Shown: in pieces, positions 1-64,000 of the stretch
Layout: each line of letters opens with the position of its first letter
Numbering within the stretch: position 1 is the first letter of the stretch
Source: Pseudomonadota bacterium
GTDB lineage: Bacteria > Myxococcota_A > UBA9160 > SZUA-336
Direction of reading: 5' to 3'
DNA: 64,000 bases
Assembly (NCBI GenBank): GCA_003247575.1
Contig: QJZC01000034.1
Coordinates: forward strand, 1-64,000
Notes under the pieces: model-generated
The model's input: only the letters and a program-made list of their open reading frames with translations
Told to the model about the DNA's origin: nothing
Database searches by the model: none
Made by a program: the position numbers and the translations under genes

Positions 1-187
1 GGACCTGCTTTGGGCAGATAGCCTGAGGAATACCCATAGCTGCTCCATAAGCTGCTACTCCGAGCGCGAACTCGAGATCGAGAGCGTGCTGCGACGGACA
101 GACCGATCCGCGCGCGGCCGCGACGTGCGCGGCGGCGCTTACGGCGCCGGGGTGCAGAGCGGCGGTGCTCGAGAGCCATCCATACAG

Positions 188-313
188 GCGTGGACTACGA
201 GAGAGGCGTGGACTACGAGAGAGGCGTGGACTACGAGAGAGACGCGGCCCACGAGAGAGACGCGGCCCACGAGAGAGACGCGGCCCACGAGAGAGACGCG
301 GGCTACGAGAGTG
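188..313. repeat. 18-bp tandem repeat, 7 units (3x gcgtggactacgagagag, 3x acgcggcccacgagagag, 1 hybrid acgcgggctacgagagtg)
   Basis: Read directly; units at 188,206,224,242,260,278,296. Confidence 0.95.
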
Positions 314-426
314 TCGCCGACGGAGCTGTCTGCCGAGCTGCATACCCATGATCTGGCTACGATGGCTCGCCGACCACCAGGTGTCAAGCTCATCACAGAT
401 GCGATGTCCATTCACTCTCTCGTGCG

Positions 427-1236
427 GTGATCACACACGCGCTAGCTGACGTATTAGACTGGGCTCGAGGGCAACGTCACATCCTGGTGACTCGAGCTTC
501 GGCTCGGCTCGCTGCAGATGAAGGAGGGAGAGAGGTGACAAGTGGATTCGATACCGCGCAACCCGTGAGCTATGACTCGATTCGACCCAAGCTCGACACC
601 GGTGATCTGGTGTTCTTCTCGGGTCAGAGCACCGCCAGTCGGAGCATCCAGCTGGTCACACGCAGCCGCTGGTCCCACATCGGACTGGTGGTGCGAATCA
701 GCGCATGGGATCAGGTCCTGCTGTGGGAGTCCACGCCGGTCCATGATCTGAAGGACGTCTTCAGTGGCCGCGAGTCGGTCGGAGTCCAGTGCGTCTTCCT
801 GAGCGAGCGCCTAAAGCGCTATCCCGGTGGCGCAGCCTTCCGCTCGCTCCGTGTAGAACGAACCGAAGCCATGCTGAGCGAGCTGCGCAACTTCCGCGCG
901 GCCATGCGGGGCCGCCCGTACGAAACCTCGACGATGGAGCTGGCCCTGTCCGCCTACGATGGACCCTTCGGACGCAACGAGGAAGATCTGTCGAGCCTCT
1001 TCTGTAGCGAACTCGTCGCCGAGGCCTACCAGCGCATGGGGCTGCTCGATCCGGAGACGCCGGCCAACGAGTACACGCCGGCAGACTTCAGCGCGAGTCG
1101 AAGCCGCGGAATCCAGCTGCTCCGGGGAGAGCTCGGACCCGAAATCCAGATCGAGTGCTCGGCTACGCCCCACGCTCTGGCGTCACACGCGGAGGCACCT
1201 CCTCCCACCAACAACGCCGAGAGAGCGTTCGATTGA
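427..1236 (+). CDS. YiiX/YebB-like permuted papain-like (NlpC/P60-type) hydrolase; the real start may be internal near 535
   Basis: GDLVFFSG...WSHIGLVV (His) ... [15 protein letters not shown] (Cys) permuted motif order. Confidence 0.7.
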
Positions 1237-1679
1237 TCGGAATCGAGGAGTTCGCAGAGCGGTTGCTCCGCTTGGGGGCCGACTGGCGGACACGCCCGTG
1301 GCCCCGCAAGCAACGCGACCGACACATCCTGATGAAGAGCATCGCTCTGACCCTGGACTCCCAGCAGGAGTACACGGAACCCGAGGTCAATCAGTTGCTC
1401 CGCGACTGGAATGCAACGATCGCACCTGCGATCCAGTGCGACTACGTGACGATTCGTCGGATGCTGGTCGACTACGGAATCCTCGAACGCACGCGCGACG
1501 GCAGCAGGTACCGACTGGGCTTCCCACCCGCGCCACTGGTGTTCGCGCTCGAGGTAGACGAGCTGGATCAACGCGCCACGGTCGCAGCCTACCGCGAGGC
1601 CAATCCGCGCCGCACGAGTCGGCCGGATCCGGACGGCACGACGATCGCGCCGTCACGTAAGCAGCCCTCTTCCTCCTGA
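1233..1679 (+). CDS. DUF2087 domain protein (TTG start overlapping the preceding stop)
   Basis: PRKQRDRHILMKSIA...YTEPEVNQLLRDW...DYVTIRRMLVDYGILERTRDGSRYRL resembles DUF2087. Confidence 0.7.
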   Translation: MIGIEEFAERLLRLGADWRTRPWPRKQRDRHILMKSIALTLDSQQEYTEPEVNQLLRDWNATIAPAIQCDYVTIRRMLVDYGILERTRDGSRYRLGFPPAPLVFALEVDELDQRATVAAYREANPRRTSRPDPDGTTIAPSRKQPSSS

Positions 1680-1767
1680 GACGCCGCCCGCATTCCCCCT
1701 CGGTCCGGGAGCACACACCGCTCGCGCAGGAGTCCTGCGAGCGCGTAGCATTCGAGCGAGCTCGCGA

Positions 1768-2271
1768 TCACTCCCCGATGCCGAGAGCGTGCTCGAAGCC
1801 GGCAGGATCGAGAGGCGAGATCAAGAGCGGACGCCCCGCCCCCCTCTCCAGCAGGACCAACCCATCCGTGCGCGAGATGTAGAACTCGACCAGACCGAGC
1901 TTCTGCGTCCAAAGCCATCCAAAGCCACCCCAGAGCCCACCGGCACCGATTCGCACGGCGAAGCCGAGCAGCTCGCGCAGCTGGCGCCGGTCCAGCTGCC
2001 GAACTCGACTGAGATCCTGCCGCGGAATGACGCGCTCGCGCAGGGGGAAGCAGAGCCGCAGCTCCGAGCCCGCCACATCGAAGGCCGTTGGGCGCCACCA
2101 CAGCCACACGGATGCGTAGACGAGGGTGACGAAGCCAGCAATCCAGAGCATGCCGCGCGCCTCGGGCAGGGCGATGGAAACCACCGTCAGTAGGACGGGC
2201 ACCGACCACGCGACGGACGTCAGCACCCAGATCGACGGCGACATCGGAGCGATGGGAAATCGATCCGCCAT
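1768..2271 (-). CDS. Small membrane protein with PH-like domain
   Basis: Two N-terminal TM stretches followed by a bPH-like beta-rich region; divergent from the MFS gene. Confidence 0.5.
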   Translation of the reverse strand: MADRFPIAPMSPSIWVLTSVAWSVPVLLTVVSIALPEARGMLWIAGFVTLVYASVWLWWRPTAFDVAGSELRLCFPLRERVIPRQDLSRVRQLDRRQLRELLGFAVRIGAGGLWGGFGWLWTQKLGLVEFYISRTDGLVLLERGAGRPLLISPLDPAGFEHALGIGE

Positions 2272-2326
2272 TCCCAGAAGTCTATCCGATCCCCCTGAGA
2301 CTCGCCGCGCTCGTCCTGGGCAACGC

Positions 2327-2355
2327 TTGACGGATGAGTCAGTGTCGCCTACAAG
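2327..2355 (+). promoter_or_regulatory. Putative sigma70-type promoter TTGACG-N17-TACAAG
   Basis: TTGACG 2327-2332, 17-nt spacer, TACAAG 2350-2355. Confidence 0.45.
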
Positions 2356-2364
2356 GACTGAACG

Positions 2365-2481
2365 ATGCACTCACTCGTCTTCCCACTCCAGGCCGATCGC
2401 CCGACACGCGTTTTTGCGCCGCTGTCCCTCGTTCGCCTCGCCCGTATTCACGTATGGAAGCGGAGGAGAGGGGTCTTGTAG
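2365..2481 (+). CDS. Putative leader peptide, 38 aa (MHSLVFPLQADRPTRVFAPLSLVRLARIHVWKRRRGVL)
   Basis: ATG at 2365, TAG at 2479-2481 inside strand 1 of the attenuator; below the ORF-track size cutoff. Confidence 0.35.
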   Translation: MHSLVFPLQADRPTRVFAPLSLVRLARIHVWKRRRGVL

Positions 2482-2546
2482 GAGCTTCGAGAGCAAAGTC
2501 TTTCCCTACAGCCCCTCTCCAGTCGAAACGGAGAGGGGCTGTTTTC
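2465..2546 (+). promoter_or_regulatory. Candidate transcription attenuator: antiterminator (2465-2482 with 2505-2520) versus terminator hairpin (2508-2520 with 2530-2542, then T-rich)
   Basis: Perfect 13-bp stem acagcccctctcc/ggagaggggctgt followed by tttcgtttctt; upstream ggagagggg..tgtagg pairs with cctaca.cccctctcc. Confidence 0.65.
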
Positions 2547-2571
2547 GTTTCTTCGTCGTGAGGAATCCCCG

Positions 2572-3810
2572 ATGAATGACCGGCTACTGTCGCGCCCGTT
2601 CGTGCAACTCCTGATCGTTCAGGCCAGCTTCGGCTACGCATTCTCGACCTTCAGCTTGTTGCCGAAGTACCTGGCGCTGGTGCTGGGACTGGCTTCGAGC
2701 GAGATCGGCGCAGTCATGGGCGCACTCGGGATTACGGCCGTCTGCTTCGTGCCTCTCGTCGGATTCGCCGTGGATCACTTGGGACGGCGCGGATTCCTGC
2801 TGACCGGCGCCACCCTGATCGGTGTCAGTTCGATCGGGTTCATGTTCGCGACGGGCTCGGGCGCGTACCTCTACGCACTGCGCCTCGTGCAGGGCGCCGG
2901 CTTCGCCAGCTTCTTCGTGGCTGGACTCACCTTGGCTGCTGATCTGGCTCCAGCATCGCGCATCTCCCAGGCTCTCGGCCTGTTCGGAGTCACGAACCTG
3001 ATCATGAACGCGATCGCACCCACGGTGACCGAGATCCTCGCGAGCCGCTATGGATGGCAGCCAGCGTTCGGAGTCGCCGCGGTCTTGGCTGTCGTCGCGT
3101 TCGCGCTGATCTTCGGACTCACCATTCCAGAGAGTCCGACGCCGTCCAGCCCTCGTACTCCATACCTCGCCCTCGCTCGGCGCGACACGATCCTGCGCCC
3201 ATCGATCGCAATCGGGCTGACAGCCGTCACCTTCAGCGCACTTTTCGTGTTTCACCAACCCTACGCACTCGAGAACGGCCTCGAGAACGTGAGCGGCTTC
3301 TTCATCGCGTACGCGATCGGTGCCGGAATCGCCCGCATCGCGTTCGGCGATCTCGCCGATCGACGCGGCCACCTGAGGGTCGCGCGCATCGCTGCCGTGC
3401 CCTATGCGCTCGGGTCGCTGATCCTGCTCGACATCGATCTGGTTCGCCTGGCACTCGCTGGGTTCACGATCGGGTTGAGTCACGGATTCCTCTACCCAGC
3501 GCTGAACGCACTCGTGATTGCTGGAAGCGATCGCTCGGAGCGCGGGGCCGTCATGGGAATCTTTCTGGGGGCCTTCAACGTCGGCTTCGCTGCAGGTCCG
3601 CCGATCCTGGGGCTCGTGGCAGAACGCGCGGGCTACCCGGCCACGTTCGCAGTCAGTGCCGCATTCGCAGGGCTCGCATTCCTGCTGTTGCTCTGGACAT
3701 CCTCGCCAGTGCCTGCGCCTGCTCACACTGCGCAGGCCCTCCCGCGGGAGCCGCAAACCAGCGAGCTACAGGATTCGACATGTTCCAAAGCTGGCGAGGT
3801 ACACTCGTGA
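2572..3810 (+). CDS. Major facilitator superfamily transporter
   Basis: 12-TM-like hydrophobicity; DHLGRRGFLL and DLADRRGHLR MFS loop motifs. Confidence 0.9.
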   Translation: MNDRLLSRPFVQLLIVQASFGYAFSTFSLLPKYLALVLGLASSEIGAVMGALGITAVCFVPLVGFAVDHLGRRGFLLTGATLIGVSSIGFMFATGSGAYLYALRLVQGAGFASFFVAGLTLAADLAPASRISQALGLFGVTNLIMNAIAPTVTEILASRYGWQPAFGVAAVLAVVAFALIFGLTIPESPTPSSPRTPYLALARRDTILRPSIAIGLTAVTFSALFVFHQPYALENGLENVSGFFIAYAIGAGIARIAFGDLADRRGHLRVARIAAVPYALGSLILLDIDLVRLALAGFTIGLSHGFLYPALNALVIAGSDRSERGAVMGIFLGAFNVGFAAGPPILGLVAERAGYPATFAVSAAFAGLAFLLLLWTSSPVPAPAHTAQALPREPQTSELQDSTCSKAGEVHS

Positions 3811-3871
3811 GCTCGCGGCCGATGCCCGCAACCGAAAATCGACGTCAGGCCACCGCCACTCAGGAGAACAC

Positions 3872-4795
3872 GTGAACGATGTGCTTCGACGGGAGATCGC
3901 CACAGAGTCTCCCCGAAACCTGTTCCAATCCGTCAATGGGGTGTCCCTTCACTTGTTGGAGTGGGGCTCCGCGAATTCACGTCCGGTCCTCATGATCCAT
4001 GGCATGCGCGGGCACGCGCACTGGTTCACGCCCGTGGGCCCGGCCGTCGGCACTCGCTTCCGCGCTCTGGCACTGGACCTGCGAGGTCACGGAGAGAGCG
4101 AGCACAGTGCGGCGTCCGAACCCCCGACCTTCGTCGAGGACGTGGTCGCACTCCCCGAGGCCATGGGGCTCGAGAAGCCGATTCTGATGGGTCACTCGAT
4201 GGGCGGTAGCGTGGCCCTGCGCGCGGCCGTCCAGTTGGGAGACCGAATCGCGGGTCTCGTGATCGTGGACTCTGGCCTGGGACCGCGTGGCCCGATGTGG
4301 CAGGAAGCGCTCTCGCGCTTGAGACTCGGGCTTCGCCGCGGACGCGCGACCGCCCCACCTGCCCGCAGGCGAACCGGAGAGCGCATCTACGAGAGCCGGG
4401 AGGAAGCGATTCGGCGCTTCAAACTGCGGCCCGGTGGGACCGTAGCTGCGCCCGAGCTCCTGGCACACCTAGCCGAGCACGCGATCCGTGAGCTGCCCGA
4501 TGGTCGCTTCACATGGCGCTTCGACCCTCGCCTGCGACCGGGCCGCCCGCGAGGGCTGCGTCCCCTGCTGCGCCCGGAGCTGATTCGCTGCCCGGTCGTG
4601 CTGGTCTACGGAAGCGAGAGCCCGATCTCGCAACGGAGCGATCCGCGCAAGTTGCCGAGCAGATTTCGACGCGCGGCGTGGACGGCGCTCGAGATGATCC
4701 CCGATGCACACCATCACGTGTTCCTCGACCAGCCGGAACGCTTCAACACTGCCTTGCTTCCGCACCTGCTTCGCATCGATCGCGAAGCCAGCTGA
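3872..4795 (+). CDS. Alpha/beta hydrolase
   Basis: GTG start after AGGAG; LMIHGMRGHAHWF, LRGHGES, MGHSMGGSVAL nucleophile elbow. Confidence 0.9.
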   Translation: MNDVLRREIATESPRNLFQSVNGVSLHLLEWGSANSRPVLMIHGMRGHAHWFTPVGPAVGTRFRALALDLRGHGESEHSAASEPPTFVEDVVALPEAMGLEKPILMGHSMGGSVALRAAVQLGDRIAGLVIVDSGLGPRGPMWQEALSRLRLGLRRGRATAPPARRRTGERIYESREEAIRRFKLRPGGTVAAPELLAHLAEHAIRELPDGRFTWRFDPRLRPGRPRGLRPLLRPELIRCPVVLVYGSESPISQRSDPRKLPSRFRRAAWTALEMIPDAHHHVFLDQPERFNTALLPHLLRIDREAS

Positions 4796-4845
4796 TCGGA
4801 ACCCGCGGACTCGGGGAGCAAGGACTCCGCTGGACACTCTCGAAA

Positions 4846-6852
4846 CTACCGAGTGGCTCGTCCCTTCACCGACGACGAAGTCAGCTCCCGAGGTCGAGTG
4901 CGCGGCCCGCTCGTGGGGTCCTTCAGAAACTCGACCAATGCCCAACGCTCGTCCTCGGAGAGCCGCCGTCCGATGACCCCGCTGCGCTCGACGTCGGCGA
5001 ACTCGTGGCCAGAGTTGGAGTTTCCCCGGACGCGCGTATCGAGCTTGAAATAGCCGCTCGCCTTCTCGCTGCGATAGCCGAGCCTGGTGGGATCGTATTC
5101 CTGAGAGCCCAGGTAGAACTCCACGGGGCGCTCCTCCAGCGGTGAGAGCAGGTCGTAGATCGTGGGGACGGATCCATTGTGTAGAAAGGGAGCGGTCGCC
5201 CAGATCCCATTGAGCGGCCGCGCCTTGTACGCTGCCGGCGCGCGCAGACAGTTCGGGCGGTTCCCGTTCATGATCTGCTGCTCTGCGGGGGGCGTACCGT
5301 TCGCACGGTACCACGCATTGTTGACCTCCTGGACCACCGCACCGAGCGCAAGCGCGTAGCTCTGGCTCTTGGCATCCTCGACCTGAACGGGCTCACAGGT
5401 ACTGGAGATCGACTTTTCGGCACCGGTATAGACCGGGCCCTTACTGAACCAATCGGTCTTCTCTACCCAGATCCGCGTATCGAGCCCGATACCGGTCGTA
5501 TCCACCGTTCGCTTGGAGAGCACACGAGCCTGCTGGGGATCGGTCCCGACATACCCGACATCCACGATGGGAAGATCCAGATACTGCCGCCCCTCCCCGC
5601 TCGCCGGCGTCCAGAAGCGTTCGGACCAGAACTCCTTCGAGTCGATCGGGGGCAAATGACAGCTCTGACACAGCTCTCGGTAGAGCTCTGCGCCGGCACG
5701 GTGCCTTTCGACGTCGATAGGACCCAGGATCTCTGCGGGCCAGCGCGGATGTTCCAGACCGGAGAAGCGCCCCGCCTTCGTAGGGGACGCACCCGCGAGC
5801 TGGCTCTCGATCCAGAACAGATTTCGCAGCGGGATCGAAGACGAGAATGCCTTCGGGCTACGCTGGTCGAGCACCACGTGAGCGGACACGCCGAGCGCCT
5901 CGCCAGAGTTCCGCACCATGGGCTGCATGATCGACGCGTCGTACTGCACCCACAAGAACCACGATGCGTTCCAGATGTGCGGGTAGTTCACGGGAGCGTC
6001 GATCACCGCCAGATTGGAGTCGCGATCGGTATCGCTCGCGAAGACGCTGTTGCCGATTCGATTCAGAGCGTCGAGACGTGTGAAACCCTCATCGGTGGCG
6101 CGATTGTCACGGATCACCTTTCTGGCTGCACGAAAGACTTTTTTGGGACGGGTCAGCTTGGCTTCCGAGAGAGCCGCGCGAAGCTCCCGAGCCTCGTTCT
6201 CGATCGGCTCAATGACCTGGAGCAGGAGATTCTTGAGCGACTTCTCGAGTGCCACTCGAAGCTCGGCCTGATGGGACTGCGTATTCGTCGCACCGAGAAC
6301 TCGAGCCGCAAAGCGATCGAAGCGCGATCCTTCCAGGTAGGTCTCGACCAGTGAAGCGGCCAGCGCCTCCGTGAACAGGACCAGATCCGTCATCGCTGGT
6401 CCCCCGTCGTAGCGGATCGACGTTCCCTGGTACGTCATCTGTCCGGTATGACAGGCGGCACACGTGAGCCCGATCGCATTGAACTCGCCGTCAGCGATCG
6501 CTGGATTCTGCACGCGGTAGTCCACCGCGAACCCGACGGGCAGCCCGGCCGGATTGAAGCGGCTCACCGGGCTCGGGATGAAGCCGAAGCGCCTCAGGTA
6601 GGCCTCCTCGGTAAACATTCCCGGCGTAGACAGAAAACTCGTTTCCGGCTGCTCCAGCGCGGCGAACCACTCGTAGGGAATCGGCAGGGTCATGGTCCCC
6701 TGGGTGATGTGATGGAAGCGCTGACGGTCCTCGACGTTCCATCCCTGATCGAGCCAGACGACTTCGGCTACGGGGTCTGGGGTGGGGACCGAGATGCATG
6801 CGCTCATCCCCGCGACCGCGAGTACGAGACTCCCGACGACACTCGTCCTCAT
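4846..6852 (-). CDS. RoxA-like / di-heme cytochrome c peroxidase-family lipoprotein
   Basis: Lipobox-like GMSAC; two CxxCH motifs (CAACH, CQSCH); TLPIPYEWFAALEQP signature. Confidence 0.75.
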   Translation of the reverse strand: MRTSVVGSLVLAVAGMSACISVPTPDPVAEVVWLDQGWNVEDRQRFHHITQGTMTLPIPYEWFAALEQPETSFLSTPGMFTEEAYLRRFGFIPSPVSRFNPAGLPVGFAVDYRVQNPAIADGEFNAIGLTCAACHTGQMTYQGTSIRYDGGPAMTDLVLFTEALAASLVETYLEGSRFDRFAARVLGATNTQSHQAELRVALEKSLKNLLLQVIEPIENEARELRAALSEAKLTRPKKVFRAARKVIRDNRATDEGFTRLDALNRIGNSVFASDTDRDSNLAVIDAPVNYPHIWNASWFLWVQYDASIMQPMVRNSGEALGVSAHVVLDQRSPKAFSSSIPLRNLFWIESQLAGASPTKAGRFSGLEHPRWPAEILGPIDVERHRAGAELYRELCQSCHLPPIDSKEFWSERFWTPASGEGRQYLDLPIVDVGYVGTDPQQARVLSKRTVDTTGIGLDTRIWVEKTDWFSKGPVYTGAEKSISSTCEPVQVEDAKSQSYALALGAVVQEVNNAWYRANGTPPAEQQIMNGNRPNCLRAPAAYKARPLNGIWATAPFLHNGSVPTIYDLLSPLEERPVEFYLGSQEYDPTRLGYRSEKASGYFKLDTRVRGNSNSGHEFADVERSGVIGRRLSEDERWALVEFLKDPTSGPRTRPRELTSSSVKGRATR

Positions 6853-7135
6853 TCGACGCTCCTTCTTCGCTCGCGCGACCGCCGGCCCCCTGCCCCGTCG
6901 TGCCCCTCGACACTCCGCAGCCAGAAGGCGCACGAATCGCCATCGAACGGAGGAAGCTTCGTGCGCTCGGAGAGCATCCAGTCGCTGCACGCGACGATAG
7001 GCAACCCAGCCCGAGAACCAAAAGGAGGGAGCGTCAGCTCGGGAGGAGCTTCGCTATTGGTGAACGTCACCTCCGTCTAGCGCCAAAGCAGCTAGCAGCG
7101 GGGGCTCACGTGAACCGGAACTTCGGATGCGCGTT

Positions 7136-8341
7136 CTAGCGCTTCGACTCCCCGGCGCGCTGCGCCGCTTCGTCGCGAGGCAAGCCCAGGCCACGCTCGG
7201 CGATCACATTCCGCTGGATGTTCGAGGTCCCCCCCATGATCGCGACTCCGAGGCTACCCATGTAGCGCGCGACCCAGCCGGCATGAGAATGGGGCGCATT
7301 GCGCCGCTCGCCTGCCGCAGCTTCGAGGAGCCCCCCGTCCCCAATGATGTCGAGACTCAGCTTGGATACGTCGTGACCGATATTGGTTCCGATCAGCTTG
7401 TTCATCATGCCAAGTCTGCCCACGTCGAGACCCTTCGCAGCCCGAGTCAGCTTGAGGTAGCTCGAGTACTGGTGGGCGGCGACGTATCCTTCGATCTCGA
7501 CCAGCCGCTGGCGCACGACCGGATCCTCGATCGCCATGCCTCGATCGCGCCGAGTTCGCTGCGCCAAGCGCACCAAGGCTTGCCACTGCTGGCGGGCGCC
7601 ATTCGCATTTCCGATGCCGCTACGCTCGTGCTTCAAGGTCGTGCGGGAAACGTTCCACCCCTGACCGCGGCGCCCCACGATCCAATCCTTGGGCGTACGT
7701 ACGTCCGAGAAGAAGACCTGATTGAAGCCAGAGCTGCCATGCATCTGCTTGAGCGGCTGGATCTCGATCCCTGGCTGCCGCATATCGATCAGCAGATACG
7801 AGATGCCCGCATGCTTCGGAGCCTCCGGCTCGGTGCGGCAGAGGGCAAAGATATAGTCGGCGTGCTGCGCTCCGCTCGTCCAGATCTTCGAGCCGTTGAT
7901 CACCCATTCGTCACCCACGAGCTCCGCACGCGTCTGAACCGAGGCGAGATCACTCCCTGAGCCGGGCTCGCTGTACCCCTGACACCAGATGATCTCACCG
8001 AGCAAGGTCGGACGAATGAACTTCTGCTTCTGCCACTCGGACCCGTGCTCGAGGATCGTCGGAGTGATGATGCCCGCTCGGTCCATCGGTGCGCGGGCAC
8101 GCGCAAACTCCTCGTCGATGATCGACGCCTTGAGTACGTCCGCCGGCTGCTCGGACCCGCCGTACACCTTTGGAATTCCCCGGGCGAGGTAGCCCGCCTC
8201 GATCCCCTTGGCGCGGAACTCGATCAGCTCTTCGCGGCGGGCACCTCGCCCATCCGATCCCTGGGGTGGCCAGTTGTCGGCCAGAAAACTCCGAAGCTGG
8301 TTTCGGTACTCCTCGTACTCGGGTCCGTAGCTCAGATCCAT
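7136..8341 (-). CDS. Acyl-CoA dehydrogenase family protein
   Basis: WCQGYSEPGSGSDLASVQTRA, INGSKIWTSGAQHADY, C-terminal GGTSNIQRNVIAERGLGLPR. Confidence 0.93.
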   Translation of the reverse strand: MDLSYGPEYEEYRNQLRSFLADNWPPQGSDGRGARREELIEFRAKGIEAGYLARGIPKVYGGSEQPADVLKASIIDEEFARARAPMDRAGIITPTILEHGSEWQKQKFIRPTLLGEIIWCQGYSEPGSGSDLASVQTRAELVGDEWVINGSKIWTSGAQHADYIFALCRTEPEAPKHAGISYLLIDMRQPGIEIQPLKQMHGSSGFNQVFFSDVRTPKDWIVGRRGQGWNVSRTTLKHERSGIGNANGARQQWQALVRLAQRTRRDRGMAIEDPVVRQRLVEIEGYVAAHQYSSYLKLTRAAKGLDVGRLGMMNKLIGTNIGHDVSKLSLDIIGDGGLLEAAAGERRNAPHSHAGWVARYMGSLGVAIMGGTSNIQRNVIAERGLGLPRDEAAQRAGESKR

Positions 8342-8455
8342 GGGGGCTCCTAACCACTATTTGGCTCGCGCCTCGAGATGCTTCGACTCTCGAATTATCT
8401 GAGCTTGCTCGGCCGGTGGCAAGCGCTACCCACGGTCGCGCGACCTACCCAGGCG

Positions 8456-9529
8456 CTATTGCAGCATCAACGGCAAGGTCTCGAGCTCGCGGAGAAGCCC
8501 GACAGGATCCGAGATGAACATGCTGTGCACGGCTTCCGGTGTATCGACCCTTCGAAACAGGAAGCCGCGACGCCCGATCAGAAAGTCGTAGAGATCGTCG
8601 AGATCATCCGGGTTGACGAGCACATCCTGGCTGAACGCGACCACCGACAGCAAGGTTCCGTGCCTCAGTGCGAATCCCCCCTCGGCGACGCTCGGCCGCG
8701 GGAGCTCCGGGAGCTGATCGGTGAGCTGGAGCAACGTCATGAGCGGCTCCGGACCGTTGAAGGCCGCAATCGCTTCCACCGTCGGCGTGCCCGCTGCGAG
8801 GGTTCCGTCCGGGCGGGTGAAGCCTCCGGCAAAGGGCGCCGCCTCGGGGGTGAACTGCAAGAAGGACCCGAGCGCGGGATCGAACAGCAGAAATGGCGTG
8901 AGATCCGCGGGCGGAGGCTGAGTGAACTGCTGCCCTCCCGCCGGGACGGGCGCAAGCAGCAGAGCGCGGCGGATTCCGAGCTTCGACAGGCTCGAACCTC
9001 GCTCGAGGAGCGCACCCTGCGCACCCTGGATCACCAGCCCTCCCATACTGTGACCGATGATGGCGCTCGGCCTCAGCCCGAGGCGACGGAGCGTCCGAAT
9101 CGACTGGATCAGCACCGACACATTGTCGTCGATGGTGAGATCTCCGAAGAGCACCCCACCGGGTAGGCCCACGGGAATCGGACTGTCCCCGTGCCCGGGC
9201 AGATCGATCGCAATGACACGCCGTACGCGACGCCCCAGACGCCGATCTACGAAGATCGCCTCGGTCAGCGGCCCCCAAGCGGCAGCCGTCTCGGTCAGGC
9301 CATGCACGGTGAGGACCGTGGTCCCGAAGCGGGAGGCCCGCGGGTTCTCGTAAACGTCGACGCAGATCTCCGTCTCCCCGCCGCGAAGCGCCACATCGAA
9401 GCAGACCTCCTCCGTGGACGCGAGGACCGGTGATGCGGTCGCAACGAGAAGCGCAATGCACCATACGACGGTGCGCGTGTACAGAACTACAGCGGCTGTG
9501 CTCGAACCCCGGAATCGATCGGCAGGCAT
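8456..9529 (-). CDS. Secreted alpha/beta hydrolase
   Basis: N-terminal signal sequence; TVHGLTETAAAWGP, DLPGHGDSP, IGHSMGGLVIQ. Confidence 0.85.
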   Translation of the reverse strand: MPADRFRGSSTAAVVLYTRTVVWCIALLVATASPVLASTEEVCFDVALRGGETEICVDVYENPRASRFGTTVLTVHGLTETAAAWGPLTEAIFVDRRLGRRVRRVIAIDLPGHGDSPIPVGLPGGVLFGDLTIDDNVSVLIQSIRTLRRLGLRPSAIIGHSMGGLVIQGAQGALLERGSSLSKLGIRRALLLAPVPAGGQQFTQPPPADLTPFLLFDPALGSFLQFTPEAAPFAGGFTRPDGTLAAGTPTVEAIAAFNGPEPLMTLLQLTDQLPELPRPSVAEGGFALRHGTLLSVVAFSQDVLVNPDDLDDLYDFLIGRRGFLFRRVDTPEAVHSMFISDPVGLLRELETLPLMLQ

Positions 9530-9627
9530 GGTTCCCCTCTCTCGGATGGGTGCATGTTCCCGCGATCGATGCGCAAGTGCAAGCGAGACTGGGGGCGCGC
9601 GGAGATCGGGATCCACGCGCTTCGAAG

Positions 9628-10338
9628 CTAATGTCCTGAGTCGGAAGCTCCGACCGGTGGCGCCGCCACGTCGCTGCCCAGACCGAGCGCGGCATTCACC
9701 TCCGCGCGCGACCGAAGCACGCGTCCCTCGCGGGAGACCCCAGGGAAGAAACCCGCGCGCGCTTCGTACGCCTGCTTCAGATCCCGAATCCGATCGTAGC
9801 AGGTGGACAACGTCAGCGCGTGTGGGCACCCGAAGAGGTGATAGAACTCGTGCACCGCCGTCGCGGTCGGTGGAGACCACAAGAGCTGTGCCAGCGAGCC
9901 TCGCTCGGCGACCACGAACCCGTGGGTCGAGGTCGCGGCTTCTACGGCTCCGAGCACCTCGGGGAAGAAGAGCGACCAAGCGAAGTCTCTCGGAGTCCGC
10001 CCAACGAGAGCGAGCAAGCGATCGCAGCCCTCCGGTAGGGGCCGAGCGAGCAGGTCGTCGCTGATCGCACGCCCGGTGAATCCAGGTCGTTCCCAAGGTT
10101 GCTCCGACGTGACGCGCACACGAATGCGATATCGCTCGAACTCACTCTGAATCGCCGAGATCAGGGGCTCTGCCGCGCTCGCGGAGAGACTCGAGTCGAC
10201 CAGCAAGCAGACGCGCAGAGGGAGCGGGGGACCGAAGTCGGTGGCCGAGCCCCTCCCCAGGGGATGTACACCGACCGTCGTACACCCAGAGAGTAGGAGC
10301 ACGCTGCAGACCAGCCAGTAGATTCGGGGATACGACAT
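9628..10338 (-). CDS. Lipoprotein with metzincin-type zinc motif
   Basis: LLLSGC lipobox; HEFYHLFGCPH = HExxHxxGxxH. Confidence 0.65.
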   Translation of the reverse strand: MSYPRIYWLVCSVLLLSGCTTVGVHPLGRGSATDFGPPLPLRVCLLVDSSLSASAAEPLISAIQSEFERYRIRVRVTSEQPWERPGFTGRAISDDLLARPLPEGCDRLLALVGRTPRDFAWSLFFPEVLGAVEAATSTHGFVVAERGSLAQLLWSPPTATAVHEFYHLFGCPHALTLSTCYDRIRDLKQAYEARAGFFPGVSREGRVLRSRAEVNAALGLGSDVAAPPVGASDSGH

Positions 10339-10689
10339 CTGAGAAATCTAGCACGTCGCGCCACGATCGTGTGACGAAGCCCGCGCGGCTCGAGCCCCTC
10401 AAGCATTACGCCATCCCAGTTCGAGGAGCCCGCCTGCAACTCGCAGCGTATGCATCGTCGAAAACTGAGTGCGAGTAATATCGACCCGCAAGTCACTACA
10501 CTCGGCGTCGGCAAGTCCCCAGCAGAGCCCCGAGATCTCGGGAGTCACCGACTCGGACGCGCACACTCCCACCCCACCTAGACCCGAGCTAGTCTTTGGA
10601 CTCGGCAGCAAGACACATCTCACGCGCTGGACGTGCCTAGGCAGAACGTGCATGATCGATGGAGCTTGCGCGGGGGGCCAAGCGACGAG

Positions 10690-11394
10690 ATGAGAGCGAT
10701 GTTGCTCGACATCGAGGGAACGACGACCGCACTCTCGTTCTTCGAGGACGTGCTGCTCCCTTACGTACGCACCCATATCGAGCGTGTGCTCTCCAACACG
10801 GAACAAGGATCGCGCCTTGCCACCGCGATTCAGTCCCTCCGATCCGAATGGGAGCACGAAGCAGAGCGGCTCGACGAGGGAGATGGCTTCGGTACGGGAG
10901 CCAAGTACGCGCTACGACTCATGAAGAGGAGCAGCGAGAGCACCGCTCTCAAGGAAATCCAAGCGCTGATCTGGGAGCAGGGATACAGCGACGGCAGCCT
11001 GCGCGGGCACGTCTTCGACGACGTGCCCGGCGCAATCGCAACCTGGTCCAGCCTCGGACTCCGCATCTACACATTCTCGGCCAGCAGCGTGCTCGCCCAG
11101 AGATTGCTTCTCTCTCATTCGATCTTCGGCGACCTCAGCAAGACGATCGACGGCTATTTCGATACGACCTTCGGCACCAAGACCCACTCCGTAACCTATG
11201 ACGGCATCGCACGCACGATCGGGATCGCGCCTGCCTCCGTCTTCTTCCTGAGCGACGAGCCACAGGAGCTGAGCGCTGCAAGAGGCGCTGGGATGCAGGT
11301 GGGGTGGATACATCGGCCAGGCAGCAGCCTGGTGCACGATACGGATCTTCCACTCTACGCCACCTTTGCCATGGTCCCCCGCCCGTCCGCATAG
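10690..11394 (+). CDS. mtnC: Acireductone synthase / enolase-phosphatase E1
   Basis: LLDIEGTTTALSFFEDVLLPY...YTFSASSVLAQRLLLSHS..GDL..GYFDTTFGTKT...FLSDEPQELSAARGAGM. Confidence 0.88.
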   Translation: MRAMLLDIEGTTTALSFFEDVLLPYVRTHIERVLSNTEQGSRLATAIQSLRSEWEHEAERLDEGDGFGTGAKYALRLMKRSSESTALKEIQALIWEQGYSDGSLRGHVFDDVPGAIATWSSLGLRIYTFSASSVLAQRLLLSHSIFGDLSKTIDGYFDTTFGTKTHSVTYDGIARTIGIAPASVFFLSDEPQELSAARGAGMQVGWIHRPGSSLVHDTDLPLYATFAMVPRPSA

Positions 11395-11489
11395 CTCCTC
11401 TCCGCCAGCCAGCTGCGCGCGGCAGGAAAGCGGACCCAAGGGCGCACCCAGGCTACTGCCGCGCCGAGGTTCGGGGTACACTTCGCCGC

Positions 11490-12269
11490 ATGTTGATGCA
11501 AGATCTGTTTTCGCTGGAAGGACGCGTGGCACTCGTCACGGGGGGCTCTCGGGGAATCGGGAAGATGATCGCGACGGGATTCGTCGAGCAGGGGGCCACC
11601 GTCTTCATCTCTTCTCGAAGTGCGGAGGACTGCCAGAAAACGGCGGACGAGCTCTCGGCACTGGGGGCGTGCACCGCGCTTCCGTGTGACATCTCGACGG
11701 TAGACGGCTGCCAGTCGCTCGCGCAGCAGCTGCGCGAGCGTACCCCGACGCTCGATGTCCTGGTCAACAACGCGGGAGCCGCGTGGGGCGCCCCCTTCGA
11801 CGAATTTCCCGAACACGGCTGGGACAAGGTGATGAACCTGAACGTCCGATCCCCCTTCTTCCTGACCCAGGCCCTGCACGGAATGTTGCGCGACGCGGCG
11901 AGCGCCGAGAAGCCCGCCAAGGTCATCAACATCGTGTCGATCGACGGGATCAAGAACAACGCGCTCGAAACCTACTCCTATCATGCGTCGAAGGCCGCGC
12001 TGATCCATCTTACGCGGCGTTTGGCCGCCCAGCTCGTGCGCGACAAGATCGTCGTCACCGCGATCGCTCCCGGACCCTTCGCTTCCAAGATGAACCGCGC
12101 GGCGCGTGACCACGCCGACCAGGTCGCTGCCCATACCCCACTACGGCGTATCGGCACGGCCGAAGACATGGCGGGCGCTGCCGTCTATCTCGCATCGAGA
12201 GCGGGCGACTACGTAGTTGGCGAGACGATCTCGGTCGACGGCGGCATCGTTCATGCAAGCCTACCCTGA
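11490..12269 (+). CDS. Short-chain dehydrogenase/reductase
   Basis: TGGSRGIGKMIA, NNAG, YSYHASKAAL, PGPFASKMN. Confidence 0.93.
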   Translation: MLMQDLFSLEGRVALVTGGSRGIGKMIATGFVEQGATVFISSRSAEDCQKTADELSALGACTALPCDISTVDGCQSLAQQLRERTPTLDVLVNNAGAAWGAPFDEFPEHGWDKVMNLNVRSPFFLTQALHGMLRDAASAEKPAKVINIVSIDGIKNNALETYSYHASKAALIHLTRRLAAQLVRDKIVVTAIAPGPFASKMNRAARDHADQVAAHTPLRRIGTAEDMAGAAVYLASRAGDYVVGETISVDGGIVHASLP

Positions 12270-12291
12270 GAGGCGCTGCTAGAAGCGCCTC
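12270..12291. terminator. Convergent-gene hairpin gaggcgc-N8-gcgcctc overlapping the TonB-receptor stop
   Basis: 7-bp perfect stem between convergent genes. Confidence 0.4.
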
Positions 12292-14810
12292 CTGAGCTCG
12301 ATGCCAAGACGGCGGCCGGGCGCGTAGAAGCGACGGGTCGTCCCCACCGAGGAGAGGGTATCGATCGCATTCGCGAAATACTCTCGGTCGAATAGATTGG
12401 TCCCGAAGACCGAGAGCTCCGTAAGACCATCGGTCAGCTCGAGGGACATTCGACCGCTCATCAAGCCACGCTTGTTGATTCGCGTGACATCAGGATCAGA
12501 GACGTCGGAGCCCTTCTTGCCCTGATGATTCCAGGTCAGGGTCGTTCGCAAGTCCCCCAGCGCCCCTAGGGGCATGGTATATGCCGCAGTATGCGTCATC
12601 GTCAGCGCGGGAACGCCCGGCAGCCGCGCGTTCGAGTTGCCGCCGTCGAACTTGGTGTAGCGCGCCTTGGTCAGACCGACACTGCTCGAGAGTATGAGGC
12701 CAGCGAACGGAACGGCGGTCACCTCGACCTCTGTCCCGAGAATTCGCGCCTCGCCCGCGTTGAGCGTCGTGACGAGCAGGGTGCCGTCCTCCCGCGCACC
12801 CAGCGAGGTGAGCTGGATTTCCTCATAGTAGTTGATGAACCCGGCAACGTTCGCGATCAAGCGGTTGTCGAAGAAGCTCGACTTGAGCCCGACCTCATAG
12901 CTGGTCAGCACCTCTGGGTTGAAGTCGTTGGGTGGAAGCCCGTCCGCGTCGGCAGCAAACCCCCCACTCTTGAAGCCGCGTGAGATCGTTCCGTAGACGT
13001 TGACCTCTTCATTGAATCGATACTGAAGGGTCGCACGCGGCGTGAACTTCGCATAGCGCTCGGAGAGCTCGTAGTTCGACAGAAACTGCAGCTCATCGGT
13101 CGACCCCGCAGCCAGCTCGTTCACTCGCCCCTCGTTGAACGGACCGCGCGGCGCCGAGAGTGCGATCTCTTGCTCGGCAATCCGCTTTCGCTCGTGGGTG
13201 TAGCGAAGTCCGGCAGTAAAGCTCAATGCGTCGGTGATGTCGTAGGTGAACTCCCCGTATGCGGCGTAGCTGGTATTGTTCGTCTTCAGGAACCCAGTAT
13301 TGGGAACCGAACCGAAGGCCCTCAGGCATCCCGTCGCGGAGATGACCACCACACAATCGCCCAAACCGTTGAAGGTGAGAGCCAGATCGTCCGAGATCGG
13401 AGCCGGAACGGTGCGACCGACGCCGGGAATGAAGAGCGGCGCGATCGCCGGATTGATCGCCAGCTCTTCCGCACCAAAGGGACGATCCTCGTCTGCTATG
13501 GCGAGCACTCGGGTAGAGTCGTTCTCCTGTGTCTTCTCATAGAATCCATACACTCCGCCCGTCCACTTCAAGCGCCCCCCCATCGACGCACCGGTAAGGT
13601 TGAACTCCTGACTGAACGAGTCCTGAGTGGACTTGTCGAGACCAAACTCGCGCTGGCTCTGGATGATGTTGAATTCCGTTCCATCCAGATCTCCGGCGGT
13701 CCCGATCTTGTTGCGTCGCCATGCAGAAATCGACTTGAAGGACACCGAATCCGTAAGGTCGACCTGAGCGGTGAGACTCACTCCATAGGTTCGCAAGCGG
13801 CTCTTTTGTGGCGCATCCTGCGTGATCTCGAAATCGGAACGAGCATCATCCCGATTGCAGGCGGTCTGAATTTCGGGCGCAAGAACGGCGAAGAGCCCAC
13901 CCTGAAGCTGACCGTTCGCGTTCGGAATGATCTTGCACTTTCCTGCGTTCGAGGCGCGAAACTCGCGACTGTGATCGATCGACAGCTGGATCTCGCTGGT
14001 CGGTGTCGGAGTCACCAGGAACTGGAGGCGCCCACCCAGAACCTTGTTGTCATTGGTCTTGCTTCCCGTCAGCCGGTTGTGCACGAAGCCGTTTCGCGTG
14101 GCCGTAGTCAGCGACACGCGCATCGCAGCTACCTCGGGAATCAACGGGAGATCGACGGCAGCGCGCGTCTCGAACAGACCCTCGGTGCCCCCTCGAATCT
14201 CGGCCACACCGCCAAACTCGAACGACGGCTTCTTGGTCACCACGTTGATCGCACCACCGATCGTGTTCTTTCCGAAGAGAGTCCCTTGCGGACCCCGGAG
14301 AACCTCTACGCGTTCGAGATCCGAGACCGTAAGCAAGGTGCCCTGTGCTCTGGGAAGGTAGACACCGTCCACGTAGATGCCGACACCAGGGTCGTCACGC
14401 ACACTCGCGTCTCCGTTTCCCACACCGCGAAGATAGATACGCGAGGAGGTCGCAGAGCCAATCGAATTGTCGAACTGAAGATTCGGAACCGACTTCTGGA
14501 CATCCTGCAGGTCGCGAATCTCGAGGTCGCGCAACCCTTCCGAGTTGAAGGCCGTGATGGCGATCGGGGTATCCTGGAGCCGCTCCGAACGTTTCCGTGC
14601 CGTGACGGTAATCTCTTCGATTCCAGGAGTCGGAGGCGGGAGCACCTTTCCGTCATTCGCATCTTGCTCTTCCGCATCTCGCTCTGCTGACGGACTCGGT
14701 GCAGAATCGCGCGAGTCCTCCTGCGCATTCGCTGGAACCGACACCGCGGCCAGTGCCAGGGAGACCCAGGCGACGAGCGCCCCTGAGCCAAGATTCTGTC
14801 GTCGAATCAT
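12279..14810 (-). CDS. TonB-dependent outer-membrane receptor
   Basis: EEITVTARKRSERLQDTPIAITAF TonB/plug region, LRGPQGTLFGKNTIGGAINVVTKKP, C-terminal aromatic RRRF. Confidence 0.95.
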   Translation of the reverse strand: MIRRQNLGSGALVAWVSLALAAVSVPANAQEDSRDSAPSPSAERDAEEQDANDGKVLPPPTPGIEEITVTARKRSERLQDTPIAITAFNSEGLRDLEIRDLQDVQKSVPNLQFDNSIGSATSSRIYLRGVGNGDASVRDDPGVGIYVDGVYLPRAQGTLLTVSDLERVEVLRGPQGTLFGKNTIGGAINVVTKKPSFEFGGVAEIRGGTEGLFETRAAVDLPLIPEVAAMRVSLTTATRNGFVHNRLTGSKTNDNKVLGGRLQFLVTPTPTSEIQLSIDHSREFRASNAGKCKIIPNANGQLQGGLFAVLAPEIQTACNRDDARSDFEITQDAPQKSRLRTYGVSLTAQVDLTDSVSFKSISAWRRNKIGTAGDLDGTEFNIIQSQREFGLDKSTQDSFSQEFNLTGASMGGRLKWTGGVYGFYEKTQENDSTRVLAIADEDRPFGAEELAINPAIAPLFIPGVGRTVPAPISDDLALTFNGLGDCVVVISATGCLRAFGSVPNTGFLKTNNTSYAAYGEFTYDITDALSFTAGLRYTHERKRIAEQEIALSAPRGPFNEGRVNELAAGSTDELQFLSNYELSERYAKFTPRATLQYRFNEEVNVYGTISRGFKSGGFAADADGLPPNDFNPEVLTSYEVGLKSSFFDNRLIANVAGFINYYEEIQLTSLGAREDGTLLVTTLNAGEARILGTEVEVTAVPFAGLILSSSVGLTKARYTKFDGGNSNARLPGVPALTMTHTAAYTMPLGALGDLRTTLTWNHQGKKGSDVSDPDVTRINKRGLMSGRMSLELTDGLTELSVFGTNLFDREYFANAIDTLSSVGTTRRFYAPGRRLGIELRRRF

Positions 14811-14880
14811 GCTGCTTCTCCTCGGATGCTGCTGGTCCTCGGAGTGGTATGCGAAAAACCGAAATGTGTCGCTCCATGTC

Positions 14881-14919
14881 CGATGAATCATCGTATGGAT
14901 CCGTAATGAAACGCGTCAA
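14881..14919 (-). promoter_or_regulatory. Putative promoter TTGACG-N18-TACGAT with palindrome CGATGATTCATCG over the -10
   Basis: -35 at 14914-14919, -10 at 14890-14895, palindrome 14881-14893. Confidence 0.4.
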
Positions 14920-15176
14920 GCGGTTTTCCGGCGCATCGATCCGGCTCTTGCCGACGGCGTGACGCAATTCGATCACATGTCTCCCTTGGAGACGCTAGAT
15001 GGCATGGACGGACACCAACGATCTACATCTGCAGGTGTCGGATGGGCGACTTCGCGCGCTCGCTCATCCTTCCGAGAAGCCGACCGATACAGAGGGGTCT
15101 ACGACTTGGAGGGGTATACGAGCACGCCTCGGCTCAGACCTCAGGCCCAGGAATGAAGGCATGAGCACCCTCCAGC

Positions 15177-15210
15177 GACTCAGGTAGCCAGAGGACTCAG
15201 GTAGCCAGAG
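15177..15210. repeat. 17-bp perfect tandem duplication gactcaggtagccagag x2
   Basis: Read directly. Confidence 0.95.
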
Positions 15211-15223
15211 GTTTGGAGGACCG

Positions 15224-15799
15224 ATGATCGATGCAGCCCGCCCTAGCCTGAACCGTCCGGCGCGCCTGTCGCAGGATCAGCACATGTGCTTCAGCCTTGC
15301 CGGCGAGTGGTATGGCGTGGAGCTTCCGCGAATCCGAAGCGTGCAGCCGTGGACTGCACCGACTTTGATCGAAGGCGCGCCCGACTACGTTCCCGGGATC
15401 GCACGGCTGGGCACGACCCGAGGACCCCTCGTAGACCTACGGATCCGCTTTGGCCTGCCACCCGCCGCGTACGGAAGGTCTACGGTAGTCGCGGTAATGC
15501 GAGTCAGCCTTCCGGGAGATTCGCAGTCGCGTACCTTGGGGCTGATCGTCGATTCGGTTTCCGATATCCAGACCGTCTCCGAGTCCGCCATCATTCCCCC
15601 ACCGGCGCACTTCTCAGGGATCGACCTGAGCTTCGTGCGTGGAGTAGCACCACTACGCGAACGCATGCTGATCCTACTCTGTATCGATCGGATCCTGAGC
15701 TACGAGGAACTTCGACCCGTCTTCTGCGCTGCCGAAGCGAGCCATGAAACGCCCCACCGGAGTGTCGTCTCCTCGGCGTACCGCCCGTACCACTCCTGA
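15224..15799 (+). CDS. CheW-like domain protein
   Basis: CFSLAGEWYGVELPRIRSVQPW...VPGIARLGTTRGPLVDLRIRFGL...GLIVDSVSDIQTV. Confidence 0.8.
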   Translation: MIDAARPSLNRPARLSQDQHMCFSLAGEWYGVELPRIRSVQPWTAPTLIEGAPDYVPGIARLGTTRGPLVDLRIRFGLPPAAYGRSTVVAVMRVSLPGDSQSRTLGLIVDSVSDIQTVSESAIIPPPAHFSGIDLSFVRGVAPLRERMLILLCIDRILSYEELRPVFCAAEASHETPHRSVVSSAYRPYHS

Positions 15800-17833
15800 A
15801 ACCCCAACGTGATAGTTGTGGCAGGTCAAGCAGCTGTCCCCGGCGGCTTCCGGTGTATGGCATCCTGCGCAGGTTTCCTTGGTCATGGCGAAGAAGTCTC
15901 CCTCCTTGGGCGTCTCTCCACCGAGCTCGCTTACATGACAGGAACCACATCCATCCAGGCCCGGCTGCAGCAAGTGGGGGCGGTGGAAGTAGCGAGTGAA
16001 GCTTCTCTCCTCCAGATCGCGGCGCTTCGGCTGCCAGTTGATTCGAGCGAATCCTGAGCCGTGAGCTGCGTCTTCGCTGCGGTCGGGAGCTCCCTCCGAA
16101 TCCGATCGCGCCTCCTTGGTGTGGCATTCGATACAGCGGCCGGCTGAGTCTGGCTGCGCGATCTGATCGATGAGGCTCGCGAGCGACGGATCTCGCGCTG
16201 CCCCTTCGATGACCACATCGAGCCAGCTCTTCAGAAACGGATCCGCGTGTCCCGACGGCCTATAGCGAAGTGCAAACGTGGAGTCGTCACGATACCAGCC
16301 CCCCATCGCGCTATCCGTCGGTGGATCGAGCTCGTCGAGCGAGATCAGACGGGTCGCGACCGGCTCCCCCGCAGCGCGGCGTTCGACTTCTTCCATCAGG
16401 CTGGGAAACCAGGCGCGTTGCGCCGCGACCAGAGTGTCCGTACTCAGATTGGCTGCCAAGAACGAGATCTCTCGCGAAGAGAGCTTACGTTCGAGCGAGC
16501 GCTCCAATCTTTCACAAAGGACGCGCAATCCATCCGCAGGATTCTGAGAGGCCAGAGCGTAGAAGAGATCCTTGATCGCCCAGACGACGTCCGCCTGCTC
16601 TGCTCCATCGAGGTCGTACAGATACTCCATCTCGTCGACCTCGGCTGCATGCTCGAGGTCCGCCGAGGCGCGAACCAGAAGACGCATGAATCCACCGAGC
16701 GGCTCGTCGTGGTCCATGCCCGCTAGCTCGGGCCACTCCCCAATCTCGAGGTCCACCACCGCATCGGTGTCGATCGCAGGGAGCTGCAGGACCGCGACAC
16801 CAGATGGAACGTCTCCAACTCCGAAGGGCTCCGGCGGCGGCCCCGCGTACGCGCCCGCGACGTGGCATTCTCCGCAGGCCGCCTCGAAGCCGCGAATGCG
16901 CATCGACTCCCCCAGTCGATCGAGCTCGTGGCAGCCGGCGCAGTCGAACTCGCGATCTGAAAAGTGCTGCTGCTGGTGCTCCTGGTGACTGAAGGCGATT
17001 CGCGTACCCGAAGTCTGATAAGGCCAGTCCGTGAATTCTGGATGCCCTCCGCCGAGTGAGGCAAACGTCTCGCGGTGACATCCCTGACAAGCATCGTCCG
17101 CCAGCCGTTCGAGATCGAACTGCGCCCCGTGATGCTCGCGATGGCACGTCGCACAAGCAATGTCCCCAGACGCCGAATGGGGAACCTCTAGACGGGCACC
17201 TCGCGACCCGCTCGCGACGTCCAAGCGGACGAATCTAGCTGGATCGGCCGAGTGCGCCTTCGCTGCATGCTCCGCGAAGCCCGGACTCTCCCGGTGGCAC
17301 TCCAAGCAGAGCGCGGTCTGCGTTTTTTGCTCCGAGGCCGCCATCGACAACCATCCGAGTGCATTCTCCGCACCGGCCGCGTGGCACGTTCCGCAGGTGT
17401 CGCCGTTGTCGGATTCGAGAATCTGAGCATGGTTCAGACTGAGTGGGCCCGGCGAGAGCAGCCGCGTCCGCGCACTCCCACCGAGCAGGAGCAGCAGTCC
17501 CCCGAAGGTAGCAGCCGCCGCCATCCAGCCGACGAACCGGCGCCTCGAACGATGACTCCGCACCGGCTGGCACGGAGGAATGCGAATGCAGCAGGCACCG
17601 TCAGGCAGCGGCCCACGCTCACAGCGCCCTCCTTGGGGTCCGGAGCGGGTGCACTCGTAGCGATCACCGACCCGTCGTGGCGCGCAGGCATACTCCCCTA
17701 CACACCGGCCGCTTGCATCTGGTCCGCGGGCGCAACGTCGAGACTTGCCCGAACGAGCACAGACCCATTCCAGGGTCGGCCTCTCGTAGGTACTCTGATC
17801 GTGCGAGAACTTCTGAAGCTCCAGCTTGCTCAC
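15674..17833 (-). CDS. Decaheme c-type cytochrome with cytoplasmic Cys-rich N-terminus and one TM
   Basis: 10 CxxCH: CGTCH CLECH CATCH CQGCH CAGCH CGECH CIECH CGSCH CAGCH CLTCH; Cys-rich residues 1-100, then FVGWMAAAATFGGLLLLLGG. Confidence 0.88.
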   Translation of the reverse strand: MSKLELQKFSHDQSTYERPTLEWVCARSGKSRRCARGPDASGRCVGEYACAPRRVGDRYECTRSGPQGGRCERGPLPDGACCIRIPPCQPVRSHRSRRRFVGWMAAAATFGGLLLLLGGSARTRLLSPGPLSLNHAQILESDNGDTCGTCHAAGAENALGWLSMAASEQKTQTALCLECHRESPGFAEHAAKAHSADPARFVRLDVASGSRGARLEVPHSASGDIACATCHREHHGAQFDLERLADDACQGCHRETFASLGGGHPEFTDWPYQTSGTRIAFSHQEHQQQHFSDREFDCAGCHELDRLGESMRIRGFEAACGECHVAGAYAGPPPEPFGVGDVPSGVAVLQLPAIDTDAVVDLEIGEWPELAGMDHDEPLGGFMRLLVRASADLEHAAEVDEMEYLYDLDGAEQADVVWAIKDLFYALASQNPADGLRVLCERLERSLERKLSSREISFLAANLSTDTLVAAQRAWFPSLMEEVERRAAGEPVATRLISLDELDPPTDSAMGGWYRDDSTFALRYRPSGHADPFLKSWLDVVIEGAARDPSLASLIDQIAQPDSAGRCIECHTKEARSDSEGAPDRSEDAAHGSGFARINWQPKRRDLEERSFTRYFHRPHLLQPGLDGCGSCHVSELGGETPKEGDFFAMTKETCAGCHTPEAAGDSCLTCHNYHVGVSGVVRAVRRGDDTPVGRFMARFGSAEDGSKFLVAQDPIDTE

Positions 17834-18681
17834 AGGGTCCGTCCTCCAAAGCTCAGTGCGAGCACGGCATGCAGAGAGGCCAGCAACAACAAGCTTCCAA
17901 CGAGCGCTGAATGCAGGAAGAGCCACCCCTTGAGCACGAGCTGATGTGCATACTGGTAATCGAGCTCATCCTTCTTCTCGATCAGCTCGACGAGTTCGTC
18001 CGCAACCTCGCGCTGACTCGCAGACAGGTACCGGGAGAGCTCATCGAGCTCACTACGCAGCCCGAGCATGGGCGCGCGAGATTGAGCAAGATGACCGAGC
18101 AGGTTGCTCGCGCGGGAAAAATAGGGTGCGAGTCGGTCGGTGAAGTAGCCGGACAGCACCCCGTCGGCTGATACCGCTCCGGGCTGGAGTACGAGCGCAC
18201 GACTTCGTTCGAACAACTCCATACGGAAATCTCCGATTCGCTCGAAGATGACCTCTTCGCCGCGAGCAGAGATTCGTGCCGGAATCCGACGCGTGATCGC
18301 GAGCCCGACGACTCCTGTTCCTGCCACGCAGACATAGACGATGGCTACTGCCCGCTCCAACCATCCATCGGGGAAGCGCCACGCGAGTGTAGGCAAGAAG
18401 AACCCATGCACGACAAACAAGAGCGCCGAGAGCAGACCCACGTATGCGTGCCAGCGCAGCCATGTGGCAGTCCTACCCAAGGGAAGCACGGCAATCCTCT
18501 TCCGAACCCCGTAGAACGCCAAAAGCAGCACGCAACCGAAGAGAAGCGACCCCGTCCACACGGTCGCCGACCACAGGGATCGCAGCATGACCCACGCCCC
18601 CACGAGGGAAGCCACACCCAGGGCTGCACTGACGAGTAGAGCGCGGCGATCCCGACTGAATCGATCTATTCGCGTAGCCAT
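17830..18681 (-). CDS. Membrane b-type cytochrome-like protein (ferric reductase/NOX-like bis-His)
   Basis: Two helices each with H-x13-H (HAYVGLLSALLFVVH; HSALVGSLLLLASLH). Confidence 0.65.
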   Translation of the reverse strand: MATRIDRFSRDRRALLVSAALGVASLVGAWVMLRSLWSATVWTGSLLFGCVLLLAFYGVRKRIAVLPLGRTATWLRWHAYVGLLSALLFVVHGFFLPTLAWRFPDGWLERAVAIVYVCVAGTGVVGLAITRRIPARISARGEEVIFERIGDFRMELFERSRALVLQPGAVSADGVLSGYFTDRLAPYFSRASNLLGHLAQSRAPMLGLRSELDELSRYLSASQREVADELVELIEKKDELDYQYAHQLVLKGWLFLHSALVGSLLLLASLHAVLALSFGGRTL

Positions 18682-20354
18682 GCCGTCAACTCTTTCGGGT
18701 CTTGGAGGTCCACTCGGGCGAGCGCATCGTATGGGCACGCACGCACACAGGCCGGTCCACCCACGTGGTCCAGGCAGAGATCGCACTTGGTCGCCTTCTG
18801 GAGTGGCTCATGCGTCGCGTCGTCCCGGATGAAGGCGCCGCTCGAGTCTCGGATCTCGACCATGCGGATGTTGCTGTATGGGCAGCTCGCAGCGCAGGTA
18901 CCACAGCCCACACACGTGGGATCGTTGATCCACACGGTGCCGCTCGATGGCTCTCGCTGAATGGCTCCCGTCGGACAGCCGATCATGCAGACGGGATCGA
19001 CACAGTGCATGCATGAGTTGGCGACCATCTTCCGATCGAAGATGGGGCCGTGCCGAATGAACCTCGGATTTCCGTCATGTGCCACGGCGCATGCGCGCAC
19101 GCACTCGTCGCAGCGCGTACAGCGATCGACGTCGATCACCATCGTCGCAGTTCCGTTGATGAATCGGTTGGCCGAAACGAAGCCGAGTCGGGCACTCGCT
19201 AGCGATTCCTCGACGGAAGACAGTGTCGCCCAGCTGGCACTGCCAGAGCGGTTGCGCGGCTTGGGAACCCGCTCCAGATCGATGGCAGGCAAGATGTACT
19301 TCTCGGCGACCGGCGTCGGGATGTGCAGCACGTCGACATACCCGACCGCGCGCAGCGAACACGCATACGGGACCGCCTCCTTCTCCTTCCAGTTGTGAGC
19401 CAGCTCCTCCAGTCCGTAGATCTGCCCACGCCCCAGATAGCTCAGTGTCCGCTCGCCGTGCCCCAGACTCTCCGTCAGGCGTGCGAAGCCCGATCGCACC
19501 AGGGTGAGCCCGCTCGGATAGTGCCCCTGCTCGGCAATGATGGGTTCGCGCGCCAGGCGCTCATCCGGCTCGGAGTCGGGCGTCGCTCGGAACTTCGAGG
19601 TCCATTCAAATTCTCCGTAGGTTCGAAACTCCGTAGCCGCGGCTACGGCTTCGACCACTTCCGGCGACAGATCTTCCAAGTACCGAGTCGCTGCGATCTG
19701 TTCTCGAAGCCCCGTCTCTCGATAGCGACGCAATACGTAAGCGCGAAACTCCGACGTGAACCGCAGCAAGTCCCGCAGCCCTTGCCAGCGGATCTCCAGC
19801 AGTTCGCTGTCCGTCTCCGCCACGACCGTGGCACTTCTCGGTGCTCTCGTGAGAGCCGCCATCTCACCGAATATCTCACCAGAACCGATCCTCGCCTGGG
19901 AGTCGTCGCAGAGAACGCGCGGGAAGTCCTGAATGAAGATCGGTGCACCTGCGGGACTCCGGGACCTTCCCGCGCGAATGAGACTGTCCGAACTACGCAC
20001 TTCGGGATAGGCACGGCGTCTATAGGCGTGGCGAAGGGTCTCGAAGATACTTCGCCGCCGCGGCACGCGGCGGCCGAGTACCTCGTCTGGGAGAGCAAGC
20101 GCAACACATAGAGCCCCATCCAGCACCAGGAAGGCGGAGCTTCCGTACTCCTGCTCGCGGACGACGATGTCCCCCCGCCGAAAGGACACGAACCGAGTAT
20201 CGTTGCGAAGGATGTCCGCCAAAGGCGTCGATCTCGGAAATTGCCCTGGATCCATGCTGGCGAATGGCTCTATCTGGAGCAGCCTCTGGACGTCCGACTC
20301 CTCGAGCTCAGGATCGAACGGCACGTCCCAACGGCTGGGTCTACTCTGTTTCAT
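18666..20354 (-). CDS. Tandem cyclic-nucleotide-binding domains fused to a four-[4Fe-4S] HybA/DmsB-like ferredoxin domain
   Basis: cNMP-like GEIFGEMAALTRAPRSATV; CTRCDECVRAC, CMHCVDPVCMIGCP, CVGCGTCAASCP, CDLCLDHVGGPACVRACP. Confidence 0.88.
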   Translation of the reverse strand: MKQSRPSRWDVPFDPELEESDVQRLLQIEPFASMDPGQFPRSTPLADILRNDTRFVSFRRGDIVVREQEYGSSAFLVLDGALCVALALPDEVLGRRVPRRRSIFETLRHAYRRRAYPEVRSSDSLIRAGRSRSPAGAPIFIQDFPRVLCDDSQARIGSGEIFGEMAALTRAPRSATVVAETDSELLEIRWQGLRDLLRFTSEFRAYVLRRYRETGLREQIAATRYLEDLSPEVVEAVAAATEFRTYGEFEWTSKFRATPDSEPDERLAREPIIAEQGHYPSGLTLVRSGFARLTESLGHGERTLSYLGRGQIYGLEELAHNWKEKEAVPYACSLRAVGYVDVLHIPTPVAEKYILPAIDLERVPKPRNRSGSASWATLSSVEESLASARLGFVSANRFINGTATMVIDVDRCTRCDECVRACAVAHDGNPRFIRHGPIFDRKMVANSCMHCVDPVCMIGCPTGAIQREPSSGTVWINDPTCVGCGTCAASCPYSNIRMVEIRDSSGAFIRDDATHEPLQKATKCDLCLDHVGGPACVRACPYDALARVDLQDPKELTAWLRE

Positions 20355-20356
20355 GG

Positions 20357-21619
20357 CTATGCATCCAACGTCAAGGGGCCATCAGGAACGCAGATGCACG
20401 TCAGGCACGATCCGCGTTCCGGCTTGTAGCTGGGGGTGCGAACGTATTGCACCTTTCCGCTCTTGATGGCTGTCTCGCACTCTCCGCAGTTGCCACTCCT
20501 GCAGCCAGAGCTCAGGGGAACTCCGAGCGATTCGCCGAACTCGAGGAGACTCCCATGATCGCCGGTCCACTTCTCGCTGCGTCCAGACCGGCTGAACTCG
20601 ATGGGGACCGCGTCGGTAGCGGGAGTCTCTACCACGCGCTTCACGGTCGCAGGACCGAACGCTTCGAAGTGGACTCGTTCCTCGGGCACTCCCCACTTGT
20701 CGAGCGCTTCCGTGAGCGAGCTCATCATGGGGGGTGGACCACATAGATAGAAGTCATAGTTGTTCGACGGCAGGTTCTTCCGCAGGATGTCGAGAGACAG
20801 GAAGCCTTCGACCTGATAGTCCTTCCCGTGCACGTCTTCGGGAAGGGGCTTCGCATAGCAGACGAGCAGATGGACGTTCTCGTGTGCTGCGGCGAGCGCC
20901 TCGAGATGAGCTTTCATGACATGGTCGGATCGATTCGTCACTCCCAGAAAGAACCACGTTTCGCGGTTCGATCCGGACTCCGTGACGGCCAGCAGCATGC
21001 TGAGCAAGGGCGTCAAGCCGATCCCACCTGCGATGAGCACCACCGGATCGTCCCTGGTCATGTCCAGATAGAATTCTCCGCTCGGCGCCTTGACGTCGAG
21101 GATGTCTCCCTGCGAGACGCAGTCGTTCACATAGCTGGAGCTCAGCCCGGGTGGGACCTCGGGCTGCCCTCGAGGGGGCCCGATCTTCTTGACGGTGATT
21201 CGATAGTGATCGTCCTGCGGCCGATCCGATAACGAGTAGCATCGGACGACGCGCCGTTCCCGGCCGGGAACGCGAAAGGCGAACGTCAAGAACTGACCCG
21301 GATAGAAAGGCGCCAGCGGCCTATTGTCGTGGGGCGCCAGATACAGAGAGGTCACGTTCTGACACTCCCGCTCCACCCGCTCCACCTCGAACTTCCGATA
21401 GCCTTCCCAGGCGTGTTCGAGCGGCACCAACCGCTGAAAGCGTCGATGCTCGGCATCCAGTTCGCGGCGCAGCAGCTCCAGCTCGAGCTGCTGCTGCTTG
21501 CGCCCCCCTCTCAGTCTCGCGAGCGAGGCGGCCGCCTGCACAGCGACGATCAGCAACACTCCAATCGAGATCAGAGCGCCCAATGTCCACGCGAACCACT
21601 CGAAGATCTGAACGGTCAT
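20357..21619 (-). CDS. Membrane-anchored FAD/NAD(P)H oxidoreductase with C-terminal plant-type [2Fe-2S] ferredoxin (NqrF-like layout)
   Basis: N-terminal TM; RCYSLSDRP (FAD), GGIGLTPLLSML (NAD), SGCRSGNCGECE...CLTC (2Fe-2S). Confidence 0.88.
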   Translation of the reverse strand: MTVQIFEWFAWTLGALISIGVLLIVAVQAAASLARLRGGRKQQQLELELLRRELDAEHRRFQRLVPLEHAWEGYRKFEVERVERECQNVTSLYLAPHDNRPLAPFYPGQFLTFAFRVPGRERRVVRCYSLSDRPQDDHYRITVKKIGPPRGQPEVPPGLSSSYVNDCVSQGDILDVKAPSGEFYLDMTRDDPVVLIAGGIGLTPLLSMLLAVTESGSNRETWFFLGVTNRSDHVMKAHLEALAAAHENVHLLVCYAKPLPEDVHGKDYQVEGFLSLDILRKNLPSNNYDFYLCGPPPMMSSLTEALDKWGVPEERVHFEAFGPATVKRVVETPATDAVPIEFSRSGRSEKWTGDHGSLLEFGESLGVPLSSGCRSGNCGECETAIKSGKVQYVRTPSYKPERGSCLTCICVPDGPLTLDA

Positions 21620-21634
21620 GACTTTGCTCCGTAC

Positions 21635-22804
21635 CTACCGAGCCTTGTCGAATGGATCGCCCTTGGCCTCACCCGGAATCAGAGCATCGAGCGCGCCAAG
21701 AGAGCTGCCATCGTACGAGTCCGCCACTGCGCGTGCAGCCGAGCCCGCCTTGTCTGCAAGCCCCTTCGGCAGCGGTGAATCCACACTCAGGGATTCGGGG
21801 ATCGCCTGCACGATCTCAGCCAGCCCTGGCACCGCTACCGCCTTTCCGACTTGGGCAAGCCTCTGCCTGAGCCGAAGTACACGCTCCACCATCGCCTCGT
21901 GATAGACACCGCCCGCCTCCTTGATCGCCTCGAGGTTGCGCGCACTGTACTCGAGGTCGACCAGAGCCCCGACGAGGAACAGCTGCCGCAGGCGCTCCGG
22001 CGGAGCCGGCTGATTGGTGCTCGCGTCCGGAGCTCCCGGAGAGCTGAGGAAGTTGTGGCGAACCTCTCCCTGCGACCAGCTGGCCAACTCGAACTCGGAT
22101 CCAGGCTTGTGATCGCCCTTGTTGACGAGCTGCTCACGGGGGACGGTGTGACAGCCTACGCAATTGCTCGCTAGCGCGTACAACATCCCAGGGTGGATCA
22201 TGCCCTTCTTCTGTGCTGCTTCGATCCGCTTTGCTCGCTGCTCGGAGGAGCTCTTGCGCCCCTCACCCCACTTCAGGACATCACCGGCAGGATCGCCGGA
22301 GATCCGGTTGTGTACATCGACCCATCCGCGAGCGGGCGAATGACAGGATTCGCACGACACGCCCCACTTGACCGAGATCCGATCCTTGCGAGCTGGCTTG
22401 GTGCCCGCAGCTACGTCGACAGCTCCGGATCCCTCTGGTGCGATCGGGGTATAGTGGCACTGGCGGCACTCCGAGGACCTCTTCATACTACGCTCGCCGA
22501 GATTCGAGAGAATCTCCTTCGCGCGATCCGAGCGATGACGCTCCTTGAAGGTCGCAAAGTGCTGGCTCTGCGCCCAAGCGTCGTATTCGAGCGTGTGACA
22601 TTCCTTGCAGTTGTTCTCGCTCTTTCCGCTCTCGTCCGGACCCAGCACCCTCGAGGCCCACTCGAGCTCTTCGGCCTCGCTCAGAAGCGCCTTTGGCTTC
22701 GGGGCATCCTCGGCGAGAGCGACTTCAGGTGCTGCGACGGCAACGACTGTCGTAGCCAGGTAGAGGGTCAGTGCAACGCGCGCTCGTGTGGAATCGGAAA
22801 TCAT
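21635..22804 (-). CDS. Tetraheme c-type cytochrome (c554-like)
   Basis: Signal peptide; CKECH CRQCH CESCH CVGCH. Confidence 0.85.
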   Translation of the reverse strand: MISDSTRARVALTLYLATTVVAVAAPEVALAEDAPKPKALLSEAEELEWASRVLGPDESGKSENNCKECHTLEYDAWAQSQHFATFKERHRSDRAKEILSNLGERSMKRSSECRQCHYTPIAPEGSGAVDVAAGTKPARKDRISVKWGVSCESCHSPARGWVDVHNRISGDPAGDVLKWGEGRKSSSEQRAKRIEAAQKKGMIHPGMLYALASNCVGCHTVPREQLVNKGDHKPGSEFELASWSQGEVRHNFLSSPGAPDASTNQPAPPERLRQLFLVGALVDLEYSARNLEAIKEAGGVYHEAMVERVLRLRQRLAQVGKAVAVPGLAEIVQAIPESLSVDSPLPKGLADKAGSAARAVADSYDGSSLGALDALIPGEAKGDPFDKAR

Positions 22805-22838
22805 TCGTACTCTCCCTAATCCTTCGGAGTGTGAACCT

Positions 22839-24284
22839 TCAGAATGCATATCGAAGCTCCATGCGAGATCCAAAACCCGGGGAATCGGACTGGACAAGCG
22901 ACCCAAACAGGTCGAACTGCAGTTCCCAGTGACTGCCGACCGCCTGTTGGTATCTCACGGCCAATGCGATCGCTCCGGGTGCAGCGTCGTTGTCGGTTCC
23001 CTTCCGCCCACCCAGCTCGAAGACGAGCTGCTTGCGGAAGGTGTCGAGGAACATCTGGTAGCCGATGGCAAAGCCGACGGACTGAGTGGCGTCGTTGGGA
23101 AGCGCAGTGTCGTAGCGACCCAGCTCGAGAGAAGCGAACAGGATCCCGAGTTCTCCCAGCGGACCACCGACTTCTGGACCTCGAGCCGCAGACGTGAACT
23201 CATCGATGCCCCAGAAGAGATTGACATACAGATTGTCCTCGGAATAAGGAAGGACCGTCGTCGTCTGCAAGAAGAGCAGCATCCCATCGCTCAGAACTGC
23301 GGATTCGTCGTCGAGTGCGCGCGACCCGAGCAAGTGGATGTCCGAGCTGACGAGCCCAATGCGCTGAGACGCAGAGAATGCCCAGTACACGCCGTCTCCA
23401 CCTCCAAACTTCGCGGGATCCTCGTCTGTGTCGTCTACATAGACAAACTCGGCATTGATGCTCGTACGCGCATAGTCGGCCGCGGCGAAGAGGCCGTACA
23501 GCCGGAGGTCATCGACTTCGCGGTTGTTGAAGCCGTTGTTTCCTCGATGAATTTCGTCCCACGCGAAAACAGCCGTGAGCTGGAGATTGGTGCCCCCGGC
23601 AGGCGCCGCCAGGTTGTTCCGCGTGATCCCGATCGCGTCGAGTGTATCGTTGATGAGAAGCCCGTCCTGGATGGAGAGGTACTGCCGTCCGATCGCGAAC
23701 CCGATATCGAGCGCAGCGTAGTCGCCAGGGTCGAGCGCAGGGATCAGCTCTGCGAGCTCGCCCTCGAAGAACGCCGTGGTAACATCCAGGTTGGCTTCTT
23801 CCTCGAAACCACGTCGATTGCCGCGCTCGTCGCGCCGCGGATTCAGGTTGAAGACCGTGAACCGGCCATCATCGCGACGATGCAGTGGCTGGAGGCCGAG
23901 AGTGAAGCGTTCCGTACCCGTGAGGAGTACATCCGCATAGAGATCGAGGCGAGTAGCGATCTCCGACAACGAGTCCTCTCCGGTGTCGAAGACCTGAAGA
24001 GCGGTTCGCGAGGTCCCGGAGATCAGTAGCGACGGCTGCCATACCGCACCACCGGGGAGCCGGATTCCCTGACGGATGACTCCTGGACTGAGAAATCCCG
24101 CGCCGGCCTCGAATCTCTTCGGACGTTCGGGCACCACCGCCGGATCGATCTCACTGACCGATTCGTCGGCCAGCTCGCTGCTGTGCTCCCCAACTCGCGC
24201 GAAGTCCGCACGGACCGGAGCCGCGGCGGCAGCAAACGTGAAGCTCAGAGTCCATGCCAACAGTGCGCGTGAGCGATGGATCAT
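22839..24284 (-). CDS. Outer-membrane beta-barrel protein/porin
   Basis: Signal peptide, alternating amphipathic strands, C-terminal SRMELRYAF. Confidence 0.75.
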   Translation of the reverse strand: MIHRSRALLAWTLSFTFAAAAAPVRADFARVGEHSSELADESVSEIDPAVVPERPKRFEAGAGFLSPGVIRQGIRLPGGAVWQPSLLISGTSRTALQVFDTGEDSLSEIATRLDLYADVLLTGTERFTLGLQPLHRRDDGRFTVFNLNPRRDERGNRRGFEEEANLDVTTAFFEGELAELIPALDPGDYAALDIGFAIGRQYLSIQDGLLINDTLDAIGITRNNLAAPAGGTNLQLTAVFAWDEIHRGNNGFNNREVDDLRLYGLFAAADYARTSINAEFVYVDDTDEDPAKFGGGDGVYWAFSASQRIGLVSSDIHLLGSRALDDESAVLSDGMLLFLQTTTVLPYSEDNLYVNLFWGIDEFTSAARGPEVGGPLGELGILFASLELGRYDTALPNDATQSVGFAIGYQMFLDTFRKQLVFELGGRKGTDNDAAPGAIALAVRYQQAVGSHWELQFDLFGSLVQSDSPGFGSRMELRYAF

Positions 24285-24395
24285 TTCGCTCCTCCTGGAT
24301 CTAGAACAGCACGATGCACGCGGCGTCGGCCGATTTGTTCGAACCGTTTGACTTCACTTCGGAGCGGATCGGATCGAATGCCATCCGCTCGCGCA

Positions 24396-26333
24396 CTATT
24401 CGGACGCGTACTGCGGGCCATCCGTCCTGCGTCCCAGCTCGGCCTGTCTCTCGAAGAGAACCTGGTGCCCGACGACGCGGTTGTCGTCCGGATCCTCGGA
24501 GTCGGGATCCCAGAGAATCACCTCTCCCTGCTCATCGACGAAGCCATGCACCAGGGTCTTCGCGATCTCGCGAGCACTGAGTCCATAGTCGAAGCCAACG
24601 ATCTGGATCGCGTTCACCAAGTGCACGGGGACCATGGCCGCCTTCAGCTTCACCGAGACGCGGTAGGGAGCACGGCCCGTGAGCTGCTCGCGCGGGACCT
24701 CGTAGGCTGCCCAACGCTCGGCGCCGGTGGGAATCCCCTTGCGATGCCTGCGCGCCTCGCCCGCCTGCCCCTGCAGGATCGACGAGGATCGGGCCTTCTG
24801 CAGGAAGGGGCGCGCCCTGACTCCGTAGGGAACCGGAATGATCTGGTCTACCTCGGCCCCGCGCAGCGGTCGGATGAGAAACTTGGACTGCAGGTTGAAC
24901 AGCTGATCGTCCAGCGCGAGCTCGCGATTGTGCACGTATCTCGAGTGGGAATCTCGCAGATCGCCGTTGGGATCGAGATCACCCGACTCGAAGACGAGCT
25001 TGCCATCGAGGTCGGTCACCCGCACGTGGAGCCAGACGAGTCGCTCGGCGTCGTCGCCGCTCGGTACGCTGTGCGCGCTCGTGATGTTGCGAACTCGAAT
25101 CCGGAAGCCGAGCGACTCGGAGTCGGGCTCGTCCTCGATCACCTCTCCTAGCTCGTATCCGTTTCGGAGTAGCCTGAGGCGCAGATCGCGCATCTCCCGG
25201 AGCGCGCGCAGGTTCTCTACGAGGAGTTCGCGGGCCTCGTAGCGAGAGTCGACGTCAGCCCAACGCTCCGGAAACTGATCCTCGTCGGGTTCGAGGTCCT
25301 CGAACGCATCCGTGCCCCAGCCAGCGCGCCAATCGAAGGCGAGCCACTCCGAGATCGTCGCGAGCCCCCCGGTTTCCGAGCGATCCTCGGGCTCCTCCTC
25401 CCGGATCGCTTCCATGTTGAACGGGAAGAGCGCCGGATGAATCACCGAGTAGTCGGGACCCGGGAAGCGATGGTCCGTGAGCTTCCGCGGCGGCGTCTCC
25501 AGCGACCCGAGCAGCGCTGCGGGTCCGAAGTCGTAGTTCTTGCGATCGAAGTCAGGGGCGCTCGGATCTGCCATCACCTTGCCGGGCTCGCGACCCATGT
25601 GACAATCCTGGCAATCGATGCCACGCTCCGCTGCTGGAGATCGCTTCCACTCGCTGAAGACCTCCTGGAGGCGGATCCCGTCGACCCCTGTCAGATCATG
25701 ACACGTCGCGCAGAACCCAGATGTGGACAGCGCGAAGAAGGGCTTCACCTCGGCATGTACACGACGACCGGGGCGCTCCGAATTCGTCACGAGTCCTCCC
25801 TCGCGAATGGCCTCGTCGAGTGCGCGGTTGTCCCCGGTCGGCCCATAGATCGGACTGGTGAGATCCCCCCGCTGCAACGCAAAGCGAGCGCCGAGCTTTC
25901 CGTACTCTTCCGACTGGCGGTGGCAGGAGACGCACGTAACCCCTTCGCGAGAGGTCGAGTGGCGACTGGCGTTGGCTGCAAACACCGGCTCACCGATGCT
26001 CATCCCGACCGGCGTGTGACAGCGGATGCAGAAGTCCCCCAAGGTCCCATTGGTCAGCTTTCCGAGCGCTCCCTGCATGGCATTGAAGATGGGGCTCAGC
26101 TGGGCGTAGGCGTGCTGGGAGCGCGACCATTGCTCGAATTGCCTCGGGTGACACGAAGCGCACTCCCTGGCCGATGGGAGGCTGTCTGCGCCCATGACGT
26201 TCTCGTGCATCGAGTTGACGTCAGACAAGGAAGTCTCGGATGCAGCACCCGAAGTCGCGAACAGGAGGCTCCATGCAAGGACTGGCGCCACGACGCGGAG
26301 CAGTGAGAGATTCACGAGGATTCCTCCTATCAC
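24396..26333 (-). CDS. Pentaheme c-type cytochrome
   Basis: Signal peptide; CASCH CIRCH CVSCH CATCH CQDCH. Confidence 0.88.
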   Translation of the reverse strand: MIGGILVNLSLLRVVAPVLAWSLLFATSGAASETSLSDVNSMHENVMGADSLPSARECASCHPRQFEQWSRSQHAYAQLSPIFNAMQGALGKLTNGTLGDFCIRCHTPVGMSIGEPVFAANASRHSTSREGVTCVSCHRQSEEYGKLGARFALQRGDLTSPIYGPTGDNRALDEAIREGGLVTNSERPGRRVHAEVKPFFALSTSGFCATCHDLTGVDGIRLQEVFSEWKRSPAAERGIDCQDCHMGREPGKVMADPSAPDFDRKNYDFGPAALLGSLETPPRKLTDHRFPGPDYSVIHPALFPFNMEAIREEEPEDRSETGGLATISEWLAFDWRAGWGTDAFEDLEPDEDQFPERWADVDSRYEARELLVENLRALREMRDLRLRLLRNGYELGEVIEDEPDSESLGFRIRVRNITSAHSVPSGDDAERLVWLHVRVTDLDGKLVFESGDLDPNGDLRDSHSRYVHNRELALDDQLFNLQSKFLIRPLRGAEVDQIIPVPYGVRARPFLQKARSSSILQGQAGEARRHRKGIPTGAERWAAYEVPREQLTGRAPYRVSVKLKAAMVPVHLVNAIQIVGFDYGLSAREIAKTLVHGFVDEQGEVILWDPDSEDPDDNRVVGHQVLFERQAELGRRTDGPQYASE

Positions 26334-26422
26334 GCGGAGATCACGGGAGCAGGATTCAGGAAGCAGATTCTAGCTTCCCGCAGCGCGCATAACGTTACAC
26401 GTCGTCATACGGGTGCACGTGA

Positions 26423-28679
<2,257 letters not shown>

Positions 28680-28683
<4 letters not shown>

Positions 28684-29585
28684 GCCGCACCGCCCTGCGT
28701 ACGCGCGGCCTAGTGAAGCGGTTCGGCCGCGAGGTTGCGTTGGCCGGACTCGACTTGGAGGTTCCGGCGGGCACGATCTGTGGCTTGATCGGCCCCAACG
28801 GTGCGGGCAAGACGACCGCCTTCGGCGCCATCGCAGGCCTGATCCGGCTCGACGCAGGACAGGTCGAGCTGTTCGAACAAGGTCCGTTCGAACCGCTTCG
28901 ACACGCCGGCCGCCTCGGCATGCTCCCTCAGGACTGCGAGTTCAGCCGCGATACGACCGTTCGCGGACTGCTCGTCTACTATGCGCGCCTGGCCGGACTG
29001 GACACCAGCGCCGCGCGGCGCGCAGCGCATGAGATCCTCGTAGACATCGACCTAGCCGAGCGGAGCGAAGCGCGCGTGCAGCAACTCTCCCACGGGATGC
29101 GACGCAGGCTTCAGGTCGGCCAGGCCCTGCTGGGCTCGCCCGAGCTCATCCTGCTCGACGAGCCCATGAGCGGACTCGATCCAGAGCTCGTCGTGCGCAT
29201 GCGGCAGCTGCTCCTCGCGCGGCGCGATCGCTGCACGTTGCTGATCAGCTCGCACAACCTGCAAGAGCTCGAATCGATCTGCGACCACGTCGCCTTCATG
29301 GACTCCGGACGCTGTACGCACCAGGGGCCGCTCGCCGAGCTGACCAACCGAGGCTTGTGCATGCGCTACAAGCTCGAAGCCTCGATCGAGCTCGATCCCA
29401 GCGTACTCCCGCTCCCTTTCGTATGGGACGGCACCACGCTCGTCGTCGAGGGAAGGCCCGATCAGCTCCCAGCGGACGTCAATCGCCAAGCGCTACCGGG
29501 TTTGCTCGAAGCCGGCGCGCGCATCGTCGAGGTCCGCTCGGGCCGCTCGCTGGAGACAGCCTATCTGGAGAGCCGACGAGCCTGA
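28680..29585 (+). CDS. ABC transporter ATP-binding protein
   Basis: GPNGAGKTTA Walker A; LSHGMRRRLQVGQALLGSPELILLDEP signature/Walker B. Confidence 0.97.
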
Positions 29586-29636
29586 CCAGGCAACGCTCGC
29601 GCTTGACAGGGGAACCGCTTCCGACATCATGCGGCG

Positions 29637-31001
29637 ATGCTCGAACGCTGGTTCCAACTCGAACGCGCCGGCACCCAGGTCCACACCGAGCTCGCCGCGG
29701 GGATCACGACGTTTCTCACCATGTCGTACATCCTCTTCGTGCAGCCCGCACTCCTGGCCGCGGAACCTGCAAACATGGATTTCGGATCCGTCGTCGTCGC
29801 CACATGCGTCACGTCGGCCCTGGCCACCGCGCTCATGGGCGTCTGGGCGCGCTATCCCGTGGCCCTGGCACCAGGCATGGGCATCAATGCGTACTTCGCA
29901 TTCGTCCTCGTACCGGCGGCCGCAGAGGCGGGACATCCAAACCCATGGCAGGCCGCACTCGGGGTCGTCTTCGCGTCGGGGGTGTTGTTCCTCGGCTTGA
30001 CCTTGCTGGGCGTGCGCGAGCGCGTGATGCACGCGCTCTCCTCGAGTCTGCGCTCCGCGATCGCAGCCGGCATCGGGCTGTTCATCGTCTTCATCGGCCT
30101 GCGGAATGCAGGTTTGGTCGTGGATCACCCCGCTACCCTGGTCTCACTCGAACCGGACATCGCCCAACCGGACATCGCCGTCGCCGCTGTCGGATTTCTG
30201 GTCGCCGCCATCGCCTCTGCCCGAAAGCATCGCTTCAGCCTCCTCCTGGGAATCGGCGCCGCGACGCTGAGCGCAGTCCTGCTCAAGGTCGGCTTCGCCG
30301 GAGCGGCCGAACAAATGCCCAACTTCGCCCTCGCACAGAAGGTGATCTCGCTGCCCCCCTCGTTCACACCCACGTTCCTTGCGCTCGATGTACGTGCGGC
30401 CTTGCTCCCGAGCCTGCTCCCGTTCGTGTTCGTGCTGCTCTTCATCGACGTCTTCGATACGCTGGGCACCTTGATCGGTGTCGGCCAGCAAGCGGGGCTG
30501 ATGCAGAATGGGACACTTCCGCGCATCGAGCGCGCGCTCGCCTCCGACGCGTTGGCGACCATCGCCGGCGCTTGTCTGGGAACCTCGACGGTCACCAGCT
30601 ACATCGAATCTGCGACCGGCGTCGAACAGGGGGGCCGCACGGGGCTGGTCGCCGTCACCGTCGCAGGCTTGTTCCTCGGATCACTCTTCTTCCTACCGGT
30701 GATCTCGATGCTCGGATCGTATCCCCCGATCACCGCTCCCATTCTCCTGATCGTGGGGATCTCGATGCTGCGAAACCTCACACATGTGAGCTGGGACGAT
30801 CCGTCCGAGTCCATCCCCGCGCTCCTGATCTTGGCGGGGATCCCGCTCTCCTTCTCGATCGGCGACGGAATCGCCCTGGGACTGGTGGTGTACCCCGCCA
30901 TCAAGCTCGGTGCGGGGCGCGTGCGCGAGGTCGCTCCCGCGATGTGGGTCGTAGCTGCCCTGCTGCTGTTCTACTTCTTGGTGCTACGCGGTTCAGCGTA
31001 G
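29637..31001 (+). CDS. NCS2 family purine permease (AzgA-like)
   Basis: TEL(A)AGITTFLTMSYILFVQP..., APGMGINAYFAF, SYIESATGVEQGGRTG. Confidence 0.92.
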   Translation: MLERWFQLERAGTQVHTELAAGITTFLTMSYILFVQPALLAAEPANMDFGSVVVATCVTSALATALMGVWARYPVALAPGMGINAYFAFVLVPAAAEAGHPNPWQAALGVVFASGVLFLGLTLLGVRERVMHALSSSLRSAIAAGIGLFIVFIGLRNAGLVVDHPATLVSLEPDIAQPDIAVAAVGFLVAAIASARKHRFSLLLGIGAATLSAVLLKVGFAGAAEQMPNFALAQKVISLPPSFTPTFLALDVRAALLPSLLPFVFVLLFIDVFDTLGTLIGVGQQAGLMQNGTLPRIERALASDALATIAGACLGTSTVTSYIESATGVEQGGRTGLVAVTVAGLFLGSLFFLPVISMLGSYPPITAPILLIVGISMLRNLTHVSWDDPSESIPALLILAGIPLSFSIGDGIALGLVVYPAIKLGAGRVREVAPAMWVVAALLLFYFLVLRGSA

Positions 31002-31070
31002 GGATCGAACCGCAGGAACTCCACCACGACAGCGCTTTCGGGCGCGACAGGATATGCTGGGCGCATCGCC

Positions 31071-32879
31071 ATGACATCGCCCGCAGCGCCCGGTGATTCG
31101 TTCGATCAACGTCCCGCGATGGATGATCTTGTAGCCCTGCGCGAGCGCGTGTTGCTGAACTCCGTGCGGGTCACGGCGGTAGCGGTGCCGTTCATCGCCG
31201 CGGTCCTGATCGCGATGCTGAGCCTACAGGGGCGGCTGAACTCGCTCGCCCTGGTGCTTTCACTCTACACACTCTTGTTTCCACTCCTCTGGGCGGTCTT
31301 CGATCGGCTCGGCGCCGTGACTCGGAGCACGCTCCACCTGCTCCTGCTGCTCGGAGCGGCGTTGATCGTCGAGCTGCGCGGCGGGATCGGAGCGGCCGCC
31401 TCCGCGATTCAGCTTACAGTCCTGGTCATTGCGGGGGTCGTCTTCGGACGCCGCGGAATCGCCTGGACCTTCGCCGCCACGTTCGCGACGCTCGGCCTTG
31501 CCGCGTTCGCCGTAACCAGCGGGCTGGTCGCAAGCATCAACCTTCCGATGTGGGATCCCACCGAACCTGGGGTCTGGATCCGGTCTGCGCTGATCCTCTC
31601 GCTCTTCGGCGGCGGCGCAGCGATCAGTGTGAGCGACCTTCTCTCCAAGATTCAGGAGAGCACGCAGCAGCTGCGAGATTCGCTGACGAGAGAACGTGCA
31701 GAGCACGCAGCCCGCGTGAAGGCCGAGGCCGCGCAAGCCGAAGCGCGCGATGCTCTGGAGGAGGCCCAGCGGCTCGAGGTGATCGGACGCCTGGCTGGGG
31801 GAATCGCCCACGACTACAACAACGCACTCACCGTGATCCTGGCCGCCGCCGAGGTCGTGCGCGCAGAGCCCAGCTTGAGCACAGACGCCCGCGCGTGTGT
31901 CGAAGACATCAGCCAGACGGCGCTCCGATCCGCAGAGCTCACGCGTAGCTTGCTCACCCTGGGGCGGCGCGAGGTGTCCAAACCTGCCCTAATCGAGGTG
32001 AGTCCCTTCATACGCCAGCTGGCACGACGACTGAGGCGCACGATTCCCCGATCGATTCAGCTCTCCGTGGCACCCGACTCGGAAGGACACGTGAGGGCCG
32101 ACCCGAGGCAGCTGGAACGTGCGCTCACCAACCTGATCCTGAATGCGCGAGACGCGGTACAACCCGAGGGGCAGATCGAGATATCGAGCCGCCTGATCCA
32201 GCTCGACGACGACGAGCGCGGGCTTCCGACCGGCACCTACGTAGAGCTTCAGATCCGGGACTCTGGGCACGGAATGACCCCGGAGACTCGTCAGCGCATC
32301 TTCGAGCCATTCTTCTCCACGAAGCCGCTCGAACAAGGCTCCGGCCTCGGGATGACGGTCGTGAAGGCCTTCGCCGAAGAGGTCCAGGGAAGGCTCGAGA
32401 TCTCGTCCAGGCCCGATCAGGGGACGACGATCACACTTCTGATTCCACACTCGCCCGGCCGCATCGAGTCGCCCCGCGAGGCACGCGCGGAGCGTGTGCT
32501 CCGTCCCGAGCCCGCATGGATCGTGGTCGTCGATGGCGATTCCCAGGTCCTCGCCGCGATGACGCGCGCGCTCCAGTCCAGGGGCTTCCAGGTGCGTCCC
32601 GCCATGAGCTTCGAACAAGCGCTCGCCCTGATCGAGGATCAGAGGGTGCTCATCGACCTACTCTGCGTCGACAGCACGACCCTGGATCCGCACGCATCCG
32701 AACTCCTGGAGCGGAGCCGCGCGCTTCGCCCCGAGCTGCGCGTGTTGATCTGCTCGGGGTACGTCGAGGGTGATCGCCTGCGAGCGCTCATCCGGGCGGG
32801 ACAGCTCGCCTATCTGGCCAAGCCCTTCACCTCGGCGCAGCTTGTCGAGCAGGTCACCGACCTGCTCGACAAGCATTGA
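31071..32879 (+). CDS. Hybrid sensor histidine kinase with C-terminal receiver
   Basis: N-terminal TMs; GGIAHDYNNALTVIL H-box; LILNARDAV; GSGLGMTVV; receiver with KPF. Confidence 0.93.
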   Translation: MTSPAAPGDSFDQRPAMDDLVALRERVLLNSVRVTAVAVPFIAAVLIAMLSLQGRLNSLALVLSLYTLLFPLLWAVFDRLGAVTRSTLHLLLLLGAALIVELRGGIGAAASAIQLTVLVIAGVVFGRRGIAWTFAATFATLGLAAFAVTSGLVASINLPMWDPTEPGVWIRSALILSLFGGGAAISVSDLLSKIQESTQQLRDSLTRERAEHAARVKAEAAQAEARDALEEAQRLEVIGRLAGGIAHDYNNALTVILAAAEVVRAEPSLSTDARACVEDISQTALRSAELTRSLLTLGRREVSKPALIEVSPFIRQLARRLRRTIPRSIQLSVAPDSEGHVRADPRQLERALTNLILNARDAVQPEGQIEISSRLIQLDDDERGLPTGTYVELQIRDSGHGMTPETRQRIFEPFFSTKPLEQGSGLGMTVVKAFAEEVQGRLEISSRPDQGTTITLLIPHSPGRIESPREARAERVLRPEPAWIVVVDGDSQVLAAMTRALQSRGFQVRPAMSFEQALALIEDQRVLIDLLCVDSTTLDPHASELLERSRALRPELRVLICSGYVEGDRLRALIRAGQLAYLAKPFTSAQLVEQVTDLLDKH

Positions 32880-32917
32880 TCGAACCGCACCCCCTCACAC
32901 TTCGGGAGGAGTCCAGC

Positions 32918-35900
32918 TCAGAACACCTCTCGCCAGAAGATCACCTGGGCTCCGTCGATGCCCGCGGCGGGACCTTCCTCGGCCAGCACTCTTCCGTCCG
33001 AGGTCTGCACCACCACACGCGTACCGGCCAGATTGGAGGATACGATCGCCGGGCTCGTCGGCAGTCCACCTCCGAGCGAGAGGCGACGCGACTCGTTGGG
33101 CTGGGCGGGGTCGTAGTCATAGAAGCCCTCGCCATCCGCGACCGCGAACACGTAGAGGGTCGCATCTCCCCGCGGTTGGCACAGCACGACGGCAGCCCCC
33201 AGATCGGGGACGTAGCTCGCGGTGATGACCTGACCCGCGAAGGTGAGGTGGTCGGTGACGAACTTCTCGTTGTCCCCCGCGACCAGGAAGAAGCCCTGAT
33301 CCGTGAGATCCGTGTCGGTCTGCTCACTCGTGATGTCCGTCAGGTTGCCCTCCTGGAACGGAGCGCCCTTGAAGCGATCGGGGCCGATCGGATTGTCATC
33401 CTGCAGCACGTAGAAGCGATTCTCGTCAATTCCACTCGTCGTAGCGTACTCGAGATCGGTTCGCTCACCGGTGCCGAAGGCGAGGCGCAACGAGCCGTTT
33501 CCCACGAGGGATACGCTCGGCGGGAAGAAGATGTTGCGATAGTGCCCGTTCGAAGCCTGGGGTGCGAAGAAGATGCGATCGATCGGCCAGTCGTCGAGCG
33601 AGACGAGACCCGTCGTGCTGTTCGGCTTACCAATCTCGGACAGGTCCCACTTCCACATCTGCCCGCCCAGATCGCCGACGTAGACCAGGTCTGCGAATCC
33701 GTCGAAGTCGGAGTCGATCACGGCCGGCTGGCTCGGGATGGAGTAGACCATCTCGTTCAGTGGGTTGCTCGAATCGCTGCTGTACACCGCCTTCGCGAGG
33801 ATGGATCCATCGGACAGATTCACGATGTAGATGGACTTGCTCTCCGAGCTGAAGCCGGTAGTCCCCTTGGTCAGATAGGTCGCGTCGTTTGGATTGCCCG
33901 CCTCGCGGTAGCCTCCGCCGAAGATCGCCACCCACTGCTCGCGACAGTTTCCGTTGGTAAAGTTGGTGTCCTGGCCCTCGTTGTTCGCAGCACCACAGAA
34001 GTCGCCCTGGAACTGGTCCTTGATCTTGACCCGTGTGATCACGGGCTCTGACCAGGTGCGCCCGAGATCGCTGTCCGTGAACTCCCACATCAGCTTCGGG
34101 TAGGGTCCGTGCGCATCGCCCGTGCCTGCATCCGGATTGGTGATGTCGAGCGCCAGGTAGCCGTCGCCCCCGTTGCGCATGCCGGTCATCAGAACCGTGG
34201 TCCACTCCTCCGGCTCCTTGTCGGGGGTCGTGGCGTCGTCCGTCTCAGCAGGTAGCCAGGCATCACCGGCCGACGGGGTTCCATCGACGTAGAAGGGCTT
34301 CGAGATCCGCTGAGGGAGCTGCTTGATCTTGGTCAGCAAGAAGCCAGGGATGTAGCCGAAGAGCTCCTCCCCTTCGCGACCTGTCTCATTGAGCGTGTAG
34401 TACACCTGCTCCTTCACCGCAGGCGTCTTCGGGTTGTCACCCGTCTCGAACTTACCGGCGTACACGCCGTGCAGCATGCCATCGTTCGCCCCGGTATAGA
34501 GAATCCGCGGGCGCTCCGCATAGGTGGAGGAGAAGCTCGAGTAGCCCTGTTCCCCTTCGAGAAACGGCGGCGGCGCCGAGATCGCCAAGGGGTTCGAGTG
34601 GAAGATATCACCGAGCACCGCCTCCCTGAGCTCGGTGTCATTCCCATTTCGATCGGCATCGAAGCTGTCCTCACCATGGACGAAGCTGACGATGTCGTCC
34701 GCCAGCACCTCGGGATCCGTTACGGCCGGCAAGTCAGGATTGTAGGGGTAGTCGCCCAGATCCGACACATCGACGTCGAGGTCCCCCTTGGCGATCGTTG
34801 CCGTGGTGAACGGGATGGTCGCGTTCGACTTGGTAGTGAGCAGATTGCGCGTCTTTCCGGCCGGGAGCGAATGCAGCGCGTCCTGCGTATCCCAGAAGGG
34901 CAAGCGGGGCTCGATGAATGCACCATTGGCATCCAGCGCAGGATCTTCGAATTTGTTGAGGATATTGAAGTTCTCGTCCAGCCGGAACGCCTGCAGATGA
35001 CCGACCCAGAGCGTCCCCTCGGGGCGCGGCTCGAGGAAGGTGACGAAGAAGGCGTCGGCGAAAGTCTGACGGCTCGTCGGCACCGTGGCCGAGGTGAAGG
35101 TCGCGCTGCGCAAGATGATATCGTCGATCGCGAGCCGCAGGTCGTCGATCAGGTCTGCGGTGCTGCTGCTCGTGAAGTAGAGCCCGCCGCCCTTCTGCGC
35201 GGCCCGCTCCAAGGTCGGCGAATCGACCGTGAAACCCACCGTGTATGTGATGACGTTCTGGTCTCCGGGAAGGTCGTCGTCCGCGACCAGATCCTGAACG
35301 GGGGTATTCGGGTCGTCGAAGTCACTGATGTAGAGATAGCCGGCGACATCGGTGATGAACTGTGGATCTGCAGCCGTACCTCCGCCATCGTTCGCGAAGT
35401 CCGATCCGAAGGTATCGGTGTACAGACCGCCTGCTCCGCCGCCGAGGTTGTCCGGCGTATCGTTCTGCTCCTTGTCCCCCTTGTCGGGGGCTCCGCTGGT
35501 CATGACGATCACGAAGTTCTTCTGGCAATCGGCACTGGCAGTGATCGGGCTCGGAGGGGCCCCGACGGGATCATAGGATCCATCCGTCGTGCTGCGCAGA
35601 TACTGCGGAAACGCGCCGAGACCGACGCTCCCGTCGAAGTTGTTGGCATACTTGCCGACGTAGTAGCGTCCGATATCGAGCAGGGCCGTCCCCACTGGAT
35701 TGAAGTCCACGGGGTCGAAGGTATCCAGCGCATCGCTGATCGCCTTGTTGTTGCCGGGCCCGATGGGCACCACGACGTATCCGCCGTTGCCTTCATTGCT
35801 ACCGGTTGCGAACACGTCCGTATCCGGATCCGGAACGGGTGGCTGTGGATTCAGGGTCGGGTCGGAAAACTCACTCGAGTAGCGCGCGAGGCCGAAGCGA

Positions 35901-36667
35901 ACGACGTCGGCAAAGCCGCCCGGGCGAGGAGCATTGATCGTGTTGACCAGGGTCTTGATGACATCCCTGGCATCCTCGATGCGCGTCGTCGTCGGGAGAT
36001 TCGCCGGCAGTGCGCCATTGTCGGCCAGATACTCCACCAGGAACCCGAGATAGTTCTCGGACCAGCGGGTCGTGTAGGGAGCGGGACCGTAGTTCGGGAT
36101 CTCGAAGGTGATCGAGCTGCCTCCGAGCGTACAGTTTCCGAGCGTCCACCCCGTACATCCCGCTGGAAAGTCGGACTTCTTGCACGAGAAGGAGTCGATC
36201 CCGCCCAGTAGGTAGCCCTTTCCGCGAGCCGTACCGCTGTTGTTCGGGCAGGTTCCGCCGCCTGGATTGTCTGGGCAGAAGCCACCACTACTCGGAATCG
36301 CGGGCACGGTGAGATTGCAGCTCTTGGCCACCCCATCGTCGGCATAGAAGACGGTCGCATCGAAGTCATCGTGAAAGCTGACGTGGCGCATCTGCTCGGA
36401 GGTATCGAACAGGATCATCACGTTGGGAGGGGCCGCGTTCTGACTGCGGATCAGGTCGATGTCCCCTTCGGCCTGGGCCCGGGTCGAGGTCGGGCAAACG
36501 GCGACCCCGACGAGCAGCCCGAGTCCGAAGAAGAGAGTCAACGCCCGCAGGATCCGCGACGCACTTCGCGATGCTCGTCGCCCTGCACATTGGGCGCGGC
36601 CGCGTGCGACCGTCTCGGGATAACAGACCTTCGAGTGATGGCCAAAGAGTTGTCGATACTGTCTCAT
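32918..36667 (-). CDS. PilY1-family type IV pilus biogenesis/adhesin protein
   Basis: N-terminal vWA-like, beta-propeller blades, LGDIFHSNPLAI, DSDFDGFADLVYVGD Ca-binding loop. Confidence 0.87.
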   Translation of the reverse strand: MRQYRQLFGHHSKVCYPETVARGRAQCAGRRASRSASRILRALTLFFGLGLLVGVAVCPTSTRAQAEGDIDLIRSQNAAPPNVMILFDTSEQMRHVSFHDDFDATVFYADDGVAKSCNLTVPAIPSSGGFCPDNPGGGTCPNNSGTARGKGYLLGGIDSFSCKKSDFPAGCTGWTLGNCTLGGSSITFEIPNYGPAPYTTRWSENYLGFLVEYLADNGALPANLPTTTRIEDARDVIKTLVNTINAPRPGGFADVVRFGLARYSSEFSDPTLNPQPPVPDPDTDVFATGSNEGNGGYVVVPIGPGNNKAISDALDTFDPVDFNPVGTALLDIGRYYVGKYANNFDGSVGLGAFPQYLRSTTDGSYDPVGAPPSPITASADCQKNFVIVMTSGAPDKGDKEQNDTPDNLGGGAGGLYTDTFGSDFANDGGGTAADPQFITDVAGYLYISDFDDPNTPVQDLVADDDLPGDQNVITYTVGFTVDSPTLERAAQKGGGLYFTSSSTADLIDDLRLAIDDIILRSATFTSATVPTSRQTFADAFFVTFLEPRPEGTLWVGHLQAFRLDENFNILNKFEDPALDANGAFIEPRLPFWDTQDALHSLPAGKTRNLLTTKSNATIPFTTATIAKGDLDVDVSDLGDYPYNPDLPAVTDPEVLADDIVSFVHGEDSFDADRNGNDTELREAVLGDIFHSNPLAISAPPPFLEGEQGYSSFSSTYAERPRILYTGANDGMLHGVYAGKFETGDNPKTPAVKEQVYYTLNETGREGEELFGYIPGFLLTKIKQLPQRISKPFYVDGTPSAGDAWLPAETDDATTPDKEPEEWTTVLMTGMRNGGDGYLALDITNPDAGTGDAHGPYPKLMWEFTDSDLGRTWSEPVITRVKIKDQFQGDFCGAANNEGQDTNFTNGNCREQWVAIFGGGYREAGNPNDATYLTKGTTGFSSESKSIYIVNLSDGSILAKAVYSSDSSNPLNEMVYSIPSQPAVIDSDFDGFADLVYVGDLGGQMWKWDLSEIGKPNSTTGLVSLDDWPIDRIFFAPQASNGHYRNIFFPPSVSLVGNGSLRLAFGTGERTDLEYATTSGIDENRFYVLQDDNPIGPDRFKGAPFQEGNLTDITSEQTDTDLTDQGFFLVAGDNEKFVTDHLTFAGQVITASYVPDLGAAVVLCQPRGDATLYVFAVADGEGFYDYDPAQPNESRRLSLGGGLPTSPAIVSSNLAGTRVVVQTSDGRVLAEEGPAAGIDGAQVIFWREVF

Positions 36668-37020
36668 GATGCGTCCTCCCCAAGGTCAGGGGCTACGGAA
36701 GTTGCCGTGAGCCTTACCAGCACCACGGCAAAGCTCGAGGCAGAGTCTCCGCAAGAGATGCGCAGCTCGGGGGCGTGCCCGCGAGCTGCGCAGGAGACAC
36801 CGGTGCATGCGACACCAGCGCATGGAACACCGACCCGTCCGATACGGGCGCATGCGCTGCCGGATGCGCTACCTGGACGGGGTGACCGGGGACAGGGAGA
36901 CCGCTCCAATGGCGAGCGGCGACCTGTGGAGTGGAGTATGGAGGCACGAGAGCCGGGGTAGCCGCGAGCTCTCGCAGCGCGACGATGCGCTGAAACGTTG
37001 CAGGGTGTGTCCACGGTCAC
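36664..37020 (-). CDS. Possible small leader-encoded ORF (GTG start after AGGAG, stop overlaps the PilY1 ATG); may contain a frameshift
   Basis: SD within riboswitch P1, GTG 37020, ATGA overlap with PilY1; composition atypical. Confidence 0.3.
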   Translation of the reverse strand: MTVDTPCNVSAHRRAARARGYPGSRASILHSTGRRSPLERSPCPRSPRPGSASGSACARIGRVGVPCAGVACTGVSCAARGHAPELRISCGDSASSFAVVLVRLTATSVAPDLGEDAS

Positions 37021-37024
37021 AAGG

Positions 37025-37129
37025 CTCCTTTCGGCAGCTGTCCCACCCTTCGCAAGTGCCTGAGCACGTGCGTTAGGGCAACCGGCTTTGCGTCCCCGCG
37101 TCTCCACGGGTTTGCCTTTATCGAGGAGG
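37025..37129 (-). ncRNA. Cyclic di-GMP-I (GEMM-I) riboswitch
   Basis: Minus strand AAAGGCAAACC-CGTGGAGACG-CGGGGACGCAAAGCC: conserved GGCAAACC and GGGACGCAAAGCC flanking a GNRA (GAGA) stem-loop, then CCCTAA-hairpin-AAGGGT. Confidence 0.87.
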
Positions 37130-37395
37130 TACGTGCGCCGCTTTCGATGCGACTCACCTCCGCTCGGTTCTCTACGGCTGGGTCAGCAGAACTCCACTCC
37201 TGTGACTACGCGTCCTTCATCGGCCAGACGGCGGTACGACATGAGCGGAAGGCTCCGACGACGAGGCACGGCCCACTGCGTGCGATCCTCGTCCCCGTGG
37301 CCGCAGGTCCGTCGCCCGGGCTCAGTCCGCAGGGTCCGCAAGCCCTACCTGCACACTGCCGTCCACCAAGGTCGTCCGGACGGCACAGCGAGCGC

Positions 37396-39609
37396 TCAAT
37401 GGACATGGAAGCGAACCGGCTCCGTCTCGACGAAGGCGCTCCCCGACTCGTCCTCGAAGACTCGAGCGCGCAGCGCGTGCGCTCCCCGCGCCGGCTGCCA
37501 CAGCCAGGTGAGCTCGCGTACCGAGGCGAGCAGCCGATCGTCGAGCCACCACTCTACGCGCGAGACCGGGACGGGAGATTCGATCCTGAACTCGAACCGC
37601 TCGAGCGCGTCGGGAATCCTGGGATCGAGCGCCAGGTGAGCTCCCGGCACCGGCCTGGAGATCACCGCCACCGTCGCGCGCGTCACCGGAACCATCTCGG
37701 CGTGGCCACTGCACATACGCTTTGGCACGTTCTGGCGCCGAAACAGCTCACTACTCAATGGACACGAAGCTCGCGGCCGCTCGCCGCTGAGCGCGCAGAT
37801 GTCACGCCGAACCAGCGTACTTGGACGCTGCACTGGACCTTGCGGCACGGGGGAGAGCGCTCGGTCCCTATGGAGCTCTGCGTAGATCGCCCGCAGAACC
37901 CGGGCGGGGCCGCTCGCGCCGGTGACTTCGCGCATGGGTTGTCGGTCGAGGTTTCCGAACCAGACGCCCACCGTATAGCTCGAGTTCGTTCCCAGACTCC
38001 AGGCATCGTGGTACCCCGAGGAGGTACCGGTCTTCACCGCGGTGCGCACGGGTAGGTCGAGCACACCCGAGTGGAACTCGAGCTGTCGAGCCGACGAATC
38101 GGACAGGATATCCGTCAGCAAGGCCGAGACCTCGGCCGACAGAACACGGCGGCCTGGCAGCGCGGCTGGAGCCAGCTCGCCCGTGAGTTCGCGATGCACA
38201 CCTCCGCGCCCGAGCGTTGCATACGCTTCCACGAGCTCGAACAGGGAGACCTCGCCGTTTCCAAGGGCGAGCCCTTCACCGTAGAAGTCCGCACCCCGGT
38301 CGAGACTCTGCATTCCCAGCTCGCGCAGCTTCGCGAGCGTCGAGGCGGTGCCGACCTGCCGGATCGTCCGTACAGCTGGCGTATTCAATGAATTTGCAAG
38401 CGCCTCGCGCACGCGCAGAGATCCGTAGAACGTTCCGCTGTAGTTGCGGTAGCTGTGGCTGCCGGTCCCGATCGCATCTACGAGCGGCGCATCGAGCACC
38501 AGGGTGGCAGCGGTCCAGCCCGATTCGAGTGCGAGCGCGTAGATGAACGGCTTCAGGGTCGAGCCCGGCTGTCGAGGCACCCGCACCGCATCGATCGCCG
38601 TATGCTCCGGTCCAGAGAGACTCACCCAGGCGAGAATCTCTCCGCTTGGCGTATCGACCACCAATGCGGCCGCGTTGGCGACCAGGCCCGCCCGCTTTGC
38701 ACGGAGCGCGTCCTCGAGCAGCAGCTCGACCTTGGTCTGGAGCCCCCCATCCAAGGTGGTGCGAAGCTTTCCCGCTAGGTCCGCGGCGAGCCGCTCGCGG
38801 ACCCAGCGAACGAAGTGGGGCGCGGAAACATCGAGGTGGGCGTCGTGGAATCCAAGCGGGCTCTCTGCCTGACTCTCGTATTCTGTATCCGAGATGAGCC
38901 TCCGCTCGTGCATCCGCAGAGCGAGTCGCTCGATCGGGCCGTCGAGTAGATTCGGATTCCGCCGCGGATCCAGCCGTGAGGGGCTTCGCGGCAGCGTCGC
39001 GAGCGCCAGCATCTCGCGCAGATTCAACGTCTCGAGATCTCGCGCAAAGTAGTACCTCGCCGCTTGAACCACCCCGAGGCGTCTACTCGCATACGGAACC
39101 TGGTTCAAGTAGAACTCGAGGATGCGCCCCTTGTCGAAGCGTCGTTCCAGGTCGAGCGCCTCGAAGCCCTCGAGCCAGCGGGACCACAGGGTTCGAGGCC
39201 GCGGATGCAGCAGCCGCACGACCTGCTCGGTGATCGTGCTCGCTCCGCGAACCGCGCGTCCCATGCGCAGGTTCTGGAACACGGCATGCACACGGGCCCA
39301 CCAGTCCACACCCCCGTGCTGCAGAAAGCGCTGGTCTTCCGCCGTGATCACCGCCTGGATCAGCCGACGCGGCACCTCGTGCAGACTCACCCAATCCTGA
39401 ACGTTCATCGGGCTCTGATAGCTGACGGAGAGGACCACGCCCGATCGATCGCGCAGCTGAGGAGTGCCCGCCGGATCGGAGGGGAGCAGGGTATCCGGAA
39501 GCGGGAGTCGCTGCGCATGGGTCTGATGCAAGAGGAGCGCAATGCCTCCCATGACCACGACCCCAGCGAGCGCCGTGAGCCGCACGAAGCGCTCGAGCAT
39601 CCCAGTCAT
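37396..39609 (-). CDS. pbpC: Penicillin-binding protein 1C (transglycosylase/transpeptidase)
   Basis: VITAEDQRFLQHGGVDWWA, GASTITEQVVRLL, PGSTLKPFIYALALE, KTGTSSGYHDAW, C-terminal domain. Confidence 0.93.
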   Translation of the reverse strand: MTGMLERFVRLTALAGVVVMGGIALLLHQTHAQRLPLPDTLLPSDPAGTPQLRDRSGVVLSVSYQSPMNVQDWVSLHEVPRRLIQAVITAEDQRFLQHGGVDWWARVHAVFQNLRMGRAVRGASTITEQVVRLLHPRPRTLWSRWLEGFEALDLERRFDKGRILEFYLNQVPYASRRLGVVQAARYYFARDLETLNLREMLALATLPRSPSRLDPRRNPNLLDGPIERLALRMHERRLISDTEYESQAESPLGFHDAHLDVSAPHFVRWVRERLAADLAGKLRTTLDGGLQTKVELLLEDALRAKRAGLVANAAALVVDTPSGEILAWVSLSGPEHTAIDAVRVPRQPGSTLKPFIYALALESGWTAATLVLDAPLVDAIGTGSHSYRNYSGTFYGSLRVREALANSLNTPAVRTIRQVGTASTLAKLRELGMQSLDRGADFYGEGLALGNGEVSLFELVEAYATLGRGGVHRELTGELAPAALPGRRVLSAEVSALLTDILSDSSARQLEFHSGVLDLPVRTAVKTGTSSGYHDAWSLGTNSSYTVGVWFGNLDRQPMREVTGASGPARVLRAIYAELHRDRALSPVPQGPVQRPSTLVRRDICALSGERPRASCPLSSELFRRQNVPKRMCSGHAEMVPVTRATVAVISRPVPGAHLALDPRIPDALERFEFRIESPVPVSRVEWWLDDRLLASVRELTWLWQPARGAHALRARVFEDESGSAFVETEPVRFHVH

Positions 39610-42600
39610 GGACGCTCGCTGACTTGCATCACACGGGGCCTGCCCTTGCCGAACACGTCGGGCTCGTACATCTGCTCCGCGTGGACCGGCAGCACGCTGA
39701 ACTCGCCGGCGGCAATGACCTGCGCGGTATACGAGAGCACGTAGCCTCCTGGGGGTACCCACTCGGAGTAGAAGCGCACGGCATCATCGCGCATCTCTCT
39801 GTGGTAGAAGCGCCAACGCGTCGTCGTGATGTCCAGCCAGTCGTCGTGGCGATACCAGTACGATCCACCCACCGCCTCGAAGTCGCCCTCGCTCGCGTCG
39901 ACTTCGGAGGAATTCGCCAAGTTGCGATCGACGGGCTCGAGCGCACCGGGCACGGGATCGTCCACGACGATGAAGCTGCGAGCGGCCGGAACGTGAAGGA
40001 AGAGATCGACCCGCACGAGTTCGCCGCGCTCGAGCCGAATCGGGCCCTCGAGCAGCTTCCAGACTCCGTCTCGCTTCACACTGTATTCGCGCCTGATTTC
40101 CATTCCGGAGAGGATCGCTTCGCTGCGAAGCGAGCTCGGATGGTAGGCGAGCCTCACGGCCGCGTAGTAGCGCCCCCTGCCCTTGCGGCGAATCTCGAGA
40201 GTCGAGGCCCGACCGGTGTCGCGCGCCGTGAGCTTTCGTTTCTGCAGCACGGGCTGGTCGCGCACACCTCGGAGCTGTCCGTTGCCGATTGGTTCGTCCC
40301 CGAAGCGGAGCTCGAGATCGAGCTCGGGCGGCGTGGTCTCGTAGGACTTCGAGTACTCGATCAAGGCACTCAAGCAGAAGACATTCTCCTGTGTGTTCTC
40401 CCAGCGATCCTTGCGCTTGCGCGCCTGCGTGACCGCACGCACGAGCTTGAACGCCAGATCGTCCGGCAACGAGGTGCGCCCGCGCGCGCGCACGAGACCC
40501 GACAGGATCGTGCACGTGGCTCGCTCCGCGGAGTGATGAATGCGCGCGTAGGTCGTCTCGATCTCTTCCGTGAAGCGCAACTCGCCGCCGGTCTGGTCGC
40601 TCGCGGCCAGGAGCCCGTCCAGCACTTCGTCCACGAGCGGCAGCTTCGGATCCACATGAAGCGCTGCCTGCAGGAAGTGAGACCTGCCGAAAAGATCCAT
40701 CCTCTCGGCATGGGGAGCGAATCGCACGAGATCTGCTCGCGTGATCGAGCCGTGCGGTGCCAATGCCGCGAGCGCGACCGCGCGCACGCTCGACAACATG
40801 CTGGGAGTGTAGAACTCCGGAGTCGTGTCGAGCCGGAGCAGCTTCTCCAGATAGGCGTGCAGCCGTTCTTCGACCGCTGCCGGCGCCGCGTGTCCGCTCT
40901 CACGCAGCCAGTTGAACGCGAGCGCCGTGTACGCACTCAGATAGGGGCTCGCGTAGCGATCCTCCGGCCGGTAATAGGTCATCGCACCGTTCGGAGCCTG
41001 AAAGCTCGCGGCTCTGGCGAGCATGTCCGCGACCGCCGAAGCTGCATCCGGCCACTCGAACTCCGGCGACAGGTGATCGCGGAGCTCGAGAAACTGCGCC
41101 GCCAGCACGCCTCGCGACAGACGCTGCTCCCAGCAGGTGTACGGATAATCGCGCAGGTACTCGAAGGCACCCTGAATTCCCCCGATCACGCTGGGACTGA
41201 TCTCGACCCGCAGCTCTCCGGTGCCGCTCTGGATCTCCACGGGAACTTCGATGGGAACCTTTTCCGACCCCTCCTCACTCGACAGGTAGCTCGCGGCCAC
41301 GATCGGCGTGCTGCGCCGATCGATCGGTAGCGAGACCGAGAGCGCATCCACGTCGCTCGCATCACCTGCTCGAACGTAGAAGCTCACCTCCCCGGGAGCG
41401 GTCACCTGCACGGGAACACGGATGGGGATGCGTTGGTAGGGCGGCGCATCGAGGTCGAGGCGGACGGGAGCCATCGGCTCCACCGGCCCATCCACCCGAA
41501 CTTCAGCCGAAAGCTTGCGCGGCTGATCGGTCCGGTTCATCACGGTGAAGCGTGCGCTGAAGCGGTCGCCCTCGATCAGCCGATTCGGAAGCGCCGGCCG
41601 AATCTCCGTATCGCGATTGACCACGAAACGAGCCTGACCGAGCCCGAAGCGATCCGTGTCGCTGGCCGCCATCACGATCACCCGCCACCCCGTCAGGTTG
41701 TCGGGCACTTCGAAGGCGAAACTGCCACGCCCGCGAGGGTCGAGCTCGATCGAGGGATTCCAGTAGCTGACGAACTCGAACAGAGAACGCAGGGATGGAC
41801 CTGCGCCTCCGCCTCCTCCGGGAGTCTGTCCCTTTTTCTCGAAGCGCTGCAGTCCCACGAGTCGCCGCAACAGACTCCAGTTCGAAACGTCGAGCGGCTC
41901 GAGCACGTAGAAACCGGCGTGCGGGTCATAGCTCTCCACTCCGCCGGGGATCAGGTCGAGTACGGCCTCGTCGATCACCGCGACCGCAGCTTCGAGTGGC
42001 GGCGTGCGACCGTTGCGCGCCCTCGCTTCGATCTGTACCTCGACCCGCTCGCGCGGTCGATAGCTCGGCCTTTCTACCCGCAGGTCGACCTGGATCTCCT
42101 TGAACGGATCCCGCACCGGAACCCTCACGTATCCGGTGCGCACGGCAGGCTTACCGAGATCCAGACCGTCCTCCGAGAGAGCCTCGGAGACGCGCGGACT
42201 CGTGAGCACGACGGAGAGATAGAACCCGGGGACATGCTCCTCGCGAATCTCGAGCTCGATCACCGCGGTGGGCTGATCGAGCTCCCGCACCTCGACGACC
42301 TGGACACCGAGCCGCTCGGTCGTCACCAGCGCAGTGCCGCGCTCGAACGGATTCTTGATCAGGAAGCGGGCAGTGTCGCCTACCCGGTAGCTCGTTTGCT
42401 CGGGCACGATGTCGAGCCGGTCGCCGGGCTCGATCTCAAAGAGCGCGTTCCCCTTCGCTTGTGCGAAGCGCTGGATCGCGCTCGAGTGCTCGCGGCCCAG
42501 CGAGTCGCGCGTCGATGCGGTGATCCGATACGCCCCCCCGCGCTCTGGCGTGAAAGAGCAAACGACCGGGTCTTCGCGGGATTCCAACGAGCAGGTCTCC

Positions 42601-45350
42601 TGGGACACCCAGCGCCGATTGTAGCGGGTGAGATAGGCGTTCCCCGCACCCTTGACCCGAGCCGCGGTCACCTCCTCGTACTCGATCTCGACGCGAACGG
42701 GAGCTCCCAGCGCGAGCTGCCCCGCGCGATCGATCACGACCACCTCGAAGCTGGCGACCTCTCCAGCGCGGAGCAGCCACCCTTCGTGGCGCAGGCCCAC
42801 GAAGCGGTCCCGCGCAACGTAGCGAGCCGTCGAGGTCGCTGTGATCTGCTTACCGCGATCGTCCCGCACAGCACTCTCGACGCGAAGCTCTCCATGTACG
42901 ATCGGGGCATCCGGAAGCTCGAATTCGACCCGGGCATCTCCATTGGCATCGATGGGCTCGTGCTGTTGATGCAGGTTACGCCGGTAGCTCGCGTGCAGGC
43001 CGGAGTCGAACACGAAGCCACTCGCGCGAGGGGCGGCCACCTCGATCGGCCTCGGACTCAGGCTGGCCACGATGCGTGCCTCTCCCCCTGTGTAGGGCCC
43101 ACCGGAGTGTAGTCGAGCCGCGGTCTCGATGCGCACCGAGTCGCCGGGGCCAAACACACGGCCCTCGATCTCATTCGAGACCTTGAATGGGGCGGGTGTG
43201 AAGTCGGATACCAGCACGCGCAGGGGCGTCCAAACCTCTTTGGTGAAGTCCGCGGAGAGCTCGAAGCGGAGGTTCCCGGTCGCGACCGTGTCCGCCAGCA
43301 GAAACTCACCGGCGTGGCTCCCGAAGGAGTTGAGAGCGATCTCCTTCTCGGTGTGCACGACACGGTCCAACGGATCGATCACGCGCAGCGCGTACTTTCC
43401 CCTGGGGGCAGCGACGAAGCGTTCGGCGTCCTGATCGCGAACCCAGAGCTTGTAGCGCACGGTATCTCCGGGTCGGTACACCCCCTGGGCACTCGTTCCG
43501 AACGCTCGCAGGTGTCCGAACCGACCCATGATCCGCGTCTGAATCCAGGTTCCACCGGGCCCCTGGGGATGGACGCGAAACTGGCCGACTGCGGGCAGCA
43601 GCGCCATGTCCGAACCGCGCGTCACGCGCACGAGCGGCGCAGGCTCGTCTCGATGACTCCACCAGGATCGCAAGTTCAGCTCGCCGTCGCGCAGGTCACG
43701 AGTCCCCGGCAAGCGCGCAAGTCCCCGGCGGTCGGTCTCGGACACCGCGAGCGGAGAGAGAGGCAGAGTGAGACCGAACAGTCTCTCGTAGAGGAGCTCG
43801 ACCCGCGCGCCGCTCACCGGCTCGCCCGTCGCGAGGTCGGTGACCCAAGCCAGGCTCTGCGCGTGCCCGAGCTTGAGATGGACCTGATAGGGAGTCACCT
43901 GCGCGAGTATGTCGCGCTCCACGGCGGAACCCGGGCTCGAGGTCATCTCGCCCACCAGCACCCCCGATCGCTCCGAAAACTGATCGCGCAAGGGAAGGGG
44001 TAGATCGAAGGCGACATCCTCGGCTGCGGGAACCGGAACGGTCCAATCAAACGGCTCGATCCGATCGACGCTGATTCGGGTCCCGCTGAATCGGATCTGC
44101 TGCTTGTTCGTCACCGTGATCGGAAGCTGCGACTCCGCATCTCGTTCCAAGACGGAGATCGGATGCCTCAAGTACGCACGAGGTTTTCTGTGCGCAGTGT
44201 CGAAGCGGAGGTCGATGCCCGACTCGAGCGGCCGACCGAACTCGTCACGGATCGCAGCTCGATCGGCAGAGAGTACGTATCGCTGATTTGCCCGAAGCGG
44301 AGAGGGAAGCCCGACCCCGTACTGCTGTCCCTTTCGGCGAGAGCGCCTCAACGAGCTATAGGACCGAACCGCCTCCCAGGGATCGTAGTCCGAGCGACCG
44401 CCGGCGAAGTCGGGTGTTGCCACGAGGTTCGGCGCGAGTTCTTCCTTGATGACTGGGGAGCTGAACACCAGGGACACGCCGCCGAGCGGATCGCAGCGGG
44501 TTTCTCCGAGATCGGTCGCACCGCTCGCGAGCGGAAAGAAGCGACTCTCCGACTCTCCCTCGACCGAGCAGCGCAGCCCGAGCAGCTCGAACTCGGGGAA
44601 GGAGTGCATCGCGAGCAGCTCGCGCTCCTCGACGCCCGGCTGCCCGCCCACGACGTCGCGCAGTCCTGGCTCGACCACGAGCGCGACGTCCGAATCGGGG
44701 GGGAGCATCTCCCCGGGTCGGAGCAAGAATTGCGCCGAGGCCGGAGGACCAGCCGTCGTCGCCGGTATGCGTCGCCCGCCGATTCGAAAGTACACGTGAC
44801 TCATCAGAGACTCGCGCGTGATGGAGCGCTTCGCGCGAATCTCCACCTCTGGCATTCCGGGTGCGAGCCACTGAGATACGTAGGCTCGATCGATCGCGGG
44901 CCGCTGAGTCAGAAACACCGACTCGTGCGGCCGCCCGAGCTTCGTCCCATCGAGCGCAGAGATCGATGCCGAGACTCGAACGACATACCGAGTCGCAGGG
45001 CTCGCTGGCGCGTCGGATCGAAGCTGACAGGAGAGAGAAGTCGTATTGAGCCAGCGCCACTGGCAGTCGAGTGGTGGAGTGATCTCGACCTGAACCTCCG
45101 AGGCTTCGCGATCCATGCGTCCGATGGGAACCATGTCCCGGTCGAACGTGAACACGACCTGCTCGGGAATTGGCACGTCGGTACCGACCGGGGTGACACG
45201 CAAGAGTCTCAGATCCGACTCGGAAGGATCTCCTGCAGTTGCGATGTTCGCCATGGATACAGCCAGCAGCGCCGTGACCATCGCGAGAAGTAGAAAGACT
45301 CGGGAGAACCTACTGGAGTATTTCGCAAGGTAACTCGCCGACGTCGACAT
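39606..45350 (-). CDS. Bacterial alpha-2-macroglobulin family protein
   Basis: ~1900 aa, MG-domain repeats, thioester motif CWEQ in DYPYTCWEQRLSRG; ATGA overlap with pbpC. Confidence 0.93.
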   Translation of the reverse strand: MSTSASYLAKYSSRFSRVFLLLAMVTALLAVSMANIATAGDPSESDLRLLRVTPVGTDVPIPEQVVFTFDRDMVPIGRMDREASEVQVEITPPLDCQWRWLNTTSLSCQLRSDAPASPATRYVVRVSASISALDGTKLGRPHESVFLTQRPAIDRAYVSQWLAPGMPEVEIRAKRSITRESLMSHVYFRIGGRRIPATTAGPPASAQFLLRPGEMLPPDSDVALVVEPGLRDVVGGQPGVEERELLAMHSFPEFELLGLRCSVEGESESRFFPLASGATDLGETRCDPLGGVSLVFSSPVIKEELAPNLVATPDFAGGRSDYDPWEAVRSYSSLRRSRRKGQQYGVGLPSPLRANQRYVLSADRAAIRDEFGRPLESGIDLRFDTAHRKPRAYLRHPISVLERDAESQLPITVTNKQQIRFSGTRISVDRIEPFDWTVPVPAAEDVAFDLPLPLRDQFSERSGVLVGEMTSSPGSAVERDILAQVTPYQVHLKLGHAQSLAWVTDLATGEPVSGARVELLYERLFGLTLPLSPLAVSETDRRGLARLPGTRDLRDGELNLRSWWSHRDEPAPLVRVTRGSDMALLPAVGQFRVHPQGPGGTWIQTRIMGRFGHLRAFGTSAQGVYRPGDTVRYKLWVRDQDAERFVAAPRGKYALRVIDPLDRVVHTEKEIALNSFGSHAGEFLLADTVATGNLRFELSADFTKEVWTPLRVLVSDFTPAPFKVSNEIEGRVFGPGDSVRIETAARLHSGGPYTGGEARIVASLSPRPIEVAAPRASGFVFDSGLHASYRRNLHQQHEPIDANGDARVEFELPDAPIVHGELRVESAVRDDRGKQITATSTARYVARDRFVGLRHEGWLLRAGEVASFEVVVIDRAGQLALGAPVRVEIEYEEVTAARVKGAGNAYLTRYNRRWVSQETCSLESREDPVVCSFTPERGGAYRITASTRDSLGREHSSAIQRFAQAKGNALFEIEPGDRLDIVPEQTSYRVGDTARFLIKNPFERGTALVTTERLGVQVVEVRELDQPTAVIELEIREEHVPGFYLSVVLTSPRVSEALSEDGLDLGKPAVRTGYVRVPVRDPFKEIQVDLRVERPSYRPRERVEVQIEARARNGRTPPLEAAVAVIDEAVLDLIPGGVESYDPHAGFYVLEPLDVSNWSLLRRLVGLQRFEKKGQTPGGGGGAGPSLRSLFEFVSYWNPSIELDPRGRGSFAFEVPDNLTGWRVIVMAASDTDRFGLGQARFVVNRDTEIRPALPNRLIEGDRFSARFTVMNRTDQPRKLSAEVRVDGPVEPMAPVRLDLDAPPYQRIPIRVPVQVTAPGEVSFYVRAGDASDVDALSVSLPIDRRSTPIVAASYLSSEEGSEKVPIEVPVEIQSGTGELRVEISPSVIGGIQGAFEYLRDYPYTCWEQRLSRGVLAAQFLELRDHLSPEFEWPDAASAVADMLARAASFQAPNGAMTYYRPEDRYASPYLSAYTALAFNWLRESGHAAPAAVEERLHAYLEKLLRLDTTPEFYTPSMLSSVRAVALAALAPHGSITRADLVRFAPHAERMDLFGRSHFLQAALHVDPKLPLVDEVLDGLLAASDQTGGELRFTEEIETTYARIHHSAERATCTILSGLVRARGRTSLPDDLAFKLVRAVTQARKRKDRWENTQENVFCLSALIEYSKSYETTPPELDLELRFGDEPIGNGQLRGVRDQPVLQKRKLTARDTGRASTLEIRRKGRGRYYAAVRLAYHPSSLRSEAILSGMEIRREYSVKRDGVWKLLEGPIRLERGELVRVDLFLHVPAARSFIVVDDPVPGALEPVDRNLANSSEVDASEGDFEAVGGSYWYRHDDWLDITTTRWRFYHREMRDDAVRFYSEWVPPGGYVLSYTAQVIAAGEFSVLPVHAEQMYEPDVFGKGRPRVMQVSERP

Positions 45351-45396
45351 CTCCCTCCTCATTCCCGTACGACGAAGTCCAAGGCCCCGTATTCGA

Positions 45397-46092
45397 CTAG
45401 CCGACCACCTCGGCACTTTCTGGGGACAGCGATGCGGCTTCCCTTCCGTCCAGATCGGCCTCGGGGTCGACGTCGTGCGACTCATAGAGGTCGCGATGCA
45501 AGCGTCCCCATGCATCGATCGTGCGCCACTCGATCGATGGAAAGACCTCTGCCCAGGCAGCGTTGCTCGTCCCCCAGGTGCTCTTGCCGATCACGCCGTA
45601 CCGAATCCGATGGTCCGCGAGGTGCTGCACAGCGTCGAGCGCCGTATGCGCCGAGGCGCAAATGGGACTGACCGGGGCGAGCCAGGCGGGCCCGCATGCG
45701 CGCGGAGACTTCGACTTGAGCAGCAGGATCGATCGCTTTCCCGGTGCCCGCAGGGCGTCCTCGACGGCAACTTCGATCGCCTCTTCCGCGTCAGCCGAAA
45801 GCTGTACGAACTGGAGCGCGAAGCTCGGTTGCGCGCCGCGTTCTCCAACCCGGACGATTCTTCCCAGTGTCGTCACCACGCTGCGCGGCAGCCTCAGGCA
45901 GAGCCTTGCAGAGTCTCCGGCCTGTCCAGTAGGGATCCCGCACAAGCGAACACCCCCCGTCGAGAGGTCGAAGGTCATGTGCTCCGAGGTCTCTCCCTTC
46001 ACACATACCTGAGCGCTCGCGCACACCACGACGCGCGGACTGTGCCGCTGTTCCGGTCCGAAGCTGATCGGTGTTGCGTCCATCATTCTCAT
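45397..46092 (-). CDS. PilZ domain protein with C-terminal receiver-like extension
   Basis: RHSPR ... DLSTGGVRL c-di-GMP binding motifs. Confidence 0.75.
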   Translation of the reverse strand: MRMMDATPISFGPEQRHSPRVVVCASAQVCVKGETSEHMTFDLSTGGVRLCGIPTGQAGDSARLCLRLPRSVVTTLGRIVRVGERGAQPSFALQFVQLSADAEEAIEVAVEDALRAPGKRSILLLKSKSPRACGPAWLAPVSPICASAHTALDAVQHLADHRIRYGVIGKSTWGTSNAAWAEVFPSIEWRTIDAWGRLHRDLYESHDVDPEADLDGREAASLSPESAEVVG

Positions 46093-46296
46093 GGGCTGGC
46101 CCTACGCGCATTCGATCCGACCTGCCCATCGACCGCCCTCGCCTCTAGCTGTACTCATTGCCCACGAGCTGCTCGAATGTGCGCGAGCTGTCCGCTCGAG
46201 CTGCAGCGAGGCTGCGCCCATGGGACCTCGGAACGCAAATCCACTCCCCCAAAATCGGGCCATTCTCATCCCCCGGAACTCGGGTACACTCGCTCC

Positions 46297-47271
46297 ATGA
46301 AGACGCGCAGACTCGGCAGGACGAACCTTCAGATCTCGGAACTGACCTTGGGCGGTGGCATGGTCGGCGGACTCCTGATCCGAGAGAGCGATGCAACGCG
46401 CCGCGAAGCGATCCGTAGGACCTTGGCCGCAGGCATCAACTGGATCGACACGGCGCCATCCTACGGGGCCGGAGAATCGGAGCGAGCGCTCGGATGGATC
46501 CTCGCCGAAACGCAGGCGGCCGTGCACGTCTCGACCAAGTTCCGAATCGATCCAAACGATCGAGACTTCGCCGGTCAGCTGGAGGCGTCGCTCTGCGAGA
46601 GCCTGGAACGCCTGCAGCGGCCGCAGGTGGACCTGGTTCAGCTCCACAATCGCGTCATGCCGCAGGCTGGACGCGCGTCACTGGGCGTGAGCGACATTCT
46701 CGGAAGCGGCGGTGTGGCGGATGCGCTGGATCAGATGGTAGCGAGAGGACTCGTGCGATACCGAGGTCTCACCGCGATTGGCGATGCCCAGAGCTGCCAC
46801 GAGGTGATCGAGAGCGGCCGGTTCGACACGGCGCAGATCTACTACAACCTGCTCAACCCGACCGCTGGGCAGACCGTTCCCGATGCATGGAGCGCCTACG
46901 ACTTCGCCGGCCTGATCTCCGCCTGCAAACGCCAGGACATGGGGACCCTCTGCATCCGAGTTCTCGCGGCCGGCGTGATCGCCACCGACCTACGTCACGG
47001 CCGGGAGGGATCTCTCGTGCCCGGAACCGAAGTCGCGCGAGACGAGCGCAGGACACAGGCCCTGTTCCGTGCTCTCGGCACACGCTACGGAACGCGAGCG
47101 CAAACGGCGATTCGCTTCGTGCTCGCAAACCCCGACGTTTCGAGTGCGATCGTAGGCATCGCGGATCTCGATCAGCTGGATGAGATGCTCGCCGTAGGTG
47201 CGCTCGGCCCCTTGCCCGCAGAGGGACTCGAGACCATTCAGAAGATCTACGCAGCCGGAATCCAGGAGTGA
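46297..47271 (+). CDS. Aldo/keto reductase
   Basis: MKTRRLGRTNLQISELTLGG, NWIDTAPSYGAGESERALG, C-terminal AIRFVLANPDVSSAIVGI. Confidence 0.93.
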   Translation: MKTRRLGRTNLQISELTLGGGMVGGLLIRESDATRREAIRRTLAAGINWIDTAPSYGAGESERALGWILAETQAAVHVSTKFRIDPNDRDFAGQLEASLCESLERLQRPQVDLVQLHNRVMPQAGRASLGVSDILGSGGVADALDQMVARGLVRYRGLTAIGDAQSCHEVIESGRFDTAQIYYNLLNPTAGQTVPDAWSAYDFAGLISACKRQDMGTLCIRVLAAGVIATDLRHGREGSLVPGTEVARDERRTQALFRALGTRYGTRAQTAIRFVLANPDVSSAIVGIADLDQLDEMLAVGALGPLPAEGLETIQKIYAAGIQE

Positions 47272-47465
47272 GCGTGGGCGACCCGGACGAATCACGCGCG
47301 CGCGCCTGGCGAGCCACGGGCATCGTGCTCGCAATCGTAGCGGTCGTCGCCTGGGCGATGAGCGTCGTCTTCGAGATCGCCTTCGTGAAGGCGATCGCCA
47401 GCGTCATCCTGATTCTGTTCGTTGCAGCGCTGGCTGCCGTGGTGCTGGGAATCTCTCCGTTCTGA
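47268..47465 (+). CDS. Small two-TM membrane protein (65 aa)
   Basis: GTGA overlap with the aldo/keto reductase stop; two hydrophobic helices. Confidence 0.55.
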   Translation: MSVGDPDESRARAWRATGIVLAIVAVVAWAMSVVFEIAFVKAIASVILILFVAALAAVVLGISPF

Positions 47466-47546
47466 GCTGCGACCTAGTGAATCGGAGAGGTTTGACCGAG
47501 GAGTTCACCCGAGACGGCGCCTGCGCAGACGTTCCCAGACTATCCG

Positions 47547-49523
47547 CTAGCGCGGGCTGAAGTTGAGCAGCATGCCCCAGTTCTGGTTCGCCAGCCGGAA
47601 GAAGGGGCTCCCCCCGAGCGACACGAACGACTCGCTCAGCGACTCGTCCAAGCCCACGGTGAGAAGTGGCGGAATCCCGGAAGCCCCGAGCTCCGGATCG
47701 TTCGGCATGTCGACCACGAGGAACAGATCCAGACTGGGGTCACGAGCCAGCTCGCTCTGGATTCGATCGCTCATCCCGTTCGCCCCGTCGAAGTAGAACG
47801 GGTGGAAGTCTCCGTCCTGGGCGACGAAGTCACTCTGCTCGCGCAGGCGCAACCCCTGGTCGATCAGGGCGATCGTCCCCTCGGGGGTGAGCCGACCGAG
47901 CACCAGGGAGGCTCGCGCGATTCGCACCGGGATCGAAGGGTCGGAGTTACTCACGAGGAACTGGCCGGTCGTCAACGCGGTGCCGGAGTCGAGCACGGCG
48001 AGCACGATGTCGTTGCGATAGCGTGTCGCATAGCGGACGTCCTGCTGGCCGAGTACGATCGGGCTGCCGCGTTGCAGCACCGGACCGAAGTTTGCGAACT
48101 GGATCGTCTGGTTGGCGACGAAGTCGATTCGCTCGAGAGGATTCGTCGTGCGCACCGCCACGTGGCGAGAGCGACCGGGGTTCGTCTCGAAGACCACCTC
48201 GTTCCCCGGGGTCGACGCTCCCTCCTCATCGAAGAAGTGCAGATCGCTCACCTGTCCAATCGTGCCGACGGCACTGATGCTCATGCCCGTCGCCATCTCC
48301 ACGTCCGGCGGCTGCACGAAGATCTCGTAGTTCCCGTCCGGGAGCGGAAGCTCGTACTCACCGTCTACGACCCCGAGCTCTGGTGGGAGCACTCCGATCT
48401 GGCCAGTGGCCAGATCTCTGAGCACGCGAACCCGACCGGCGAATGCACCCACGGGAATCTCGTTCTCTGCTCCGATGCGCCGCGCGTAGACGTTCGCTCC
48501 AGCGATCCCGATCCCCGCAGCACTGACGACCGAGCCGCGCAACACCGAGAAGACCTCCGAGAATGGAACATCGCCGAACTGCAAGCTAGCCAGCGGGCCA
48601 TCGCCGCTGCCCTCGGGATAGATCAGCGACGACCAGGCGATGTCATCCACATGCAAGCTCCGTGCAGCGCTCTCCGAGCCGGGATCGCCGGCATCCAAGC
48701 TCGGGAACATGGTGCTCGCACTTCCGTCTCGATCCGAGATGTTGTTCAGCAGTGCATGGGACAAGCCGTGTGAATGGCCGAACTCGTGGGTGGCGGTCGC
48801 CCGTAGATCCACCGCGTCGGGCGAAGGGGTCAGCTCGTAGAGAACGCGCGGATTGAACTGGACGTCGTTGTCCAGGATCGTGCCGGCGAGGTACAGGCCC
48901 GCGGGAAACTCGATGTCGCCATCGAGGTCGGCGTCGAAGCACGTGTTGCGTCCACGCTCGATCGGGTCGTAGACGTCCGAGTCTCCATCGCCATCCAGAT
49001 CGTCGCCGGGCTCGAACTGCGTGTCCGCATCGAGCGAGATGGACGGCGAAGTGGCGCCGCTGTCGAAGTCGGGAGGCGCTTCGAAGGTGATCTCGTTGAC
49101 GAAGTCGAACCCGCGTACCCCATTGCCGATCGTGCGAACACGGGTGATGTTCATCTCGATGTACGACGTGGGGATCTGGTTCCATACGTCCATGGCGGCC
49201 TGCAGCTCGCGCCGAACATCCGCGATCGAAAGCTCAGCGGGAGTGCCCGCGTTCGGAGGCACCGTATCGAGCGTGTACTCTACCCGAGCGCAGCGCTCGT
49301 CCCAGAAGATCGGGACCGTGACCGCAACGTCGATCCCCGGCTGCAGCTCGATGCCCGTCTCTGCGAGTACGTCCAAACGTCCGCCCGCGCGCGCCTCTGG
49401 CGCCAGACCCAGTGCGCCGACGATCCCCGTACACAGAGCCGTGCAAAGGGCGAAGCAGACCCGAGCTCGCGCGCGGCAGCGCGCATTCCCTCGACCCTCC
49501 GACCCGCGTAACGCTTTCTTCAC
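47547..49523 (-). CDS. Secreted matrixin-like zinc metalloprotease
   Basis: HEFGHSHGLSH (HExxHxxGxxH); DLDGDGDSDVYD and DADLDGD Ca-type loops inside the catalytic domain. Confidence 0.8.
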   Translation of the reverse strand: MKKALRGSEGRGNARCRARARVCFALCTALCTGIVGALGLAPEARAGGRLDVLAETGIELQPGIDVAVTVPIFWDERCARVEYTLDTVPPNAGTPAELSIADVRRELQAAMDVWNQIPTSYIEMNITRVRTIGNGVRGFDFVNEITFEAPPDFDSGATSPSISLDADTQFEPGDDLDGDGDSDVYDPIERGRNTCFDADLDGDIEFPAGLYLAGTILDNDVQFNPRVLYELTPSPDAVDLRATATHEFGHSHGLSHALLNNISDRDGSASTMFPSLDAGDPGSESAARSLHVDDIAWSSLIYPEGSGDGPLASLQFGDVPFSEVFSVLRGSVVSAAGIGIAGANVYARRIGAENEIPVGAFAGRVRVLRDLATGQIGVLPPELGVVDGEYELPLPDGNYEIFVQPPDVEMATGMSISAVGTIGQVSDLHFFDEEGASTPGNEVVFETNPGRSRHVAVRTTNPLERIDFVANQTIQFANFGPVLQRGSPIVLGQQDVRYATRYRNDIVLAVLDSGTALTTGQFLVSNSDPSIPVRIARASLVLGRLTPEGTIALIDQGLRLREQSDFVAQDGDFHPFYFDGANGMSDRIQSELARDPSLDLFLVVDMPNDPELGASGIPPLLTVGLDESLSESFVSLGGSPFFRLANQNWGMLLNFSPR

Positions 49524-50128
49524 GGCTGCGCCGTGGGCGACAGACGCCGGATCACGCTGGCGAGATCGAACGAGGGCCCGCCGCCAGGGACGTGCACACG
49601 TGCCTCCCCGCGGTGCATCACGATCGGCGCGCACCCTTGCAGCCCACTGACGAGGCGGTACGCCCCCGCAGACTCACTCGCTCGCAGAAAGAAGACAGCC
49701 GTCATACCCACGAGTAGACGCATCGCATCCGGGCGAACTTCGACCACGCCGATCTTTCCCGCCACGCCGGGCGTTCCCGATGGAGCACGAGCCCGGCCGC
49801 CCGGAAGCACGAGCTCCATCGATGGAGTGGTCGCGCCCTTGAGTGCTCGCACGACGCGCAGCTCGAAGACCGTCTGCAGCGCCCCACTCACCCACTCGGC
49901 GCGCTGGCCCACCACCTCTGCGATCGCAACGGCATCCGAGCGGAGCTCGAGCTCCTCGAGCGACAGCACCTGCGGCTCGGTCGTCGAGTGCGCCCGGATC
50001 GCGCCCGCGAGGAGCGCGGCCGTGAAGGCTCCAGTGAGCGAGAGCGCGAGGAGGACCTGCTGAACCCACGGGGCGGAGCAGCTGGCTCGGTCACCACGCC
50101 GATGTCGCCGAGAGCACTCGGGATGCAT
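49520..50128 (-). CDS. Hypothetical secreted protein translationally coupled to the matrixin-like protease
   Basis: N-terminal hydrophobic helix; 4-nt overlap with the protease start. Confidence 0.6.
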   Translation of the reverse strand: MHPECSRRHRRGDRASCSAPWVQQVLLALSLTGAFTAALLAGAIRAHSTTEPQVLSLEELELRSDAVAIAEVVGQRAEWVSGALQTVFELRVVRALKGATTPSMELVLPGGRARAPSGTPGVAGKIGVVEVRPDAMRLLVGMTAVFFLRASESAGAYRLVSGLQGCAPIVMHRGEARVHVPGGGPSFDLASVIRRLSPTAQP

Positions 50129-50338
50129 GCTTCTCCCTCCATCCATCCACGGCACCGATTCGTCGATTACACCACAGCATCCCACCGTTCTGGCGTCACT
50201 TCAATCCCGCAGACGCAGAATGAGTGTGAGTCGCCAGCCGGTCCAGTGACAGGAGCCCACGGTCGCGACAGCAACGACTCATGCACGCCAGCGACGAAGC
50301 AGCGACGAAGACCGTCGGAGAGCCGGCTGAGCAGGCGA

Positions 50339-51646
50339 TCAGAGGTAGGCAGAGAGCGAGGTCGCGATTCCGAGAAAGCTCATGAATCCAGCGATGTCGG
50401 TGATCGTCGTCAAGACGATCGAGGAGGACTGAGCAGGATCCAGACCGAGCGCGGTCAGCACGACCGGCACGAGCGCACCGGACAGGGCAGCGATCGCCAT
50501 CGACAGAATCATCGAGGACCCGATCACCGCGCAGAGGGCTAGTGACTCGCTCCACAGGTAAACGAACAGCATCGTGACTGCGGCGACCGCGACACCGTTG
50601 ATCGCGCCCGCGAAAACCTCCTTGATCGCGATCCGCCCCCACTGTCTCAGGCGGACCTCGCGCAGCGCCAAGCCGCGCATGGTCACCGCGAGCGCTTGCG
50701 CGCCCGTGTTGCCGGACTGGCCTGCGACGACGGGGAGCAACACGGCGAGCGCAGTGAAGCGCGCGATGGTGGACTCGAAGAAGCCGACGACCGTCGCGGC
50801 GGCGAACGCCGTCCCCAGGTTCACCAGCAGCCAAGGCAGACGCATGCGCACCGCCATCCAAGGAGGCGCCAACGCGCGCTCGTCGCGCCCCGCGCCCACC
50901 ATCGCTGCCAGATTCGAGGCCGCAGCCTCGCGGGCGGTGTTGACCAGCTGCTCCTGACGCAGGACACCGACGATGTGTCCGTCGATGTCTACTACCGGAA
51001 CACTCGATCCGACCGCGGTCGAGAGTACCTCGAGCACCTCGGTCTTCGAAGCCATCGCCTGCACCACAGCAGTCGGCACGTGGCCGAGCTCCGCGAGCGG
51101 GGTACGCGGCTGAGCGAGCACGATGTCCACGAGCCGGACCACTGCCGAAAGCTTCCCTTCCTCGTCCACGAGGAATACGTCCTGGATGCGACGTGAGCGG
51201 AAGGTGCGCAGGCGGCGTACGACCTCGCGCACCGTCGTCTCGGGCCTGAAGGTCGTCACGCGCGGGTCCATCATGTACCCCGCGGTGTCCGCAGGATACG
51301 TCACCAGTAGCCGGAGCTCGTTGGCGCTCACAGGCTCCATCGACGCCAGCAGAAGGTCGCGCTTCTCGGGATCGAGACGCGCCAGCAGGTTGGCGGCGCG
51401 ATTCGGCGAGAGACCTCCGACCCAACGCACCGAGACCTCGTGCGGGGCATCGCTCAGCAGACGAGCAGCGCGATCCGGCGTCAGACGAGACAGGACCTCG
51501 ACGACGCGAGCAAGGCTCTGGCGACTCAGTAGCTCTACGGCGTCCGAGACCTGCGCTCGCTCTACGAGCTGCGAGACCTCACCAGGATGCTGATCCAAGG
51601 CGACTCGAACGAGCCGCCCTACCGCGGCCTGCGGTGTCTGCGCCAT
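50339..51646 (-). CDS. MgtE-like Mg2+ transporter (N domain + CBS + TM)
   Basis: MgtE N repeats, YPADTAGYMMDP, CBS pair, LPVVAGQSGNTGAQALAVTMRGLAL. Confidence 0.92.
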   Translation of the reverse strand: MAQTPQAAVGRLVRVALDQHPGEVSQLVERAQVSDAVELLSRQSLARVVEVLSRLTPDRAARLLSDAPHEVSVRWVGGLSPNRAANLLARLDPEKRDLLLASMEPVSANELRLLVTYPADTAGYMMDPRVTTFRPETTVREVVRRLRTFRSRRIQDVFLVDEEGKLSAVVRLVDIVLAQPRTPLAELGHVPTAVVQAMASKTEVLEVLSTAVGSSVPVVDIDGHIVGVLRQEQLVNTAREAAASNLAAMVGAGRDERALAPPWMAVRMRLPWLLVNLGTAFAAATVVGFFESTIARFTALAVLLPVVAGQSGNTGAQALAVTMRGLALREVRLRQWGRIAIKEVFAGAINGVAVAAVTMLFVYLWSESLALCAVIGSSMILSMAIAALSGALVPVVLTALGLDPAQSSSIVLTTITDIAGFMSFLGIATSLSAYL

Positions 51647-51655
51647 CGCACCTCC

Positions 51656-52468
51656 TCAACGATTCTCGGGGCCCGAGAACAAATCGAGAATTCCGGACAG
51701 CCCTACCGAGAAGACTTCACCCAGAGCCTGCGAAGTCTGTGCACCGTTATCGGACCTGGCTGCCAGCTCGTCCTGCAAGCGGCGTAGGCGCACGTAGCGA
51801 ATCGCGCCCATGTAGCACCCCGCATCATCGACGACGGGAAGCGCGTGCACCTTGCGCCATCCCGGATGCGAGACGATCGCACTCGTATCCGCATCCGCGC
51901 GCAGATGCATGACGTTGCGGGATGCGATCCGCCCGATCTGCTGATCCGGCAGGGCCAGCAGGAGCTCGCGCAGATTCAGCACGCCCACGAGACGATCCGT
52001 CCGATCGACCACGTACAGGTTGTAGCGCGCATGGCCCGCGCTGGTGCGCACGCGCTCGACGGCCTCGCGTATGCTCAACTCTTCGGCCAGAGCCAGCACC
52101 TGGGGATCGAGTAGGGCTCCCGCCGTATGCTCTGGATAACCGAGCGACGGGCGCAGCATTTGGCTCTTGGACGCTGGCAGCTGCTGTAGAACGTCGTCGA
52201 TCGGTGTCGTCAGACGACGCAGGTACCGCAGCGCAACCTCGACCGGCAGCAGGTCGATCACCAGTGCCGACTGCTTGGAATCGAACTGAGACAAGATGGC
52301 CGCAGCCGGCACCGCAGTCACGTACTCGAGCACGCGAGCGGCGGTCTGCAGGGGAACACACAGGAGCACAGCAGCAGCTTCACGCGGGTCGATGCGCTCC
52401 AGGATCGGTGCGGCCCCCTCTGGATGACGCTCGAGAAAGTCGCGTGCCACGTCGAGCGACAGAGTCAC
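51656..52468 (-). CDS. Soluble MgtE N-domain + CBS protein lacking the membrane domain
   Basis: YPEHTAGALLDPQVLAL plus CBS pair, no TM. Confidence 0.8.
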   Translation of the reverse strand: MTLSLDVARDFLERHPEGAAPILERIDPREAAAVLLCVPLQTAARVLEYVTAVPAAAILSQFDSKQSALVIDLLPVEVALRYLRRLTTPIDDVLQQLPASKSQMLRPSLGYPEHTAGALLDPQVLALAEELSIREAVERVRTSAGHARYNLYVVDRTDRLVGVLNLRELLLALPDQQIGRIASRNVMHLRADADTSAIVSHPGWRKVHALPVVDDAGCYMGAIRYVRLRRLQDELAARSDNGAQTSQALGEVFSVGLSGILDLFSGPENR

Positions 52469-52545
52469 CCCGCGATTACCTCTCTGTGCACTACGGAGCC
52501 ATCGCCTCCCGCATGTAGGCTATCATATCCACGGTCGAGCCAACG

Positions 52546-53436
52546 ATGAAGCCGATCGCACACGATCCATGCGATCCACACGATCGGCTCGAGAGAGTAG
52601 TGGTGATGCAGTACGCACCAAGCTTCGAGTCGATTCGCGAGCTACTGACCAGCGCGCTCGAGCGCATCGCGTCCGCCAGCCTGCTCTATGCTCCACGCCT
52701 GCTGGCAGGACTGGCCCTGTTCCTGCTCGGATGGGGAATTGCCCGCGCCACCGCCGCGTTCGTCGGACTCGTGCTGCGCCGGATCGGCTTCGATCGCCTG
52801 TGCGCGCAGATGCGGGTGTCCCAGGCGCTCAACCGCATCGGACTCACGCGCCCGCCCAGTCGCCTGAGTCAGCGCGCACTGTTCTGGGCCATCTGGTTCG
52901 TGTTCGCCATCGCCGCGCTGGATGCGCTCGAGCTATCCGACCTACCGCTCACCCTACAGAAGGTCTTCGCGTATCTGCCCAGCGTGCTGGCTGCGGCTTT
53001 CATCCTGGGTGTGGGTATTCTCAGTGGTCGCTTCGCTCGCAACCTGTTGGCGTCGGCAGCTCGCATCGGAGCGCTCGAACACGGCCAACGGCTCGGAGCG
53101 ATCGCGGAACGACTCGTGATCGGTCTGTTCCTGATCGTGGCGGCCCAGCAGCTGGGACTCAAGACCGATCTGATCGTTGCGGTCGTCGCCACTACGGTCG
53201 GCACCCTGGCACTCGCATTCTCGATCGCTTTCGCCCTCGGCGCGAGCCCTGTAATCCGTCACATCCTGGCCGGCCACTTCCTACGCAAGAGCCTGACGGT
53301 CGGCGGATCGATCACGATCCAGGGCCGTCGCGGGCAGATCGAACGCGTCGGTCCGATCGACACCCTGCTACGCACGGACGACGAGATGTGGTCGATTCCG
53401 AACGCACGCCTGATCGACGAGGTGCTGATCCGCTAG
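52546..53436 (+). CDS. MscS-family mechanosensitive channel-like protein
   Basis: Multi-TM, ASPVIRHILAGHFLRKSLTVGGSITIQGRRGQIERVGPIDTLLRTDDEMWSIPNARLI. Confidence 0.82.
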   Translation: MKPIAHDPCDPHDRLERVVVMQYAPSFESIRELLTSALERIASASLLYAPRLLAGLALFLLGWGIARATAAFVGLVLRRIGFDRLCAQMRVSQALNRIGLTRPPSRLSQRALFWAIWFVFAIAALDALELSDLPLTLQKVFAYLPSVLAAAFILGVGILSGRFARNLLASAARIGALEHGQRLGAIAERLVIGLFLIVAAQQLGLKTDLIVAVVATTVGTLALAFSIAFALGASPVIRHILAGHFLRKSLTVGGSITIQGRRGQIERVGPIDTLLRTDDEMWSIPNARLIDEVLIR

Positions 53437-53475
53437 CTGCGAACCGACACCAAGCCGGCGGGCTCAGCGACGGGC

Positions 53476-54174
53476 TCAGCTCTCCGCGGAACGTCGAAAG
53501 ACGGCGTTGCGAAACGGGGGATACAGAAAGGGCAGGAAGGCGAGCGCCAGGACCAGCAGAGTCGCCCCCCAAAACCGCAAGGAGCCGAGTTCCAGCAGCG
53601 CAGCTCCGAAGAAGGACAGCACGAAGGCGCGCACCAAGGCCCCGGCCCCCGTGGCCAATAGAAAGGTCATCCAGGGCAGCGACGACATTCCCGCTGCCGA
53701 GTGAGCGGCCGTCAACGGTCCCGTAGGGTGCGCCGTGATCACCGCCAGCAGGGTCGGTGCCGCTGTCCGCACCAGATCCGAGCCCGCGAGCCAGCCGCGA
53801 CGAGCCTCAGTTCGAGTGGCACCTGTCCCTTCCGGGAATGACGTCCTCTGCTTCCTGCTCCGAGCCAGTCCGCGACCCAGAGCGAAGCAGAGGGCTCCGG
53901 ACGCCAACACGCCGCATCCTCCGAGAGCGGTCCCTCCGACGACGCCGAAGAGCGCGCCGCCCGCGGGCAGAATGACCGCGGACGGGAGTGCCAAGAACTG
54001 TCGAAAAGCGAGCAGCAGCACGTAGACCAGAGGTGCCAGCCAGCCCAGAGCGATCACCCGCTCTCGGATAGAGTCGGGCGAGAGATCCAGACCGAGCACC
54101 GCTCGCATCTCCACGCCCACCAGGATGAGGAGCGCGATCACGCCTACGAGCAACGCGAGCCGACGCAGATCCAT
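53476..54174 (-). CDS. TVP38/TMEM64 (VTT) family membrane protein
   Basis: FRQFLALPSAVILPAGGALFGVVGGTALGGCGVLASGALCFALGRGLAR. Confidence 0.75.
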   Translation of the reverse strand: MDLRRLALLVGVIALLILVGVEMRAVLGLDLSPDSIRERVIALGWLAPLVYVLLLAFRQFLALPSAVILPAGGALFGVVGGTALGGCGVLASGALCFALGRGLARSRKQRTSFPEGTGATRTEARRGWLAGSDLVRTAAPTLLAVITAHPTGPLTAAHSAAGMSSLPWMTFLLATGAGALVRAFVLSFFGAALLELGSLRFWGATLLVLALAFLPFLYPPFRNAVFRRSAES

Positions 54175-54253
54175 CCGAGCAGTCTAACCCGATCCTCGAT
54201 GTCTCCGCTCGTTGCTGCGACCTGCGAACCTCGGCCGGGACGCCCCACACGCG

Positions 54254-55015
54254 TCACCCCCATGCGCTCGCGAGCAGTCGTACGGAGAGCAGCAACGACA
54301 TCAGAACGAGCAAGGCCCGCACGAGGGGAGCCCCGTGGCGCAGGACCAGATGCGCTCCCAGCCAGGCGCCGGCAACCTGGGCAGCAGCCATCGGGAGACC
54401 AATCGCCCAGACGACCTTGCCCGAGAGCGCGAAGAACAGGAGCGACGCCAGGTTGCTGGCAAAGTTCAACACCTTCGTCCCGCCGGTGGCCCGCCGCAGG
54501 TCGTACCCGAGCAGCAAGACGAACGCCAGCGCAAAGAAGCTGCCCGTCCCAGGACCGAAGAAGCCGTCGTAGAAGCCGATCCCCGTACCCAGCGCCCAGC
54601 CGAACGCCGCGTGGCTCATGCGGCTACGCGCCCGCACCGCGCCGACTCGGGGGAAGGCGAGCAGGTAGACGGCGACTCCGATCAACATGGCGGGAACGAT
54701 CCGAGCGAGTCGATCCGAACCCATGAACTGGACGGACACGGCTCCCATGGACGCACCGACGAACGTGGCGAGGATCGCCGTGCGCAGCGAACGCAGATCC
54801 ACGGTGTCCGAGCGAACGAATCGATACGAGGACGTCAGGGTGCCGAACACACCCTGCAGCTTGTTCGTCGCGAGCGCCTGGATCGGCGCCACTCCTGCCC
54901 AGAGCAACATGGGCAAAACGATCAAGCCGCCGCCCCCCGCGATCGCATCCACCACCCCGGCAACCGCCGCGGTCCCCATCAGGAGCAGCAAGACGTCGTA
55001 GGAGAGGGATTCCAT
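54254..55015 (-). CDS. TSUP (TauE/SafE) family membrane permease
   Basis: VDAIAGGGGLIVLPMLLWAGVAPIQALATNKLQGVFGTLTSS, GFYDGFFGPGTGSFFALAFV. Confidence 0.92.
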   Translation of the reverse strand: MESLSYDVLLLLMGTAAVAGVVDAIAGGGGLIVLPMLLWAGVAPIQALATNKLQGVFGTLTSSYRFVRSDTVDLRSLRTAILATFVGASMGAVSVQFMGSDRLARIVPAMLIGVAVYLLAFPRVGAVRARSRMSHAAFGWALGTGIGFYDGFFGPGTGSFFALAFVLLLGYDLRRATGGTKVLNFASNLASLLFFALSGKVVWAIGLPMAAAQVAGAWLGAHLVLRHGAPLVRALLVLMSLLLSVRLLASAWG

Positions 55016-55105
55016 ACAGGCAACCGGCTGGCGCACGAGTCTAGCGCGCGCGGATCGCTCCGGGTGGAGAAGAGCAGGGCTTCACCTGCGTCGCGACCGA
55101 CCGAG

Positions 55106-55867
55106 TCATGCTCCGAACACGGGACCACCGTAGGTGTAACGAATGCGAATCAGGTCCAGCGCCGCACGGGCGAAGTCTCCGATGCGCAGCTTGGAGCCTG
55201 GCTTGTCGGTCCACTCGGTCAACGGAAGCTCGTAGATCAGCTCCGCTGGCGGCCGGGCGCGCCCCAACCGGTGCAGCCGAACCAGCCGAGCCAGAATCTC
55301 GACGTCGAACAGCCAGCGAGAAAGAAAGGGGCCCGCGAAGAGCTCTCGCGTGAGCGCACTCGCGCGGAACAACTTGGCACCGCACTGCGAGTCGTAGATT
55401 GCAAGCCGAAGGCTGGCGGCGACCAGGGTCGCGGCGACTCGGCCCAAGTAGTGACGGACTCGCCGCCGCTCGATCACTCTCCCGAGCAGCTTCACGCGCG
55501 CGCCGAACACCATCTCGAGCGTCGCGTCCGCCTCGAGAACCCCGGCGAACTCCGGGATCGCGGTCAACGGAGTGGCCAGATCGGCATCCCAGTACCCCAC
55601 GTACTCGAACTGGGCCGCCAGGGCCGCATTCACACCGGTCCAGACAGCCGCCGCCTTGCCCCCGTTCCGAGCGAGACCGATCACGTCGACCCGATCCGGG
55701 ACGTTCCGCTCGATCTCGTGCAGAATCGAGCGGGTCGCATCCGTGCTGCCATCGTCGACGAAGATGAAGCTCACCTCGGGCTCGAGTTCGAGGAAGCGCA
55801 CGAAGCTCTTCACGTCGAGCCGGTCTACCTCGTTGAAGCAGGGAACAGCCAAACAGAGCCGCGTCAT
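55106..55867 (-). CDS. Family 2 glycosyltransferase
   Basis: LAVPCFNEVDRL, FVDDGSTDATRSIL, NGGKAAAVWTGV, YWDADLATP. Confidence 0.93.
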   Translation of the reverse strand: MTRLCLAVPCFNEVDRLDVKSFVRFLELEPEVSFIFVDDGSTDATRSILHEIERNVPDRVDVIGLARNGGKAAAVWTGVNAALAAQFEYVGYWDADLATPLTAIPEFAGVLEADATLEMVFGARVKLLGRVIERRRVRHYLGRVAATLVAASLRLAIYDSQCGAKLFRASALTRELFAGPFLSRWLFDVEILARLVRLHRLGRARPPAELIYELPLTEWTDKPGSKLRIGDFARAALDLIRIRYTYGGPVFGA

Positions 55868-55898
55868 GGCTTGCCGCTCTCACCAGCCAGTTCGGAGC

Positions 55899-56114
55899 TC
55901 ACCGGAAGCGCGAAGCAAGCCACAGGACGATCGACAAAGCGATGCTCACGAGTGCGCAGGTCGCGATCGGCACGTAGAGGCGGAAGCCAGGGCGCTCGAC
56001 GCGGAAATCTCCCGGGAGCCTGCCTAGCGGCAAGCTCCCCCCGAAGTGGAAGGCCAGACCCAGCGCGATCAGGACCGCGCCGAGCAAGATCAGTGCACGC
56101 GGCAGTGGTTCCAT
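55899..56114 (-). CDS. DUF2905 family small membrane protein
   Basis: LILLGAVLIALGLAFHFGGSLPLGRLPGDFRVERPGFRLYVPIATC. Confidence 0.88.
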   Translation of the reverse strand: MEPLPRALILLGAVLIALGLAFHFGGSLPLGRLPGDFRVERPGFRLYVPIATCALVSIALSIVLWLASRFR

Positions 56115-56160
56115 GCGAGCTCCAAAGGTTCGACGCGCGCGGAGCGCTGAGCGACACGGA

Positions 56161-56946
56161 TCAGCGCTCGAAGATGTCGCTCAAGCCGCCGAGCACGGAA
56201 CCCTCGCCCCGGTCGCTGCCGCCGACGGACGGAGCATTGGCAAGGATCCGGTCGGCGAGCCGCGAGAATGGAAGGCTCTGGAGCCACACCGTACCCGTGC
56301 CTCTGAGCGTCGCCAGAAAGATCCCCTCACCTCCGAAGAGCATCGACTTCAGATTGCCGGCGCGCTCGATCGAGTAGTCGATGCCCGAGGTGAAGGCGAC
56401 GAGGCAACCGGTGTCCACGCGCAGTCGGGAGTTGCGCAGCTCACGCCGCACGACCGTGCCCCCAGCGTGCACGAAGGCGAGCCCATCGCCGCGCAGCCGC
56501 TGCAGGATGAACCCTTCACCACCGAAGATGCCGGCACCGAAGCGTTGCGTGAACGCGATTCCCACCTCGGTTCCGAGCGCAGCGCAGAGAAAGGCGTCCT
56601 TCTCGCACAGGATCTCCTCGCCGAGCTGGGAGAGATCCAGCGCGAGGATCTTGCCCGGATAGGGCGCGGCGAAAGCGACTCGGCTCTTGCCGGACCCATG
56701 GTTGGTGAAGTGCGTCACGAAGATGGATTCGCCCGTGATGGCGCGCTTGCCTACGGCGAGGAGCTTGCCGAAGAAGCCCTGCGACGGCGCCGAACCATCG
56801 CCCATCTTCGCTTCGAACTCGATTCCGTCCTCCATGTAGTTCATGGCGCCGGCTTCCGCGATCACGGTCTCGCCGGGATCCAGCTCGACCTCGACCAGCT
56901 GCAGGTCGTCCCCCAGAATCTCGTAGTCCACCTCGTGGCAACGCAT
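56161..56946 (-). CDS. AIM24 / TIGR00266 family protein
   Basis: [46 protein letters not shown]. Confidence 0.93.
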
Positions 56947-57082
56947 GAACTTCTCCTCAGGCTGCTCGAGCGGTTCGACCGGGGATTGGCTCCAGCGCCT
57001 CGTCCCCCCTCTCCATCCAAGAACCCGCGCTAGACCCCGGGCTCGGACCCGAGCGCCGGCGGGCGCTCGGATCCCCGCTGCT

Positions 57083-57781
57083 CTAGGGGACGTAGCCGAG
57101 GATGGGCTCGACAGCAAATCGATTGGCGATGCACTCGTTCTTGTCGGTGGTGATCAGGTGGTTCTGATTCTTTGGGTAATAACAGCGATACAGAGGGCGC
57201 CGCGCCGCGTCGCTCTCGCGGTCCTGAGCGAATCCCAGCAATCCCTCGCTACGCTGCCCCTCACAGTTCGCATCACGCGATAGAAAGCGGTCGTTCTGCG
57301 AGGGCACCACGCACGCATAGAGCGCCACGCGGTCGCGCCCCTCGCGCGTGAAGAGCGAGAACTTGGGTCCCTCCTGGACGCGGTAGCCGAGCTCCGGTCC
57401 CTCGTTCGGGTCGTCCGACACCATGTGCTGGCGACCGTTGAAGAATCGAAAGATCTGGACGAGCTCTCCACGCCGGCGGCGTCCCTCTCGCTCGCGACGC
57501 TCGAAGCGATCTTCGTAGCGGTCTCGATCGGAGCGATCCCGATCCCGCCCGCCCCCGAAGCGGCGCCGGCGATCGTCGTTCACCACCACCTTCACCTGGT
57601 CTACCCGCACCCTGGACAGGTCGAGGCCCTCGCAGCGCCGCAGGATCTCTCGGCGCAGGTCCACGCGCAGCTCACCGTTCACGACGTCCACCTGGCTGCG
57701 ATCGAGCTCGATCACGCATTCGGCATGGGCTGAACCGATAGAGCCAAGGCACAAAAGCAGCGAAAGTACAGTAGTTCGCAT
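57083..57781 (-). CDS. Secreted protein with RD-rich linker and DUF5648-like C-terminal repeats
   Basis: Signal peptide; [51 protein letters not shown]..., [19 protein letters not shown]...EPILGYVP. Confidence 0.65.
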
Positions 57782-57858
57782 CGGTCGATCCTTCATTCGA
57801 TGATAAGACTCGGGCGAGATCCCCACCCATGGCGCCGGGAGCACGGTCTGGCCAAAAG

Positions 57859-57890
57859 CATAGCCGTCCCATCCCATAGCCGTCCCATCC
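57859..57890. repeat. 16-bp perfect tandem duplication catagccgtcccatcc x2
   Basis: Read directly. Confidence 0.95.
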
Positions 57891-57985
57891 TGTGGTTAGG
57901 AATCCCCGCTTGGGTATCCGACTCCAGCTATCCAACTCGCCAGACCCCGAACGATCTTACTCGGGCCATAGGAAAGGTTTTCCTC

Positions 57986-58465
57986 CTAGCGCGGGCGCAG
58001 CAGGAGGTCGAGCTGCGCGCGGAACTTCGACCGATCCCGATCCGAGAACGGACGCGGGGCACTGGCGGCGATCCCGACCTCGCGCAGGGAGGCGTTCAGG
58101 TCGCGACTTGCGAGGGCGTCGCCGATCGAATCCAAGGTAAACTCCCTTCCCTGCGGCCCGAGAACGCGCGCACCCAGCTCCAGGCAGCGAGCCGCAAGAG
58201 GGATGTCGCCGGTGATGACCACGTCTCCGGATGCGACATTCTCGACGATCCAGTCGTCGGCAGCGTCCGGCTCCTTTCCAACGACGATCAGCTCGACCGA
58301 GAACGGCGGCGGCACGTACAGGGGTGCATTGGCGACGAGCACGAGACGACGCTCGTGACGACCCGCGACGATGTAGGCTTCCTCTTTGACCGGGCACGCA
58401 TCTGCGTCTACGTAGACGACGATTCGTTCTCTCCTCGCGCAGGGGCGGCGCGAAATGCCGCTCAT
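57986..58465 (-). CDS. YaiI/YqxD (DUF188) family protein
   Basis: VYVDADACPVKEEAYIVAGRHERRLVLVANAPLYVPP...DVVITGDIPLAARCLE. Confidence 0.93.
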   Translation of the reverse strand: MSGISRRPCARRERIVVYVDADACPVKEEAYIVAGRHERRLVLVANAPLYVPPPFSVELIVVGKEPDAADDWIVENVASGDVVITGDIPLAARCLELGARVLGPQGREFTLDSIGDALASRDLNASLREVGIAASAPRPFSDRDRSKFRAQLDLLLRPR

Positions 58466-58480
58466 CTCAGACGCACGACA

Positions 58481-59290
58481 CTATCGCTCGCTGGCTGGGG
58501 CCTCCGCTACCGCGCCATGCACCAGCCGCTCGAGCAGCTCGAGTCCATCGCCTAGGCACGCCGGGCCAGGCTGTAGAATGAGGGCGGGATCGAGCTCGTA
58601 GACGGCGCCGCGGGTGACGGCAGGCAGGTCAGCGAATCCCGGGCGGGCCTCGAAGCGTGCACGGTCGAAGGGCTTCCCGCACCAGCTCGCGAGCACGATC
58701 TCCGGTCGTCTCGCGACGACTCGAGCGGGAGTCACGACCCGCCCGGTCGCCGACGCCTGCTGCGAGAGATCAGAGAAGACGTCGTCCCCTCCCACGATGC
58801 CAATGAGCTCGCTGACCCAGCGGATTCCGCTGATCATCGGATCGTCCCACTCCTCGAAGTACACGCGCGGACGCCGCGGCAAGAGCTCCGCGCGGCGCCG
58901 CGCTCCTGCGATCCGCTGCTCGAAGCCCAGGACCAACTCGTTCGCTCGCTCCTCGCGCCCCACCAAGCGCCCGATGATCCGTATGACTCCGAAGATCTCC
59001 GCGACGCTGCGCTGATTGAAGATGAGAACCTGCAGCCCCTTTCGAATCAGCTCGGCTGCCAGTTTGGATTGGATATCCGAAAAGCCGATCACCAGATCCG
59101 GCTCGAGGGCGCAGATCTTGCGCACGCTCCCATCGACGAACGCACTCACGACCGGCTTCTCTTTGCGGGCCTGCGGAGGTCGCACGGTATAGGCGCTGAT
59201 TCCAACGATCCGCTCTGCTTCCCCGAGAAGGTACAGAATCTCGGTAGGCTCCTCGGTGAGACATACGATGCGTCCTACGGGATCATCCAT
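58481..59290 (-). CDS. BtuF-like helical-backbone metal/cobalamin-binding protein, apparently without signal peptide
   Basis: RIVCLTEEPTEILYLLGEAERIVGIS...LEPDLVIGFSDIQ...GIRWVSELIGIVGGDDVF. Confidence 0.8.
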   Translation of the reverse strand: MDDPVGRIVCLTEEPTEILYLLGEAERIVGISAYTVRPPQARKEKPVVSAFVDGSVRKICALEPDLVIGFSDIQSKLAAELIRKGLQVLIFNQRSVAEIFGVIRIIGRLVGREERANELVLGFEQRIAGARRRAELLPRRPRVYFEEWDDPMISGIRWVSELIGIVGGDDVFSDLSQQASATGRVVTPARVVARRPEIVLASWCGKPFDRARFEARPGFADLPAVTRGAVYELDPALILQPGPACLGDGLELLERLVHGAVAEAPASER

Positions 59291-59568
59291 TTTCACTAGC
59301 TCCCCCTCGAACAGTTCTTCGTCGGACACTTCTTCGCATTCAAAGCGAGCCAAAAGGGCTGGCACAATCCATCAAACATGAAAGTTTCAGGACCAGTGAT
59401 GCCATTCACACGCTAACCTCCGGCGCTCTCGTAACTTCGAGATGGGAGATACGAGTGACCTCGCCAGCCCAGACACGTTCACGCGCTGATCCACCTGAAC
59501 ACTCGCGGATCCGGCCGAACCCTGGCGAGACGCAGCACTGGCAAGACGCATTTGCATGGGGAGTCATT

Positions 59569-60282
59569 ATGCGCCTGAATAGCAGACCCACGAGTACAGT
59601 TCTCTCCGCCTCGCTCTTCGCTTGGATCATCGGAATCGGAGTAGCCGGATCCGCCGCAGCCGATGGCTCGAGCGCGGGACCCAAGTTCGGACGCGCAATG
59701 ATCCAGACGTGTTCCGGGGTCGACCTGGACATCTCGGGTGTCGGGATCCTGCGCGAAGAGCCGTCCGACGAGGGCGTGAAGAAGGTTTCGGTTCGGCTGT
59801 TGGTCCGCGGACTGCCGGCGGGCAAGCACGCCGTCCATATCCACGAGAACGGCACCTGCACGCCGACCTGCGGCGATGCCGGTGGACACTTCGATCCCGG
59901 TCCGAGCGAGTGCGTCGGCGGAGCGAACGCCAATGGAAAGTGCTCCACACCCGACGCGAACCACCCGTACCACATGGGCGATCTCATCAACATCGAGTCG
60001 AAGGGTGAAGACTCGGTCTCCGTCATGAACACCGAGACGAGCCGCATCACCCTCGATGAGGGACCACTCGGAATCTTCCAAGCGCATACGAACGATGCGA
60101 GCGCCGGCAGCACCTTCATCATCCACACCCTGCCCGACACCTACTGTCCCGACGGAACCTTGGTCGACCTGGGCGAGGACGCGCGCGCTTGCGCTGGCGG
60201 CTCTCGCATTGCGTGCGGGGTGATCCAGCCGGTCAACTTCGATCCGGAATCGGACTGCCAGGGACCCTCCTGCATCCCCTGA
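59569..60282 (+). CDS. Cu/Zn superoxide dismutase-like protein
   Basis: Signal peptide; GKHAVHIHENGTC, GGHFDPG, HPYHMGDLINI, FIIHTLPDTY. Confidence 0.8.
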   Translation: MRLNSRPTSTVLSASLFAWIIGIGVAGSAAADGSSAGPKFGRAMIQTCSGVDLDISGVGILREEPSDEGVKKVSVRLLVRGLPAGKHAVHIHENGTCTPTCGDAGGHFDPGPSECVGGANANGKCSTPDANHPYHMGDLINIESKGEDSVSVMNTETSRITLDEGPLGIFQAHTNDASAGSTFIIHTLPDTYCPDGTLVDLGEDARACAGGSRIACGVIQPVNFDPESDCQGPSCIP

Positions 60283-60314
60283 GAGCTCGATCTGCTCTCG
60301 GCTTCGGCTGGCGG

Positions 60315-60353
60315 GTGGAAGCGATCGCGCCGCAGGTACGCGCTCGCTTCCAC
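60315..60353. terminator. Hairpin gtggaagcga...tcgcttccac (10 bp + 4 bp with one mismatch) between convergent genes
   Basis: Read directly; no U-tract. Confidence 0.45.
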
Positions 60354-60412
60354 TCCTCGGCCGATCCGCTGACTCGGCCGGGCCGCTGACTCGGCCGATC
60401 CGCCGGCCGCGT

Positions 60413-61207
60413 TCAACGCAGCCGGCGTGCGAAGAACTCCAGGATCTCATCCACCGCCGCCCGGGTCGGTTCGCCTTCTCGATCGATCAGGTGGAGAGTC
60501 AGCACGCTGTGAGGCGGCAGCGGCACCTCGGGCGCGGCCGCCTCGTCGGGCAATACGCGACCCAGAAAGCGGTCCCCCAACGCCGCCTGGTAGTCTGCGA
60601 AGCGCTTCGCGCGGCACGCCCGATCGCCTTCGAAGCGATACGCCAGGACGGTCAGATCCTCGTCCTCGAGGCGTTTGCGCACGACCGCGAGTTCTTCGGG
60701 CGCAATGTGCATGCCGCCCGCTTGCAGGATCGGGAGCGACGGCTGCGACAAGACAGGCGCGAGAACACTCGGCTCGAGCATCAGCGACAGCGCGAAGTTT
60801 CCCGTGAAGCACATCCCGATCGCGCCCACCCCCTTTCCGCCGCAGACCGGATGCGCGTGTGCAGCGAGAGCCCGCAACCACGAGGTCACCGGACTCGACC
60901 GATCGGCGGCGAAGGCGCTGAACTCGCGACGGATGCAGGCTCGCGCGACGGAGCCGATCATGTACAGCGGTGTTGGAGCTCGGCCCGCGGTCCCGAACAA
61001 ATGCGGCATCCAGACCGTGAAGCCCGCGTCTCGCACTCGGCGCGCGAAGTCCGCGACCAAACGATAGATCCCGGGCATCTCGGACATCACGATCACGGCC
61101 GGGCCTTCCCCTGCAACGTAGACGCTGCGGGTAGCCCCATCGAACGTGAGCGAGCGAGCCTCGAAGTCGGCGAGCGAGTCGTCTAGCTGAGAGTTCCAGG
61201 TGGCCAC
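60413..61207 (-). CDS. Dienelactone hydrolase family protein
   Basis: VIVMSEMPGIYRLVADFARRVRDAGFTVWMPHLFG, GAIGMCFTGNFAL. Confidence 0.9.
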   Translation of the reverse strand: MATWNSQLDDSLADFEARSLTFDGATRSVYVAGEGPAVIVMSEMPGIYRLVADFARRVRDAGFTVWMPHLFGTAGRAPTPLYMIGSVARACIRREFSAFAADRSSPVTSWLRALAAHAHPVCGGKGVGAIGMCFTGNFALSLMLEPSVLAPVLSQPSLPILQAGGMHIAPEELAVVRKRLEDEDLTVLAYRFEGDRACRAKRFADYQAALGDRFLGRVLPDEAAAPEVPLPPHSVLTLHLIDREGEPTRAAVDEILEFFARRLR

Positions 61208-61344
61208 GCCTCTTCCCCCCCTTTCGTGTCGTCAGCGTCGCGCCCGATCGCGATGCAACGCGGTCTGCGCCCCCGATTCTCTCACGGGTGGGCACGCGCG
61301 CAGCAAGCTTTGCCATCCCGACCCAGCTGTGCTGGTATCTCAGC

Positions 61345-62628
61345 ATGCAGCCAGCTCCCCCCTCCACCCCCAAGGGCTATCGCGCACTCGGCGAGCGAGA
61401 GCTCGTCGCTTACCTAAGGTCGACGCCGGCTGCGGCGATCCTGGGCGGCGATCCGACCTCGTGGCGCGTGCGCGAGGTCGGAGATGGAAACCTCAACCTG
61501 GTCTCCATCGTCGAGGGACCGTCGTGCGGGCTCGCAGTGAAGCAAGCTCTCCCGTACGTGAGGCTGGTCGGCGAGAGCTGGCCACTCCCCCTCGACCGGG
61601 CGCACTTCGAGCAGCTCGCGCTGCGTGAGCAGGCCCGGCATGCCACGGGCCGAGTTCCGCGGATCGTGCACTACGACGAGGAGATGGCTCTGATCGCAAT
61701 GGAGCTGCTCTCGCCGCACATCATCCTGCGCCGCGGCATGATCGAGGGCATTCGATATCCGCTGTTCGCCGAACACATCGGCCAGTTCATCGCCCGAACC
61801 AGCTTCTACACGTCGGACCTCGCGCTCTCGGCCGCGGTCAAGAAGACGCTCTGGACACGCTTCGCACCCAACACCGCCCTCTGCAAGATCACGGAAGATC
61901 TGGTGTTCACGGAGCCGTACCTCGAGGCCGAGAACAATCGTTGGACCACGCCACAGCTCGACTCCGACGTGCTGCGCCTGCGCGCCGACCGGCCGCTGAA
62001 GATCGCGATCTGTGAGCTCAAAGAAATCTTTCTGTGCCGATCACAGGCCTTGATCCACGGCGATCTGCACACGGGGTCGATCATGGTCACCGTGGACGAC
62101 ACGAAGGTGATCGATCCCGAATTCGCATTCTGCGGCCCCATCGGGTTCGATCTGGGCGCCGTGATCGGCAATCTACTCCTGAACTATCTGAGCCAGCCGG
62201 GCCACGCGACGGCGCAGGATCCGCGCACGGACTATGCGGAATGGGTACTCGACCAGCTGACCCGGGTCTGGCACGAGTTCGAACACGGCTTTCGCGTGCT
62301 CTGGTCCAAGGAGCACGCTGGCGACGCCTTTCCGAGTACCTTCTTCGCGAGCGATCCCGAAGCACTGGAGAGCGCGCAGGATCGCTACCTGAGGCGCGTG
62401 TTCGAGGATGCGCTCGGGTTCGCCGGCGCGAAGATGATCCGGCGGATCGTCGGGCTCGCTCACAACATCGATCTCGAGTGGATCTCGAGCCCCGACACGC
62501 GAGCACGGTGCGAGCGCAACGGCCTCGAGCTCGGCCGCTCCCTGGTGCTCGAGCGGTCGGAGTTCTCGGACATCGCCACGGTCGCAGAAGCGGCGCGCGA
62601 GATCGCGAGCCGCAACCCACCACTGTGA
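61345..62628 (+). CDS. mtnK: S-methyl-5-thioribose kinase-like phosphotransferase
   Basis: REVGDGNLNLVSIVEG..LAVKQALPYVR, LIHGDLHTGSIMV, VIDPEFAFCGPIGFDLGAVIGN. Confidence 0.9.
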   Translation: MQPAPPSTPKGYRALGERELVAYLRSTPAAAILGGDPTSWRVREVGDGNLNLVSIVEGPSCGLAVKQALPYVRLVGESWPLPLDRAHFEQLALREQARHATGRVPRIVHYDEEMALIAMELLSPHIILRRGMIEGIRYPLFAEHIGQFIARTSFYTSDLALSAAVKKTLWTRFAPNTALCKITEDLVFTEPYLEAENNRWTTPQLDSDVLRLRADRPLKIAICELKEIFLCRSQALIHGDLHTGSIMVTVDDTKVIDPEFAFCGPIGFDLGAVIGNLLLNYLSQPGHATAQDPRTDYAEWVLDQLTRVWHEFEHGFRVLWSKEHAGDAFPSTFFASDPEALESAQDRYLRRVFEDALGFAGAKMIRRIVGLAHNIDLEWISSPDTRARCERNGLELGRSLVLERSEFSDIATVAEAAREIASRNPPL

Positions 62629-63323
62629 ACTGGCCCTCGGACGACTCGTGGAGCCAACTCGAGCTCGAGCTCGATGCACAGGGCGCGGCGACCCTGCCTG
62701 CGCTCGCGAGCGTGGCCGAATGTGACCTGCTCGCGAGCCTCTACGACTCGGAAGAGCGGTTTCGCAAACGCATCCGCATGGATCAGCACGCCTACGGCCG
62801 CGGAGAGTACAAGTACTTCGCCTATCCGCTCCCCACCCCGGTCGAGGAGCTACGCCAGACCTTGTACCCCAGGCTCGCACCCATCGCGAATCGCTGGCAA
62901 GCCGCGCTCGGTCGCGAGGCGCGCTTTCCCGAACAGCTGTCGGGGTTCCTTGCAAGCTGCCACCTTGCCGGGCAGAAACGCCCCACGCCGCTGATGCTGA
63001 AGTACACGGCTGGAGACTACAACCGCCTACACCAGGACCTGTACGGAGAGCACGTCTTCCCCCTGCAGCTGGTCCTGCTGCTGTCGTCTCCCGCGACCGA
63101 CTTCACCGGAGGAGAGCTCGTGTTGACCGAGCAACGAGCCCGCATGCAATCTCGACCCCTCGTCCTGACCTTGAACAAAGGAGACGCGGCGATCTTCGCG
63201 GTACGCGAGCGCCCCGTGTCGAGCCCACGCGGCTACAGCCGCGCGCAGATGCGCCACGGTGTGAGTCAGATTCGATCAGGGAGTAGACACACCCTGGGGA
63301 TCATCTTCCACGACGCGAGCTAG
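62625..63323 (+). CDS. 2OG-Fe(II) oxygenase (PF09859-like), GTGA-coupled to mtnK
   Basis: LMLKYTAGDYNRLHQDLYGEHVFPLQLVLLLSSPATDFTGGELVLTEQRARMQSR...MRHGVSQIRSGSRHTLGIIFHDA. Confidence 0.88.
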   Translation: MNWPSDDSWSQLELELDAQGAATLPALASVAECDLLASLYDSEERFRKRIRMDQHAYGRGEYKYFAYPLPTPVEELRQTLYPRLAPIANRWQAALGREARFPEQLSGFLASCHLAGQKRPTPLMLKYTAGDYNRLHQDLYGEHVFPLQLVLLLSSPATDFTGGELVLTEQRARMQSRPLVLTLNKGDAAIFAVRERPVSSPRGYSRAQMRHGVSQIRSGSRHTLGIIFHDAS

Positions 63324-63363
63324 CCCTACCGAGGCTGCTCGCGCGCGAGCTCCTTGAGCCCAG

Positions 63364-64000
63364 TCAGTCCAGTCGAGCGCGAGCGCCGGCGAGAAAGAGC
63401 CGGTAGGCCGGATTCGAAGTCTCATCGACGTACGTGTAGCCAAGGCCCCGAAGATGGGCCTGGAGCTCATCGAGCTCCCTGTCGGGAACCTGGATACCGG
63501 CGCAAACCCGGCCGTAGTCCGACCCATGGTTTCGGTAGTGGAAAAGGCTGATGTTCCAGCGCTCTCCCACGGCGTCGAGGAACCTGAGCAGCGCGCCCGG
63601 CCGCTCCGGAAACTCGAAGCGGAACACGCGCTCGTCGCGCGCACGCTCGGAGACCCCGCCGACCAGATGACGCGTGTGCAGCTTTGCGAATTCGTTGTGA
63701 CTCAGATCGGTCACGGCATAGCCTTCGCGCTCGAGCGCATCGATGATCTGGTCGCGCTCCGAGCTACCGTGCTTGAGCTCCACACCGACGAAGACGTGCG
63801 CCACCTCGGCAGCTGCAAAGCGATAGTTGAACTCCGTAACCTGACGTCGCCCGATGGCTTTGCAGAAGGCACGGAAGCTGCCTGGACGCTCGGGGATGTC
63901 GACCGCGAGAATCGCCTCGCGCCCTTCTCCGAGCTCGGCTCGCTCGGCGACGTGGCGCAGACGGTCGAAGTTCATGTTTGCGCCGCTGTTGATACAGACG
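63364..64000 (-). CDS. ilvA: Threonine dehydratase (biosynthetic), C-terminal regulatory part; runs off the window end
   Basis: VCINSGANMNFDRLRHVAERAELG followed by two ACT-like regions (FRFEFPERPGALLRFLDAVG). Confidence 0.9.
   Translation of the reverse strand, partial: VCINSGANMNFDRLRHVAERAELGEGREAILAVDIPERPGSFRAFCKAIGRRQVTEFNYRFAAAEVAHVFVGVELKHGSSERDQIIDALEREGYAVTDLSHNEFAKLHTRHLVGGVSERARDERVFRFEFPERPGALLRFLDAVGERWNISLFHYRNHGSDYGRVCAGIQVPDRELDELQAHLRGLGYTYVDETSNPAYRLFLAGARARLD

Follow-up and report, generated by a model that had tools for sequence, protein, structure and literature searches.

A PCC4-type gene cluster with a cyclic-nucleotide-binding Fe-S protein, a candidate NAD(P)H-driven electron conduit

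Described porin-cytochrome systems and the operon of the window

PCC4 was predicted from genomes by He et al. 2017 (Front Microbiol 8:1584, PMC5566968) as a possible iron-oxidation system, in which electrons would pass from an extracellular donor to quinone. It comprises a porin, cytochromes with 4, 5 and 10 haems and a membrane protein carrying WX3HX13H on TM3 and TM5 and SGXXG on TM4; in subgroup II, a pfam13247 Fe-S gene stands just upstream of the membrane protein gene and a further redox gene is present (PMC5566968). PCC4 was reported from Alpha-, Gamma- and Zetaproteobacteria and from Planctomycetes (PMC5566968). No experimental test of it was found in the open literature searched, and two later papers on iron-oxidation systems do not discuss it. 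MtrCAB, MtoAB and PioAB also combine a porin, multihaem cytochromes and a periplasmic relay. The known inner-membrane entry points of extracellular electron transfer are quinol oxidases, CymA being that of Mtr (PMC6295460), and the inner-membrane haem proteins CbcL/MtrH/MtoC and ImcH, which feed extracellular electron transfer, are quinol oxidases too.

In the window, that is the whole stretch of 64,000 nucleotides analysed here, seven genes form an operon on the minus strand (26315-15674). All seven open reading frames lie where the initial annotation had placed them, and their common strand and short gaps (114, 34, 15, 2, -16 and -4 bp with refined starts) bear out its description of co-directional, tightly packed genes. 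The likely starts are GTG at 26315 for the pentaheme cytochrome A5 (AGGAGG upstream), ATG at 22804 for the tetraheme cytochrome B4, ATG at 18681 for the membrane protein and GTG at 17833 for the decaheme cytochrome C10; they are slightly off the ORF calls, which run from 26333 to 15674. A5, B4 and C10 hold 5, 4 and 10 CxxCH motifs, 19 in total, as the annotation had counted. Since shuffles of the same proteins yielded almost none (means of 0.0005, 0.003 and 0.05, respectively), these counts are above chance. Elsewhere in the window, a RoxA-like di-haem cytochrome c (PF21419; 4846-6990, minus strand) is possibly a rubber oxygenase-type dioxygenase.

By comparing the operon with PCC4 subgroup II, we found the porin gene (22839-24284, with an 18-strand model), the 4-, 5- and 10-haem cytochromes, and a membrane protein with two WX3HX13H motifs and SGXXG in the form TGVVG. 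Also, the next gene upstream of the membrane protein gene encodes a protein matching PF13247 (E = 5.6e-10). One feature differs: in PCC4 subgroup II the redox gene lies upstream of the tetraheme gene, whereas the window has the reverse, tetraheme then reductase. The published order is kept in most seven-gene relatives, and that of the window reads as a local swap with no gene missing, gene order being descriptive of PCC4 and not defining. Judged by these features, the operon belongs to PCC4 subgroup II. Because the gene set matches feature by feature save for this order, we rejected a novel gene set, and the initial annotation was wrong to suggest that the gene content was new. It had also named exact synteny with a characterised pathway as a ground against the conduit; since PCC4 is a prediction only, the synteny found is no such ground. 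The Verrucomicrobia porin-multihaem clusters (He et al. mSphere 2017, PMC5615132) differ from the operon, with an 8-haem cytochrome and a porin of at least 20 strands, and no matching features were found in the Tenderia undecaheme system (PMC5371394).

Five points go beyond the PCC4 prediction and are new here: a cyclic-nucleotide-binding (CNB) domain, adjacent cyclases, an NAD(P)H-type input, the co-occurrence of the pentaheme cytochrome and an 18-strand barrel model. The main text of the PCC4 paper holds 0 mentions of a cyclic-nucleotide domain (PMC5566968). On balance, we lean towards the operon encoding a conduit that would carry electrons outward, driven by NAD(P)H and controlled by a cyclic nucleotide. 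PCC4 would thereby gain a different and testable reading, with NAD(P)H as the donor and control by a second messenger.

Electron carriers between NAD(P)H and the periplasm

By scanning GTDB genomes for the protein that joins the CNB and Fe-S parts (the cNMP protein), we found at least 543 confirmed loci and analysed the best 80. Of these best 80, 76 have the genes for the cNMP protein, the membrane protein and C10 side by side in one locus; the reductase gene is present in 72, the 16-Cys Fe-S protein in all 80, and all seven genes in 17. Going by record labels, which can be wrong for MAGs, the seven-gene loci belong to Planctomycetota, Verrucomicrobiota, SAR324, Nitrospinota, Elusimicrobiota and Pseudomonadota, and the core (about 80 loci) bears eight labels: Planctomycetota, Verrucomicrobiota, Myxococcota, Nitrospinota, Elusimicrobiota, SAR324, Poribacteria and Pseudomonadota. 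The redox motifs of every component, including those for FAD, NAD and 2Fe-2S, are conserved across about 80 loci. Complete chromosomes are available for Planctomycetales bacterium ZRK34 and Candidatus Uabimicrobium amorphum, which might make these two accessible to experiments. When 45 cNMP proteins were placed in a tree, that of the window fell in a well supported clade of 13 (99/99) whose other members are all from Planctomycetota, and that of G022, a genome of the same class as the window, grouped with Myxococcota; these positions suggest that the window's operon was probably acquired sideways. The close grouping of G022 with Myxococcota records also suggests that the host, being of its class, may belong to Myxococcota.

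The reductase gene (20357..21619, minus strand) encodes a predicted membrane-anchored NAD(P)H-flavin-[2Fe-2S] reductase with a TM segment followed by FAD (PF00970), NAD (PF00175) and Fer2 (PF00111) domains in this order. In NqrF, the Fer2 domain stands ahead of the FAD domain. Here Fer2 lies at 354-412, past the NAD domain, an order shared with PaaE/Hcr-type reductases, so we rejected an NqrF identity and corrected the label "NqrF-like" that the protein had first received. The motifs RCYSLS and GGIGLTP and four Fe-S Cys are conserved across relatives, and the FAD-NAD-Fer2 order points to NAD(P)H, not quinol, as the probable substrate. The next gene (18666..20354, minus strand) encodes the predicted cytoplasmic cNMP protein (PF00027, PF13247), in which two CNB repeats are followed by four [4Fe-4S] clusters, the 16 Cys being invariant (100%).

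The membrane protein (17830..18681, minus strand) has five predicted helices. Its motifs are W109-H113-H127 and W288-H292-H306, with TGVVG at 157-161 (S in 76/80 aligned); both WX3HX13H motifs are present in 78/80 aligned relatives and in 0/20000 shuffles, and the four His are kept in 98-100% of relatives. The initial description as a bis-His membrane protein was correct, and the two motifs mark it as a predicted di-haem cytochrome b. Its relatives give weak DUF4405 and Ferric_reduct matches, and searching it against PDB sequences returned no credible match.

Further out, C10 (15674..17833, minus strand) is predicted to consist of an eight-Cys N-terminal domain, one TM helix and then ten periplasmic haems. 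The eight-Cys domain, which about 90% of relatives retain, spans about residues 47-129 of the ORF (15674-17926) and matches no Pfam family; because a positively charged stretch adjoins the TM helix, it is probably cytoplasmic, and it may be a metal or cluster holder, possibly a new domain. The 3' end of the decaheme gene overlaps tail to tail with that of a gene for a CheW-like protein (PF01584; 15224-15799, plus strand). B4 (21635..22804, minus strand) is a predicted periplasmic, c554-like tetraheme cytochrome c, in which the alignment of relatives reveals exactly four other invariant His, as distal ligands 4/4. Unlike in CbcL/MtrH/MtoC and ImcH, the b-type protein and the decaheme of the window are separate genes, and they come with an NAD(P)H reductase and an Fe-S relay.

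From these parts, we infer that NAD(P)H would reduce the membrane-anchored flavin/[2Fe-2S] reductase, which would pass electrons to the four [4Fe-4S] clusters of the cNMP protein and on to the two b-haems of the five-helix membrane protein. The TM-anchored C10 and then B4 would receive them in the periplasm, and A5 with the barrel at the outer membrane would hand them to an acceptor located at the outer membrane or beyond it. Since the reductase and the Fe-S protein are conserved, NAD(P)H would be the natural donor. Electrons flowing outward from NAD(P)H would move down the redox scale and with the membrane potential. However, the window's genome encodes four haem-copper oxidases, so an extracellular acceptor is not evidently needed, which counts against an outward gated conduit.

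The same parts could work in either direction. An extracellular donor, e.g. Fe(II) or Mn(II), might instead reduce the pentaheme/porin pair, B4 and C10, with the b-type protein delivering electrons to quinone or NAD(P)+. He et al. 2017 proposed this inward direction, which also counts against our reading; PCC4 occurs in marine iron-oxidising Zetaproteobacteria and in Hyphomicrobium, and the b-type protein resembles quinone-active cytochromes b (PMC5566968). However, a reductase kept in 72/80 loci and a 16-Cys Fe-S protein kept in 80/80 would be unnecessary for quinone delivery and point to NAD(P)H. Moreover, to reach NAD(P)+ from Fe(II), electrons would have to climb in potential and also move against the membrane potential, and the operon encodes no coupling device; the host, too, is without any mark of an iron oxidiser. 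We regard inward flow as rather improbable.

The pentaheme cytochrome and the outer-membrane barrel

A5 (24396..26315, minus strand; 645-aa ORF, 639 aa from the likely start, which has a Shine-Dalgarno sequence) is a predicted secreted pentaheme cytochrome c (PF13435) with a c554-like haem part and a C-terminal beta-sandwich domain. Its family profile matches the penta-heme cytochrome c552 of Thermochromatium tepidum (PDB 5ze8) with an E-value of 5.5e-16, and 5ze8 is also the sole strong fold match (E = 2e-8) of its AF2 model (pLDDT 69.5), which makes the two homologues by both profile and fold. The adjacent gene (22839..24284, minus strand) encodes a 481-aa protein modelled as an outer-membrane beta-barrel (AF2 pLDDT 76) of 18 strands by our own count of DSSP elements, and no Pfam family was matched in 17 members examined. 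Foldseek gave its best fold matches to Campylobacter MOMP, chitoporin, AlgE and Occ porins; most of the TM-scores were 0.5-0.7.

With its 26 strands, MtrB is larger, and a decaheme cytochrome plugs it. It appeared neither in the PDB sequence search nor among the 50 best PDB folds of the window's barrel, and C10 is TM-anchored with an eight-Cys N-terminal domain; on these grounds, we rejected membership of the Mtr, Mto or Pio systems. No plug is visible in the barrel model. Because an 18-strand barrel is smaller than MtrB and the known conduits, the outer-membrane step appears the least certain part of the conduit, and the porin-like fold without a plug counts against our reading.

With such a barrel, the system might be a periplasmic one, in which NAD(P)H would supply the periplasmic cytochromes, A5 would reduce a periplasmic substrate that enters through a solute porin and no electrons would cross the outer membrane. 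The porin-type folds fit this, A5 is without a lipobox or outer anchor, and a pentaheme of c554 size would be unlikely to fit in 18 strands as MtrA does in MtrB. On the other hand, A5 has seven conserved non-CxxCH His for its five haems, with no obvious vacant haem of the enzyme type, and the barrel, which fits no porin family by sequence, adjoins A5 wherever looked at. We consider a purely periplasmic role doubtful. For the outward conduit, the pentaheme may cap the barrel instead of filling it, or work in the periplasm.

Pentaheme and barrel genes missing from a locus usually stand side by side elsewhere in the genome, the pentaheme adjoining the barrel in 5/5 unlinked cases looked at. To relate them to the core, we used a spread of 249 Planctomycetota genomes. 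The pentaheme was found in 21/22 genomes that have a close homologue of the cNMP protein (E <= 1e-120, a threshold set after viewing the list) and in 15/227 without one (Fisher p about 1e-19, kinship ignored); in all 40 cNMP-positive genomes, it was found in 26 (p about 1e-17). The window's own phylum (284 genomes) has the cNMP protein in 5, the pentaheme in 8 and both in 3. Also, a genome labelled Myxococcota (G294) holds two pentaheme-barrel pairs (L134, L135) away from its reductase-cNMP-membrane-decaheme operon, one of them followed by a tetraheme gene.

For the stretch between NAD(P)H and the periplasm, the trans-envelope conduit first proposed thus has good support in the conserved redox centres, the synteny and the co-occurrence of pentaheme and barrel with the core; its crossing of the outer membrane is left in doubt by the predicted 18 strands and the solute-porin-like fold.

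Four Limisphaerales loci (L059:14442-20765, L084, L085, L043) have the same inner-membrane core with an unrelated porin-like protein of ~750 residues (c8) and a ~1300-residue decaheme with LVIVD repeats (c9). We tried c8 as a homologue of the window's barrel and detected none (hhalign probability 0.5%). A porin-like protein with a very large decaheme is as expected of an outer-membrane conduit and speaks against a purely periplasmic system; the outer-membrane part would be modular and swapped between lineages, on a widespread core. In the ghost-rock group 1 porin-cytochrome clusters of a 2026 cave metagenome (PMC13264449), a ferredoxin-NADP reductase lies near a porin and a multihaem cytochrome, as in these Limisphaerales relatives; in those clusters the decaheme is large (4-5 kb) and the porin has ~20 strands, whereas the window has a pentaheme and an 18-strand barrel.

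The cyclic-nucleotide-binding domain and neighbouring cyclases

Outward flow through the b-haems would conserve no energy and waste reducing power, from which we infer a gate, and the CNB domain is the obvious one: binding of a cyclic nucleotide would permit or halt the Fe-S relay. The phosphate-binding cassette (FGE...PRxA(T/S)) is intact in the window protein (FGEMAALTRAPRSAT). In the first repeat, its Glu is kept in 84/84 and its Arg in 81/84 aligned proteins, and this repeat is an intact predicted cyclic-nucleotide site. In the PDB, the CNB part is best matched by PKG and the PKA regulatory subunit, and the Fe-S part matches HycB3.

The CNB domain might be a scaffold only, in a system without cyclic-nucleotide control. 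In support of this, the second repeat has lost the cassette, Gln replaces the cassette Arg in a more distant subfamily (L011/L012), and in that subfamily regulation may fall to FHA domains. However, the first repeat is conserved as described, the best matches of the CNB part are real cGMP/cAMP-binding domains, and Planctomycetota loci, as well as L033 with its differently built cyclase, have a cyclase gene beside the operon. A mere scaffold therefore seems unlikely to us.

First, the reductase gene stands at the head of the cluster, with its upstream side in view, in 18 Planctomycetota loci (our own count), and 14 of these have a class III cyclase gene transcribed divergently from it, at a distance of -13 to 382 bp (28-382 bp, with one overlapping by 13 bp). 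The cNMP proteins of these 14 loci have a median identity of 51%, and two Asp and one Arg are invariant in the cyclases. In class III cyclases, these two Asp bind metal and the Arg is catalytic. Second, a 7TMR-DISM cyclase gene lies directly upstream of the pentaheme gene in L033. Third, nine Limisphaerales-type loci have a cyclase 0.9-3.6 kb downstream (of CHASE2 type in L057), which may be unrelated to the operon. No cyclase gene stands next to the window's own operon, in a genome with about 12 cyclases, and this counts against gating.

We tentatively extend the gated outward conduit to a widespread class, possible though somewhat doubtful as yet, in which a cyclic nucleotide would switch the conduit at the protein level by binding to a CNB domain fused to the four-cluster ferredoxin that would supply the inner-membrane cytochrome b, with a cyclase beside it in some lineages. 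If true, a second messenger would gate an electron wire directly and not its transcription, of which we know no earlier case; searching the literature for cyclic-nucleotide binding together with multihaem or decaheme returned nothing relevant.

L011 and L012, from the same class as the window and more distant, retain the cNMP-type cluster. In L012, a pyridine-nucleotide oxidoreductase (FAD/NAD) fused to FHA and 2Fe-2S (Fer2) domains (L012:4431-6812) replaces the FNR-type reductase, and a separate FHA protein is encoded in the cluster (L012:12904-13503). Because these FHA proteins stand in a cNMP-type cluster, their presence suggests that signalling control may be a general feature of such clusters, with exchangeable sensors.
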